In this document: positions 1 to 64,000 of the stretch, one piece after another
How the letters are laid out: each line of letters opens with the position of its first letter
How positions within the stretch are numbered: the first letter of the stretch is position 1
Assembly: GCA_026874595.1 (NCBI GenBank)
Contig: CM049310.1
Location: 3,224,001-3,288,000, forward strand
Direction: 5' to 3'
Source of the DNA: Sipunculus nudus
Lineage: Eukaryota; Annelida; Sipuncula; Golfingiida; Sipunculidae
Length of the DNA: 64,000 bases
Program-made: the position numbers and the translations under genes
The notes under the pieces: model-generated
What the model was told of the DNA's origin: nothing
Databases searched by the model: none
The model's input: the letters and a program-made list of their open reading frames with translations, nothing else

Positions 1-397
1 TTAATTAGAAACCTCATTTCAAGTGTGTATGGAGAACTAACTGACAGAGGTTACAAGTCCGTAGCCTTATCACTTAGTTTAAAGTGCACATTACTCTGAA
101 AATTGAGCTTTTATCCTCGTGTTGGGAGACAAGACCCATACTATCAGGTTTGGTAATGAGATATTGTGCACATGCATATTCCACATAAATTACATATTAG
201 AGTAGTCACATGATAACAATTGTCACATGATATACCCAGCTCGAGATGATATAATGCCATAGGTCAATATTTTAGTTTAAATTAAAAAATCCAGGCCCTT
301 CAGACGCCCCATATGACCACCAGGCAGCCATCTTGAAAACCTGAGCATAGTGGGGCCCTATAGGACATTAATGGTCCCAATCACTTCTAGTTTCTAT
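1..397. other. Intronic sequence upstream of the exon array
   Basis: No coding exon is visible here. By position it is the 3' part of the PNPLA intron that precedes the catalytic-aspartate exon. The last bases lead into the first copy of the 138-bp exon-derived repeat. No TIR, LINE or tandem repeat was recognised. Confidence 0.5.
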
Positions 398-1500
398 AGT
401 CTCAGACAGACACAGTTCATGGTAAATGTTTTGTTTATGATGCCTGCAGGTTCCCTGTGGAGGTACATGCGGGCCAGCATGTCTTTGTCAGGGTACATCC
501 CTCCACTGTGTGATCCTGTAGACGGTCATCTGCAAAGTCTCAGACAAACACAGTTCATGGTAAATGTTTTGTTTATGATGCCTGCAGGTCCCCTGTGGAG
601 GTACGTGCGGGCCATGCAGCATGTCTTTGTCAGGGTACATCCCTCCCCTTTGTGATCCTGTAGACATTCATCTGCAAAGTCTCAGACAAACACAGTTCAT
701 GGTAAATGTTTTGTTTATGATGCCTGCAGGTTCCCTGTGGAGGTATGTGCGGGCCAGCATGTCTTTGTCCGGGTACATCCCTCCACTGTGTGATCCTGTA
801 GACAGTCATCTGCAAAGTCTCAGACAAACACAGTTCATGGTAAATGTTTTGTTTATGATGCCTGCAGGTTCCCTGTGGAGGTACATGCGGGCCAGCATGT
901 CTTTGTCAGGGTACATCCCTCCACTGTGTGATCCTGTAGACAGTCATCTGCAAAGTCTCAGACATATACAGTTCATGGTAAATGTTTTCTTTATGATGCC
1001 TGCAGGTTCCCTGTGGAGGTACGTGCGGGCCAGCATGTCTTTGTCCAAGTACATCCCTCCACTGTGTGATCCTGTAGACGGTCATCTGCAAAGTCTCAGA
1101 CAAACACAGTTCATGGTAAATGTTTTCTTTATGATGCCTGCAGGTTCCCTGTGGAGGGACATGCGGGCCAGCATGTCTTTGTCAGGGTACATCCTTCCAC
1201 TTTGTGATCCTGTAGACAGTCATCTGCAAAGTCCCAGACAAACACAGTTCATGATAAATGTTTTCTTTATGATGCCTGCAGATTCCCTGTGGAGGTACGT
1301 GCGGGCCAGTATGTCTTTGTCAGGGTACATCCCTCCACTGTGTGATCCTGTAGAGGGTCATCTGCAAAGTCTCAGACAAACACAGTTCATGGTAAATGTT
1401 TTGTTTATGATGCCTGCAGGTTCCCTGTGGAGGTACGTGCGGGCCAGCATGTCTTTGTCAGGGTACATCCCTCCACTGTGTGATCCTGTAGACGGTCATC
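398..1500 (+). repeat. Exon-derived 138-bp tandem array, 8 copies
   Basis: Eight tandem units each carry about 50 bp of intron tail (starting AGTCTCAGACA and ending TTTATGATGCCTGCAG) followed by the first ~80 bp of the PNPLA exon that encodes [27 protein letters not shown]. The exon-start positions are 450, 588, 730, 868, 1006, 1144, 1282 and 1420, so spacing is 138 bp except for 142 bp between copies 2 and 3. In copies 1-7 the exon breaks after the codons for D-G/S-H-L and passes straight into the next intron tail, so they lack the DGG catalytic motif and a 5' splice site. Only copy 8 is complete. Because 138 is a multiple of 3 and no stop occurs, one frame is open from 621 to 1595 across copies 3-8, with a 46-residue repeat. 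The 4-bp excess near 613-617 puts copies 1-2 out of frame with the rest. Copies carry several nonsynonymous differences (for example S-K-Y and W-R-D-M in place of S-G-Y and W-R-Y-V). Confidence 0.92.
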
Positions 1501-1536
1501 TTCTGCTGGATGGAGGATACGTTAACAACCTACCTG
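1420..1536 (+). CDS. PNPLA6: PNPLA6/7 (neuropathy target esterase) exon with catalytic Asp
   Basis: This exon of a patatin-like lysophospholipase encodes [20 protein letters not shown], then [18 protein letters not shown]. It closely matches the known vertebrate NTE sequence in the second half of the patatin domain. The family hydrolyses (lyso)phosphatidylcholine at the ER surface, using a Ser-Asp dyad. The Asp is in the D-G-G motif, here GAT at 1509-1511 (equivalent to human NTE Asp1086). The acceptor is TGCCTGCAG at 1411-1419 and the donor is CCTG|GTAAAG. The exon begins in phase 1 (two bases of a Gly codon) and ends with the first base of an Ala codon completed by the next exon, giving N-N-L-P-A-D-V. 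It is the last and only complete copy of the array at 398-1500. Whether PNPLA6 or PNPLA7 is the closer relative cannot be settled here; invertebrates usually have a single gene. Confidence 0.95.
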
Positions 1537-1596
1537 GTAAAGTAACTCTTCTATTATTTGTTGGGTCTGTATGTTACAGCAGTATTCTACAGTGAC

Positions 1597-3130
1597 TACC
1601 GTAGATCCGCGTTTTGCAGCCGCACGCCGTCTAATGGCCGCACCCCATGTTAGTAAAATATCTGGAAGGCTCCTTCACTGGAGTAAAAAATTCCCAAAAC
1701 CTTACCTAATGGCCGCACCACATTCCATTGCCGGATGGGGTATGGGAACACAACTAAAAAAGGTTCTTTTCTTAAACGCTAGGCTGCAGCTAGGAACCCT
1801 GCGGTATGCTGATATGCGGTCAGGCATAACAGTTTTGGGAAACAGTTGCAACTGTGTATGTTGTTTGGCTTTGCTAATTAATTAATTTAATTAATTGGTT
1901 AAACCGCCTGATCTACCCGATTAGAATAAATGACAATTTATTCGGTTTATGACGACTCATCCAAAACAAATCCTAGTAGGGCCACAAAATTAATTTGACA
2001 CATTACTGAATGCCAGAGAATCTTGCGCCTTTAACTTTGCTAATTAAAGTTCAATGGGACATCAAAGCATTGTATTGGATGACTGTAATTTAAATATTAT
2101 TTAGACATTATACATCGTCGGTCATTTAACAACAAAACATTTAAATATACGACACCCGCGTCGATGATCATATTTCCAGAACACCTCCGGTTGTGCTGAT
2201 CATAATATATGCAAAATGGTGTCCGAACCGTCAACCGGCAAAAGATGCCACATAAAATGATTACGGAACTAGCGGGCCTTAGTGTACCTTGCTCCTTTAC
2301 CCTGGCTAATTAAACTTCAATGGGACATCAAAGCCAACGGTACTCTATGTGATGGCTTTTATTTACACTCTATACAACGTCAGTCAATTAACAACCTTGA
2401 CAAAACCTTTGAATAACGAATCCCGCGTCAAGCCTTTACGCGTACTCCCAGGGTCCTTCTGATCATAATATATGCACACTGGTGCCCGAACAGTCTGCTA
2501 GCAAAACGTGCCATATTTAAAGATTACAGAACTAGCTGGTGAGGTTTATGACCTTTGAGCGCCATCTATTGACAATGTGATGAACGTAGAAGTATCTGAA
2601 CGTGAACGCAGGTTTCATTGCCGAAGAACGTATGGTCTTTTGTTATCTTTTGTTTTACAGTTTATTTTAAAATAAATGATATGTTCAAGAAATATCTTAA
2701 AATAATGTTTTACCGGTATTGCAGCCATACTCAAATACAGGTACAACCGTTTGTCTGGATAGAATGCATAATTTGGCGAGTGAATATCGATCTTTTATCA
2801 ATCATCGCGTGAAATTTGCTGTGGTTTATGACTGACTCAGAAAAGTTTAATAATACAGCCTGTTTCAAATATCAATTTTACATTTTATAAAATTAATAAT
2901 GAATAAAATTAAATTATGCAGTATCATCAAATATACGTTCTCAGTATTCACTTCTTCCTCAGCCTATTATGGCACATTGCGCCTCGGCGGGCCGTCGGGT
3001 CTCTTGTACATGTTTGAATTTAGCCTAACCTGCGTTTTATAGCCGCATCCCTTGTCGAGAAATATTAGTCAGGATTTTCGGCTGTAAGTCTTATTTTATG
3101 GCCACGGCGGCAAAACGCGGATCTACGGTA
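1597..3130. mobile_element. TIR element, about 1.5 kb, non-autonomous, TA-flanked
   Basis: The two ends are inverted copies beginning TACCGTAGATCCGCGTTTTG, identical over 21 bp, then one mismatch and GCCG. If the outer TA is the target duplication, the TIR starts CCGTAGATC, as in Tc1/mariner-like insertions. No transposase reading frame was found, so this is a MITE or a deletion derivative. It lies 60 bp downstream of the donor at 1537, inside the first intron seen here. A related end (TACCGTAAATC..., reading inward on the minus strand) occurs at 21135-21165. Confidence 0.75.
2034..2545. repeat. Imperfect ~265-bp tandem duplication inside the TIR element
   Basis: Two diverged copies (about 2034-2280 and 2302-2545) both contain GCTAATTAAA, CAATGGGACATCAAAGC, CTGATCATAATATATGCA and AGAACTAGC/GGAACTAGC in the same order. 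This accounts for about a third of the TIR element's interior. Confidence 0.7.
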
Positions 3131-3235
3131 TTTGGTTTGTCTTTAATAAAAGTTTGACTTGAATATCTTAGTGTCTTGAGATTGATTCCACCAACTTCAC
3201 TTTCCAATATTTTTCAGGTGTTTATGCAATATTGA

Positions 3236-3417
3236 TTTTTAGCTCAGCTGACTTTAAGTCATCTGTCCGTCCGTCCGTAGATGTGGCACGTTTTGAAACC
3301 GTAGGACCTAGGAATCCAAAATTAGGCATAATGTTAGATGTCCCTAAGATCCCCTACCAAGCAAAAAACTGGGTCTTTGCGACTTTGTTCCTTTGAGAAA
3401 TTAAGGAAAAGCCTCAA
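3236..3417 (+). mobile_element. Partial family A 5' end (tandem fragment)
   Basis: TTTTTAGCTCAGCTGACTTT, a short GTCCGTCC tract and the following GATGTGGCACG block match the first ~180 bp of the family A element that starts again at 3418. It is a truncated head-to-tail copy. Confidence 0.7.
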
Positions 3418-3794
3418 TTTTTAGCTCAGCTTACTATTAGTCATCTGAGCTATAGTCGTGGTCCATTGTCCGTCCTTCGTCCGTCTGTCGTACCGTCTGT
3501 CCGTCCATCCGTAGATGTGGCACGTTTTGAAACTGTAAGACCTAGGAATCCAAAATTAAGCATAATTTTAGATGTCCATAAGATCTCCTACCAAGCCGAA
3601 AACTGGGTCTTTTCGACTTCGTTCCTTTGAGAAATTAAGGAAACACCTTAATTTTTTATTAAAAACCTATTTTCACACTTCAGGACCGCCTAATATCAAA
3701 ACCAATCATCCGTTTTTCCTCATATTTGCCATTAATATACCTCTATATAGTTCCTATAAACATGCCAGAAATTAGGTCTGTATAATATAATTTA

Positions 3795-3805
3795 AAAAAG
3801 TTATG

Positions 3806-3810
<5 letters not shown>
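3795..3810 (+). repeat. Target-site duplication of the LINE, left copy
   Basis: AAAAAGTTATGGGCTC here is repeated exactly at 14246-14261. It is immediately followed by the T-run that represents the LINE poly(A) tail. Confidence 0.9.
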
Positions 3811-3838
<28 letters not shown>

Positions 3839-3842
<4 letters not shown>

Positions 3843-4461
3843 ACCAAACGATATACATGATGACAGTATACACAGTGACACAGTATTTACATACAAATGT
3901 AAACCACATACATATTTGTACATATAATAAACACAATCAGTTTGATCGAATATTGACTTTGCTCATGGAAAACCCAACATGGCCCATACCAGCAAAGCTA
4001 AACACCCGGTGGTGGCAAAGCCTGTCCCTCAGCACTGCAAGAGATGAGAGGGCAAACCACTTGCTTACGTCAGCCTTATGGTTGGATCCAGTATCATTAA
4101 TTAAACGAACTACTGATCGTTTTTCCATGCGCATAACCACTTGAAACATTATGACATTGACAAGGACACATTTATATCAGTGTTAGCAAGATGTAGTAAT
4201 TGCCTGGCATAAATGAATGCATCCATATATCTGGACAACATTGAACATTAAACAAAGCTTTACAGAATACCGTGTATTATAAATTGTACATTGTAGACAA
4301 TCAAATATTAATTAAGTTAAAAGTTGCATAATTGGTGACCACTTCTGCAGATGCAGATCTGTTTTCCCATTATGTTTTGCTATATGACCTTCAATATTTT
4401 AAACATCTTTCAGTTTCAGCCGTAGAGTCTCAAACAGGTGAGGAGTTGTAGCATCTCTCTT
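3839..4461 (-). other. LINE 3' UTR
   Basis: This lies between the ORF2 stop and the poly(A) tail. Short reading frames on both strands here have no recognisable domain and are probably non-coding. Confidence 0.6.
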
Positions 4462-5826
4462 TTAATACAGTACATATTTAAATATAAGCAAAATAGTATT
4501 AGTGAGCAAAGTTTTTGTACATGCAGGTAGGTAACCATAAATTATAATAGATTTTGTATATTCTGGTAGTACATAGTTCACTTGCCCTATCCATTGGTGA
4601 ACTCTGAGATAAAGATTTTTTGCTACCGAACAAGAGTAAAATAGATGGTTGATTGACTCATTATGAAAAAAACAATAGCTACATCTTGGTGAATCAACCA
4701 AGTTCCACTTGTAAAGATTCTTATTCACAGGTAGGTAGTTATTGATGATTTTAAATTGAAATTCTCTCATATATGTATCGTTGGTGCATTTATATACATT
4801 ATCAAATACCAGCTGCCACTCAACATGACCAACCCCACAAATATGTTTTAAAGAAGTAGGACTTTGATAGATAAGTGATATCATATTTTCATATACATGT
4901 TTGCTCTTTGGGGTTGTCACAGATGCATCTGTACTAGTATCTGAATTTTTTTCAATGCCATCTCTGATTTTTCTTTTCCAGTCACTTGGTATAGCACTTA
5001 TGATACAGTTCAACTGGAAACACGCCAAATCCTTGGAAACACCTGAACACTCATTTGCTATCTGTGTTACACGTTTAAATGAACCTTTACTATCTAGTAA
5101 ATCCTTCACGCACCTGATGTTGTTCCTGAATAAATCATTATAGAATATTGAACATTCATTCACCTTGATATGTCTGTTGTTCCATATAAATTGTTTAGAT
5201 ACATCCTCTATACCTGTATATGAACTTTTTAAAAACTGATACCATTCCTTAAAACAAGAGGCATAGAATGGTGCACAGACATTTGGGAAACATTTCATTT
5301 CAAAGTCCTTGTGAATACACTGCAAACCACCAATAGATCTACAGAATGCATTAAGAAGCATTTTGGCCATTCCATTGAATTTATTCAGTATATTAGATGC
5401 CCATATTACACGCTGTGTCTTGTATCTAGCCTCGACACTTGGTAATTTAAGACCTCCATTAGTGTACTGCCCAACTGCTGTGCTAAGTTTAACTTTTGCT
5501 TTTTTCCCTTTCCAAACAAAACTGTTTACCGTACCTTGGACCTCTCTGATAAAACCATGTGGTGGATCTAACATATTCAATACATATAATATTTTTGAGA
5601 TGGCCAAGGTTCTGACTACTTCCAAGCGCCCATATACAGTTAACTGTCTACTTTTCCACAGTTTCAGTACACTTTTAAAATGTAACAGTTTTCTTGAAAA
5701 GTTTAGTTCATTTGACAGTTTTACATTGTAAGAGAAATATATCCCAAGTATTTTCATAGAATCTTTGGACAGATTAATCCATTTAAGATTAAAAGGATTA
5801 TCTGATTTGTTCTTCCATTTTCCCAT
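4462..5826 (-). pseudogene. LINE ORF2, C-terminal segment (thumb to CCHC-like end)
   Basis: This 454-codon frame continues the reverse transcriptase of the segment at 5754-6661 but in a different frame. It begins around K-S-E-V-S-W-M-G-K-W, contains the L1-type thumb region (K-I-L-G-I-Y-F then R-K-L-L-H-F-K) and Q-L-T-V-Y-G-R. It ends with a cysteine/histidine cluster of the zf-RVT type: P-R-C-S-Y-C, then H-L-F-Y-S-C near residues 395-410. The apparent ATG is internal; the real protein starts far upstream. The stop is at 4462-4464. There are no other stops, so the copy is fairly young. Confidence 0.85.
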
Positions 5827-6661
5827 CCAGGAAACCTCAGATTTATCTTTAATGATGAATACGTAGCATAAACATCAAAGATAGACAAAACATTCCTCAG
5901 AGATTCAATATCTTTCAAAAATAATGTAATATCATCAGCATACATACATAGTTTAATTTCTAAATTTCTAAGCTTTACTTCTTTAACAGCTGTATTACTT
6001 CTTATTAAGGCTCCCAAGACTTCAACAGACAATATGAATAGATAAGGGGCTAAGGGATCCCCTTGCCGGGTACCTCTAGTCAAAGTAAAATAATCTGTAC
6101 TGAAGCCATTTTTGACCACTGCACTTTGAACATTATTGTGCAGTATCTTTATCCATCGTATAAATGACTCTCCAAACCCATACTTTTCTAAAACAGTGAA
6201 CATGAATTCATGATCCAAATGATCGAATGCTGACTCAATATCAGCCCCCAATAAAATGCCTTCTACATTTTCTTTATCTGTATAATATAACATATCTGAA
6301 ATTAGACGAATAGGCTCACCAATAAATCTGTTTTTAACGAATGCATATTGATCATTATGAATGAGCTTTGGCAATAATGCAATCATTCTGTGCACAAGTA
6401 CCTTGCTGATAATCTTTGCATCTACATTGAGTAGACTGATTGGTCTCCATGACTTAATTAAACGATTATCTTTACCACTCTTTTCCAAAAGTGTAATAAT
6501 AGCTTGTCTTTGGCTCACACTTAACTGTGCCTTTTCATATGCCGCATTTACACTATCTAATAAAAGATCCCCAATTTCCGAGAAAAAACATAAATAGAAT
6601 TCTTTGGTTAAACCGTCATTTCCAGGCACTTTGTTATTTTTCATGTCTTGAATTGCCTTAA
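5754..6661 (-). pseudogene. LINE ORF2, reverse transcriptase domain
   Basis: The non-LTR reverse transcriptase motifs appear in order: N-K-V-P-G-N-D-G-L (motif 0), W-R-P-I-S-L-L-N-V-D, N-D-Q-Y-A-F-V-K-N-R-F-I, A-D-I-E-S-A-F-D-H (first catalytic Asp), G-T-R-Q-G-D-P-L-A-P-Y-L-F, and the Y-A-D-D catalytic box. The frame is lost just after S-L-K-I-N-L near 5835, where the downstream segment picks up in another frame; a small deletion around an AAAGATAAAT tract is likely. Upstream the homologous frame continues to a Lys-Ala pair at 6654-6659, exactly where the large insert begins. Confidence 0.93.
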
Positions 6662-6869
6662 CCCTTTACTGTTCAGATTAGCCTGTGGATTGTCACACTC
6701 CTACTGTTCAGATTTATTTTGCATTTTTTCCACATTTTGACATGAATCTATATAAGAGACATTAACTCAGTAACCGTTAAAGGTATCTTTGTGAAATTTT
6801 CAGCTTTTACTGTCAGGTATATGTCCATCATGTTATTTTATTTATTTTCTATATACCTGGTTTGATATG

Positions 6870-8290
6870 TATGTAACTAAGGTATATACAGGTAAAAACA
6901 GGTAAATCTGTACTAACTGTATTTCCACTCACTGGTATATCACCAAAATGACCCCTTTCATCCTGTTCAGGTAACCCATTAACCCTTTGATAAAAAAAGG
7001 GAAATGTAAGGATTTTTTTTCACTCTAAGGTAATTATTAATTAATGGTAAGAAAAAGGTAAATGATTTGGTTTAATACTGGAAAGGGAACCACCAACGAA
7101 CCAGAATGTGCAAGTAAATTAGATTTTTCTGTGGAAATCAAATATTTTTCACCTGAAAAGCTTGCTGACCCAAAGAGCACATTCTATGATTATTAACATA
7201 TAACACATATGTTTACCTGTACAGGTAAGTAAAGGTAAATTATTTTTTTTTTTCTGAATATGTTAGCAAACACCTTGTTCATCAATATAGTTACTATAAA
7301 TTAATACCTTCTCTATTTATGGACTGTATAATTCATTTTGATATAAGAACAGGTGCTTTTAATACAGTAACTAAGTTACCTATGTGAATAGTACCTTTGT
7401 TCTTCAACTGATCTAATTACCTGTGGCAGTGACAAAATCATGCTGAAAAGTGGCTGAGAAGAATATGGATAAACAAGTGTCAACTGTGTAAAACCATTAT
7501 ATTTTAATTTTCAGACATGTAAAACATAAATTGATAATTTTGGTTACGGTTACACATAAAAACATACTCACCTGTACAGGTGAGTTCAGGTAAATACAGG
7601 TAAATTATTTTTTTAATGAAGTATATATTTTATACATGTAATAAGGGAGAAAAAAAACATACAACTTAATTTTGAGTGCCATGTGTAAAATTTATGAATT
7701 ATAGGTACTAACTGCACTATTTATTGGGTTACCTGAAATGATACCTTTGATCTTAAACAGATTTAATTACCTTTGTAAGTACAGAATATAAAGACAACTT
7801 TTCATTTTAAAAGTGGAGAGGAAATTTTTGAAGGAGTTAAAACAATATGCAGAAACTATCTTTTAATTAACTGCACAGCCACGAGACTTGTGGATTTCAA
7901 TTTTGCCAATTTCTACCTGTAAAAGTTTACTCACCTGCACAGGTAAGATCAGGTAAATAAAGGTAAATTCTCATTTTTTTAATTTAAATTATATATTATA
8001 CTTGTTATAAGGGACATTGCAATAAAAACTATTTACTTTTGTCCAATGTGCAAAATATACAATTTATGGGTGTGAAATGCACTAATTATCTGGTTACCTG
8101 TAATATACCTTTTTATGTCAAATTAATATATTTTTACATGTGCAGGCAAAAACAAATCGCCGACTGATTTTAAAATAAAATCTGGAAAAATGTGTCTACC
8201 CTGTTTGTTAACATTTCATGCAATAATAAAATTGCTGTTTATCTGCACTGGTAAAAATCCAGGTGCGACAGGTAAACAGGTGTGCACTTG
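6870..8290. repeat. Diverged ~355-bp tandem repeat with ACCTGTACAGGT palindrome
   Basis: About four to five units are marked by a palindrome and flanking AGGTAAAT tracts: ACCTGTACAGGT at 7215-7226 and 7570-7581, ACCTGCACAGGT at 7933-7944, and degenerate versions near 6890 and 8240. Spacings are 355, 363 and about 310 bp. A second landmark, ACCTTTG...CTTAAACAGAT-type sequence followed by TAATTACCT, recurs at 7391 and 7752, with a degenerate version near 8108. Confidence 0.75.
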
Positions 8291-8763
8291 GTTCGATCAA
8301 CGATTAGCCTAAATAAACGTTGATATGTCAAAATCTTTCCCATTCGAAACAGTGCGAATGTACTAAAATTTGAAATAAAAAATAAAAACAAATATGTCTT
8401 GCACTTGTGAAAACTCTTGTTTTCTTAATTGAGGGTATCCATGCAATTTCTTTTGAAGTAACCGCCCCTCCGCGGCTGACGGTGATTGAGCGATAATGAG
8501 TGAATTTAGCAATATGTAGCACACAAGGTACATTAACGAGGCGGTTTTTCAGACTTTAGTCACAGAATTATCCTATCTAGTCAATATAACGGAAAAATAA
8601 AAATAAATAAAACATTTACTGGACAATTAAGATGCAAGACGACACGTCTGTTTGGGTTTTTTTCCTGAACGGTCCAATTTTACCGCGTCATCCCTCAGCC
8701 AGCGGTGACGCACTGACGCTGCAAACTTTTCTCACCCAATCGTATCTACTTTTACATCAGCAA

Positions 8764-8849
8764 GGTTCACGTGACTGGGTCTGGCGTGTTTATTTTGTAA
8801 AGTCTTTTAAATGGACATGGTTCACGTGACTGAGTCTGGCGTGTTTATT
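8764..8849. repeat. 55-bp direct duplication
   Basis: GGTTCACGTGACTGGGTCTG at 8764 recurs at 8819 with one difference, and the next ~11 bases match too. Each copy contains a CACGTG hexamer. Confidence 0.75.
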
Positions 8850-8917
8850 ATAAGAAGCATCATGAGATGCTGTGCCGACTGGCGGTCTGATTATTCTTTT
8901 TTTTTTGTGGGGGTGGT

Positions 8918-8939
8918 GGGGGGGGGGGGGGGGGGGGGG
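8918..8939 (+). repeat. 22-base G homopolymer
   Basis: A T-run and GTGGGGGTGGTG lead directly into 22 consecutive G. The tract is a potential G-quadruplex and a likely assembly or sequencing weak point. Confidence 0.9.
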
Positions 8940-11900
8940 AGTTACCTGGAAACATCCTCTCACGTCATGCAATATGTATGCATTAGAATCGATTCTTTCC
9001 CGCAGGGATCAGAAACAATGAAAACACTGGTAGTACTAGTGGAACAATAATTTATTACATATATATATAATAAATAGGCCTATGCACATTAATGTAAACA
9101 AATCGTTATTAACAAGAATATAAAATAACGGAAAATCAATATTTTTTATTGTTGAAAAGGTGTTTTTAAAATGTGCTATTGGGGATAATGCACATAATAC
9201 CAAAGTTTATAAACGTGAGAAAACGATACTAAACTGTGAAGTAACACCAAAGAAACATGTTTTCACAGTACATTTTAATGTATGTTATGTTATTCAAATA
9301 TATAGGCCTACGTAAGTCCAACAATGCTTATCAAAATCATGCCTAGTTACTATGATTTCATAGCAGTACATTCTGGTATCTTAGAGGAAAATTGCACGTA
9401 GGCTTACATATCTTCATGCACTTACTTATCCAGGTCTTCAATTTGCACTTTATTTCAGTGACATTTAAATGAAGCATAATTACGTCATATGAAATTAATA
9501 TAAAATGGAAATATAATATATAATTACATTTATTTAATTCAACTTCACTTGAAGAAAAGTAGGAAATTTATTTAATTATTTTGAGATGCACAATTCCTTG
9601 GTTAACTAGATGTATACACGAGACCTAACTTCAAATCATATAGCTAATCTGGTAACCTCCGTATGCAACTTTGTACAGTTAGGCCCTCATATAGTCAGAA
9701 ATCATGCACTGCTGATAAAACTTCAGCTTTAGCAGGAAAGCATGCGGTCTCCCCAGGCTGCAAGGTGCATGGTGATTTCACGGAGAGGCAGAGTTCCAGT
9801 TAATTATAAAACAATATGCAGCAACAATTCAATAATTCTTAAGAAGCACCTGGAATGTTCCAAAAACTTCTAATAAGTTATGATCTCTTGGGTGTTTGTT
9901 TATTTATTTATTTTGTATTCACCAGTCCCGTCAGCTGTAGAGACGCGGACCATGACCTACACCTGGCAATTATACATGTCGTTCGGTTCCCGAACATTGT
10001 AAATGATGTCATTATCCTTTGATGATTAATGTAATAGATGCAAATTTAAATTAGTAATTTTCACTCCGAATCCCCGTCTGGTTGGCCACATGTTGTGTGC
10101 TGTCTTTCCGCTAAAATCTTCTGTGTGATAGGAAAATTTCCTTGTGCTAATAAAACTGTCAATCAAACGTGAAAATGACAAGGTCGGTGGGTAAAAATAG
10201 AAGCCGACACCCTGTGGTATTTTAGGTCTTCGAAAGGGGCAAGTTTGAGACAAAACCATCAAACATTTTGCAATATAGATATATTTGTATACCTGCGTCT
10301 TTTAAATCTTATTTTACAGCAATGGAAAGGTACAATTAGATTTCAGTCTAATTTGTCCACCTGCATGGTTTCTCGATCGTCATTTTGAATACACCATGCG
10401 CATGCATATCGAAAGTCCGCATCTTTGGTCTTAATATTTTACTTTCACTGTATCACCGTCACTATATATATACGCTATAGCTTCTAATTTAAGATTGGCG
10501 AATGCATTTTATTCATTTTCTTGCATGTATCATGACTGAGACTGACTCCGCCGTATGACTTTAAAGGATTATCATGACCACGACACATTTTCCATATTTA
10601 ATCCCTGGGCCATGCATGCAAGCGTTGACTGGGTTTTGAGAGCGATATCAATATAAAGCGGCGTTTATACCGGGTGCATGTACGGTATATGCGATATATA
10701 TGCAGTGTGCGGTATACGTTATGTATTTTTTTTATGAATATAGGCGGCGAATGAACCCGATTTGAGAAACTTTCATGGATGAAATATAAAAAGGAGTTAT
10801 TAGTTCTGTTATTAGTAATCAGATTTTATGTTTAAAAGGTACAAACATTTATAACGCAGTACTATTCCTTACAACAATGAATAGCCTGTTATAGGCAAAC
10901 GTATTACAAAAAAAAAATATTTACTTCAATTCATAAAATAATAGGTTATATTTTTAAAATTTAGTTTGCTATGTGCCATATATATTTAAAGATGTTTTGC
11001 AGCTCCGCCCAAAATCTGTTTCACTGGCAGTGACAACTACTGGTGCTTTTATCAATCACTAATGAAAATTATAATACGCACATGACCTATATATATACAC
11101 ACACACACACAAAAGCGCGCACACGTGCACGTACACATGTAGCCTATACATATAAAGGAAGTACTACACATATAAAAATTTGTAAAATCTGTTCAGTATG
11201 TGTTAAAACCGTATTAATACATATATTTGTTCAAGCGTATAAGTCACTTACTGTCTTGTTTTACATATTCAAGGATCTGGGTGTATAGGCGTACAGTTTC
11301 ACGTACGTCGTAAAATAATTACTTCAATATTTCATGGAGTATAAAGTTATCTTTATATTTTACACTGGAAAATTAACTATATCTCTATAATATCTGGCTG
11401 TTTCTAATTTAAGACGGTATTAATTTTATTTTCAATCCAAAAAGCCTCTTAGAATGATTGACAGTTCTTGTGCCCGATTACGATTGTACATAACATGTTT
11501 GGCACAGAAATGATCACTAGTAAACAATCAGACATCACATATATATACGACATGATATATGACAGTATCTTCGATTTTTAGTTAAGAAAATATGTTAATA
11601 TTTAAAATAAATACTCATTTTATTATATGATATCGGTTAAAAATGGTTTTCCAGTGCCAGTACATGACACAGTAAGGAGGTCACGCAGATCACGTGCGTG
11701 GTGTCTGTCAGACGCGTCAGTCAGTCGGACGGCGATCATTGGTCACAAGTTAAACCAATAAAAAAGGGGATAATATATGATCTTGGAAATGTTAAACGGA
11801 AGTTAAATCTGTAAACACACTGCACTTGATTTTGTCACCAGGATTGATTGCCAACATTTGGTAATTTACCGATTTCTGATGAATTTAGCGTAGGAGTCTG

Positions 11901-12129
11901 ATTTTACTCTCGCAGCCGACATGTTACCAGGGCCCACGTAACAAGGCCACGTGAGTGAAAGTCAATCATTTTTATATTTTTCCAACAAGTCTGCGTTCGC
12001 GCCAGTTTGGATCTTGGTCACATGTTAGAACAACACTTGACGTTTTTCTCTTTCATTTAAGTACAAATATGATGGATGACAATAGACATTTCACCCCCAA
12101 AACTTGGCCCAATTACGGGTATGTAAAAT

Positions 12130-12213
12130 GGGCTTTAGCGCGCCCGGGCGGGCGCCTTTGAACTACAGGCCCGTGACAAACGCGCGCCCTGGCGGGCGTT
12201 ATTGGAGTTTAAA
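12130..12213. repeat. GC-rich direct-repeat edge of the insert
   Basis: Two ~35-bp direct repeats (GCGCGCCCGGGCGGGCG and GCGCGCCCTGGCGGGCG, each followed by a TTGAAC/TTGGAG-type sequence) contrast with the AT-rich surroundings. GGCTTTA at the left (12131) and TAAAGCC at the right (12210-12216) are inverted. This stretch encodes the aberrant tail that extends the endonuclease frame to 12135. Confidence 0.6.
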
Positions 12214-12220
12214 GCCTTAA

Positions 12221-13616
12221 ACACTTCCTTTTTTGATATAATTCCATCACATTTCTGTACGTCAGCATCCCCCAGTTTTGGTAGATCTATAATACTTAAA
12301 TAATTTTCGCATCCCGTTTTAATGGTAATCAATGTTCGTGTATATTTTTGACAGTAAAACTTTTTTAAGCATTCCATAATAGCAGACTGTTTGGTAAGTT
12401 CTTGATTATTAACCAGAAGTTTCCTAATGACGGACTTACCCTTATTTCTTTTTTCAAGATTTAGAAAGTAACGGGAACTTCTTTCACCTTGTTCGACCCA
12501 CTGGGCTCGAGATCGTACTATAATACCCCTTGTTATATGGTCATACATCGACTCTAATGCTTCTTTCGTAGAGGTATATTCAATCAGATCTTCATGGCCA
12601 AGTTTGGTTTCCAGATATTTAATTTTCTCTTCCAATGCTTTGAGCTTTACTTTAAACTTACTGGCCTTCTGTTTACTATAATTAATTGTGAATTCCCTAA
12701 TTTTGAATTTTATGTATTCCCAGAGCAATTGGGCATCCTGTTTTTTCTCATAATTTTGAATCCATTCGTCTAGGTTCTGCTTAAATTGTGTTATATACAT
12801 TTGATCATCTAGTAGCGAGTTGTTTAATTTCCAAAACGATGGACCATGCTTTTCGATGGAATGTGATTTTAACTGCATATGTACAGCAGAGTGATCTGTT
12901 GCTATTGCAGGAATTATACTACAGCTTTTAATGAATGATTGCAAACCTGAAGAAATTAAAAAAAAATCCAGGCGCCTCTGTATGAGTGGTTTCACAGAAC
13001 GCCATGTATATCTTCGACTTGTTTCATTTCTTACCCGCCATATATCACACAGGTTAAACTGCTCCATAGCTGAGTGTAAAACATCAAGAGATTTCATTTT
13101 CATATTATGTACGTTACCACCACATGCATCCATTTCATTAAAATGTAGGTTAAAATCACCGCCCCAAATTATTTGTAAATCAGTGTTCTCATTAATTTCA
13201 TCAATCTGTTGAATCACATTCTTATAAAAGGGAACCTGCTGGGACTCTGTATTTGGTGCATAAGTGTTTACTAATAGAAACGGGGATCCTTGAATATTAC
13301 AATGTATAATAATGGCCCTGCCATTTGAATCAGTATGTATTTTAAATTCCTCAAATTCAACGTCATTTCCAATCAAGATGATAACTCCAGCACTGCGGGA
13401 TGTACAGTGAGAGAAATATATTTTACTCCTCCATTGGTTAATCCAGCTGCCCATGTCCTTCTCAATTGAATGGGTTTCTTGTAAAAAAGTAATTCCTTTC
13501 GCCATTTTGTGCTTAATTAACCAATTAAATATTTTCCTTCTCTTGTAGTAGTCACAGATACCTCTAATGTTTAAACTCTTAACCGAAAAATCTAGATTGA
13601 AATCACTTGTTGACAT
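12221..13616 (-). pseudogene. LINE ORF2, APE-type endonuclease and linker
   Basis: This starts at ATG 13614-13616, 146 bp after the ORF1 stop, and is the likely native ORF2 start. Endonuclease motifs are in order: S-L-N-I-R-G, F-L-Q-E-T-H (catalytic Glu), V-N-T-Y-A-P-N, G-G-D-F-N-L (Asp/Asn pair), R-R-Y-T-W-R-S, R-R-L-D-F-F-L-I and A-T-D-H-S-A-V (catalytic Asp-His). It targets genomic DNA for nicking before reverse transcription. A Lys/Glu-rich helical linker follows. The true frame stops matching LINE at F-K-A near 12214; the last ~25 residues of the open frame come from the GC-rich insert. Confidence 0.9.
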
Positions 13617-13762
13617 AAATTGGAATTATAGTTGTATTGTTAATCCATTTACGATATTCTACATACAAAATAGACAAAGACACAGAATAAGACAACACGT
13701 TCACAATGATATACATAGGTATAGTATCAGTCACGCTCAGGCGCATTCCCACCTACATATTT

Positions 13763-14245
13763 TTATTCCCTGTTGAATACATCATTTAGGGATTCACCAT
13801 ATTGTACCTTGAATATTGTGCCTGTATCATCTTTGACGAACACTTTGCCGTCCCATGTCCAGGCATCCTTCACTCGTTCGTCATGTTTAACCCTGTTAAA
13901 TAATTTTTGCATGTCGGCACACATGTCTTCAATTATGGTAACAACAGTATTCTTTAACTTCCTTCTTTCTATCAGAACTGTAAGTTTACACTCTCTATTG
14001 ACAAACTTTACCACCATATTCCGATTTATATCCTTTTTATATGGTCCTAATCTATGTGCCACTTCAATGTCTTTTGAAGACAATTCAACACCCAGTTTGT
14101 TTTTAAACATGTCTAAAGCAACCTGTTTTGAATTTTCTAGTTTGTTCCTCTGTGGAGCACCAAGAATCTTTATGTTTGAATTCCTTGTATATTGCTCTGT
14201 GCTCACTGACTGGGCTTTTGCTAACTGGGCGAGCTCAAGTTATAT
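13763..14245 (-). pseudogene. LINE ORF1 (L1-type RNA-binding protein), N-terminally truncated
   Basis: The readable part matches the RRM plus C-terminal domain of L1 ORF1 proteins: N-I-K-I-L-G-A-P, then V-E-L-S-S-K-D-I-E-V-A-H-R-L-G, then M-V-V-K-F-V-N-R-E, and W-T-W-D-G-K-V-F-V-K-D. This nucleic-acid chaperone coats LINE RNA. The preceding residues (E-L-A-Q-L-A-K-A-Q) look like the end of a coiled coil. The frame is cut at 14245 by 5' truncation at insertion. It ends N-R-E-stop at 13763. The two-ORF layout with this ORF1 type points to the L1/Tx1 group. Confidence 0.85.
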
Positions 14246-14261
14246 AAAAAGTTATGGGCTC
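14246..14261 (+). repeat. Target-site duplication of the LINE, right copy
   Basis: AAAAAGTTATGGGCTC, identical to 3795-3810. The family A sequence then resumes with AAACATAATGCATTTTG, as in other copies. Confidence 0.9.
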
Positions 14262-16293
14262 AAACATAATGCATTTTGTAAAAAATCAGGAAAGAAATTT
14301 GATCACTTAACACAAAAAATGTTAAAGCTAAGGACTTTTTTTTCAGTAATATAACTTTAATTAATCAAAATTAAATTGTATACCCAAAATTAGATCAAAA
14401 TCTTTTAAATTTTTTAAAATATAAGCAAAAATAAAAAATTGGTACCTTAAATTTTGCCCAACCTTGGCCATGGCACGTTTTTTTCCTGTAAGTACTGTGG
14501 ATTTAATTTTCACAGCATGTACACATAATGATTTAATCTGTTAAAATCTGAAATTTGAAAATAAAAGCTGCAAAATTAGGCTAGTTATTGAATTTTTTTT
14601 TGGAGGCTCTTGTTGTATTCCCTTACATTGTCAAGCAGTCCACACTGGTTACTGTAGGTCATTCACTGTAGCTCTCTATGCTCCCCAGGCTATTGGCATA
14701 ATGTTAGATGTCCCCAAGATCTCCTACCAAGCTGAAAACTGGGTCTTTGCGACTTTGTTCCTTTGAGAAATTAAGGAAAAAACTCAGTTTTTTTTTATTA
14801 AAAACCTATTTTCACACTTCAGGACTGCCTGATATCAAAACCAATCATCTGTATTTCCTCATATTTACGATAAGTATTCCTCTATAAAGTTCCTATGTAC
14901 ATGCCAGAAGTAAGGTCTGTATTATATAATTTAAAAAAGTTATAGGCTCAAACATAATGCATTTTGTAAAAAATCAGGAAAGATATCTGATCCCTGAACA
15001 AAAAACATATTAAAGCTAAGGACTTTTTTCCAGTAATATAACTTTAATTAATCAAAATTAAATTGTATACCCAAAATTAGATCAAAATCTTTTGAATTTT
15101 TTTAAATATTAGCAAAAATAAAAAATTGGTACCTTAAATTTTGCCCAACTTTGGCCACGGCATGTTTTTTTCCTGTAAGTACTGTGGATTTAATTTTCAC
15201 AGCATGTGCACATCAGGATTTAATCTGTTAAAATCTGAAATTTGAAAATAAAAGCTGCAAAATTAGGCTAGTTATTGAATTTTTTTTGGAGGCTCTTGTT
15301 GTATTCCCTTACATTGTCAAGCAGTCCACTTTGGTCATTGTAGGTCATTCAGTGCAACTCTCTATGCTCCCCAGGCTTAATGTTATGCAATCCCATCACT
15401 AGGGCAAGCCCTCTCTCCCTTTTTGTCCAAGTGGTGTATTGCTATGAAAATATGGATGTTCATCAGAAAAGTAATTCCTTACTTCAGAAGAGTAAAAACT
15501 TCACCAGTTAAATTGACTATTAATTCCAGTAATAAAGTATAGCTGAGATAGAAATTAGCACAATGATATTGTTGGTCCCTTATTCAACCAACAGTGTGTA
15601 TACTTTATTTGAAAAGATGTTTTTATTTTATCAGATTTACTGAATCTTTTATTTTGGTGAATAAAATAAAGTATAAACTGAAAACCCCAGTGTGCAAAAC
15701 TTTTTAATAGTGATTCAAGGAATGTTGTGGCATTATTTTCTTTTAAATTCATTTTAAACATTTGTGATTTAAAGATAATAAAATATATATGTATGCATAA
15801 TATGACCTGATATGAGCTACACTCTGAATAAATAATGATTGTAACTTAGAATTCTTATATTTTAACTTATATTTTCAGATTTTTTTATAACAAATTTATG
15901 AAACTTGTAAATAAAAAAATGAATCTGATAAAACTATTAATGGAAAAAGAGGATATGCCAAAAATAGGCTTTATTTTTATAAACTTAAATGCATTATTCC
16001 CCTGAAAGTGAAATGAAGGTATTAGTCCCTTCTGTCCATTTTCCTGTCCATCTGTAAATTTTTCATATGCATCACAGTATCTCAAAACTTTTACTGTTTT
16101 CTTCATGACAGTCTTGTCAGAGTATTAGTTTTGCAATCATATATTCAGAACTTTACTATAACCAAGTAGAAGGGCCCCTTTCCCCTTAGCTTCTCATATG
16201 CTAATATTTATGAAAAACATTACAATTGAATATTTTGCATTTGCAAAAATTTCAAACTTCAGCTGAGCGCTGTGACCCATGGGTCCCTTGTTT

Positions 16294-17317
16294 GTAATTA
16301 TTGCATTAATGTATTATAGATATCTTCACCATGAGAAAAGATACGAAAAACCACATTGTTGACGGCACAGTCTAATAATACTTACTTTATTCTTTGGCAA
16401 TATATTAATAGGGGTTTTTCAAGTAATTATAGCATTTTCTCTTTTTTGTCCCACGCTCTGTGGATGCGGGGGACATTGATTTCAGTATGTCTGTCTGTCT
16501 GTCTGTCCATCAGGTTTTTTACATTCCCATGCAATAACTTTCCTAAATTTTTATCCGATTTCATTCAAATTTGGGTCAGTGATTGCTCTCATGCATACCT
16601 TGGTTTGAATTGGTTTTGGAGTGTCTATCTGAAAAGTAATCCTCTCAAGCTTAAAAACAAAATTATCAATTTTTAGTACAATTTCTTAGTGTGTTTTAGT
16701 TTTTATGTTTTCCTGCAGATGTCTTCACATGTCATAGTGGATTTTGGTCCTATTTCTCAATGTTTTTTAGTTTTTATGCTCACCTGCAGATGTCTTCACA
16801 TGTCATAGTGCATCTGTTAATAGTTTTCATGTGCCCTCAAGATTTTCTCCACATGTCATAATTTAGGTTGCTAATCAGGCATGAAAGACAAAGAGAGCCC
16901 AAAGTAGGGACATTAATTCCACAAATTTGCTTGTGAAATTTAGTTTGGTTATTGTTAAGTGGAAGCTGGAGTGTCAGTCCTCTCTGTACTTGATAATTAT
17001 TCTGTACCAAAGAAATCAATTGTTCTACAAATTCTGAGATCTAATAGTAAGCAAAATTGCATTTTTATCATTTGCTTGGTTGAATTTACTGGTTTAGACT
17101 ACTTAGCTAAACGAGTGTAAAAAATATGCTTCATTTCTTGAAATGGTGCATATGATAAACATAGCTGAGTGGTATTTCAGTGATATCTTCATAAATACTT
17201 TGAGGTGACTGAGACAAGACATGAAACATCAAGCTTACATAGGATTTGGACCTTTGAATCTGCAGAACAATTACATTTTTGATGTGGCCTTACTAGCCAT
17301 CCTTATCCTCCTTACAG
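16294..17317. repeat. Intronic: GTCY-bearing fragment and ~72-bp tandem motif
   Basis: At about 16440-16520 TTTTTTGTCCCACGCTCTGT, a GATGCGGGGGACA motif and a GTCTGTCTGTC tract resemble the 5' end of another hairpin/GTCY family. At 16680-16860 the motif GATGTCTTCACATGTCATAG recurs twice about 80 bp apart, with a weaker third copy. Nothing coding is seen up to the exon at 17318; the acceptor there is CCTCCTTACAG. Confidence 0.55.
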
Positions 17318-17466
17318 CTGATGTGATGAAGACCATGGGAGCTCAGAACATTTTTGCCATTGATGTGGGAAGTCAGGATGACTCTAATCTGACTAACTAT
17401 GGTGATGAACTCTCTGGATGGTGGTTGTTATGGAAGAGATGGAACCCATGGGCAAAACCAGTCAGG
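17318..17466 (+). CDS. PNPLA6: PNPLA6/7 exon: AIDVGSQD and SGWWLLWKRWNPW region
   Basis: The exon completes the Ala codon of N-N-L-P-A-D-V and continues M-K-T-M-G-A-Q-N-I-F-A-I-D-V-G-S-Q-D-D, then L-T-N-Y-G-D-E-L-S-G-W-W-L-L-W-K-R, ending N-P-W-A-K-P-V-R. This is diagnostic NTE/PNPLA7 sequence in the last third of the patatin domain. The acceptor is CTTACAG|CTGATG and the donor AGG|GTTAGT (phase 0). The open frame starting at 17221 runs into the exon from the intron, so its ATG is not a start. The intron after it is 532 bp. Confidence 0.95.
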
Positions 17467-17998
17467 GTTAGTCAGTTTATCAATATCCCAGAGAAAAAGA
17501 AATGGATAGTTTTCTGAAAAAAAAAATCAAATAAGTCAGTTATATGTGTAGCCATAGATAAATCTTCTTCAGTATTAAGTTAGGTAATTCTTTTTAACAA
17601 TTTTTTGATTAAGTGGTCTCCCCCCTGCTCTTATGGTAAATTAGGGCAAACCCCTGCCTTTTAATATAGAAATCAGGGTGGGTAATTCATGTAACAGTAG
17701 TCAGATAATCTTGAATGAAGTCAGGTAAATCATCCTGGTTCCTATATTAAGCCACAAGTACTGTAAACGCTCAGTAGAAAACATGTTTTTTATCATGTTT
17801 TTACTTAACTCAGGTCAAAAGTCCCTCTGTTCTTTAAATGAATAAACTCAGCATAGATGTTAGACTTAAGAGTCTTTCATTATATGAAATAAAATAATTG
17901 TATTATATAATTTGTAGAGCTGGTATCTATACCAGCTTATTATCAGTTAAATGGATGAATTCAAGTGAGCTTCTAGTACTAGGTATCTTTTATTGTAG
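17467..17998 (+). other. Intron, no repeats recognised
   Basis: The intron begins GTTAGT and ends TTTTATTGTAG. Nothing else was identified. Confidence 0.8.
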
Positions 17999-18151
17999 GT
18001 GCCTAACATGGCTGAGATCCAGTCCCGTCTGGCCTATGTGTCATGTGTCAGACAACTAGAGATGGTTAAGAACAGTGACTATTGTGAATACATACGTCCT
18101 CCCATTGACAAGTACAACACGCTTCAGTTCGCCAGCTATGATGAGATACAG
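17999..18151 (+). CDS. PNPLA6: PNPLA6/7 exon: [20 protein letters not shown] region
   Basis: This is a 51-codon exon in phase 0 on both sides. It encodes [21 protein letters not shown], then [10 protein letters not shown], ending Y-D-E-I-Q. It corresponds to the conserved segment following the patatin core in NTE and is close to the vertebrate sequence. The acceptor is TATTGTAG|GTG and the donor ACAG|GTCAGT. Confidence 0.95.
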
Positions 18152-18514
18152 GTCAGTAGAAATATTTCACTGGTGTTCTCACTTACTTAGTATCATTCAT
18201 TATTATTCTTATCTTTTGCTTATTTTTAGCCTTGCACAGTTTATACTTTTATTATGCAGTGATCATTTTGTTATCATATTTCTCATATAGATTGTGTTGT
18301 ACAATTAGACTTAAAACCAAAAATTTAAGGGGAAACACTTTCACATGAGTTAGTTACAGTGTAAACCCCATGTCTGTCAGGAAATTTGTATATAATTGTG
18401 AGTAACACCACAGGAGTGATTTTCACACATAAGGGCTTTTGAAACATGGTAATTCTCTGCAGGATGATGCTGGTCCAGTTTCTTTTTATTGGCATCCATT
18501 TGCTCACTATTCCA

Positions 18515-21500
18515 CTGCAAACTTCTGCTAGTTTATACATATACACATATGATACAAACTTCTGCTAGTTTATACATATACACATATGATACAAACTTCT
18601 GCTAGTTTATACCTATACACATAGGATACAAACTTCTGCTAGTTTATACATATACACATAGGATACAAACTTCTGCTAGTTTATACCTATACACATAGGA
18701 TACAAACTTCTGCTAGTGGATACCTATACACATATGATACAAACTTCTGCTAGTTTACTCATATACACATATGATACAAACTTCTGCTAGTTTATACCTA
18801 TACACATAGGATACAAACTTCTGCTAGTTTATACCTATACACATAGGATACAAACTCCTGCTAGTTTATACCTATACACATAGGATACAAACTCCTGCTA
18901 GTTTATACCTATACACATAGGATACAAACTCCTGCTAGTTTATACCTATACACATAGGATACAACCTCCTGCTAGTTTATACCTATACACATAGGATACA
19001 AACTCCTGCTAGTTTATACCTATACACATAGGATACAAACTCCTGCTAGTTTATACCTATACACATAGGATACAAACTCCTGCTAGTTTATACATATACA
19101 CATAGGATACAAACTCCAGCTAGTTTATACCTATACACATAGGATACAAACTCCTGCTAGTTTATACCTATACACATAGGATACAAACTTCTGCTAGTTT
19201 ATACCTATACACATAGGATACAAACTTCTGCTAGTTTATACCTATACACATAGGATACAAACTTCTGCTAGTTTATACCTATACACATAGGATACAAACT
19301 TCTGCTAGTTTATACCTATACACATAGGAAACAAACTTCTGCTAGTTTATACCTATACACATAGGATACAAACTTCTGCTAGTTTATACCTATACACATA
19401 GGATACAAACTTCTGCTAGTTTATACCTATACACATAGGATACAAACTTCTGCTAGTTTATACCTATACACATGTGATACAAACTTCTGCTAGTTTATAC
19501 CTATTCACATGTGATACAAACTTCTGCTAGTTTATACCTATACACATGTGATACAAACTTCTGCTAGTTTATACCTATACACATGTGATACAAACTTCTG
19601 CTAGTTTATACCTATACACACGTGATACAAACTTCTGCTAGTTTATACCTATACACACGTGATACAAATTTCTGCTAGTTTATACCTATACACACGTGAT
19701 ACAAACTTCTGCTAGTTTATACCTATACACACGTGATACAAACTTCTGCTAGTTTATACCTATACACTTGTGATACAAACTTCTGCTAGTTTATACCTAT
19801 ACACACATGATACAAACTTCTGCTAGGGGATACCTATACACACATGATACAAACTTCTGCTAGTGGATACCTATACACACATGATACAAACTTCTGCTAG
19901 TGGATACCTATACACACATGATACAAACTTCTGCTAGTGGATACCTATACACATATGATACAAACTTCTGCTAGTTGATACCTATACACATATGATACAA
20001 ACTTCTGCTAGTGGATACCTATACACATATGATACAAACTTCTGCTAGTGGATACCTATACACATATGATACAAACTTCTGCTAGTTGTTCCTTAAGAAA
20101 GTGTCCGTGTACGCGTGTGGGGAGCCATCTTGTCAAGTTAGCGTTCGCGCAAGGCACACTGGGACGAAATAGGTGGCTGTTCTGTTTACCACCCACCGCG
20201 TACAGCCGTTCAAAATATTCTTAGCAGAACACCAGGGCGTTTCAGCACATGGCGGCACTCAAACTTGATTTTAAAACGATCGTCAGCCATTATGCGACTC
20301 TTTACGATGTCAGCTTTATATTCATTTTACTTTTTTAAACAAATAATCGTTGCTAAATAACACTGCAAATGAGTTTAAAGAAGGCATTTACTTCAATGTT
20401 GCTTGACCATGCCCAACGGGCCGCTGTGTTACAGTTGGGGTGTTTTAAACGTATTATTTGGTGACAATTACCAAGATTTTTTATAACAAGTTATATATCG
20501 CACGAAAGATATACATGTCAAGGTTCTACATATAAGTTTTTATATGTATACCACGAGCCGTGATTAAGTTCCTGCAGGTTGAAAATCTGACAGTCTCAGC
20601 AGTCTTAGCCATCATGTCGCCCCCTGAACGCTACTGCGTGATGGTGCGTAATAGTGGATAGTATTCAGGCTTTTTGCTTCAATAAATGTACATATAAACC
20701 TCAATTCAGTGTTCATACTATGGTCTTTTACATGTAAAGAAGCGTGTTGATGCATACAAGAATCGTTTTGCGTAACCACCATTCAAACGAAACGATCGTT
20801 CGGGGAATCTTTCTTTTTCTGATAAATGCCTGCCAATCCATGTGCAAAAGTCGTTAGGGACAAAATATCTATATTGTCCCTATCTCGAGCATTAAATATG
20901 TTTAATATACGTAATCTGCCAACATATTTAACCTCTGTAATTAATATTTTTTTATTCTAGTCTTCATTAAAGCAGCTATGTCGTGATTTATTTTGCTACG
21001 TGCAACTAATTATCTTACCCATCAGGCCAGAGACGGAGTCGGGGTGCGGCCTTTAAGGGGGGTTTTGGGTATTTGGACCTCAGTGGGAGTTCCTTTAAGA
21101 GACGTTGCAAACTCAGGGTGCCGCTATAAATAGACGTGCGGCCATAAAAACAAGATTTACGGTAGGTATAAACTAGCAGAAGTTTGTATCATATGTATAT
21201 AGGTATCCACTAGCAGAAGTTTGTATCATATGTGTATAGGTATCCACTAGCAGGAGTTTGTATCATATGTGTATAGGTATAAACTAGCAGAAGTTTGTAT
21301 CATATGTGTATATGTATAAACTAGCAGGAGTTTGTATCATATGTGTATAGGTATCCACTAGCAGAAGTTTGTATCATATGTGTATAGGTATCCACTAGCA
21401 GGAGTTTGTATCATATGTGTATAGGTATAAACTAGCAGAAGTTTGTATCATATGTGTATATGTATAAACTAGCAGGAATTTGTATCATATGTGTATAGGT

Positions 21501-21923
21501 ATAAACTAGCAGAAGTTTGTATCATATGTGTGTAAAGGTATAAACTAGCAGAAGTTTGTATCATATGTGTATAGGTATAAACTAGCAGGAGTTTGTATCA
21601 TATGTGTATAGGTATAAACTAGCAGAAGTTTGTATCATATGTGTATAGGTATACACTAGCAGAAGTTTGTATCATATGTGTATAGGTATACACTAGCAGA
21701 AGTTTGTATCATATGTGTATAGGTATCCACTAGCAGAAGTTTGTATCATATGTGTATAGGTATCCACTAGCAGAAGTTTGTATCATATGTGTATAGGTAT
21801 CCACTAGCAGAAGTTTGTATCATATGTGTATAGGTATCCACTAGCAGAAGTTTGTATCATATGTGTATAGGTATCCACTAGCAGAAGTTTGTATCACACA
21901 TATGATACAAACAGGGTTTGCAG
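18515..21923. mobile_element. Foldback-like element built from 37-bp minisatellite arms
   Basis: The left arm (18515-20086) is about 42 head-to-tail copies of a 37-bp unit: GATACAAACTTCTGCTAG plus TTTATACCTATACACATAG and variants. The right arm (21163-21900) is about 20 copies of the same unit in inverse orientation. The outer edges are CTGCAAAC (18515-18522) and GTTTGCAG (21916-21923), exact inverse complements. A 1.1-kb spacer separates the arms. Long inverted arms made of short tandem repeats are the hallmark of foldback elements. It sits wholly in the intron 18152-22037, so the transcript could form a very long hairpin. Confidence 0.75.
20087..21162. other. Spacer between foldback arms
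   Basis: Unique-looking and richer in CpG than the arms, with no convincing open frame. Its right edge, read on the minus strand, begins TACCGTAAATCTTG and soon has TGGCCGCACG, resembling the terminus of the TIR element at 1597-3130. No matching opposite end was found, so one half of such an element may have been lost. Confidence 0.5.
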
Positions 21924-22037
21924 CAATTTTTCAATTTATACATGTATAGTTGCTCATGGATTTTTAAGCTCATTCACATATAAAATTGGAGAAGTATTTG
22001 ATCATTAAGTCTTATAAATATATTCTTTCTCTTACAG

Positions 22038-22151
22038 GAGGTGGGTTATTCACACGGGAAGGCTCTGTTTTCTACTTGGACCAAGAGGAATTTGGTGGCT
22101 GAACTGTTCAGGGAAAAGTCTACAAGCAAGATGAAACCAATACTGCACAAG
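22038..22151 (+). CDS. PNPLA6: PNPLA6/7 exon: EVGYSHGKALFSTW region
   Basis: This is a 38-codon exon in phase 0 on both sides, E-V-G-Y-S-H-G-K-A-L-F-S-T-W-T-K-R-N-L-V, ending K-P-I-L-H-K. It aligns with the vertebrate D-V-G-Y-Q-Y-G-K-A-V-F-x-x-W segment. The acceptor is TTTCTCTTACAG and the donor AAG|GTATGT. It is the first exon after the foldback structure, whose right end lies only 115 bp upstream of this exon. Confidence 0.92.
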
Positions 22152-22585
22152 GTATGTTAAGACTTAACAAATCTGGAATAAAAAATCTCTAGAACAGTCT
22201 CAGATGGATTTGATGAATGTTTTTAATATCTGTTAAAGTGTCACAAAATAATATTCCCTTATGTGGATTGGAGTGTAAAATATTCCATAATGCCATTGTA
22301 ATCCTTATTCATATTTGCCCATTTTGTTATAATATGTATCTATATTTATGTATATGTTTCAATACCTGGACCTTACCTTGAGTCTGCTTGTTATTTCATT
22401 ACGAGTATCCCTAGCCTGCACTCTGTTGATGAACAGTATTTCTATACTCGTTTTGATAGTGATCCCATTCTTTATAATATATGTTTTGGTGGAAGGAGGC
22501 AATCTCTATATACTCAATAATGTTTCTGATTACACAATCTAAGTTTTTACTGTCTTTGTAAAGTGTTTGTGTTTACGACTACCAG

Positions 22586-22697
22586 ACTGCAGTCCCTGTG
22601 GAGCCTGACTTCACTGATCTCGCTGAGCTGATCTGTCGAATTGATGAACCAAGACGAGTGGTGTCACATACGTTCAGCCACCAAGATGATGAAGACG
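22586..22697 (+). CDS. PNPLA6: PNPLA6/7 exon: PDFTDLAELICRIDEP region
   Basis: The exon encodes T-A-V-P-V-E-P-D-F-T-D-L-A-E-L-I-C-R-I-D-E-P and an acidic end H-Q-D-D-E-D. The F-T-D-L-A-E-I/L-x-x-R-I motif is the last strongly conserved block of NTE proteins. The acceptor is CGACTACCAG and the donor GACG|GTGAGC; the exon ends in phase 1 and the Gly/Asp codon is completed at 32979 after a 10.3-kb intron. Confidence 0.9.
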
Positions 22698-22789
22698 GTG
22701 AGCAACCAGTTGATATAGTCTACATATTGATAAATTTGGGAGAAATTCTCACCACAAGATTTTTTCCTCAGCATACTGAAAATCATCTG

Positions 22790-23430
22790 AACTATAATGA
22801 TCACTCTTTGTCCGTCATCTGTCTGTCTGTCTGTCTGTCTGTTCGTTCGTTTTTTAACAGGGCACAAATCATAACCACTAGGCCTAAAATCTTCATACTT
22901 GACATACAAGAAGATCCATGCAAAACTCCTTGGAAACCAGAAACTAGGTCTCTGCTACCAATAACTTCTGTGATATGGGACTCTAAAGTACCTCTCAGAA
23001 TAATCAAAAATATGATACAAAAGATCCAATCTCTGAAGAACTAATGCATTGATCACCATGATTCTTTGCATGCATACTGATAATGGAGTGTTTCATCATT
23101 TCCTGTAGACTGGTGGCAGCACCTGCATTTTTTCAAATTTTTACGCATTTTCTTCTCAATTTTTGAGACCTTCAAGGATGTGGTAAACTGTTAACAGGGA
23201 ACAAATTGTAACCATTGCACCTAGAATCTCCTTACTTGACATCCAGGGAGGTCCATGAAAAATCTCATAAGAAACCCGAAATTAGATCTCTGTTACCCTT
23301 TCCTCCAAGCTAAGTTTCAGTTGAATGGGAAAACCTCCTTCAAATGTGGCATTCAGATGGTAAAATTCATCTTGTTAATGTCTTCTTAGTTGGCTGAGTG
23401 TCATGACCCATGTATAACTTGTTGGTATTA
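22790..23430 (+). mobile_element. Family D repeat (GTCTG tract, CAAATCGTAACC core)
   Basis: A GTCTGTCTGTCTGTCTGT tract at 22820-22842 is followed by ACAGGGCACAAATCATAACC, CTTGACATACAAG, a CTTGGAAACC block and a GCATTGATCACCATG block. A partial second core starts near 23196. The same order occurs at 44977-46015 and 49276-49908. Confidence 0.7.
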
Positions 23431-23529
23431 TTGAGATATTTCCAGCATCATTCCTGGAAATCGGATCCAAATGTTTAGAATTTTCTTGGTGTACATTCTT
23501 CCAGCTGGTTTAAATGTTTATTTGGTTAT

Positions 23530-25100
23530 TGGGGCCCCGCTTGACAAGCGGGTGCCCTATAGTGATCACTGTGTCAGTCCGTCCTTCTGTCAGTGACACT
23601 TTCTTTCGCACTGATAACTCAACAACAACATACTGCAGCTTTCCCCGATTAACAGGGTTGATTGGTATCTATGAGGGCTCAAGATCTCTCGAATTACAGA
23701 CTTGTCGGAATTCCAGTATGGCTGCCACAGCCCAATTGCTGATTTTCTTTCGCGCTCGATAACTCAACAACACCATACTGCAGCTTTCCCAAATTCACAG
23801 GAATGATTGGCACCTATGAGGGCTCCAGACCTATCAAATTACAGACTTGTTGGAATTCCAGTATGGCTGCCACAGCCCAAACGCTGATTTTCTTTCACGC
23901 GTGATAACTCAACAACACCATCCTGCAGCTTTCGTAAATTCACAGGAATGATTGGCACCTATGAGGGCTCCAGACCTATCAAATTACAGACTTGTTGGAA
24001 TTCCGATATGTCCGCCACAGCCCAAATGCTGATTTTCTTTTGCGCGCAATAACTCAACAACAACATACTGCAGCTTTCCCAAATTCACAGGAATGATTGG
24101 CACCTATGAGGGCTCCAGACCTATCCAATTACAGACTTGTTGGAATTCCAATATGGTTGCCACAGCCCAATCGCTGATTTTCTTTTACACGCGATAACTC
24201 AACAACAACATACTGCAGCTTTTTCAAATTCACAGGGATGATTGGTACCTGTGAGTACTCCAGACCTAACAGACTTGTCGGAATTCCAGTATGGCTGCCA
24301 CAGCCCAATTGCTGATTTTCTTTCGCGCGCGATAACTCAACAACAACATACTGCAGCTTTCCCAAATTCACAGGGTTGATCATTACCTATGAGGGCTCCA
24401 GACCTATTGAAATAGACTTGTCGGAATTCCAATATGGCCGCCACAGCCCAATCGCTGATTTTTTTCGCACGCGATTACTCAACAACAACCTCCTGCAGCT
24501 TTCCCAGATTAACAGGGTTGATTGGTATCTATGAGGGCTCAAGATCTCTCGAATTACAGACTTGTCGGAATTCGAGTATGGCTGCCACAGCCCAATTGCT
24601 GATTTTCTTTCGCGCGCGATAACTCAACAACAACATACTGCAGCTTTCCCAAATTCACAGGGATGATTGGTACCTATAAGGGATCCAGACCAGTTGAATT
24701 ACAGACCTGTTGGAATTCCAATATGGCTGCCACAGCCCGATGTCTGATTTTCTTTCGCACACAATAACTTAACAACAACCTACTGCAGCTTTCCCTATTT
24801 CACAGGGATCATTGGTGCATATGAGGGCTCCAGACTTATTGAATTACAGACTGGCTCAAAATCAAATATGGCTAACAGATTACATTCGGTGATTTTCTAT
24901 TGCACACATTATTTCAGACATATCTTCTTTAATAACATTTGATCCAGTAGGATTTTTTCCCTCATGCATATGGATAAAAACCTGTTTCTGTTTGTCATAT
25001 TTTTCAAACTTTACTTAATTTTTCACCCATATGTAAACTAGTCCAGCACTTGCAGAAACGTGGGGCCCTCTGAGGACCATTGTCCGACCACATCTAGTTT
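23530..25100 (+). mobile_element. Family E hairpin/GTCY element with 145-bp tandem core
   Basis: The 5' end is GGGGCCCCGCTTG, with a near-perfect hairpin CCCGCTTG/CAAGCGGG (23536-23552), then GTCAGTCCGTCCTTCTGTC. The core is nine tandem units (period 145 bp; two are 138 and 142), with landmarks AACTCAACAAC at 23616, 23761, 23906, 24051, 24196, 24334, 24476, 24621 and 24766, and ACAGACTTGT, GGAATTCC and TGGCTGCCACAGCCCAAT. The 3' end is GTGGGGCCCTCTGAGGACCA, a GGAC/GTCC mini-hairpin, and ATCTAGTTT. GGGGCCC occurs near both ends in inverted register. No coding capacity was found. Confidence 0.8.
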
Positions 25101-25299
25101 ATATTAATGTTAATGTTAATATTAATATATCAGATGGCTGTTTCACTTGATGAATATCCCTTTTCCCCATTCCTTTTGTCTTTTATTTTATTTTATAGAG
25201 ACATTTATTATAATATCCCATAAATTAGCAGCTTGAAGTCCACATGTATGTTTATTTGTTAATCAATGGACTAAAATAAAAAAAAAAACGTTCGACTGT

Positions 25300-26450
25300 T
25301 GTAGTATTATCTGCCAAAACAGAGTTTTGCAGATACTATGTTTTCAGTTGGACGCTGCTGCTGCCACTGCTGCTGCCGCTGCATTTGTATGTGTATTTGT
25401 TAATCAATGGACAAAAAAAATACTTGACTGCTGTAATTATATCCGCTAAAGCAGAGGGGATACTATGTTTTCAGTTGGACGCTGCCGCCGCCACTTCTGC
25501 TGCTGCCACATAGGTTTCTGGAGAACTCCTTGGTAACCACTGGGCGGAATTTTTTTAAATTCTGAATTATGATTGGGTCACATGTGAACTGCTGCGCCCT
25601 CATTTTTGGTTGAACTCTGACCTTTCTTCTCTGCCCAGCGTCCATTTGTGCGTCTGTTTCTGCACATAAACCCACATATCTCGGGAACTGTTTGACTGAT
25701 CAGGCTAAAAAATTCACACATATACTAAAAATGGTGGTGCCTTTGCAGTGTTCATCTTTTCATCTGCCTTGGGATAAAATTACTCGTATCTCTGCATTGG
25801 TTGAAATTTTTGCATACATCCTGGACAGCTTTCTTGATTTTAAGACAGGTGGCGCCACCTACATTCATGTTTATGCTGCAAACGTCAAAGCTCATATCTC
25901 GGGAACTGTTTGACCGATTGGACCAAGATTGTGCATGTGTATAGATCTAACATAGCTTTTTATCATACACAAAACTGTTGGCGACACCTGCAACCATTTT
26001 TGGACAGCACCTGTCTGTTTTTCTGCTGTGGCAAAACAATTGCTCATATCGCGGCAGTGCCTAAAATTTTTCAGGTTTATACATCTTGGATAGCTTTTTG
26101 GATTTTGTGGAAGGTGGTGCCACCAACATTTATGTTTACGCTGCAGACGTCAAAGCTCATATCTAGGGAACTGTTTGACTGATTGGACCAAGATGGTGCA
26201 TGTGTATAGATCTAACATAGCTCTTAACCATACACAAAATTGGTGGTGCCACCTGCCACCATTTTTGCACAAGTCCTTCTGTTTGTCTGCTGTTGGATAA
26301 AATCACTCATATACATGTAGTGGTTTGACTTTTCTGCCTAAAATTTTGCATATGTATACAACTTGGACAGATTTCTGGATTTGTAGTAGGTGGCGCAACC
26401 TACATACACATTTCAGCTGCAGACATCCATGCTAATATGCAACACACCTC
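25300..26450 (+). mobile_element. Family C element (TATCYGCCAAAAC hairpin start, GGTGGCGCCACC core)
   Basis: It starts near 25310 with TATCTGCCAAAAC-AGA-GTTTTGCAGATA, a hairpin with a one-base bulge. The start is repeated in degenerate form near 25441. It is followed by GCTGCTGCCACT/GCCGCCGCC, a GTTTCTGGAGAACTCC block and tandem segments of ~260 bp containing CATATCTCGGGAACTG, TGGCGCCACCT and ACATCTTGGATAGC. The copy at 51153-52095 is a second member. It ends indistinctly near 26450. Confidence 0.7.
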
Positions 26451-26499
26451 ACTCTATTTCCCCATGCCACTCAATCCATGCCTCACTTCACTCGTTCCA

Positions 26500-26843
26500 C
26501 TCTGATTTAGGCGGTTATATTTCAACTTGTACTTTTATAAAATAAAAAAATACTTATGTTTAATAATATATATTAAAAAAAATAGATCCAATGGAGCAAA
26601 TGTGTAAACTACTGAACTGTCAATTTATCAAAAAGCAAACCAATGATCAGGGTAATAATATACATCTTTTGTTTACAAATTGCTCACATGCTTCAATTTT
26701 AACATTAGAGAATGCATCATATGGTCACAAAATATTATTTGCAACAATTTCTTACTCATCAATACAAACCAATCATGTCAACTAACCATGGCCTATATTA
26801 CATTTTCCACTTAGACTTTATCTCCATTTGATATTATTTTAGA
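26500..26843 (+). pseudogene. Decayed endonuclease fragment, repeat-borne
   Basis: The open frame at 26591-26785 (L-L-N-C-Q-F-I-K, then N-I-H-L-L-F-T-N-C, then G-H-K-I-L-F-A-T-I) is a degraded version of the endonuclease end found at 35239-35475 (I-D-L-V-C-T-N-C, S-D-H-K-I-L-L-A-T-I). The catalytic S-D-H has become Y-G-H. A near-identical block lies at 32260-32600. Confidence 0.55.
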
Positions 26844-29797
26844 TTTTTAGCTCAGCTGACTATAAGTCATCTGAGCTATAGTTGTGGTCCATTGTCTGTC
26901 CGTCTGTCTGTCTGTCCGTCCGTCCGTAGATGTGGCATGTTTTGAAACCATAAGACCTAGGAATCCCAAATCCAACATAATGTTAGATGTCCCCAAGATC
27001 TCCTACCAAGCCGAAAACTGGGTTTTTACGACTTAGTTCCATTGAGAAATTAAGGAAAGACCTCAATTTTCTTTATTAAAAACCTATTTTCACACTTCAG
27101 GACTGCCTAATATCAAAACCACCCATCTGTTTTTCCTCATATTTACCATAAATATTCCTCTATATAGTTCCTAAGTACATGCCAGAAATTAAGTCTGTTA
27201 AGTATAATTTCTTTAAGTTATGGGCCCGAACATAATGGACTTTGTAAAAAATCAGGAAAAATATTTACTCAATTAACATGAAACATTTTGAAACTAGAGT
27301 CTATTTTCCAAAGTATATAACTATGTTTAATTAAGATTCAATTGTTTACCCAAAATTAGATCTGAATTTTGTAAATTTTTTAAGTTATTAGCATAAAAAT
27401 ATAAAATCAGTACCTTAAATTTTGCCCAACTTGGACCATGGCTAATTTTTTCTTGTACGTATCATTGATTTAATTTTCACAGCATGTAAACATAAGTATT
27501 TAATTTGATAAAATCAGAAATTTGAAAATAAAAGCTTGAAAATTGGGCTAGTTATTGATTTTTTTTCTTGAGGCTCTATTGTATTCATATGCTTTGATTA
27601 CAGATTACAGATGCAGGGTCCCACTCCAGGTCACTGGAAGTCAGCTATACCAGGGTTTCTGATTTGTTACAGTCACTGGGGGAAATCCCTTGCTGAGACA
27701 GGTGTACAGTTATTCTCATATCACCACCCTAATCCTTCCCCCCCCCCCAACCCAACCCACCAAGTGTTACGCAGTAATTGTTATTGTTTTCATTATATCT
27801 CCTCAATTGTAATGCTGTTTTGACTCCAATATACAAAAACTTTCCTTGAAAAAGTAGTTCAAGGTGTAATGCCATGTTGCGTTAATGTAGCATTTTTAGC
27901 TCAGCTGACTATAAGTCATCTGAGCTATAGTCGTGGTCCTTTGTCCGTGGTCCTTTGTCCGTCCGGCCGGCCGGCCATCCGTTAACAGGGCACGTTTTAA
28001 AACCATTGGACCTACAAATCCAAAATTCTGCATACCATTAGATGTCCCCAAAATCTCCTACCATACCAAAAATTGGGTCATTAGGACTTCGTTCCTTTGA
28101 GATATATAAGGAAAAACCTCCGTTTTCCATAAAAAAGCCATTGTTACACATCAAGGCTGCCTTATATCAGAACAATCTGTTTTTGATCATATTTAGCATT
28201 CATATTCTTCCATACATTTTCTGTGCACATACCAAAAATTAGGTCAGTATTGGGTATTTTTTTGAAGTTATGGGCCCAAATATAATGCAATTTTTTTAAA
28301 ATCAGGAAATATATTTGCTCACTTAACATGAGAATTGCTGAAGCTGGAGACCTTTTTTCAGGAATATAACTTTATTTAATCAAGATTCAATTGTTTACCC
28401 AAAATTAGATCTGAATTTTGCAAATTTTTCAAGTTATAAGCATAAATAAAAAATCAATACCTTAAATTTTGTCCAACTTTGGCAATGGCACGTTTTTCCC
28501 TGTAAGCACTGTTGATTTAATTTTCGCAGCATATATTTAGAAGGATTTAATCTTTTAAAATCTGAAATTTCAAAGGAATTGTTTGAAAAGAGTAGCTTTT
28601 ATTCAAATTTTCATACACCATGTCAAGTGTTGTTTACAGCTAGCCCACCTAGTAGTACAGCCTTCACTTGCATTATGTAACCCACCCCAGGCAGCTTGCC
28701 TTTGCACAGCTTGGCCACTACTAGCAGGCTTCCCCTCTGCCCTGCACTCCCCCTCCCCCCCCCCCCCCCCCCAGCTCATGCATAAACTAGATGAATGTTA
28801 TAATTTTCTGTATTTTATTTTATTCTTGGCTATGCTACATTTTAGATTTTGTATTGTACCACCAGGGTCACAGTGATTAAAGTGCACATTTAATTGTGAC
28901 TACAAAGTGATGTTTTGCTATGAATGTGTGGATGTTCATCAGATAAGTAATGCTTTACTTCAGAAGAGTAAAACTTCACCAGGTGTGAAATTGACTATTA
29001 ATTCCAGTACTTAATTATAGCCGAGATTGTAATTAGCATAATGATATTGTTTGTCCCTCATTCAACCAACAGTGTGTATACTTTATTTGAAAAGATGTTT
29101 TTATTTTATCAAATTTACTGAATCTTTTATTTTATTTCGGTGAATAAAATTAGGCATGTACTGAAAACTCCAATGTGCAAAACTTTTTAATAGGGATTCA
29201 AGGAATAATCTTGTAGATGCCATGTTGTGGCATTATTTTCTTTTAAATTCAGTTTAAACATTTGATTTAAAAATAATAAAATATATGTGTATGCATAATA
29301 TGACCCAATATGAGCTACAATCTGGATATATAATGATTGCAACTTAGAATTCTAATATTTTAACTTATATTTTCAGTTTTTTTATTACAAATTTATAACA
29401 CTTGTAAATAAAAAAAATGAATCAGATAAAAACTATTAATGGAAAAGTGGATATGCTAAAAAAATAGGCTTATATATAAACTTAAATGCATTATTGCCTT
29501 GAAAGTGAAAAAAAGTATTAGTTCATTCTGTCTACTTGCCTGTCCATCTGTAAATTTTCATATGCATCACAGTATCTCAAAACTTTTACTGTTTTTCTTC
29601 ATGACAGTCTTGTCAGAGTATTAGTTTGCAATCATATATTTAGAACTTTACTATAACCAAGTAGGAGGGCCCCTTTCCTCTTAGCTTCTCATATGCTTAT
29701 ATAAATGAAAAACATTACAATAGAATATATTTCATATTTTGCATTTGCAAAAATTTCAAATTTAAGCTGGGTGCCGTGACCCATGGGTCCTTTGTTT
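26844..29797 (+). mobile_element. Family A element, tandem 5' units
   Basis: The first 5' end is at 26844 (TTTTTAGCTCAGCTGACTAT, with the hairpin partner AAGTCATCTGAGCT) and the GTCTGTCCGTC tract. A second 5' unit starts at 27893. The shared 3' part includes a C-rich stretch at 28743-28773 and ends with GCCGTGACCCATGGGTCC and TTTGTTT near 29797. The small open frames inside are non-coding by pattern. It matches the copy at 46016-49275 along most of its length. Confidence 0.78.
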
Positions 29798-30258
29798 ATA
29801 TTCTGGATTCTCAACATCATTGTTTTAATAAAACTGAATAAATACCAGACATGGTGCGAATACTTTGCAAATTATTTGAATATGAATATGAATATGTACT
29901 CCATTATAAAATTTCTTGCATAAGAATGGGAATTCAGGTAAAAATGAAAGTATTTGAATACCAGTGCAAATACTTTCAAAATGTATTCATGAATGCATTC
30001 ATGAATATATTCTATCATATTATTTTAATAATCATTTCATTTATATTTTATTAAAAAAAATCATATGATTCTCTCATTATTTTTAATAAAAATTATATTT
30101 GGCAAAATATTTGTTATTAAATTTTAATAAATAGTTAAACTCTCATCTTATATGTGCTGCTTATCAGTTATATGGCCAAGTCAAAATCTGTATGACAATA
30201 GCACTCCATTTGTTAATAAAATAAATGAAATCAATCTCTTCCCTGTCTCAAAATCATA
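29798..30258 (+). other. Intronic AT-rich sequence
   Basis: No coding sequence. There are short GAATATGAATATGAATATG and GAATGCATTCATGAAT repeats near 29876-30010. Nothing else was recognised. Confidence 0.5.
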
Positions 30259-30260
30259 TA

Positions 30261-31493
30261 CAGTGAAACCTGAACCAAGCGACCACTGCCGCCAGCGACC
30301 GTCTGTGACTTACGACCGAAAAATGAATGCACCGAGCTTAATCACTCTTTAATGCCCCTGTGTTGAGCGACCGTTTGTGGTACGCGACCACCGACCGCTC
30401 AAATGTGACCGGTCGCTGGTCTTTACCTCCGTTAAGCGACCGCCTGGTGAAGCGGTAGTGGCACCTGGCGTCCTAAGTTAAGACTAAAACGACCGTGCCA
30501 TTGACCGTCTCTTGAATGTGCAGGTGGCAATGGTGACCTACTTTTCCCGCGGTGAATTGGACATCAATTCAGAATACCCCCTCCAGGTGTCAATGGCCCA
30601 GGGCCCGCGTGGTTTTAATCTTTCTCGAAAAATGAAAGTTCCGCGAATATTGCGAGGGAACATGTAAAACGACGCAATTCTTTAATTCTGTGTACCATTA
30701 CTTTTTTTAGCACAGCCTATCTTTGAACACATCGTATTTGTTTAACGATTGTCTAAAACATCTTTACGGTAAACAGGTAAGGATCACGTGCTCTAAGGGA
30801 AATCCCTATATAATATTCATCGAATAGAACTCCTGTTGTATTTCTGACACGCTGCGGTCGTTGACCAGTTGACCGGAGTTCATAGCTAGTCTTAGTGATG
30901 CGTAAATAACATTTGCGCGGATTTAATTAAAAAAAAAAGTGAGTCATGAAAGTAAGTTTGTCATTGCTTAATTTAAGCGATCAACTGTCATTGCTTATCA
31001 CACGCATTTTGACTTGACAACATGTCAGTTCGTGACGACGACAAACTGACGACCTGCTTCGATAACATCAATAGAATATTCATCAATAAGGCAATAGGAC
31101 TCAATGCTTACTACCATAGTACCAATATAGAGAGACAGTTTGATAACGTCAGCAGTCACCTGTAATTTAATGATCGATCCCTTCATACCTGCTTTGAAGT
31201 TTATTGAGATTTTAATGGGGTCTGCTTCTAATTACGGTGAGCACAAGTCAGTGATCAACAAACTGACTCAGTGTGTACTCATGGTACATCATTAATTAGC
31301 GGTTTGTGTTTGTGCAATGTGACAAAGAAGCTATTCAAAGCCTTTGACAAAGGCTTGTTTAATAAAGTTATAAAAGGACCAGCTTTCTTCGATAATAATA
31401 AATAAGATTCTCTTTGTTAAGCAGAACAAGATTGATTCAATGTTTTAAGTAAATATTGTTGTTAACTTGTAAATATTGTTGTGAATATCTTGA

Positions 31494-31537
<44 letters not shown>

Positions 31538-31707
31538 AGTATGTATTTTTATAATAAATAAATAAATATTTATGTAGACATATATGCCTTTATATTCTTT
31601 GTTCGCTTCATGCTGAGACTTAGACCACCTGAGACTTAAGACCACCTGTGACTTAAGACCGCTTTTGGTGTGGCACATCAGGTGGTCTTAACTCTCAGGT
31701 TTTACTG
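30261..31707. mobile_element. pogo/Tc1-like TA-flanked element, non-autonomous
   Basis: The left terminus is CAGTGAAACCTG (30261-30272) and the right terminus, inverted, CAGTAAAACCTG (31696-31707), each flanked by TA. CAGTRRAACCT ends with a TA target are typical of pogo/Tc1-mariner relatives. Sub-terminal GCGACC-type repeats occur at the left, and GACTTAAGACCACC repeats at the right (31617-31690). No transposase frame was seen. The element also carries the TA microsatellite at 31499-31534. Confidence 0.75.
31499..31534. repeat. (TA)n microsatellite
   Basis: About 18 uninterrupted TA dinucleotides. Confidence 0.95.
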
Positions 31708-31709
31708 TA

Positions 31710-32600
31710 TAAGCTAAACACCAACAACTCATAATACAGCTTATATTTATTTCCACACAAAACCAGCATGTGCCTCATTTCAAAATCATATTTTTTATCA
31801 TATATAACAGCTGAGCGCCGTGACCCATGGGTCCCTTGATAAAGAAATAAATTTATCTTTTAAATGTTTTAACAAATATAATTAAACCTATCATTATGCT
31901 TAAATTTATAAAATATGAAGCACATTATGGATGAATCAAGACACAAATTGTGAAATCTAAATCAAGTATTATTTTTAGATATTTATTGTTTTTCAGATTT
32001 AATATATATATTTTTGTGATAAAAAATAAATAAACATTTGTATGCATGATGTGGTGTTATCTGACAAGATTGAGAATTATGAGTCAACTTTTATATTCAG
32101 ATATATATGTTATATTGGAAATGTATAGAAATATAAACTTATAATAAAAAAAATGATGTGATAAAAAATACAAACATTTGTTCATAATTTTCATGCCTCA
32201 GCTGAATTGAAGAACAGGCTTTGTTTTACCTGTATGTATGTTGCTAATTATTTCAACTTTATTTCAATTATTTCATTATTTCAACTGTATACATTTCATA
32301 AAATAAAAAAATACATATATTTAATAATATATATTATACAAAAAAAATAGATTCAGTTGAACAATTTTTTAAACTACTGAAATGTCAACTAATGATTATG
32401 GTATTAGTACAGATCATTTGTTCACAAACTGCTCACATGCTTCAGTTTCAACATAAGGAAACACATGGTCAGGTCACAAAATATTATTTGCAACAATTTC
32501 TTGCTCATCAATACAAACCTATCATATAAACCAACCATGGCCTGTATTACCTCTTCCTCAATTACCTCTATATCTCCATTTGATATTATTTTAGATTTTT
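31710..32600 (+). mobile_element. Family A 3'-end remnants and endonuclease-block copy
   Basis: A complete family A 3' terminus (CAGCTGAGCGCCGTGACCC, then ATGGGTCCCTTG) lies at 31808-31838. The block 32260-32600 repeats 26500-26843, including the eroded endonuclease tail, and then runs into the 50-bp array. Confidence 0.6.
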
Positions 32601-32950
32601 ACCTTCAAGGTCAACTTCAGCTGAGCACAGTGACCCATGGATCCCTTGTTACCTTTAAGGTCAATTTTAGCTGAGCACAGTGACCCATGGGTCCCTTGTT
32701 ACCTTTAAGGTCAATTTTAGCTGTGCACAGTGACCCATGGGCCCCTTGTTACCTTTAAGGTCAATTTTAGCTGAGCACAGTGACCCATTGGTCCCTTGTT
32801 ACCTTTAAGGTCAATTTTAGCTGAGCACAGTGACCCATGGGTCCCTTGTTACCTTTAAGGTCAATTTTAGCTGAGCACAGTGACCCATGGGTCCCTTGTT
32901 ACCTTTAAGGTCAATTTTAGCTGAGCACAGTGACCCATGGGTCCCTTGTT
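32601..32950 (+). repeat. Seven 50-bp tandem copies of the family A 3' terminus
   Basis: Each unit is ACCTTTAAGGTCAATTTTAG, then CTGAGCACAGTGACCCATGG, then GTCCCTTGTT. Exact 50-bp spacing holds for all seven units, with only a few substitutions. Each repeats the sub-terminal inverted repeat (AGCTGAGC), the GACCCATGGGTC palindrome and the CCTTGTT end of family A. The array ends 28 bp before the exon at 32979, so only a short polypyrimidine tract separates it from the acceptor. Confidence 0.95.
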
Positions 32951-32978
32951 TTCACCCTTAATTATTCCTTTTAAACAG

Positions 32979-33112
32979 ATGATGAGTATGAAGATGTAGA
33001 GGATGAGCCAATGGACCTCATCGCCACGGTGTCAAGCTCCTCACATTTACATAAAAGGAAAATGCCCAAACAAAAGTCACTTTCAGAACTTGGCGCCAGA
33101 TCAGACTCAAAG
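32979..33112 (+). CDS. PNPLA6: PNPLA6/7 exon: acidic and Ser/Lys-rich C-terminal tail
   Basis: The acceptor is TTTTAAACAG|AT and the donor AAG|GTTAGT. The exon starts in phase 1, continuing the Gly/Asp codon from 22697, and gives 45 codons including the split one. It encodes D-D-E-Y-E-D-V-E-D-E-P-M-D-L, then a Ser-rich stretch and H-K-R-K-M-P-K-Q-K-S-L-S-E-L-G. NTE tails after the F-T-D-L-A-E block are acidic and poorly conserved, so the assignment rests on frame continuity, good splice sites and position. Confidence 0.85.
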
Positions 33113-34082
33113 GTTAGTATTATATTAACGTAGATACTCATAGTTCTCTTTTTACTGCATGTAAATCCAGTTTTACTTTTTTTGGCATCATATTAGTACC
33201 TGAAGACCAATGACTGAAGAATGGAAAAATTGTACTCCATTTCTCAATCTTGGACCCCTGCCTTAGACACTCCTACACATAAAAAAAAGCTGACAGTATT
33301 GGGATTGTTAGAACCAAAATTAAGGAGATTGATGAATTTTACATCAAGTCTAGTATATTATTATTAAATGTTTTGATAATAAACTAATAGTTTGCCAAAT
33401 GCTAGATCATTGGGAGACCTGTGTTTCAGAGTCTCCAGTATTCAATTACTATCAGGAAATCTGGTTGTATATCATGGCTATCCATGCTGCATTTTGTTGG
33501 TTGTGAGTTATTTTATGTTTAATCTGATAGATTATTAGATGACTGGATCACTGGCACACTTGATTCAGAGTGTCACCAGACATCTAATTAATTACCAGAT
33601 GGATTTAATAGAAAATGTGTTGGTATTGATTATTCATGATACATTATATATGGCAAAAAGTTACTCAAAATCAATATATCATTTATAATTTAGATTTTAC
33701 TCTCTCTCCTCACACGATGCTCTATCTGTTTTCATATCTTAAAATTATGAATGGATTATGTATTTTTTATACATGTTTATGCGGCTTTATTTTTTTGATG
33801 ATATACACAAAGATATTTAGTATAAGCATATTCACTTTGAATGTTTGGAAACCATAAAGGGTTTCATAATGTTAATGTAAGTTTTCATTTTACTATAGTG
33901 TATATAGAGATATCAATGACAATGTCAGACAGGTTATTCTGTTTGCAGTAATTCTAATTGGTATTTGTCTTGTCATTTCCAGTGCTGCTATTCTATACTT
34001 TTAAATTAACATTTTTTTTTTTTCAAGCAAAACTTCTTTTTATACTTTTTTTCAGACAATTTATACTTTTCACATATAAATT
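33113..34082 (+). other. Intronic sequence, no repeat family recognised
   Basis: AT-rich. The short frame at 33636-33857 has low-complexity hydrophobic composition and no support. Confidence 0.6.
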
Positions 34083-35896
34083 TTTTTAGCTCAGCTGACT
34101 ATAAGTCATCTGAGCTATAGTTGTGGTCCATTGTCCGGCGTCTGTCCATCTGTTTGTCCGTCCCTCGTCCGGATGTCTGTCAGTAAGACTGGTACATTTT
34201 GACACCATTGGACCTACGAATCTGAAATTCTGCATACAGTTAGATGTCCCCAAAATCTCCTACCATGCCAGAAATTGGGTCAATAGGACTTCTTTCCTTC
34301 AAGATATTAAGGAAACACCTCAATTTTATATTAAAAATCTATTTTCACACTTCAGGAATGCCTAATATCAAAACCACTCATCTGGTTTTCTTCATATTTA
34401 CAATATTGCTCTATATAGATCCTATGTACATGCCAGAAATTAAGTCAGTATTATATAATTTGAAAAAGTTATGGGCCCAAACATAATGGACTTTGTAAAA
34501 AATCAGGAAAGATATTTGGTCACTTAAGAGAAAAAGTGTTAAAGCTAGGGACTTTTTTTCAGTAATACAACTTTAATTAATCAAAATTTAATTGTATACC
34601 AAAATAAGATCAAAATCCTATAAAATTTTTTAAATATTGGCAAAAATTTAAAATAGGTACCTTAAACGTTTTTTTTCTTGTAAGAACATTTGATTTACTT
34701 TTCACAGTCAGTATATATATAGATTTAATCTGTTAAATTCTGAAATTTGAAAGTAAAAGCTTAAAAATTATTCTAGTTATTGAAGTTCTTCTGAGGCTCT
34801 AATGTATTTACATTTTGAACCTCCAGACCAGCCATGTCTGGTCCCTACAGCCTTGTCTGGGTAAACGTATTAGTGATGCAACACTGAATCACATGTGGCA
34901 ACCCTGCCCTTCCAACTCCCCCCCCCCCCTCCCAACCAGATATGTTGGATTACTTACATTCTTTAACCGATTGCTGTTTCCAATCCAATGTATACAACTT
35001 TTCCATTCCTGAATCAAGTGTTATTTTCAGATATTTATTATTTTGCAAATTTAAAAAATATATTTTTAGAAAAAATAAATACATCTGTGTTTCTATTAAA
35101 ATCTATTTTCATACTTCAGGACTGCCTAATATCAAAACTGCTCTGGTTTTCTTCATATTTACCATAAATATTCCTCTTTATAATTCCTATGTACATGCCA
35201 GAAATTAAGTCTGTATTATATATATAGTCTCTCAAGTTGACCTTAACCTGCCTATAGTGATCATGGGCGATTTCAATATTGACATTTCTAATATAATATA
35301 TAAAACCAAATTGACACAATTATGACAACTCTTTAAATGCCAACAACTAGTCAGAGAACCAAACAGTGACCATGGAAATACCATAGATCTTGTCTGTACT
35401 AACTGTTTAAATGCTTCAGCTTCAACATTAGAAAATACATAGTCAGATCACAAGATATTATTAGCAACAATCCCCCATTCTTCAATTCAGATCAAACAAA
35501 GCAACTTCTAATAGCTAAATCCACCATTTCTTCTCTATAGATACTTTTTGAAACTTTCTGATTCCTCTCCAACAACTGCTTCCCAAAACATATAAGTTTT
35601 TTACTTTTCCATAATTATTTTGTTTTATTAAATTTGTATTTTTATACTTGCAAATCTCCACTTCCTTCCTCTGCAATTTACAACATCTGGTCATTCCCAA
35701 TGCAATATTTTAGACACACATTCTTGTACATATTTGAAATACTGATGCTTTCATATTACTATTCCACTCAACTACATAATTAATACAAAAAAATAAATCT
35801 GTCAAAATGAAATCTTACAGACCTACATACAACAATGGTGATACAATTATATCTGTCATTTTCAGCTGAGCACCATGACCCATGGGTCCCTTGTTT
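34083..35896 (+). mobile_element. Family A element with endonuclease remnant
   Basis: The 5' end is TTTTTAGCTCAGCTGACTAT with hairpin and a GTCTGTCCATCTGTTTGTCC tract. The 3' end is CAGCTGAGCACCATGACCCA, then TGGGTCCCTTGTTT. The core follows other copies to about 34790, then a C-rich stretch (34919-34930), a second fragment of the core (35090-35220), and an endonuclease pseudogene. Confidence 0.8.
35239..35475 (+). pseudogene. Endonuclease/exonuclease/phosphatase-domain remnant in family A
   Basis: One frame reads L-P-I-V-I-M-G-D-F-N-I-D-I, then Q-L-V-R-E-P, D-H-G-N-T-I-D-L-V-C-T-N-C, and S-D-H-K-I-L-L-A-T-I. G-D-F-N, I-D-L-V and S-D-H are catalytic-core motifs of APE-like endonucleases of transposons. 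Two in-frame stops (after K-L-T-Q-L and before S-D-H) show it is dead. Its place near the 3' end of the element matches the C-terminal endonuclease of Helentron RepHel proteins, though non-LTR retrotransposons carry similar domains. Confidence 0.7.
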
Positions 35897-36084
35897 CTTT
35901 TTTTTTCTGTTATTTTCTGTTAAATCCAAAGTGGCAGCACTGCATTTTTTTTAGGTTTATGAACAATAATGCTTATGTTGAAGTGTCTTTGCAAAACCCT
36001 TTAATTTTCTTGAAGAGGAATTCTTTACTGTAAGTATATTTGTGTAATCTTTCTATTTTCTTCAGCAGTAATTCTTGTGTTTAG

Positions 36085-36165
36085 GTGTCTTTGCGCAACC
36101 GCAAGAAATCCTCCAGTACAGATCTAGGTCGCATGATATCGCAGTCCAGCAACATCTCTAGCTGA
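36085..36165 (+). CDS. PNPLA6: PNPLA6/7 terminal coding exon and stop
   Basis: The acceptor is GTGTTTAG|GTG. Twenty-six codons follow in phase 0, V-S-L-R-N-R-K-K-S-S-S-T-D-L-G-R-M-I-S-Q-S-S-N-I-S-S, then TGA at 36163-36165. The basic/Ser-rich tail is not conserved with vertebrate NTE; support comes from frame continuity with 33112 and a good acceptor. The end of this exon overlaps the first copy of a 65-bp duplication. Confidence 0.82.
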   Translation: MSLRNRKKSSSTDLGRMISQSSNISS

Positions 36166-36267
36166 ACAGATCTTAACAGATACAACAGACCAGTAGTTCT
36201 CTATCGCAGTCTAGCAACATCTCGAGCTGACCAGATCTCAACAGATACAACAGACCGGTGGTTCTCT
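36138..36267 (+). repeat. 65-bp tandem duplication spanning the stop codon
   Basis: Copy 1 is 36138-36202 and copy 2 36203-36267. Both contain ATCGCAGTCYAGCAACATCT, GAGCTGA/TAGCTGA, then CAGATACAACAGACC. The duplicated part includes the last codons and TGA, so the 3' UTR begins with a copy of the coding end. Confidence 0.9.
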
Positions 36268-39200
36268 GTACCAGATGAAAAGATTGAGTCTCTTCTGTGC
36301 TGTACAAATCACATAACAAAACCATATACCCAGAGTCTCCACCAAATATTGTGCATTTCTGTACCTCACTCCCTATTAATCTGTATAACAGTCCTGATTG
36401 TGTTACTCAAAAGTATTGCCATAACTCACACATATAGCCAATCTTTGATGGGTGTTGTGTATTATAAAAGATGTTTAGTGAATGCATTACCTCAGTTATT
36501 GGTAAACAGAATATTGTTGTGTTTGGTTCAATGTTGTTTATTCTGGAGAATGTTTTGTATTTGGTACCTTAGAAGTTGTGATATATATATATTTTGTTGT
36601 TCATTGAGCTTATTGAAATAGATCATGTCATGGTATGATCAATTTTGCCCAATGAAACATGTGAGCATTGCCATAAAGGCCACCATGATTTCAAAAATGT
36701 GATCTTTGTAATTACTCTTTGAGGTCTTTATGATTATTCATAGGCATAAATAACCAAGACAAACCTAACTGATAAGAAAGGCTAATATGAAGCTTTATTT
36801 CCAATCAGCATATCTAGTGGATATTGTGGCTTTTAATGTATTACTTCCCCTTTAAAAGTTCAAGGTAATTATTCCAGAATTTCATTTTGGGGAAAATTCA
36901 GAGAATTTTGTTCATGAATTGCTGGATTCCTGAAATATTTGCAGAGTAAACATAAGATGACAGTGCCAAAATTTTAAACTTTTGATTATCATAAGTTCTG
37001 TTTTTTTTTAAACTTTGTAGATGAATAAAGGGCTTATTAAATTAATAATTTGAGAAAAAAAAAAACTTTAAATCATCTGATATCAGGTCAACTACAGTCA
37101 TCCTGCTTATTTTTCTGTCTTCAGTATAGTAACTGTCAGTGTGATTATACCCATTAGAAACATTTTCTGAAGCCTCCCTGTGTTTTGTGAGTGGGCTTAC
37201 AATAAAATCAGGTCAACCCCTGTATCCATGTAGACCGCCTTCATATTGTGGTTCATCATAAGGTTGTCGTATCGTCAGTTGATGATTAACAATGGTGTAT
37301 TGCAGGTTAATACATTTAGAAAATAGTTGTGTGGTGCTGCTTAATTAACACTACCTGGTATTCAGTGTTCTATATATCTTATTGAGTAGCAGTATTGTAA
37401 CACTAACCTGAGTGGATATTAAAAAATTATGATGTAACAACAGTTTGAAATTGTGTGATTACCATAATGTTTGTAATATCACTGGGTGCAACAATTACTT
37501 AACAGTATTATATTTGACCAGTATGTCACTGTACAGAAGGCTGAGATTTAACTTTATACACATCAAATGTATAAAAAAATAGACATAATACACCTTTCAG
37601 GTTTGTGCACCTTTATCGGAAAACAGTCAGATAACACCTCAAGCTTGTTAGCGTATCACATTAGTAAATGGATTGTTATTGATTTGTCTGCCAGTATTTA
37701 TGAGTTTTTGGTGTGTCTGATATCAGTGTGTTTCATTTCTGTCACATTTACCATAATTAAATGTTAATCGGTTATTCAGTTTATTTTAATCACAATATTA
37801 TGTATATTTAGAACAAAAGAGTCTGTATGTATATTTACATACTCAGGCAGTGCTGATTCTGTGTTTGTTGTAAGAGACCATTCTTTGATGGGAGAAGAGG
37901 CCTTTAGATATACCAGTCCATCACAATACATTGCAATTCTTCAGATATAGTTTTCGGAAATATCTTATATCCCTTTATTATTACATTGACCATATATCAT
38001 CATCTTATTGGAAAGTGACATCTGAACATAATGCTAGATTCTAAGCCCTGGATAAGCCATGAAGTTGAATCATCATTGGTCAGAAAAAGTTATATGGCAT
38101 CAGTTGTTCAGAAATAAATGTTATGTGTTACATTGGCATATATTCAATGAGAGGAAGTTTATCTTTCTAGTAATGAGGAATAATATTGCTTTGAATTCTA
38201 AACTCTAATATATATGTATTGTATCATGAAACATAATGTGAGCCAAGTATGGGGATATGTATTCTTCTTGAGATAATATAACCATATATTCCCACGGGAC
38301 AAGTTAAATGATTCAGCAGATATTTGGAATTAATGGGCCAGATTTAATTACTTGTACAGTATTCTGACATAATTTCTCAGGCGATGCTGTAACACAGACA
38401 TGACAGGGAAGACATTATTACAAAGCAGGTCTGGCTCAGGGATTGTTACACATAGATAGCTCTTTAGAGGTACTCAAACATCTGCTGATTATGCATATAC
38501 CAAAGGCATAAGAGTTCATCACTTATGTTCACACAGAATAAATTCTTCATCGACAAGAGAAAGTATTATTAGTTACCCCAAAGATCATCTAGTGAATGAG
38601 TTTTCAGAATCTAATACCAGGATTTCTTCACCAAGAATTGGCTTGAGTGCAGAATTTAAAGCTCATTATTTGTTATGTTGTGATTGAAGTTGGCTGAAAG
38701 ATTTAACAGAAAAACAGGGAATCATAATTGTAATGGTATATATTACTTTAAAGATGTTTGTATGGATGGTGATGTATATTTTACTGGAAGGTCATGATCA
38801 TGGAAGTCAGTAGTCTGTATAAGAGCCATTGCCTATTTTTATCAGAGCCTGAATTGAGTTAGTGGTGAGGTCTTAGTTTGGCAATGATCAGTGTTCAGAT
38901 ATTCCTTTGGCAAGCAGTAAACCCAAATGTGCACACAAAGTTCTCTGCTCATAACTCATGGATGGTTTCTGTCAGAGTGAACAATTGGTACTATCAGATG
39001 AGCTAGAAAACCTTTAGGGCTAAGAAGTGAAATATTCATGTCTGTTTGTCAGAAATGATAAGAAGAAAAATGAAAATTTGACCAGTAATTGTTCAAATAA
39101 ATCAACCTGTAAAACACTCAGGCTTGTAAAACATTTTTGTGATGAGACAAGAACAAAAAGCTCCATCTCTTACAATGGATGAAAAAAAATTGTTCATTTT

Positions 39201-41985
39201 ATCCTTAGCAAAGAAGACTTAAGTTTTGTAATGATGCAACATCCTGCTTTGCTTGTATTGTGGAAATTAATTATTTACAATATGCTAAAATAAAACTTGA
39301 GGAGGGCAAGTGATCTGAGGTGTCAGTTAAATATGTTTATGTGGAAGGGATCACTGGGTATTGGGACCTAGTGTTGAGATCATGTATAGTATGTACTCAA
39401 ATCATGGTGATTGTGTTTCATGTTAACTTTTTTGCAACATAACAATGCATGCATTATATATTTACTTGTATTTCTTTTAATATATTTTGTATCATGTCAT
39501 TCAAATCAAACTGATAGGATTTATAGTACATAATTTTTTTTTGTTTTATGAAAATATGTGAATTTAATATGATAGTTAACCAAGATAAAATAAGGGCATT
39601 TTTAAGGCCACCAGTCTTTTTTTTATACATTTCTGCAACCTAAAATTATACTTATTTCCAGATGTCATGATATTCTGTTGAAGTTAGGGATGAAGATTAT
39701 AAAATCATGGAAGCCAGCAAAATAGTTATAACCTCACAATAATTTTTAACCTCTGTGAAGGAAATTCTGTTTTCCTCCATGTCTTTTTTTGTACTTTGTA
39801 TGTGGGTTTGCTGGATTACACAAAAACTGCTGTTCCTGATTCCAAGAACCTTTGTGGAGGCATGGGAGATAGGAAAGACAACATAATTTTTTTGTGGATC
39901 TTGATAAAGTAGTCGATCCAGTAGGGTTGTTTTGACTTGTCCGAGGAATTTGCTCTACTGCGTGCCATTTAAATTCAATCAGTTAAAGGTAAATCCTGTG
40001 AACACAACCAATCATCAATGTATAGGAAATCAGAAAAACTTTGAGAAAAATCTATTAGTAAAACCTTTAGAAAACCCATTTAGTAAAACATTTTAGGAAA
40101 ACATGTTAGAAGACGATTGTGTTTATGAGTCAGTATGAGTTTTATTTTGTGAAGTCGTGATATATTTTCTAAAAGGCACAAGTAGTTTGTTCTAAGCAGA
40201 GGGCATTATCATTGCCCGAAATATGAAAGTTGTGATGCTGAGCTATGCCTGCAGTCTGCTGTTCCTGAAAGAACAAATATACCCAAGGTACAACTGGTTC
40301 GTTCATATTAGCTTTGTTTTCTTGATGAATGTCTTGTTTATGTTTATTATGAAAAATATTTGCATTCTCTGCACAAAGCTTTTAATCAAATCTCACATTG
40401 AATGCAATAGTTAGGATAGTGTGAATGCTTCAGAAAAGTTTGTTCTCTGAATTAAGTTTTCAGTTCTTATGAAAAAAATGTTTATAAAAATCTGCGTTGC
40501 AGTTGCTTGTATACAGGTATGTAAAGTATAGATAGATTGGAGTTCATGTCAAACAGGAAAAAGATGTTGTTGTGATACAAAAGAAACAAGCTAACTGTGA
40601 AAGCATGAACTGAATTTTTTTCAAGTAGAATCAACATTTTTAAATCCAACTCATTAAAACTTCTTAAGATGAAGTGTCAGATAAATGTATAAGAAAACGG
40701 ATAATGGATGAATATCTGTAACAAACTGGCCAGGAAAGTCTGTAAAAGAATACAAGGATATCAAATCAGATTTCATGAAGGAAAAGAACCGAGGAGCTAC
40801 ATAGATTTGGATCTTAACAAAGAATGCCATGAAAACAGACTATTTTATAGTAGTCTGAAACAGAATTAAATAATAGTCTTAACAATATTACAGTTTATGG
40901 AAAGTATACATTTAAAAGTTTTTTTATTTCCAAAATTTGTTTCATTATCCCACTGTACGAGTCATTTATAGCTTTGGTTTATTTTAAAGTTTCTTTCTTT
41001 ACGCAGGTTATTTCTCTTGTAAAACGGTCCATGCAGTGTATAGGTATACTTAGCATTTATCTTTAAAGAAAGAAAATACAGTACAGAAGGGTTCTCTTTA
41101 AATTTACAATTTTAATTTAAGTGAAAACAAATTTTAAAAATGTAGATCCGGTATTGCTACTTTACCATAAATTATACATTTTACATTATTCAGAGTAAAT
41201 GTAAACTTGAAAATAACTCATTTATGTTGATCTTTCAAGTGTGACCCTAAATCCAAAACTTTATTATTCGAAATTGCATTAAGGAACATTTTGAATAGTC
41301 TTAATATCTTTTATGCAACAGATGTAATTGAATTAAATTTAAAAAAAAGTCACCAGTGCTAGAAGATCTACTTTTGACTCTTATCTGTTTTGATGGCGGA
41401 TATATTCAAATTGTCAATCAGAAATGGAAGTTTTAATTTTCCTGAGAGTACCTGCCTTTTGATGACACCTATTTAAATAGATAATTTAATTACCAGAAAA
41501 AACTCAGGAAACCAAGGTTCTGGTAGATCTCATGTTAGCGCAAGTAAGTGGGGTCAATGGATATGGTCACATTCATAAAGAACTTCATGGCATTTACTTA
41601 ATAAATAAATGGGAGTATTCTATAGACTAGCATAATAATAAATGGGAGTATTCTGTAGACGTGCATAATAATATGTAAACGTAGGATTGATAGGACTTTC
41701 CAGATGAAGGAGGAATTTTTGTTTTCATAAATTACTTCACAGTTAGTCTGAAACTAAGCCAAGCCGTCACAGTTAGTCTGAAACTAAGCCAAGCCGTCAC
41801 AGTTAGTCTGAAACTAAGCCAAGCCGTCACAGTTAGTCTGAAACTAAGCCAAGCCGTCGTCATATTTGCAGGAATAATATACAAACAAAATCTAAAACGT
41901 AATCTGAAACGCAAGGTCGCCTTAAGACAGAACTCATTATCTGGTATCCATTAGTTTGATGCAAATATAACAAATTTACTGTCGA
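36166..41985 (+). other. Probable 3' UTR then unique flank
   Basis: This is a 5.8-kb stretch almost free of the repeat families that fill the rest of the window. That suits a long 3' UTR or functional flank. Candidate polyadenylation signals AATAAA are at 37024-37029 and 37201-37206; others follow in the AT-rich sequence. No coding exon is recognisable; the short frames found have no domain. Confidence 0.5.
41739..41858. repeat. 30-bp tandem repeat, 4 copies
   Basis: ACAGTTAGTCTGAAACTAAG followed by CCAAGCCGTC is repeated four times without change. Confidence 0.95.
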
Positions 41986-43441
41986 AACTATAAGTCATCT
42001 GAGCTATACTCGTGGTCCATTGTCCGTCCGTCCGTCCGTAGATGTGGCACGATTTGAAACCGTAAGACCTAGGAATCCAAAATTCGGCATACTGTTAGAT
42101 GTCCCTAAGATCTCCTACCAAGCCGAAAACTGGGTCTTTGCGACTTCATTTTGAGAAATAAAGGAAAATCCTCATTTTTTTTATTAAAAATCTATTTTCA
42201 CACTTCAGGACTGCCTAGTATCAAAACCTCTCAGCTGTTTTTCCTCATATTTACCATAAATATTTCTTTATATAGTTCCTGTGTTCATGCCAGAAATTAG
42301 ATCTGTATTATATAATTTTAAAAAGTTATGGGCCAAAGCATATTGCCCTTTGGAAAAAATCAGGAAAAATATTTGGTCACTTCACATAAAAAAATGTTTA
42401 AGCTAGGGACTTTTTTCAGTAATATAACTTTAAATAATCATATTTTAATTGTATTCCCAAAATTAGATCAAAATCTTTCAATTTGTTTTTAAATATTAGC
42501 AAAAATATAAAGTTAGTACCTCTAATTTTGCCCAAATTTGACCATGGCACACTTTTTTCTCGTAAGTATATTTAATTTATTTTTTTCACAGCTGGGATAC
42601 ATGTGGATTTAATCTGTTGAATTCTGAAATTTGAAAGTAAAAGCTTAAAAATTATTCTTATTATTGAAGTTTTTCTGATGCTCTTATATATTTGCATTTT
42701 GTATATCAAAGACCCCACTCTTGCTCACTACAACCTTTCCTAGGTAACCTTATTAGTGATGCAGCACTGGCAGAACACCCCTGCTGTAATAAACATACAC
42801 ATATGGGCCCTACCCTCACCCCCCTCCCCCCAACCACAACCCCATCACAAATTGTATTGTAATACATGGTTTGTTATTGTCAACTGTTTTTATTTACATG
42901 TAAAGCTGTTTTTATCTAATGTGCACAGCTTTTCTTGAAATATTAATTCAAGAAGTAATCCAAGAGATGCCACGTTGTTCTGTTGTAGCATTTTTATGAA
43001 ATTATTTCGTTTTAAATAATAAACAAAATTTAATTTAATCCATCAGTAGGCACAATTTGATGATATATGAAACAAATGGATAAATAAAGGCGCAAATTAA
43101 AATTGTGAATTCTGGAGTTATATTAAAGTTATTTGCTTTGGTTTCCATTTTTCTGCCTGTTTTTAAATATTTAAAAATAATCTAATTTAAATTAAACTTT
43201 ATCCTTTACGTATATGCAGAGGTGCTGTAACTCCCACCAGTCCCTGTAAGCACCATTGAATTTAATTTTGTATTTATATCCAAAGGTGTTGTAACTCTTC
43301 AATCGCAACCCCCCCCCCCCCCCATATAGCCCTAGTTCCTGAGCACTGAGGATAATATATTTATTGCTTCAAAAAAATTATGGTGATGCAGTTATTACTG
43401 TCACAATCAGCTGAACGCCGTGAGCAATGGGTCCCTTGTTT
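41986..43441 (+). mobile_element. Family A element, 5' edge trimmed
   Basis: It begins inside the hairpin (ACTATAAGTCATCTGAGC), with GTCCGTCCGTCCGT, the core, a C-run at 43311-43323, and a diverged 3' end CAGCTGAACGCCGTGAGCAA, then TGGGTCCCTTGTTT. Confidence 0.75.
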
Positions 43442-44976
43442 CCCCATTGAAATAAAATTAAAATATACTTGCAAGTTATATTTTTCAAAATGAAATACTG
43501 TATTAGAGCAATAAAGGTCTCGGTATGATATTAAAATTGATTAATTTTTATCTTTCGAGTGGAATTTTGTTCGGAAATATAAATTGTACAGGTTTTGAAA
43601 TGACGAAATATTCCACACGAGAAACGAATATTTCTGCGATATTGAAGCGAAGTGGTGCTCTCTATGTGATCTGAATTTTCTTTTATTTTATTTAACTGTA
43701 GGCCTAATTGGTGTTATTGAAATTTTAGATTAGTTTTTAGAGATAAACTATTAAATATGTGTTGTTCATTTACAAATTAATATGAAATCTAGGGTTTATT
43801 TGGTATCATTTGGCAAGCATCGTTCGGTGAACTTTGATTGGCTCATTTTATAAACCACGTGCCCTTGTCATAGCCTCTTGTGTTTATAATAATAATAGTA
43901 AGGCTCGTAAAGGACTTCAGGCCTGTGATATGATTGGTGGGTTGTGGACATCAGTATCAATAGTAGCTGTTCTTACCATGGAATATATTTATCGATTGTA
44001 ACGACGATAATTGATTGTTTAGCTGATGTTATGATATGCTGACTCACTGTCGATATAGTTTCTTATCGGCTGAATTGTTGGTAAGCATTGTCACGTTTGT
44101 ATTACAGTGTGCGCATGCGTCATATTAGCAACATTGCGAATGAAATTTTAATCTGAATTAAAGTATTCCATGTTAATCTGTATTTTGTTATTTATTTACT
44201 TTTTTGGAGTTATACTATTTGACTAGTGATCTAATAAAGATAAATGACTGGTAGTTCATGTTTAAAACGCCTTCTGTGTCACGTGATACAAACTAGAACT
44301 ACTTGGCTTCCAAGTTGATGCACTGTTTGCACAGCGCTTTTTCAAAGTGCCTTTCCTAAAGGGCTTTTTGTTTTAATAGTGTGTGTGGTGAGGCCACGAG
44401 AAGTTGGTATGAAATTTTGAGTAAGTAAGATGACACATGATACACATGATGTATCAAAGGCGGAGTTTGTGATACAAGCTCATTACTTGGCTCAGCTGAT
44501 GTGCTCGCTGTTTTTAAATGACTGAATCCATAGTTTTGCCCGGCGAGGAGTCCGATATTATCAGGGAAACTGGGGAATCAAAAAGCTACGTAAAGGTCAG
44601 CGTCCCCGATGCATTGAAAAGCTGTCCCATATTCTATTGCTTTTGTCAAACACGTGGGTTTACAAATTTCCTGTCTATTTAAGAACGCCCCATATTGTTT
44701 CTCAAATTTCAAACTGCCATTTTGATTGACTGCAAATTCCATCATACACACGAACTGTTGCAGTGAACGTCGCTGCATTGTTTTCCCCATATGATATGCA
44801 TCCAGCGGTTAACCCAGCGAATTGTAAAATGCGGCGACAACCAGTGCCCTGGGAGAGTTCAGAGTTAAAAATCATAGCTGACTTTTAAAACAAAAATATT
44901 AAAATCTGTGAGATTAACATTAAAGTTAACATGAATGCATATAAATGGTATGTCCAATAATATATGGTGAATTCCT
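43442..44976. other. Unique intergenic sequence with an NRF1-like site
   Basis: No repeat family recognised. GTGCGCATGCGTC near 44111 resembles the bidirectional NRF1 site. Nothing coding is supported; a 70-codon minus-strand frame at 44578-44790 has no recognisable domain. Confidence 0.35.
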
Positions 44977-47900
44977 TTTTTTAGCTCCCCTGACTGCAAG
45001 TCATCTGAGGTACCGGTATAGGAATGGCCTTCCGGCCGTCTGGCCGTCCTTTAGCAGCGCACAAATCGAAACCGCCAACGCTGACCTAGAAGCCTGTAAC
45101 TAAAAATCAAAGGCGGGGGGGGGGGGGGGGTCTATAAAAAATCTCCTTGGGAACTTGAATTAAGGTCATTGCGACCTATATCCTCCGAAATATGGGGCTT
45201 GTAAGTACCCCTCAGAATAATAAAATAATTGATACAAAACCTCCAATATCTTAATAATTAATGCATGGATAGTCATGAATCTTGTCTTGAATATTGACCA
45301 TGACAAATTGTGCCCGTTCCAGAAAAGTGGTGGCGCCACCCGTATTTTTCTTATGTTTACGAATATTTTTCAATTTTTAACTATAAAATTACAACAATCA
45401 TGTCAGTTTCTCAGCTGTGATTGCATCTAGTGTCCCAAAACATTGTGTGTCTTGATCACAAGTGGATGCCCTATAGAAATCACCCGGTCTGTACGTCTGT
45501 CTGGCTGTCTGTCTGTCTGTCCATCCGTTTATCCACACAAAATCATTTCCAGAGGATAACTCCAGATTGGATTTACGTATGGATTTCAAACCTTACTTAC
45601 ATATGGCCCACCACTAAAGCAAGAACTTTTTATTTTTAGCTCAGATGACTTTCAGTCAATAGGTGTCACTATTTGTCCGTTGCCCGTGCGTCCGTCGGGC
45701 CATTTGTCTATCCGTCTGTCCGTCCTTCCGTTAACCAGGCACAAATCCTTACCGCTGGACCTGGAATCTTCTAACTTGACATGCGGGGAGTCCATGTAAA
45801 ATCTTCTTGGAAACCTGAAATTAGGTCTCTGTTACCCATATCCCCCCTGCTATGAGCTCAGAAATACCCTCCAGAATAACTAAAAAAATGATACAAAAGC
45901 TCTAGTTTCTGTACAACTAGTGCATTGATCACCATGTTTCTTTGCATGCATATACATCATGGAGTTTTTCCTAAGTTCCTACGGACTAGTGGCACCACCT
46001 AGATTTTTTTTCGAATTTTTAGCTCAGCTGACTATAAGTCATCTGAGCTATAGTCATGGTCCATTGTCCGTCGTCCGTCCGTCTGTCCGTCCGTCCGTCC
46101 GTCTGGATGTCCGTCCGTAAGACTGGCACGTTTCGACACCGTTGGACCTACGAATCTAAATTTCGGCATACAGTTAGATGTCCCCATAATCTCCTACCAT
46201 GCCAAAAATTGGGTCAATAGGACTTCGTTCCCCTGAGATATTAAGGAAAAACCTCAATTTTTTATTAAAAATCTATTTTCACACTTCAGGACTGCCTAAA
46301 ATCAAAACCACTCATCTGGTTCTCTTCATATTTACCATAAATATTCCTCTATATAGTTCCTATGTACATGCCAGATATTAAGTCAGTATTATATAATTTA
46401 AAAAAGTTATGGGCCCAAACATAATGGACTTTGTAAAAAAATCAGGAAGATATTTGGTCACTTAAGACCAAAAGTGTTAAAGGTAGGGACTTTTTTCCAG
46501 TAATACAACATATATTAATCAAAATTTAATTGTATACCAAAAATTAGATCAAAATTTGTTAAATTTTTTTAAATATTGGCAAAAATATAAAATTGGTACC
46601 TTAAATTTTGCCCAACTTTGGCCATGGCACGTTTTTTTCCTGTAAGTACTGTGGATTTAATTTTCACACCATGTATACATAAGGATTTAATCTGTTAAAA
46701 TCTGAAATGTGAAAATAAAAGCTGCAAAATTAGGCTAGTTATTGAATTTTTTGGAGGCTCTTGTTGTATTCCCTTACATTGTCAAGCAGTCCACTTTGAT
46801 GACTGTAGGTCATTCAGTGCACATCTCTATGCTCCCCAGGCTGTTGACATAATTTTAGATGTCCCCAAAATCTCCTACCATACCGAAAATTGGGTCATTA
46901 GGACTTTGTTCAGGACTTCGAGATATTAAGGAAAAAAAAAACTCCGTTTTCCATAAAAAAAAAGCCATTGTTACACACCAGGGCTGCCTAATATCAAAAC
47001 CACTGATCTGTTTTTGATCGTATTTAGGATTCACATTCTTTTATACATTTTCTATGAACATACCAAAAATTAGGTTAGTATTGGGTATTATTTTGAAGTT
47101 ATGGGCTAAAACATAAAGCAATTTGTTAAAAAATCAGGAAATATATTTACTCACATGAGAATTTGTGAACCTAGAGACTTTTTTTCAGGAATATAACTTT
47201 ATATAATCAAGATTCAATTGTTTACCCAAAATTATATCTGAATTTTGCAATTTTTTCAAGTTATTAGCATAAATAAAAAATCAATACCTTAAATTTTGTC
47301 CAACTTTGGCACTGTTGATTTAATTTTCACAGCATATATACATAAGGATTGAATCTTTTAAAATCTGAAATTTCAAAGAAATTGATTGGAAAGAATAGCT
47401 TTTATTCATGTTTTCATACACCATGTCAAGTGTTGTTTACATCTAGCCCACCTAGTAGTACAGCCTTCACTTGCATTATGTAACCCACCCCAGGCAGCTT
47501 GCCTTGGGTCAGCTTGGCCACTACCAGCAGGCTTCCCCTCTGCTCTGCACTCCCCCCCCCCCCCCCAGATGGTGCATAAACTAGATGAATGTTATTTTTT
47601 TCTGTATGTGATTCATTATTATTCTAGGCTATGCTACATTTTAGATTTTGTATTGTACCACCAGGGTTACAATGATTAAAGTGTACATTTAATTGTATCC
47701 ACAAAGTGGTGTATTGCTATGAAAGTGTGGATGTTCATGAGATAAGTAATTCCTTACTTCAGAGGAGTAAAAACTTCACCAGATGTGAAATTGACTATTA
47801 ATTTCAGTAATTAATTAAAACTTGGATAGTAATTAGCACAATGATATTGTTTGTTTCTCATTCAACCAACAGTGTATATACTTTATTTGAAAAGATGTTT

Positions 47901-49908
47901 TATTTTATCAAATTTACTGAATCTTTTATTTTATTTTGGTGAATAAAATTAAGCAGGTACTGAAAACTCCAATGTGCAAAACTTTTTAATAGTGATTCAA
48001 GGAATATTCTTGTAGATGCCATGTTGTGGCATTATTTTCTTTTAAATTCAGTTTAAACATTTATGATTTAAAAATAATAAAATATATGTGTATGCATAAT
48101 ATGACCCAATATGAGCTACACTCTGGATATATGATGATTGCAACTTTTGCAACAATTCTAATATTTTAACTTATAGTTTCAGTTTTTTACTCTGTATATA
48201 TAATGATTGCAACTTTTGCAACAATTCTAATATTTTAACTTATATTTTCAGGTTTTTTTCATTTAAAATTTATAAAACCTGTAAATAAAAAAAAATGATT
48301 CAGATAAAAACTTCTTAATAGAAAAAGTGGATATGCTTAAAAAAAAATAGGCTTATATATAAACTTAAATGCATTATTCCCTTGAAAGTGAAATAAAGGT
48401 ATCAGTCCATTCTGTCAACTTGCCTGTCCATCTGTAAATTTTCCATCTGTAAATTTTCATACATTACAGTATCTCAAAACTTTTACTGTTTTTCTTCATG
48501 ACAGTCTTGTCAGAGTATTAGTTTGCAATCATATATTTAGAACTTTACTATAACCAAGTAGGAGGGCCCCTTTCCTCTTAGCTTTTCATATTCTTATATA
48601 AATGAAAAACATTACAATAGAATATTTCTACATCCACCTTCGTGCTGCCCTCACTTTTCCCTTCTCCGAACCCCATCCCAAAGTCAGCCTCAGTAAGCAA
48701 GAACAAGATGAATCAGATATATTCATACTTTAATATTTTGTATAACTATTCGTCCATAGGTACCTATGTACATGCCAGAAATTATGTCAATATTGTGTAA
48801 TATGTAGACATAGTGGGCATCACAATAATGTACCTTGTCAAGACTAAAGAGATATTGTGTCATACAGTCACAAATTCATAAATCACTTCATCAGCATAGT
48901 TAATCATAACATCATATCTGTCAAATTGAAAGCTTGCAGACTACCATACACTTTAGATCCTTCAACAAATAGCCTTATCATCATTCTACTACTGCTTATT
49001 ACTGCTGTCATTGCATTCATATTTGCTCAAATATATCACAATTTTCTACACCTCTTTAATAAATAAAAAATAAACCACTATATATGACTCTATTAATCCA
49101 TCAGTCAGGTTATTTCATTTATCATTTACTCACATATTACATTACATTCCTTTATAATAGCCCCACATGTCCATGATATTCATAAGCTTTATCGACTCGA
49201 TATAGTATCACAGTGGAGAAACATTTATGGTCCAATCACGATCAGCTGAGCGCCGTGACCCATGGGTCCCTTGTTACGTATTTGTTCTCAAAGAGACCTT
49301 CAAAGATGTTGTTGTGTGTTGACAGGGAACAAATCGTAACCGTTGGACCTAGAATCTTCTTACTTGACATCCAAGGAGGTCCATAGAAAATCTACTAGTT
49401 CTCTGTTATCAATATTCTCCGAGCAAAGGGTCTCAGAAGTACCCTAAAAATAATTATAAATTTGATACAAAAGGTCTAATATCTGAACAACAAATGCATT
49501 GATCATCATGCTTCTTTTCATGCATACTGATCATTAAGTGTTTCATCAGTTCTTGTAGACTGGTGGCGCCACCTCTATTTTTTTTCTCTATTTTTTAGAC
49601 CTTTAAAGAAGCGGTTGTATTTTGACAGGGCACAAATTGTAACCCTTCGACCTAGAATCTAACGTGACATCAAATGAGGTCCATGAAAAATATCCTAGGA
49701 AACCTGAAATTAGGTCTCTGTTACCCCTATCCTCTGAGCTATGGGGCTCAGAAGTACCCTCCAGAATAATTTAAAATATGATACAAAAGCTCTAGTATCT
49801 GAACAACTTATGCATTGATCAGCATGATTATTTGCATGCATATTGATCCTGGAGCGTCATCAGTTCCTGCAGACTGGTGGTGCCATCTGTATTTTTCGAA
49901 TTTTTACA
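44977..49908 (+). mobile_element. Family D tandem elements, interrupted by family A
   Basis: The first 5' end (TTTTTTTAGCTCCCCTGACT and an AGTCATCTGAGG hairpin partner) is at 44977 and a second (TTTTTAGCTCAGATGACTTT) at 45636. A different GTCY-bearing start lies at about 45450-45535. The shared core has CACAAATCGAAACC/CACAAATCGTAACC, CTTGACAT, ATGCATTGATC and GGTGGCGCCACC. It continues after the family A insertion at 49276-49908. A G-run is at 45115-45130. Confidence 0.7.
46016..49275 (+). mobile_element. Most complete family A element, nested in family D
   Basis: The 5' end is TTTTTAGCTCAGCTGACTAT with hairpin partner AAGTCATCTGAGCT and the longest GTCCGTCCGTCTGTCCGTCC tract. The core unit is repeated at about 46850-47350, followed by a C-run at 47551-47567 and the long 3' part shared with 28870-29797. 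It ends ATCAGCTGAGCGCCGTGACC, then CATGGGTCCCTTGTT. The flanks (GAATTTTT left, ACGTATTTGTTCTC right) join into the uninterrupted family D sequence seen near 23137 (AATTTTTACGCATTTTCTTC). The insertion lies in a T-run without target duplication. Confidence 0.85.
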
Positions 49909-50142
49909 TTTTTTTTTTTTTTTTTTTTGCGAACCTGTGAGCTTATGTGATGATGCGGCGTCGTCTGCGTATGTCGTGCGTCGCCTGTACGTTAACTATA
50001 GCTATCTCAAAAACGGCAGGAGTTAGCATTACCAAATATTTTGCAAATAATCAGTCATCTGAAAAACTCTATCGGATTTTGTTTATTTTTTTCTGACTGC
50101 ATTCTCTTAGATTTTATAAGGAAAAGATAAAAAAAAAGCTTT

Positions 50143-53100
50143 AAAAATCTTCTTCTCCGAAACTGTCCAGCCAAATTGTCCAATATTTCACAATATGTCC
50201 GAGTTACAGGAAGTTAAACTTGGTCAACTGTCCAAAAAAGCAAACTAAAATGACAGTCTCAGAAACGGCCGGAGCTATCATCACCAAATTTTATGCCAAT
50301 GTTGGTCACATAGGTCATATCTGAAATTGTGGTATTGGTGGCGCCACCTGCATCGGCTTTTTTTAGGGGGTCATCAGTGCCTGTATCATACCGAGGGCTA
50401 CAAAAAAACTTCTTCTCTGAAAACATATGGCCATATTGTTAAATATCGTACAGAAATGATCCTAGGGTAGTGCTTTCTGAAGTTTGTTCAAATGTTCTCA
50501 GTTCAGTGACTTTAGGCTGAGTCATGGGAAGCTGAATTTAGTCATAAGCCATAACATCTCATTTTAGCTCAGAGGCTACAAAGATCTTCTTCTCAAAAAG
50601 CACTAGGCCAAATTCTTAAATCTCACACATTTATTATCCTAAGATATTGATAATTCAAATTTGTTCACATGGTTTTGGCTGAGTTATGGGAAGCTTAACT
50701 TAGCCATTTTGCTGTATGGGTTATAAACCTGCAAAACGATTTTCGACTGACGCCACTGAGGCCAGTTTGTTTAATATTTTACAAGAATAATCCCCTGAAT
50801 AATTCTTATAATAATTGTCTTTTATGGTTCCAAAGAATGAATTTTGGCTGAATTATAAAGATTGAATTGAGTCATTTTACCATATATGTTAGCTGTCTGA
50901 AGCAGATACATCTAGCCTGGCACCAGTTTATTAGCATCCGTTACATCATGCCTCTAGACATTAAGATTTCAGGTTATCTATGGTTAATATTGTCAAGAAT
51001 GTTTGTAAAAGCTTTTAAAAATTGTAGATTTTTAATTCTAGATATTCCTAATGCCAGGCAATGTTTACAATCATAGGAAGTCAGCTCTCTGTGGGTATAT
51101 AAAGACGGCTGTACATGGATTATAAATGATTGGTGTCCATACTCAGCTTAATTGTATCCGCCAAAACAGAGTTTTTCGAATTCTGTGTTTACAGTTGGAC
51201 GCCACCGCCGCCGCCGCATAGGTTTTCGGAGAACTCCTCCGTAACCACTGGGCAGATTTTTTTTTTTTTTTAATTTGGAATTATGATCGAGTCACAAGTG
51301 AACTAGTGCGCCCTCATTTTTGGTTGACCTCTGACCTTTCCTCTCTGCCCAGCGTCCATTTATGCGTCTGTGTCCACACATAAACCAACATATCTCGGGA
51401 ACCGTTTGACCGATCAGGCTAAAATTTTACACAAATGTAGCCCTTGGATAGCTTTATAGACTACACTAAAAATTTTGGCACCACCTGCAACCATTTTTCC
51501 ACAGCGTCCATCTTTCATCTGCCTTCGGATAAAATCACTCATATTTCTGCATTGGTTAGATTTATCCACCTGAAATTTTGCACTTGTATACATCCTGGAT
51601 AGCTTTCTTGCTTTTATGACAGGTGCCTACATTCACGTTCAGGCTGCAGACATACAGATTTATATCTCAAGACTGGTTTGACATATCCTTTTTGAAGTTC
51701 TGCATGGGTATAGACCTCACAAAGCTCTTTATCATACGCAAAACTGGTGGCGCCACCTGCAACCTTTTTGCACAGCGTCCGTCTGTTTGTCTGCCTTTGG
51801 ATAAAATCACTCATATCTCGGCAGTGGTTTGACTTATTTGCCTAAATTTTTGCAGGTGTATACATCTTGGATAGCTTTCTGGATTTTGTGGCAGGTGGCG
51901 CCACCTATATTTATGTTTACGCTACAGACATCCAGGCTTATATCTCAGGACTGGTGTGCTGTATACCCTGAAATTTGGCAGTGTACAGATCTCACATAGC
52001 TCTTTATCATACGAAAAACTGGAGGCGCCACCTGCAACCTGCAACTCTGAATTCGGCGGATACACGTTGTCGCTTGTCGACTATCCGTATTATAGTTCAA
52101 GACTATCAGTGAGATGTATCTGAATCATAATTTTGCATTCAGTATGCCTCTGTAGTAATTTTTGGCGAACCTGTGAGTTAATGCGATGGTGTGGCGGCGT
52201 TCGGGGTCCATCATCTGTACGTTAACCCATATTATCTGGAGCTAGCATCATGAAATTTAATGCAAAAAATTAGCCATCTGCAAAACTCTGCATTTTCTTA
52301 GATTTTATAGATAAACAGCTAAAAAATCTTTAAAAAGAAATAATCTTTTGTACCATCTCTCTCAAGATTGTTCGAATGGTTCAAGTTCGGTGTATTGTGG
52401 CCGAGTTACAGGAAGTTGAACTTAGTCATCTGTCCAAGAAAGCATACTGAAATGAAAGGCATGTCTGAAACGGCCAGAGCTATCATCACCAAATTTTATG
52501 CCAGTGTTGGTCACATGAGTCATATATGAAATTCATGTATTGGTGGCGCCACTTGCATTGACCTTTTTTTGTACGGGGGTCATTGGTCATCTGTACATTA
52601 ATTCATAATTTCTCAGGAATACCAGGAAGTACCATCCCCAGATTTTATGCGATAATCTGTCACATATCAAATGTTGTGGGATTCAGCTTATTTTTTGCTA
52701 TCTGCATTTACTTAGATTTTATGGTGGAAAAGCTAAAAAAACCTTTAAAAGTCTACTTCTTGTAAAAGGTCCAGCCAAATTGTTCAATATTTTACAGAAA
52801 TTATCCCAGAGGCGAGCCCTCGAGCCAAGTTTGTTCAAATGGTTTGTATTTGATGAATTTTAGCGGACTTACACGAATTTGAACTTAGTCATTTGGCTGA
52901 GTAAGCATACTGACATAGTAATCTCAGAAATGACAAATGCTAGCATTACCAAGTATTGTGCAAATGTTAGTCGCATGACTAATATTTGTACTTGCAGATT
53001 TGGTGGTGCCAGCTACATTTGCCTTTTTTTATGGGCAAACACCTCATAATTTTAGCCCATTTCAGCTTTAAATGTTTATGATGAAACTGTCAAGTTGAAT

Positions 53101-54125
53101 CGTTGAATTTTTCAAAAGAACTCTCCTAGGACATGGTTCTTTTAATCATACCAGGTTGAGTTTGATGATTTTTGGTAGAGTAGCGAAAAGGTTAAGTTGT
53201 TCTTATGGCCATTATTATGTCTGTTCCAAACTGAGGAACTGCAGAGTGTTCCTCATCAAATTGTTGTTTCAATTATAACTTCTGTAACATTGCACAAAAA
53301 TTATTCTTAGGTGGCCTTTGTTCAAGTTTACTTGAATGATTTATGGCAGATTTATTGGACCTTTAACAATGAAAGGACTGCATCTTTTATAATTCTAGAT
53401 ATTTTGATATAAAGTTTAAGAATATGTCAGCTTGAAAAAAAAAGCATTTTAGCCAATGGCTTTCAGTATGTGTAAACAGATTTACCTACAGGCCAAGATT
53501 GTGTCTGTATCTAAAAACGGTTGAGAAACTGTTCAGATTTGGCAACTGATCAAGAGTTCATTCAGTGCAGCCAGATAAAGGTCAAGGGTTCAATCAGTAC
53601 AGCCAAGCACAAGGCATATGATCACCTCATGGGTGACATGAACACCTTATGGACACCATGTGATCAACTCATGGGTAGCATGTGATCACCTCATGAGTAT
53701 CATGTGATCACCTCATGGGTGTCATGCTCCTCAGGGCTGCATGTGGAGCCAATCTGTGAGCTTATGCAATGGTGTGACTACTATTTCAGATTTGGCAACA
53801 GGCAAAAGGTCAGTCTGGATCTATTTATAGCTTTGGCAGACTGCCAACTGTATCAGATTATGCAACAGGTCAAGAGTTCTCTCAGTGCAACCAGGTACAG
53901 TTCACAATTTCACTCAGTCTAGCCAGGTGCAGGTCTGGAGTTCACTCAGTGCAGTAGCCTGAGACAGCAATTCGTCACAGTTCATTCGGGGCAACTGCCT
54001 TTCTCACCTAAGCCCCGTACATCAGACTCAAGGTATTTTTGATGTTCTGGCTTAATATTTGACCGGTCTGTGTCTTTGATGGATTTCTCATTCACAAGAC
54101 AGGTGTCGCCACCTACAATGACTTT
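50143..54125 (+). repeat. Segmental duplication, copy 1
   Basis: It runs collinear with 55771-59125, from TAAAAATCTTCTTCTCCGAA to GACAGGTGTCGCCACCTACA, including the GTGATCACCTCATGGGT minisatellite (53620-53730 here). It differs mainly by the 0.94-kb family C insertion at 51153-52095. Confidence 0.85.
51153..52095 (+). mobile_element. Family C element inserted in duplication copy 1
   Basis: Sub-terminal inverted repeats are GTATCCGCC (near the start) and GGCGGATAC (52050s). The interior carries GGACGCCACCGCCGCCGCCG and tandem ~260-bp segments with GGTGGCGCCACC. The empty site in copy 2 (about 56863) reads CTTAATTCAAG; the filled site has CTTAAT...TTCAAG. Insertion is therefore at TT with no duplication beyond a T. 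Confidence 0.85.
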
Positions 54126-55770
54126 GATTTATTTACGATCTAACACTTGAATAAGAAAGGTCCAGAGATCAAAGATGATTGTAAATCAAACTTTTCATCC
54201 CAAAACTTTCCATCTTTCGTACAAGGCTTACTTGCCCAAAATGGAAGATATCTCTAGATTTAGAGGTTACCTGGTCAGAGGTCAAGGTAACTGGACCCAC
54301 TATTTTTATAAATGTTTACATTAACCTAAATGCTGCAAGTTCAAGAATAATAAGTTCCAAGATTTTTTTTTTGTTACAAGGTCATTGGTTAAGGCAACAG
54401 GCCCATCATTCTGAAGAATTTCTTGAAAATATCCTCATAGACAAATTCAGCTGAGAGTCAGGAACACCAAGGAAGAAACAAGCCAATTTTTTTTCCTGAG
54501 TACGGTGAACACAAGGATGATAGATAAAAATTAATGTGTTATTGAGAACGGCAGTAAAATTTTCACATGAATATTAAAAAATAAAATGTTCCAAGACTTA
54601 ACTTCAGAAGACGTGGACAATCGACCGTTCATTTTATCAATACACAGTTATTTTTTGGACCTCACTGGGGAATTAAAGGTTACATTTCTCATATTTTCTC
54701 AAACCATTTTTTGCCAGTATTATTATTAAGTTATTTTTACAAGCATTGGTCCTTTTTAAAGCACACACAGGGGTGCTTTTAAACCATTCCAAAGGGCGTC
54801 CTTGGTCAGAGACGACAAACATTTAATATCAAAAGGTATCCTGAAATCCTATCTGGCCCACATACCATAGAAATATTTAAGTTGTAACATGTATAGGAAG
54901 GGCAGAAGTTGCCCGGTCATGTTTCATACCCGGAGTGGTAATACTAAAAGGTCAGAGTCCCCGTTCATACGCAGCGCTCGCTTAAATCAGATCAGAGCAA
55001 ACACCCTGATCGGTCGTAATCGCCAAGGGACGACTTCTCCTGTACTAGAATGTTTCTTCTTCCACCTGCCGAGAAATTGTGGCGATCATCTATTTCTGAA
55101 CATTATATATTTCAAACTGACAACCCGAAGCACAGTCTCTATGGACCTTACCTGAAGTAACGGTGAAATAAATCAATTCTACATTAATCGTCTTTCTGAT
55201 CATTCAAGTTCCTTGGCAAATGTCCAAATTCCCAGTATTGTCTGGATCCCTTGCTTTTAATGCGACGTTGAAAATCCCAGACAGTCTGAATTAACCCTGT
55301 CATTAGTTTCGGTAAAATAAATATGTTAACATGTAGTCCTTACATGTAGTTAAAGCGGGGATGTCCTATAGTTATCCCCCTGTCCGTCCAGAAATTCTAT
55401 TCTGGATGATGACTCCAGCTTGGATTGACATATACATATGGCCAACCTTTAATGTAAGAACCGTGTTGATTTTGGGGCCATGAGGTCAAAGGTCAAGTGC
55501 ACAGGAACCATCTTTAAAAAGATTGTGCATGAATTTAGGGCAAAATTTTCATCCCGAACCTTCTATCTCCCACATATGGCTCACCTGCCAATAGGGGAAG
55601 AACCCTATTGATTTTGTCACAGGACCCACCCACTCACAATTTAATATGTGGATGAAAACTCCAGTTTGGTTTGACAAATTGGTTCTAAACATAATTTGTA
55701 AATGGCCTACCTTTAAAGTAAACAGATTTTGGTTTCGGCGGCAAATGTTAAGTTCGCAGGACCCACATCG
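54126..55770. other. Repeat-like sequence between the duplication copies
   Basis: It contains the AGGTCAAGGTCACAGGACC style of low-copy repeat and a family-D/E-like start (GGGGATGTCCTATAGTTATC, CTGTCCGTCC) at 55358. The 88-codon frame at 54889-55155 has no recognisable domain. Confidence 0.4.
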
Positions 55771-58700
55771 TTAAAAATCTTCTTCTCCGAAACTGTTCAG
55801 CCAAATTGTCCAATATTTCACAGAAATGATTCCTGGAACAATCTCTCTCAAGTTTGTTCGATGGTTTAAGTTCGGTGATTTTTGGCCGAGTTACAGGAAG
55901 TTGAACTTAGGCATCCGTCCAAAAAAGCATACTAAAATAAAAATCTTAGAAACGGCTGGAGTTATCATCACCAAATTTTATGCCAATGTTGGTCACATGC
56001 GTCATTTCTGAAATTCAGGTATTGGTGGCGCCACCTGCATCGGGCTTTTTTGTACGGGGGTCATCAGTGCCTGTATCATACTGACGGCTACATAAAAACT
56101 TCTTCTCTGATACCATTTTGCCAAATTGTTTAATATCGCAAAGAAATGATCATAGGGTAGTGCTTTCTGAGGTTTGTTCAAATGGTCTCAGTTCAGTGAC
56201 TTTTGGCAGAGTTATGGGAAGTTTAATTTAGTCATATGCCATAACAGCCCATTTTAGCTCAGTGGCTACAGAGATCTTCTTCTCAAAAACCACTGGGCCA
56301 AATTCTTAAATCTCACACATATTAATTATCCTTAGATGTTGATAATTCAAGTTTATTTGAATGGTTTTGGTTCAGTGATTTTTGGCCGAGTTATGGGAAG
56401 CTTAACTTAGCCATTTTGCTTTATTTTCCCATATGAGTTATAAACCTGCAAAACGTTTTTTGACTGACGCCACCAAGGCAAATTTGTTTAATATTTTACA
56501 AGAATAATCCCCTGAATAATTCTTATAATAATTGCCTTTTATGGTTCCAAGGAATGAATTTTGGCTGAATTATAAAGATTGAATTGAGTCATTTTACCAT
56601 ATATATTAGCTGTGTGAAGCAGATACATCTAGCCTGGCACCTGTTTATCAGCATGCGATACATTATGCCTCTAGACATTTAGATTTCAGGTTATCTATGG
56701 TTAATATCGACAAGAATGTTTTTTAAAAGCTTTTAAAAAGTGTAGATTTATGATTTTAGATATTCCTCATGCCAGGCAATGTTAACAGTCACAGGTATAC
56801 AGCTCTCTGTGGGTATATAAAGACGGCTGTATATGGATTATAAATAATTGGTATCCATACTTAATTCAAGATTTTGCTATCAGTGAGATGTATCTGTATT
56901 ATAATAGTGCATTTAATATGCATCTGTAGTAATTTTTAGCGAACCTGCGAGCTAACGCGATGGTGTGGCGGCGTCCTTAGTCCGTCGTTTGTACGTTAAC
57001 CCATACTATCTCGAAAATGACTAGACCTAGCATCATGAAATTTAATGCAAAAAATTAGCCATCTGAAAAACACTGCATTTTCTTAGATTTTATAGAGAAA
57101 AAGCTAAAAAAAACCTTCAAAAACCTTCTCCTTCATAATGGTCAAGCCAAATTGTTTAATATTTCACAGAAATAATCTTTTATACGATCTTTCTCAAGTT
57201 TGTTCGATTTGTTCAAGTTCGGTGAATTTTGGCCGAGTTACAGGAAGTTAAACTTGGTCAACTGTCCAAATAAGCATATTCAAATAACAATCTCAGGAAC
57301 GGCCGGCGCTATCATCACCAAATTTTATGCCAGTGTTGGTCACATGAGTCATATATGAAACTCAGGTGTTGGTGGCACCACCTGCATTGACCTTTTTTTA
57401 CGGGGGTCATTGGTCATCTGTACATTAACTCATAATTTCTCAGGAATAGCAGGAGCTACCGTCCCTAGATTTTATGCAATAATCTGTCACATATCAAATG
57501 TTGTGGGATTCAGCTTTTTTTTTTTTTTTTTGCTATCTGCATTTCCTTAGATTTTATATGGGAAAAGATAAAAAACCTTTAAAAGTCTTCTTCTTGTAAA
57601 CAGTCCAGCCGATTTGTTCAATATGTTACAGAAATGATCCCAGAGGCAAGTCCTCTCAAGTTTGTTTAAAATGGTTTGCATTTGATTAATTTAGTTACAC
57701 AAATTTGAACGTAGTCATTTGGCCAAGTAAGCATACTGACATAGTAATCTCAGAAATGACAGAAGCTAGCATTACCAAGTATTGTGCAAATGTTGGTCAC
57801 ATGACTCATATTTGAAGTTGCAGATTTTGTGGTGCCACCTACATTGACCTGTGTTTTATGGGCAAAACCCTTATAATTTTAGCCTCTTTCAGCTTAAAAT
57901 GTTTATAATGAAACTGTCAAGTTGAATCATTCAATTTTTCAAAAGAATTATCCTAGCGCATGGTTCTTTCAATCATATCAGAATAGTTTGAGTTTGTTGA
58001 TGTTTGGTTGAGACGTGAAAAACTAAGTTGGTCTTATGGCCATTGTTTTGTCTATTTCAAACTGAGGACTGCAATAGTGTTCTTTTACAAAATTATTGTT
58101 TTAATTATAACTTCTGTAACATAGCACATAAATTATTCTTAGGTGGCCTTTGTTCAAGTTTAATTGAATGATTTTTTGCAGAATGATTGGACCTTTAACA
58201 ATGAAAGGACTGCATCTTTTATTATTCTAGATATTTTGGTAAAAAGTTTATGAATATGTCAGCTTGAAAAAAAGCATTTTAGCCAAAGTCTTTCAGTATA
58301 TGTAAACAGATTTACCAACAGGCCATGATTGTGTCTGTATCTTTAAATAGGTTGAGAAACTGCCAAGTAATCAGATTTGACAAGAGTTCATTCATGGCAG
58401 CCTGATATAGGTCAAGAGTTCAATCATTGCAGCCAAACACAAGGCATGTGATCACCTCATGGGTGACATGTGAACACCTCATGGGAACCATGTGATCACC
58501 TCTTAGGAAGCATGTGATCACCTAATGAGTATCATGTGATTACCTCACGTGTGTCATGCCCCTCAGGGCTGCATGTGGAGCCATGAGCTTGTGCAATGGT
58601 GTGGCTACTATTTCACATTTGGCAATAGGCCAAAGGTCAGTCTGGATCTATTTATAGCTTTGGCAGACTGCTAACTGCATCAGATTAAGCAACAGTTCAA

Positions 58701-59125
58701 GAGTTCACTCAGTGCAGCCAGGTATAGGTCAGGAGTTCACTCAGTGCAGTAGCTGCATTCTATTTATAGCGTTGGCAGACTGCCCACTGCATCAGATTTG
58801 GCCCCAAAGTTCAGCCTGGATCTATTTATAGCTTTGGCAGACTGCCAACTGTATCAGATTATGCAACAGGCCAAGAGTTCACTCAGTGCAGCCAGGTACA
58901 GGTCAAAAGTTCACTCAGTCTAGCCAGGTGCAGATCATGAGTTCACTCAGTGCTTGCAATTTGTCACAGTTCACTCGGGGCAACTGCCTTTCTCACCTAA
59001 GCCTGGTCAGCCCCATGCATCAGACTCTAGGTAAGTTTGATGTATTGGCCTAATATTTTGACCTGTCTATGTGTCTTTGATGGCTTTCTCGTTCACAAGA
59101 CAGGTGTCGCCACCTACAATGACTT
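55771..59125 (+). repeat. Segmental duplication, copy 2 (empty site)
   Basis: Collinear with 50143-54125 but without family C. It has a second short internal duplication near 58755-58860, where the TCTATTTATAGC, TGGCAGACTGCC and CATCAGATT blocks repeat. Confidence 0.85.
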
Positions 59126-59541
59126 ATGCAGAGTGTATGTGCCTGCTTATTTCTACAGAGGAATTTGATATATCAGCCTGAAATTAAGCATATTTATACA
59201 TATCAAATAGCTTTGTCGTATACAAGACTGGTGGTGCCACCTACAATAATTTTTGCACAGTGTGTGTCCCTGCTAATTTCTCAAGAGGGGTTTGATATAT
59301 CAATCTGAAATTGGGCATAGCTTAGTTGTATATAAGACTGGTGGTGCCAGCGACAATCATTTTTGTGTTGTGTGCACCCATGCCAGAATTTCAGCAGTGA
59401 TGTTTATTAATTGTTTCTTATATTCAAAATGTTAATTAATTGCGTTGTTCATATACATGAAAAGTAATGGTCCAGCATTAAAGCATTATACCTAGTGAAT
59501 TTCCCAATGCACAGGTTCGCATTAGGGCTGTAGGCCTTGTT

Positions 59542-60422
59542 TAAACAAAAAAGTGGACACATTTAAAGGTAAAACCTTCCATCTTTCACATAGGCTCGCC
59601 TGCTATTAGGACAAGACCGCTGTGGATTTTGAGGTCCAAGATCAAAGGTCTAGGTCACTGCACCCACTTTTCTGAATAGCTTGTGGACACATTTTAAGCC
59701 TAAGTTTTTATCCCATCCCTCCATTTTTAAATTTTGCTTTCCTGCCAATGGAAGAAGAATGCTAATAGAGCCACTTATAGTTCACCTGACAATAGCGAAA
59801 GAGCCATATAGATTTCGAAATCACAAGGCCAAAGGTCAAGGTCACAGGACCATCCCACTGATTAATATGCTGACACGGTTTACAGTTTGAAACATAAGAT
59901 GCTCTGATGCTTGGGATGCTCAACTTTGATATCTCCATACACGACTATCAGCTTAACAATTTTGTTCAGTAATATAAATACGTTTTGAGTCAGTTCCCAC
60001 TTTCTCTTGATATAATCAGGTCCTTTATTATATTTTTCCATGCATCACTCAGCCCGCACTGAAAGTCTATTGACCTTTTGCCTGACCTGTTACTATTTAA
60101 GTTTAACCGTTAGTGACTGCCTGCCTTTCTAGTAATCTATACATCCCTCTATGACGTGTTGTACCTTGATGACCAATGTTTAATAATTAAATCGTCTGCC
60201 CTTCCCTTCTGTGTGGAGTGCAGGCATGTTGTAATAATAGGATGTAATAGATATAGAAAAGGAACAGAATGAATTAAATGAAGAATGTGCTTTTATAATT
60301 TAGTAATGATAAAAGAAGCAAAGTAATAGGTAAATGCACATTTCCCTCTGTCATTTCACATTGCAGACCCTGAATGATTGAGGGGAAAAGATTACACATA
60401 CATTTATTGTATAAACTGAATG
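59542..60422. other. Flanking sequence after family B
   Basis: It begins with GGTCCAAGATCAAAGGTC-type repeat sequence similar to 55440-55760, then becomes unique. Nothing coding was recognised. Confidence 0.4.
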
Positions 60423-60674
60423 ATATCATCAGACCTGCCCAGCAGTCAAAATATCATCAGACCTGCCCAGCAGTGAAAATATCATCAGGCCTGCCCAGCA
60501 GTGAAAATATCATCAGGCCTGCCCAGCAGTAAAAATATCATCAGGCCTGCCCAGCAGTGAAAATATCATCAGGCCTGCCCAGCAGTGAAAATATCATCAG
60601 GCCTGCCCAGCAGTGAAAATATCATCAGGCCTGCCCAGCAGTGAAAATATCATCAGGCCTGCCCAGCAGTGAAA
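60423..60674. repeat. 28-bp minisatellite, 9 copies
   Basis: ATATCATCAGGCCTGCCCAG followed by CAGTGAAA is repeated nine times with four substitutions in total. A solitary CAGCAGTGAAAATA match occurs near 61198. Confidence 0.95.
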
Positions 60675-63600
60675 ATATGCTGCAGTCCCACAGTTCCGTG
60701 GCTGCTCACTGGTCCGCTTTCTCCAAATATTTATTACTGCATGTCAATGTGGGCATGCAACGTTGTTAAAAATTAATGATAAGACAAAGATTTTCTAAAA
60801 TTAATCGGCATGGAAATGACTCAAATGGTCCCTGCATAGTTTCCAAGAAAACGAAGTGTTCAAAGCTATCCTCCAATTCCGGGATCTAACCTTAGGCCTA
60901 AAGTAAAGAATAAATGAAAAAAAAGTTCGGTCGTAAAGGAAATATTTGCTTAAACTTATTGTATTTCCTTAGTGACAGACAATAATCTAAAGAATATCTT
61001 CTGTCACGAGGGCATCGCAACAAACACCACTGCAGATAAGTGACATGTTGCTTAAATATTAACTTTAATGTGTCTACTGAGCGAACAATACTGGGAGCAC
61101 TGTCCATATACAGTATGAACCATAAAGTAAATGTGATAGGTTTACGATGACATCATGCAGAAATATACACCACTCTGACCTATACAAACACTCATCCAGC
61201 AGTGAAAATACTAGGAAACAATTTTTTTTCATAACTGATTATCATGTATGAAAAGTACAAATATACATTCCCAAGATTAAATAAAATGTATGGCGTATGA
61301 AAGCGGTATGAATCAAGCAAAACATGTATAACCCCCACAAAGTGTCACACAGATTAATTCATAGATATACCACTAAGTTAAATACCACTAGCCAATTGTA
61401 GCCATTATGCAATTCATAATGAATGACAACTGCAACTTAAAGTGCTCTTTCAATCTCATTATTATTATTTTTTGTCTATATCCCACACGGAAACTGCACT
61501 TCGGTTCTGAGGTAAGGCCTATTGATTTCAGGATACACGTAATTCCTGTCATTTAATGGCAGACAGTGTCATGAAAATATTGTTTGGATGACTGAAACAT
61601 AAAGGAAAGTCCAACTTTTTGTCAGTCATGGGTTCTCTGTTCGTTAATGGGGTATAATTTTATCAAATGTTGATGAAATTAATGGAATGTCACGCCCGTG
61701 CCGCGCAATCCACCCACAGTCAGCTTGTATCAAATTCTTCCTTTGTTGGCATCATACGCTGTTCTTTTGTTCTGACTATGGTCGGAGAGTATTTATAGAA
61801 AAATAACAAAATGTACTGAAACTGTAAGGCGTGCGGCTGACAAGCAAAGGGTAGTTAGGAATTAAAAAGAAACGCGGTCAGTTTGTATTTCCATTACTAA
61901 AATGTGTGCATAAATATTAGCTTTATTGACACGGGATGTTTTATCCATTTATTTGAATTTAAATCTTGAGGAGGAACAATCCATCGAATTGAAACGGTCC
62001 ACTTGCGCGAATTCCAAGCGACCCCTTTAAAATATATTTTTACATTCTTCAAGGGACGAGGTATTATATTTTACACTGAGTTGTATCTTCGTTTGTCCTA
62101 TATTCTTGTACCTTTGACATGTGGTGAGGTAATGAATTTCCCCCTTGGTTCGTTGTATCATTTGTCTGCCAACGGTTATCAACAATACTCATAAAGTTAT
62201 GAACACATTTTGATACAGTTGTATGGAGGGTTAAGATAATACCCATGGAACAATCGATAAGAGCTTGAAAATAATCTGAATCACGGTGATATATTAAACT
62301 TAAAAATGAGATGTATTCGTTTCCATGGTGGAGATATTGATTATTATCAGGGACTGGCTTTGTCTTTTGGCCCTTCTGTGAACCGGACTGGAGTAGCTAG
62401 CCACAGTATATACATAGGAAGGTTTTAGTTAACATCCTGGCGGTGTATATGTAGGCTCGGACTACAGTTCTAGTTGTAGCTATTATCACAGATAAATAAC
62501 GTTGCTTTCGTATCAGTAAATGGGAAAATTTCTCCCCGAACTCAAGGTGTGGTTCAACTTCTTCAGCAGTTGCAATTTTATCAATAAAACCGTACCCAGC
62601 ATTACTGTACTCCAAGATATAGATGTTCTTTGTCACAGCAAGCAGCTTGCGGGAATTATATATTCTTTTTTTTTTTTAATTTTGCATACCTCTGACTGAT
62701 CCAGTTCACTAAAAAGGCAAAAATGCTTTCAAATACATTGCTTCAATTTTTATATTCATATTTTGCGTTTCGCCCAGGAATGTCCTGACGTCAACTGTGA
62801 TGAGAATAGCATGACATCATGGGATGGTTCCGCAAATAACCGTCAGAGGGCAGGCACAGGCGCTGATGCCAACCCACTTTTATGTCTGCATCGGGACTTT
62901 TAAATGCCCAACCAAATCAAATGATATGAACTTTTTGGAAGTTGGCAAACTTGTCTAGAAGAAATAAAAAAAACTTGGGACATAGGCAGATGTAAAGGCA
63001 TCTCGACACTAGTTTTGAAGAATAACAAAAGCGAGGACATGGTCTGATTTTTCAGACGGGGTTTGCTACTGTTGACGTTAATGACCGGGATTCTTGGAAA
63101 GTCGGCTGCTCAGCAACATGTTACAGGTCATGGCATGTGCTCCTTTTTAACTTTTCTTGAACTTCCACGGAGTTTAAATCGACTTTCATTCGCAAGTAAT
63201 CAATGTCCCATAACTCCTATCAAGTCTTGGGCTTTAGTCTGGGAACTGTAAAATATGAATATTAATGTTCATGAACGTTCTTTGTATTTCCAACTGTCTT
63301 CGAACGCTTAGTCCTGAGGGATATTATTTGGTTTCCGCTGAGACCAAAAGGGTTTATTCTCCCACTTTTATATAATCTTAATATCTATAACGTTAATAAC
63401 GGTGCTTGACTTGACGTGGTATCGATCCACAGTCTGTCATTCATCTCTTTCTCTTTTTAACTGTCACCTGTTACGTTGCTGAAGTTGCGCAAAGGGCCAA
63501 ACTCAAAAGCCTGGTACCCTTACTCCGTTTTCGACGTGAAAATCGTGGGTTTTATCTAGCTGATGTGAGATCGGCTTTGGCCAATTCTTTGCCAGCTTGC

Positions 63601-63718
63601 CGAATTCCAACAACGCACGACAAAATCGGCGTCGGCATAGTATACAAACTCGGGGAAAGACGTTTTCTGGATATATCAGTCATCTTGCTGACGAGTTATC
63701 AGTTAGATATCCTGCAAA
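60675..63718. other. Unique sequence, possible 5' flank of the next gene
   Basis: No known repeat family or domain is seen. Sequence becomes less AT-rich toward 63480-63790. Open frames at 62397-62636 (minus) and 63063-63251 (plus) are short and unsupported. Confidence 0.4.
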
Positions 63719-63787
63719 ATGGCGAACGTGGAGATGGTAGTTCCGCTTAGTCCGATGTTCACGAGGGGGAAAATAAAGAAAATCCGG
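63719..63787 (+). CDS. Candidate first coding exon of an unknown gene
   Basis: ATG in good context (CAAAATGGCG) opens 23 codons, M-A-N-V-E-M-V-V-P-L-S-P-M-F-T-R-G-K-I-K-K-I-R, up to a possible donor CCGG|GTAAAA at 63788. Without splicing, the frame stops after 36 codons at TGA 63827-63829. I do not recognise the protein. It could equally be a chance frame; the evidence is the start context, codon-like composition and local drop in repeats. Confidence 0.3.
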
Positions 63788-64000
63788 GTAAAATGCACGA
63801 CATATCTGTCCGATCTTAAATCTCTCTGATATGTATGCTGTAGTGTCCCGATTTATATGTTCCGCTGTCGATAAACTTTACATACTTTAACGACATAAGA
63901 AGAGGATTTAGCTCAAACATTTTTATTACATATATGTGAAATCGGTGTTTAAAAATTCTGTATTGAGAATCACATTCTCGAAACAATGGTACGTCAATGG

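Follow-up and report, generated by a model that had tools for sequence, protein, structure and literature searches.

The closest described systems are the mirages of amphioxus, minisatellite-like tandem duplications of a 5' or 3' exon-intron border with units of 10 to 160 bp, many of which keep the AG or GT while the true exon stays intact; they are described from Adh3, the globin genes BflGb6 and BflGb9, troponin C and PGBD5 (PMC3087553, PMC3902484). RT-PCR was reported to suggest that splicing is undisturbed by a mirage, and 6 and 3 units of one were found on two haplotypes (PMC3087553; also PMC3902484). The array described here, which lies in the gene of a conserved, PNPLA6/NTE-like lipase at the beginning of a 64,000-nt window (the whole stretch of DNA that was analysed), and its counterparts in the same genome likewise consist of border-spanning tandem units with retained splice signals and an intact true exon. 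By structure, the NTE array belongs to the mirages; splicing neutrality and length instability are reported for those of amphioxus. In contrast to the amphioxus cases, the arrays of this genome reach 25 units, the NTE unit is a triplet multiple with five upstream acceptors that read into the true exon without a stop, and the sample investigated was rich in border arrays, with more of them at exon edges than expected. The mirage class itself is already known; new are a host that is probably a mollusc, the high frequency and the enrichment at exon edges. The molluscan affinity was read from one muscle-myosin exon, for which the 8 best PDB sequences are scallop and squid entries (85-86 bits, the next one 76); a second exon did not discriminate. 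No report of mirages or border minisatellites in molluscs was recognised among the titles and beginnings of abstracts surveyed, mostly of freely accessible papers, which is weak evidence of novelty.

For the human IFI6 (6-16) gene, Turri et al. reportedly described in 1995 a minisatellite with multiple splice donors; its unit measures 12 bp. Two downstream repeat donors are reported to be used, which results in three mRNA species (PMC4526556). IFI6 shares with the NTE array a minisatellite laid over a splice site, with many equivalent splice sites as the outcome; it differs by its location on the donor side, its short units and the use of its repeat donors, whereas the NTE array occupies the acceptor side with 138-bp units. 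Tandem arrays and intron gain via duplicated segments that bear splice sites are said to be the subject of Zhuo et al. 2007 ('Modern origin of numerous...'). In intron gain through tandem duplication, new introns emerge within repeated exonic sequence (PMC2812944). This process and the NTE array have in common that sequence bearing splice signals is repeated in tandem within a gene; in the latter, the copies accumulate intronward of a border that already existed, and no newly formed intron was seen.

The window corresponds to C5:3224001-3288000 of the 1.43-Gb assembly, and its first kilobases hold part of the PNPLA6/NTE-like gene on the + strand. In an alignment to a PNPLA6 sequence, exons were traceable from about C5:3182510 to C5:3246700, and the true exon that terminates the array agreed with this sequence at 81%. 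The preceding exon (...DITASKMRVHTSG, then gtaggt) ends at C5:3223910, just upstream of the window, and joins in phase 1; the frame in which the array was read follows from this phase. The array takes up 1,022 nt (window 398-1419) of the 1,509-nt intron before the true exon. When the 1.43-Gb assembly was searched with window 1380-1560 for a second copy of the locus or a haplotig, none was found: all 8 of 8 matches fell within C5:3224410-3225560, in a search that skips very common words and so leaves the uniqueness of the locus unproven. Further downstream in the same gene, two arrays of 37-bp units (window 18518-20087 and 21163-21896, about 1.1 kb apart) are, judged from their consensus units, apparently mutual reverse complements; they may be the two ends of a mobile element with a minisatellite in it. 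At C8:44841783-44852893 and C8:46650202-46658193, patatin-like matches occur in clusters and, in contrast to the NTE gene with its many exons, lie in single open frames of up to about 500 aa.

Table 1. Repeat units, exons and splice-junction arrays (positions refer to the window unless a contig is named; period in bp x copy number for the kinesin/myosin arrays)
Feature	Position	Strand	Remarks
Tandem array, 8 units x 138 bp	398..1501	+	last unit is the real exon start
Exon-half copy 1 with acceptor	450..531	+	not open to true exon
Exon-half copy 2 with acceptor	588..673	+	4-bp insertion; not open to true exon
Exon-half copy 3 with acceptor	730..811	+	open into true exon
Exon-half copy 4 with acceptor	868..949	+	open into true exon
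Exon-half copy 5 with acceptor	1006..1087	+	open into true exon
Exon-half copy 6 with acceptor	1144..1225	+	open into true exon
Exon-half copy 7 with acceptor	1282..1363	+	open into true exon; G to A at the first base of the exon
True PNPLA6/NTE-like patatin exon	1420..1536	+	117 nt; donor GTAAAG from 1537
Donor-like ATG/GTAAAT, 7 of 8 units	422..1393	+	GT at 422, 560, 702, 840, 978, 1116, 1392
Next exon of PNPLA6/NTE-like gene	17318..17466	+	limits set visually at an AG and a GT
NTE gene, 55-bp acceptor array, 19 units	C5:3192106-3193153 (L004:6106-7153)		about 9-12 nt of exon each (IIMVRLQRV...)
NTE gene, 68-bp donor array, 25 units	C5:3219837-3221538 (L001:3837-5538)		38 nt of exon end each (...KRVFSKRAKQKV); GTGAGT donor
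Acceptor-side array L028			31 x 15.3
Acceptor-side array L038	C14:445630-446658	-	72 x 6.7; kinesin exon
Acceptor-side array L053			61 x 6.1
Acceptor-side array L077			60 x 4.2
Acceptor-side array L087			61 x 7.4
Acceptor-side array L091			43 x 2.4
Donor-side array L045			86 x 4.4
Donor-side array L089			52 x 9.8
Donor-side array L142			36 x 13.1
Donor-side array L137			35 x 3.1 (alternative TRF row: 61 x 3.0)

The 138-bp tandem array was confirmed by Tandem Repeats Finder (8.0 copies, 94% matches, score 1962), and its repeat nature far exceeds chance. Each unit is composed of about 52 nt of intron end, 82 nt of exon start and the four bases GCAA (56 nt on the intron side if these are included); the unit joins read CATCT-GCAA-AGTCTC, and GCAA, which is like neither flank, looks like a 4-bp filler. 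The first exon bases of the units are located at 450, 588, 730, 868, 1006, 1144, 1282 and 1420, i.e. at spacings of 138, 142, 138, 138, 138, 138 and 138, the one deviating value being caused by a 4-bp insertion in copy 2. Unit 8 is the start of the real exon itself and continues from acceptor 1420 into the complete exon. The splice AG is kept in all eight units, and each of the seven upstream copies has one or more bases that depart from the majority. As in the mirages, the repeat spans the exon-intron border with units made of intron and exon sequence, the splice signal is kept in many units, and an authentic, complete exon border stands at the exon end of the array. The frame is open from the third to the seventh acceptor (730 to 1282) through to the exon end at 1536, and closed from 450 and 588. 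The initial annotation had described seven truncated exon copies, each with its own acceptor, at an exact 138-bp spacing: the copies and their acceptors were recovered, the exact spacing was not. Its statements that five acceptors read without a stop into the complete exon and that copies 1 and 2 do not were borne out, the 4-bp excess residing in copy 2.

Two sister arrays occupy other exon borders of the same gene (Table 1). Their periods of 55 and 68 bp are not multiples of 3 and both run into stops when read through, so that neither can represent an in-frame insertion. In the 68-bp donor array the first unit is the true exon end, and the GT is kept in 25/25 units; in the 55-bp array, 7/19 units carry AAG in place of CAG at the splice site, and the scattering of the two variants along the array suggests higher-order turnover. 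By our own reading, the joins of the sister arrays share 2-3 bp of sequence (CA; GTG), and the join sequences of the NTE arrays would fit end-joining or slippage at the DNA level. In total, 3/8 arrays of the NTE gene are situated at exon borders versus 0.41 expected (P=0.005), a value that assumes 25 exons (about 24 exon places are visible) and comes from a gene picked because of one array.

The recurrence of such arrays was examined around 185 exon matches (131/131 kinesin and 54/77 myosin matches) with 450 bp on each side, corresponding to 140 stretches and 182,116 bases. Reading the candidates one by one revealed 10 arrays that clearly cross an exon border; L006 and L109 were weak and stand outside these 10, and the candidates L061, L032 and L101 were judged not to cross the border. 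Including the three of the NTE gene, there are 13 clear junction arrays (8 acceptor, 5 donor), which, like the amphioxus mirages, affect several unrelated genes and both 5' and 3' borders in the sampled NTE, kinesin and myosin exons. Among array loci with a period of 20-200 and at least 2.4 copies, 10/21 clearly cross a border, compared with 2.3 by random placement (P=2.4e-5); at a threshold of 1.9 copies the proportion is 10/31 versus 3.3 expected (P=8e-4). In an automatic count, an array reached into 9/185 exon matches over a length of one unit or less where 1.46 were expected (p=1.9e-5), and 10/185 versus 2.69 at 1.9 copies (p=4e-4); the automatic nine include the array judged weak by eye in L006 and miss L045 and L053, in which TRF stops before the matched exon. 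As a control for this count, pseudo-exons with the median length of the exons were placed in the introns on either side, and 147 of 18,669 such placements qualified (0.79%, bootstrap range 0.38-1.24%). Splice-junction arrays are frequent in the sampled part of the genome, with an excess at exon edges; this part comprises two gene families and the NTE gene of one genome, with exon ends taken from profile matches and control placements that overlap. Whether splice junctions act as birth sites of minisatellites in this lineage, with duplications arising or surviving there several-fold more often than in the adjacent introns and affecting about one exon in 20, is a tentative proposal to which we give somewhat less than even odds.

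With these arrays at hand, the open frame of the NTE array loses its distinction. A triplet unit with an open frame, as expected of a coding minisatellite, is present (138 bp, open from 730) but lies within chance: for a unit like that of the NTE array the probability of an open frame is about 0.11, and among the 8 acceptor arrays 1.26 triplet and open cases were expected and 2 seen, several intron-part lengths in this sum being estimated by eye. The second case is the 72-bp array L038, where four of the upstream acceptors read in frame into the true exon without a stop and two others fail to do so. Periods divisible by 3 were found in 4/13 clear junction arrays (138, 72, 60, 36), as chance predicts. 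The in-frame unit of the NTE array is, accordingly, nothing special.

Divergence between the NTE copies is no lower in the exon part than in the intron part: 22/656 positions are changed in the former and 8/424 in the latter (p=0.19), a count that excludes the 8 filler cells of copies 1 and 2 with their 7 differences (intron part 15/432 before exclusion). The distinct exon-part changes comprise 10 non-synonymous and 5 synonymous ones (p 0.55-0.78), 25-29% synonymous changes being expected, and alter the repeated peptide, with Y to D, P to L and G to K among the replacements. In these small numbers, which would accommodate weak selection, the repeat peptide showed no sign of selection, be it purifying or positive. 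The substitutions between the NTE copies look neutral. Over the 8 alignable arrays (102 units extracted by stepwise alignment), there were 135/2976 changes in the exon part versus 110/2921 in the intron part (p=0.15), or 117/2929 (p=0.33) with filler included. This alignment left out 7 of 15 candidate arrays as too short or diverged (L045, L053, L077, L091, L137, L006, L109). Splice dinucleotides were changed at 3/204 positions compared with 245/5897 other sites (p=0.068, filler excluded) or 252/5905 with filler cells counted (p=0.049), a weak test, the units sharing ancestry and not being independent; it is the sole result leaning towards a maintenance of decoy sites, at which it could hint.

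Taken together, the NTE array is best explained, with a probability of about 80%, as a mirage, a minisatellite that took its start from an exon-intron border and the upstream copies of which would be neutrally drifting intronic decoys. In this scenario, about 52 nt of intron and 82 nt of exon on the two sides of the 3' splice junction, a segment of about 134 bp, would have undergone tandem duplication, with 4 bp of filler between the copies, and would have grown to 8 units, presumably via unequal exchange or slippage. The true exon is most likely defined from donor 1537 with use of acceptor 1420, which yields 117 nt, while the other acceptors would give exons of 255 to 1,087 nt. As the core acceptors of the copies are practically identical to the true one, the choice of acceptor must rest on context; it speaks against the decoy interpretation that nothing recognisable in the local sequence accounts for 1420 being the one acceptor used, and a misuse of copy splice sites appears possible in principle by analogy to IFI6. 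Acceptor 1420 would be expected to dominate with an occasional leak: if splicing strayed to the acceptors from 1282 to 730, the protein would gain 46-residue repeats ahead of the catalytic Asp loop, probably to no advantage, and if it strayed to 588, to 450 or to the donor-like sites, the reading frame would be lost.

A regular use of the upstream acceptors, by which one to five 46-residue repeats would be inserted into the patatin domain and NTE isoforms be generated, agrees with the five open acceptors and the retained AGs, and the repeat splice sites of IFI6 that are reported to be used (PMC4526556) provide a precedent. Such a coding minisatellite is nevertheless improbable in view of the neutral substitutions, including the replacements in the repeated peptide named above, the two copies closed to the true exon, the non-triplet sister arrays and the triplet periods at chance rate; moreover, the repeats would fall into the conserved patatin core, directly before the DGG loop. 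As the main interpretation it was rejected after the substitution tests and the frame statistics. The initial annotation had left the choice between decoy splice sites and a coding minisatellite producing NTE isoforms: the decoys are the likely alternative given neutral copies and recurrence, the isoforms the unlikely one, and the neutral substitutions now found between the copies belong to what the annotation itself had named as speaking against the coding alternative.

The repeated splice sites could also tune NTE expression, by poison exons or splicing rate and nonsense-mediated decay. Together with the preceding acceptors, the donor-like sites could close six frameshifting pseudo-exons of 110 nt, one of them of 114 nt, and the splice dinucleotides are somewhat under-changed; but the donor-like sequence fits 7/9 positions of the consensus by our own comparison, reads AT in place of GT at 1254, is placed just 28 nt before the next acceptor, and similar arrays exist on unrelated kinesin and myosin exons. 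Because of the latter, a function of the array specific to NTE was rejected, and a regulatory array in general is hardly to be expected. That the NTE array was inflated or misassembled is most improbable: one amphioxus mirage was reported to be aberrantly assembled in a draft genome (PMC3087553), but here all seven upstream copies differ from the majority, one of them by a 4-bp insertion, one unit is the exon edge itself, and independent arrays of other unit, length and orientation occur in other genes.

In the NTE array, eight near-identical acceptors compete for one donor, a clean case that puts exon definition directly to the test. Frequency and over-representation of junction arrays at exon edges are more interesting than the single NTE array; both the recurrence across the genome and the membership in the mirage class had escaped the initial annotation. 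If the wider result is true, mirages, so far reported from a few genes of lancelets, would be common in a second phylum of animals, and the questions would be why exon edges seed minisatellites, how splicing stays accurate amid dozens of equal sites and whether these arrays give rise to new exons and introns. Splice junctions as birth sites would, in addition, amount to a natural experiment in which the choice of splice sites is probed throughout the genome, and would keep supplying material from which exons and introns could newly form. In such genomes, repeated half-exons may be included in gene models by mistake.

A third gene sample, by PF00270, was left out of all counts; 33/51 of its matches and 17/20 of the loci cut out are located on contigs C61-C138. 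DEAD helicase matches on these contigs are mostly whole-domain and intronless with identical scores on many small contigs, C89 carrying the match twice at a distance of about 2.1 Mb; contigs C61-C138 are probably bacterial (symbiont or contaminant). A muscle myosin exon (NPVLEAYGNAKT...NNNSSRF) is present in four similar versions at C2:44848109-44852698 (L120, L121), which follow each other 0.7-1.2 kb apart and are probably mutually exclusive exons.
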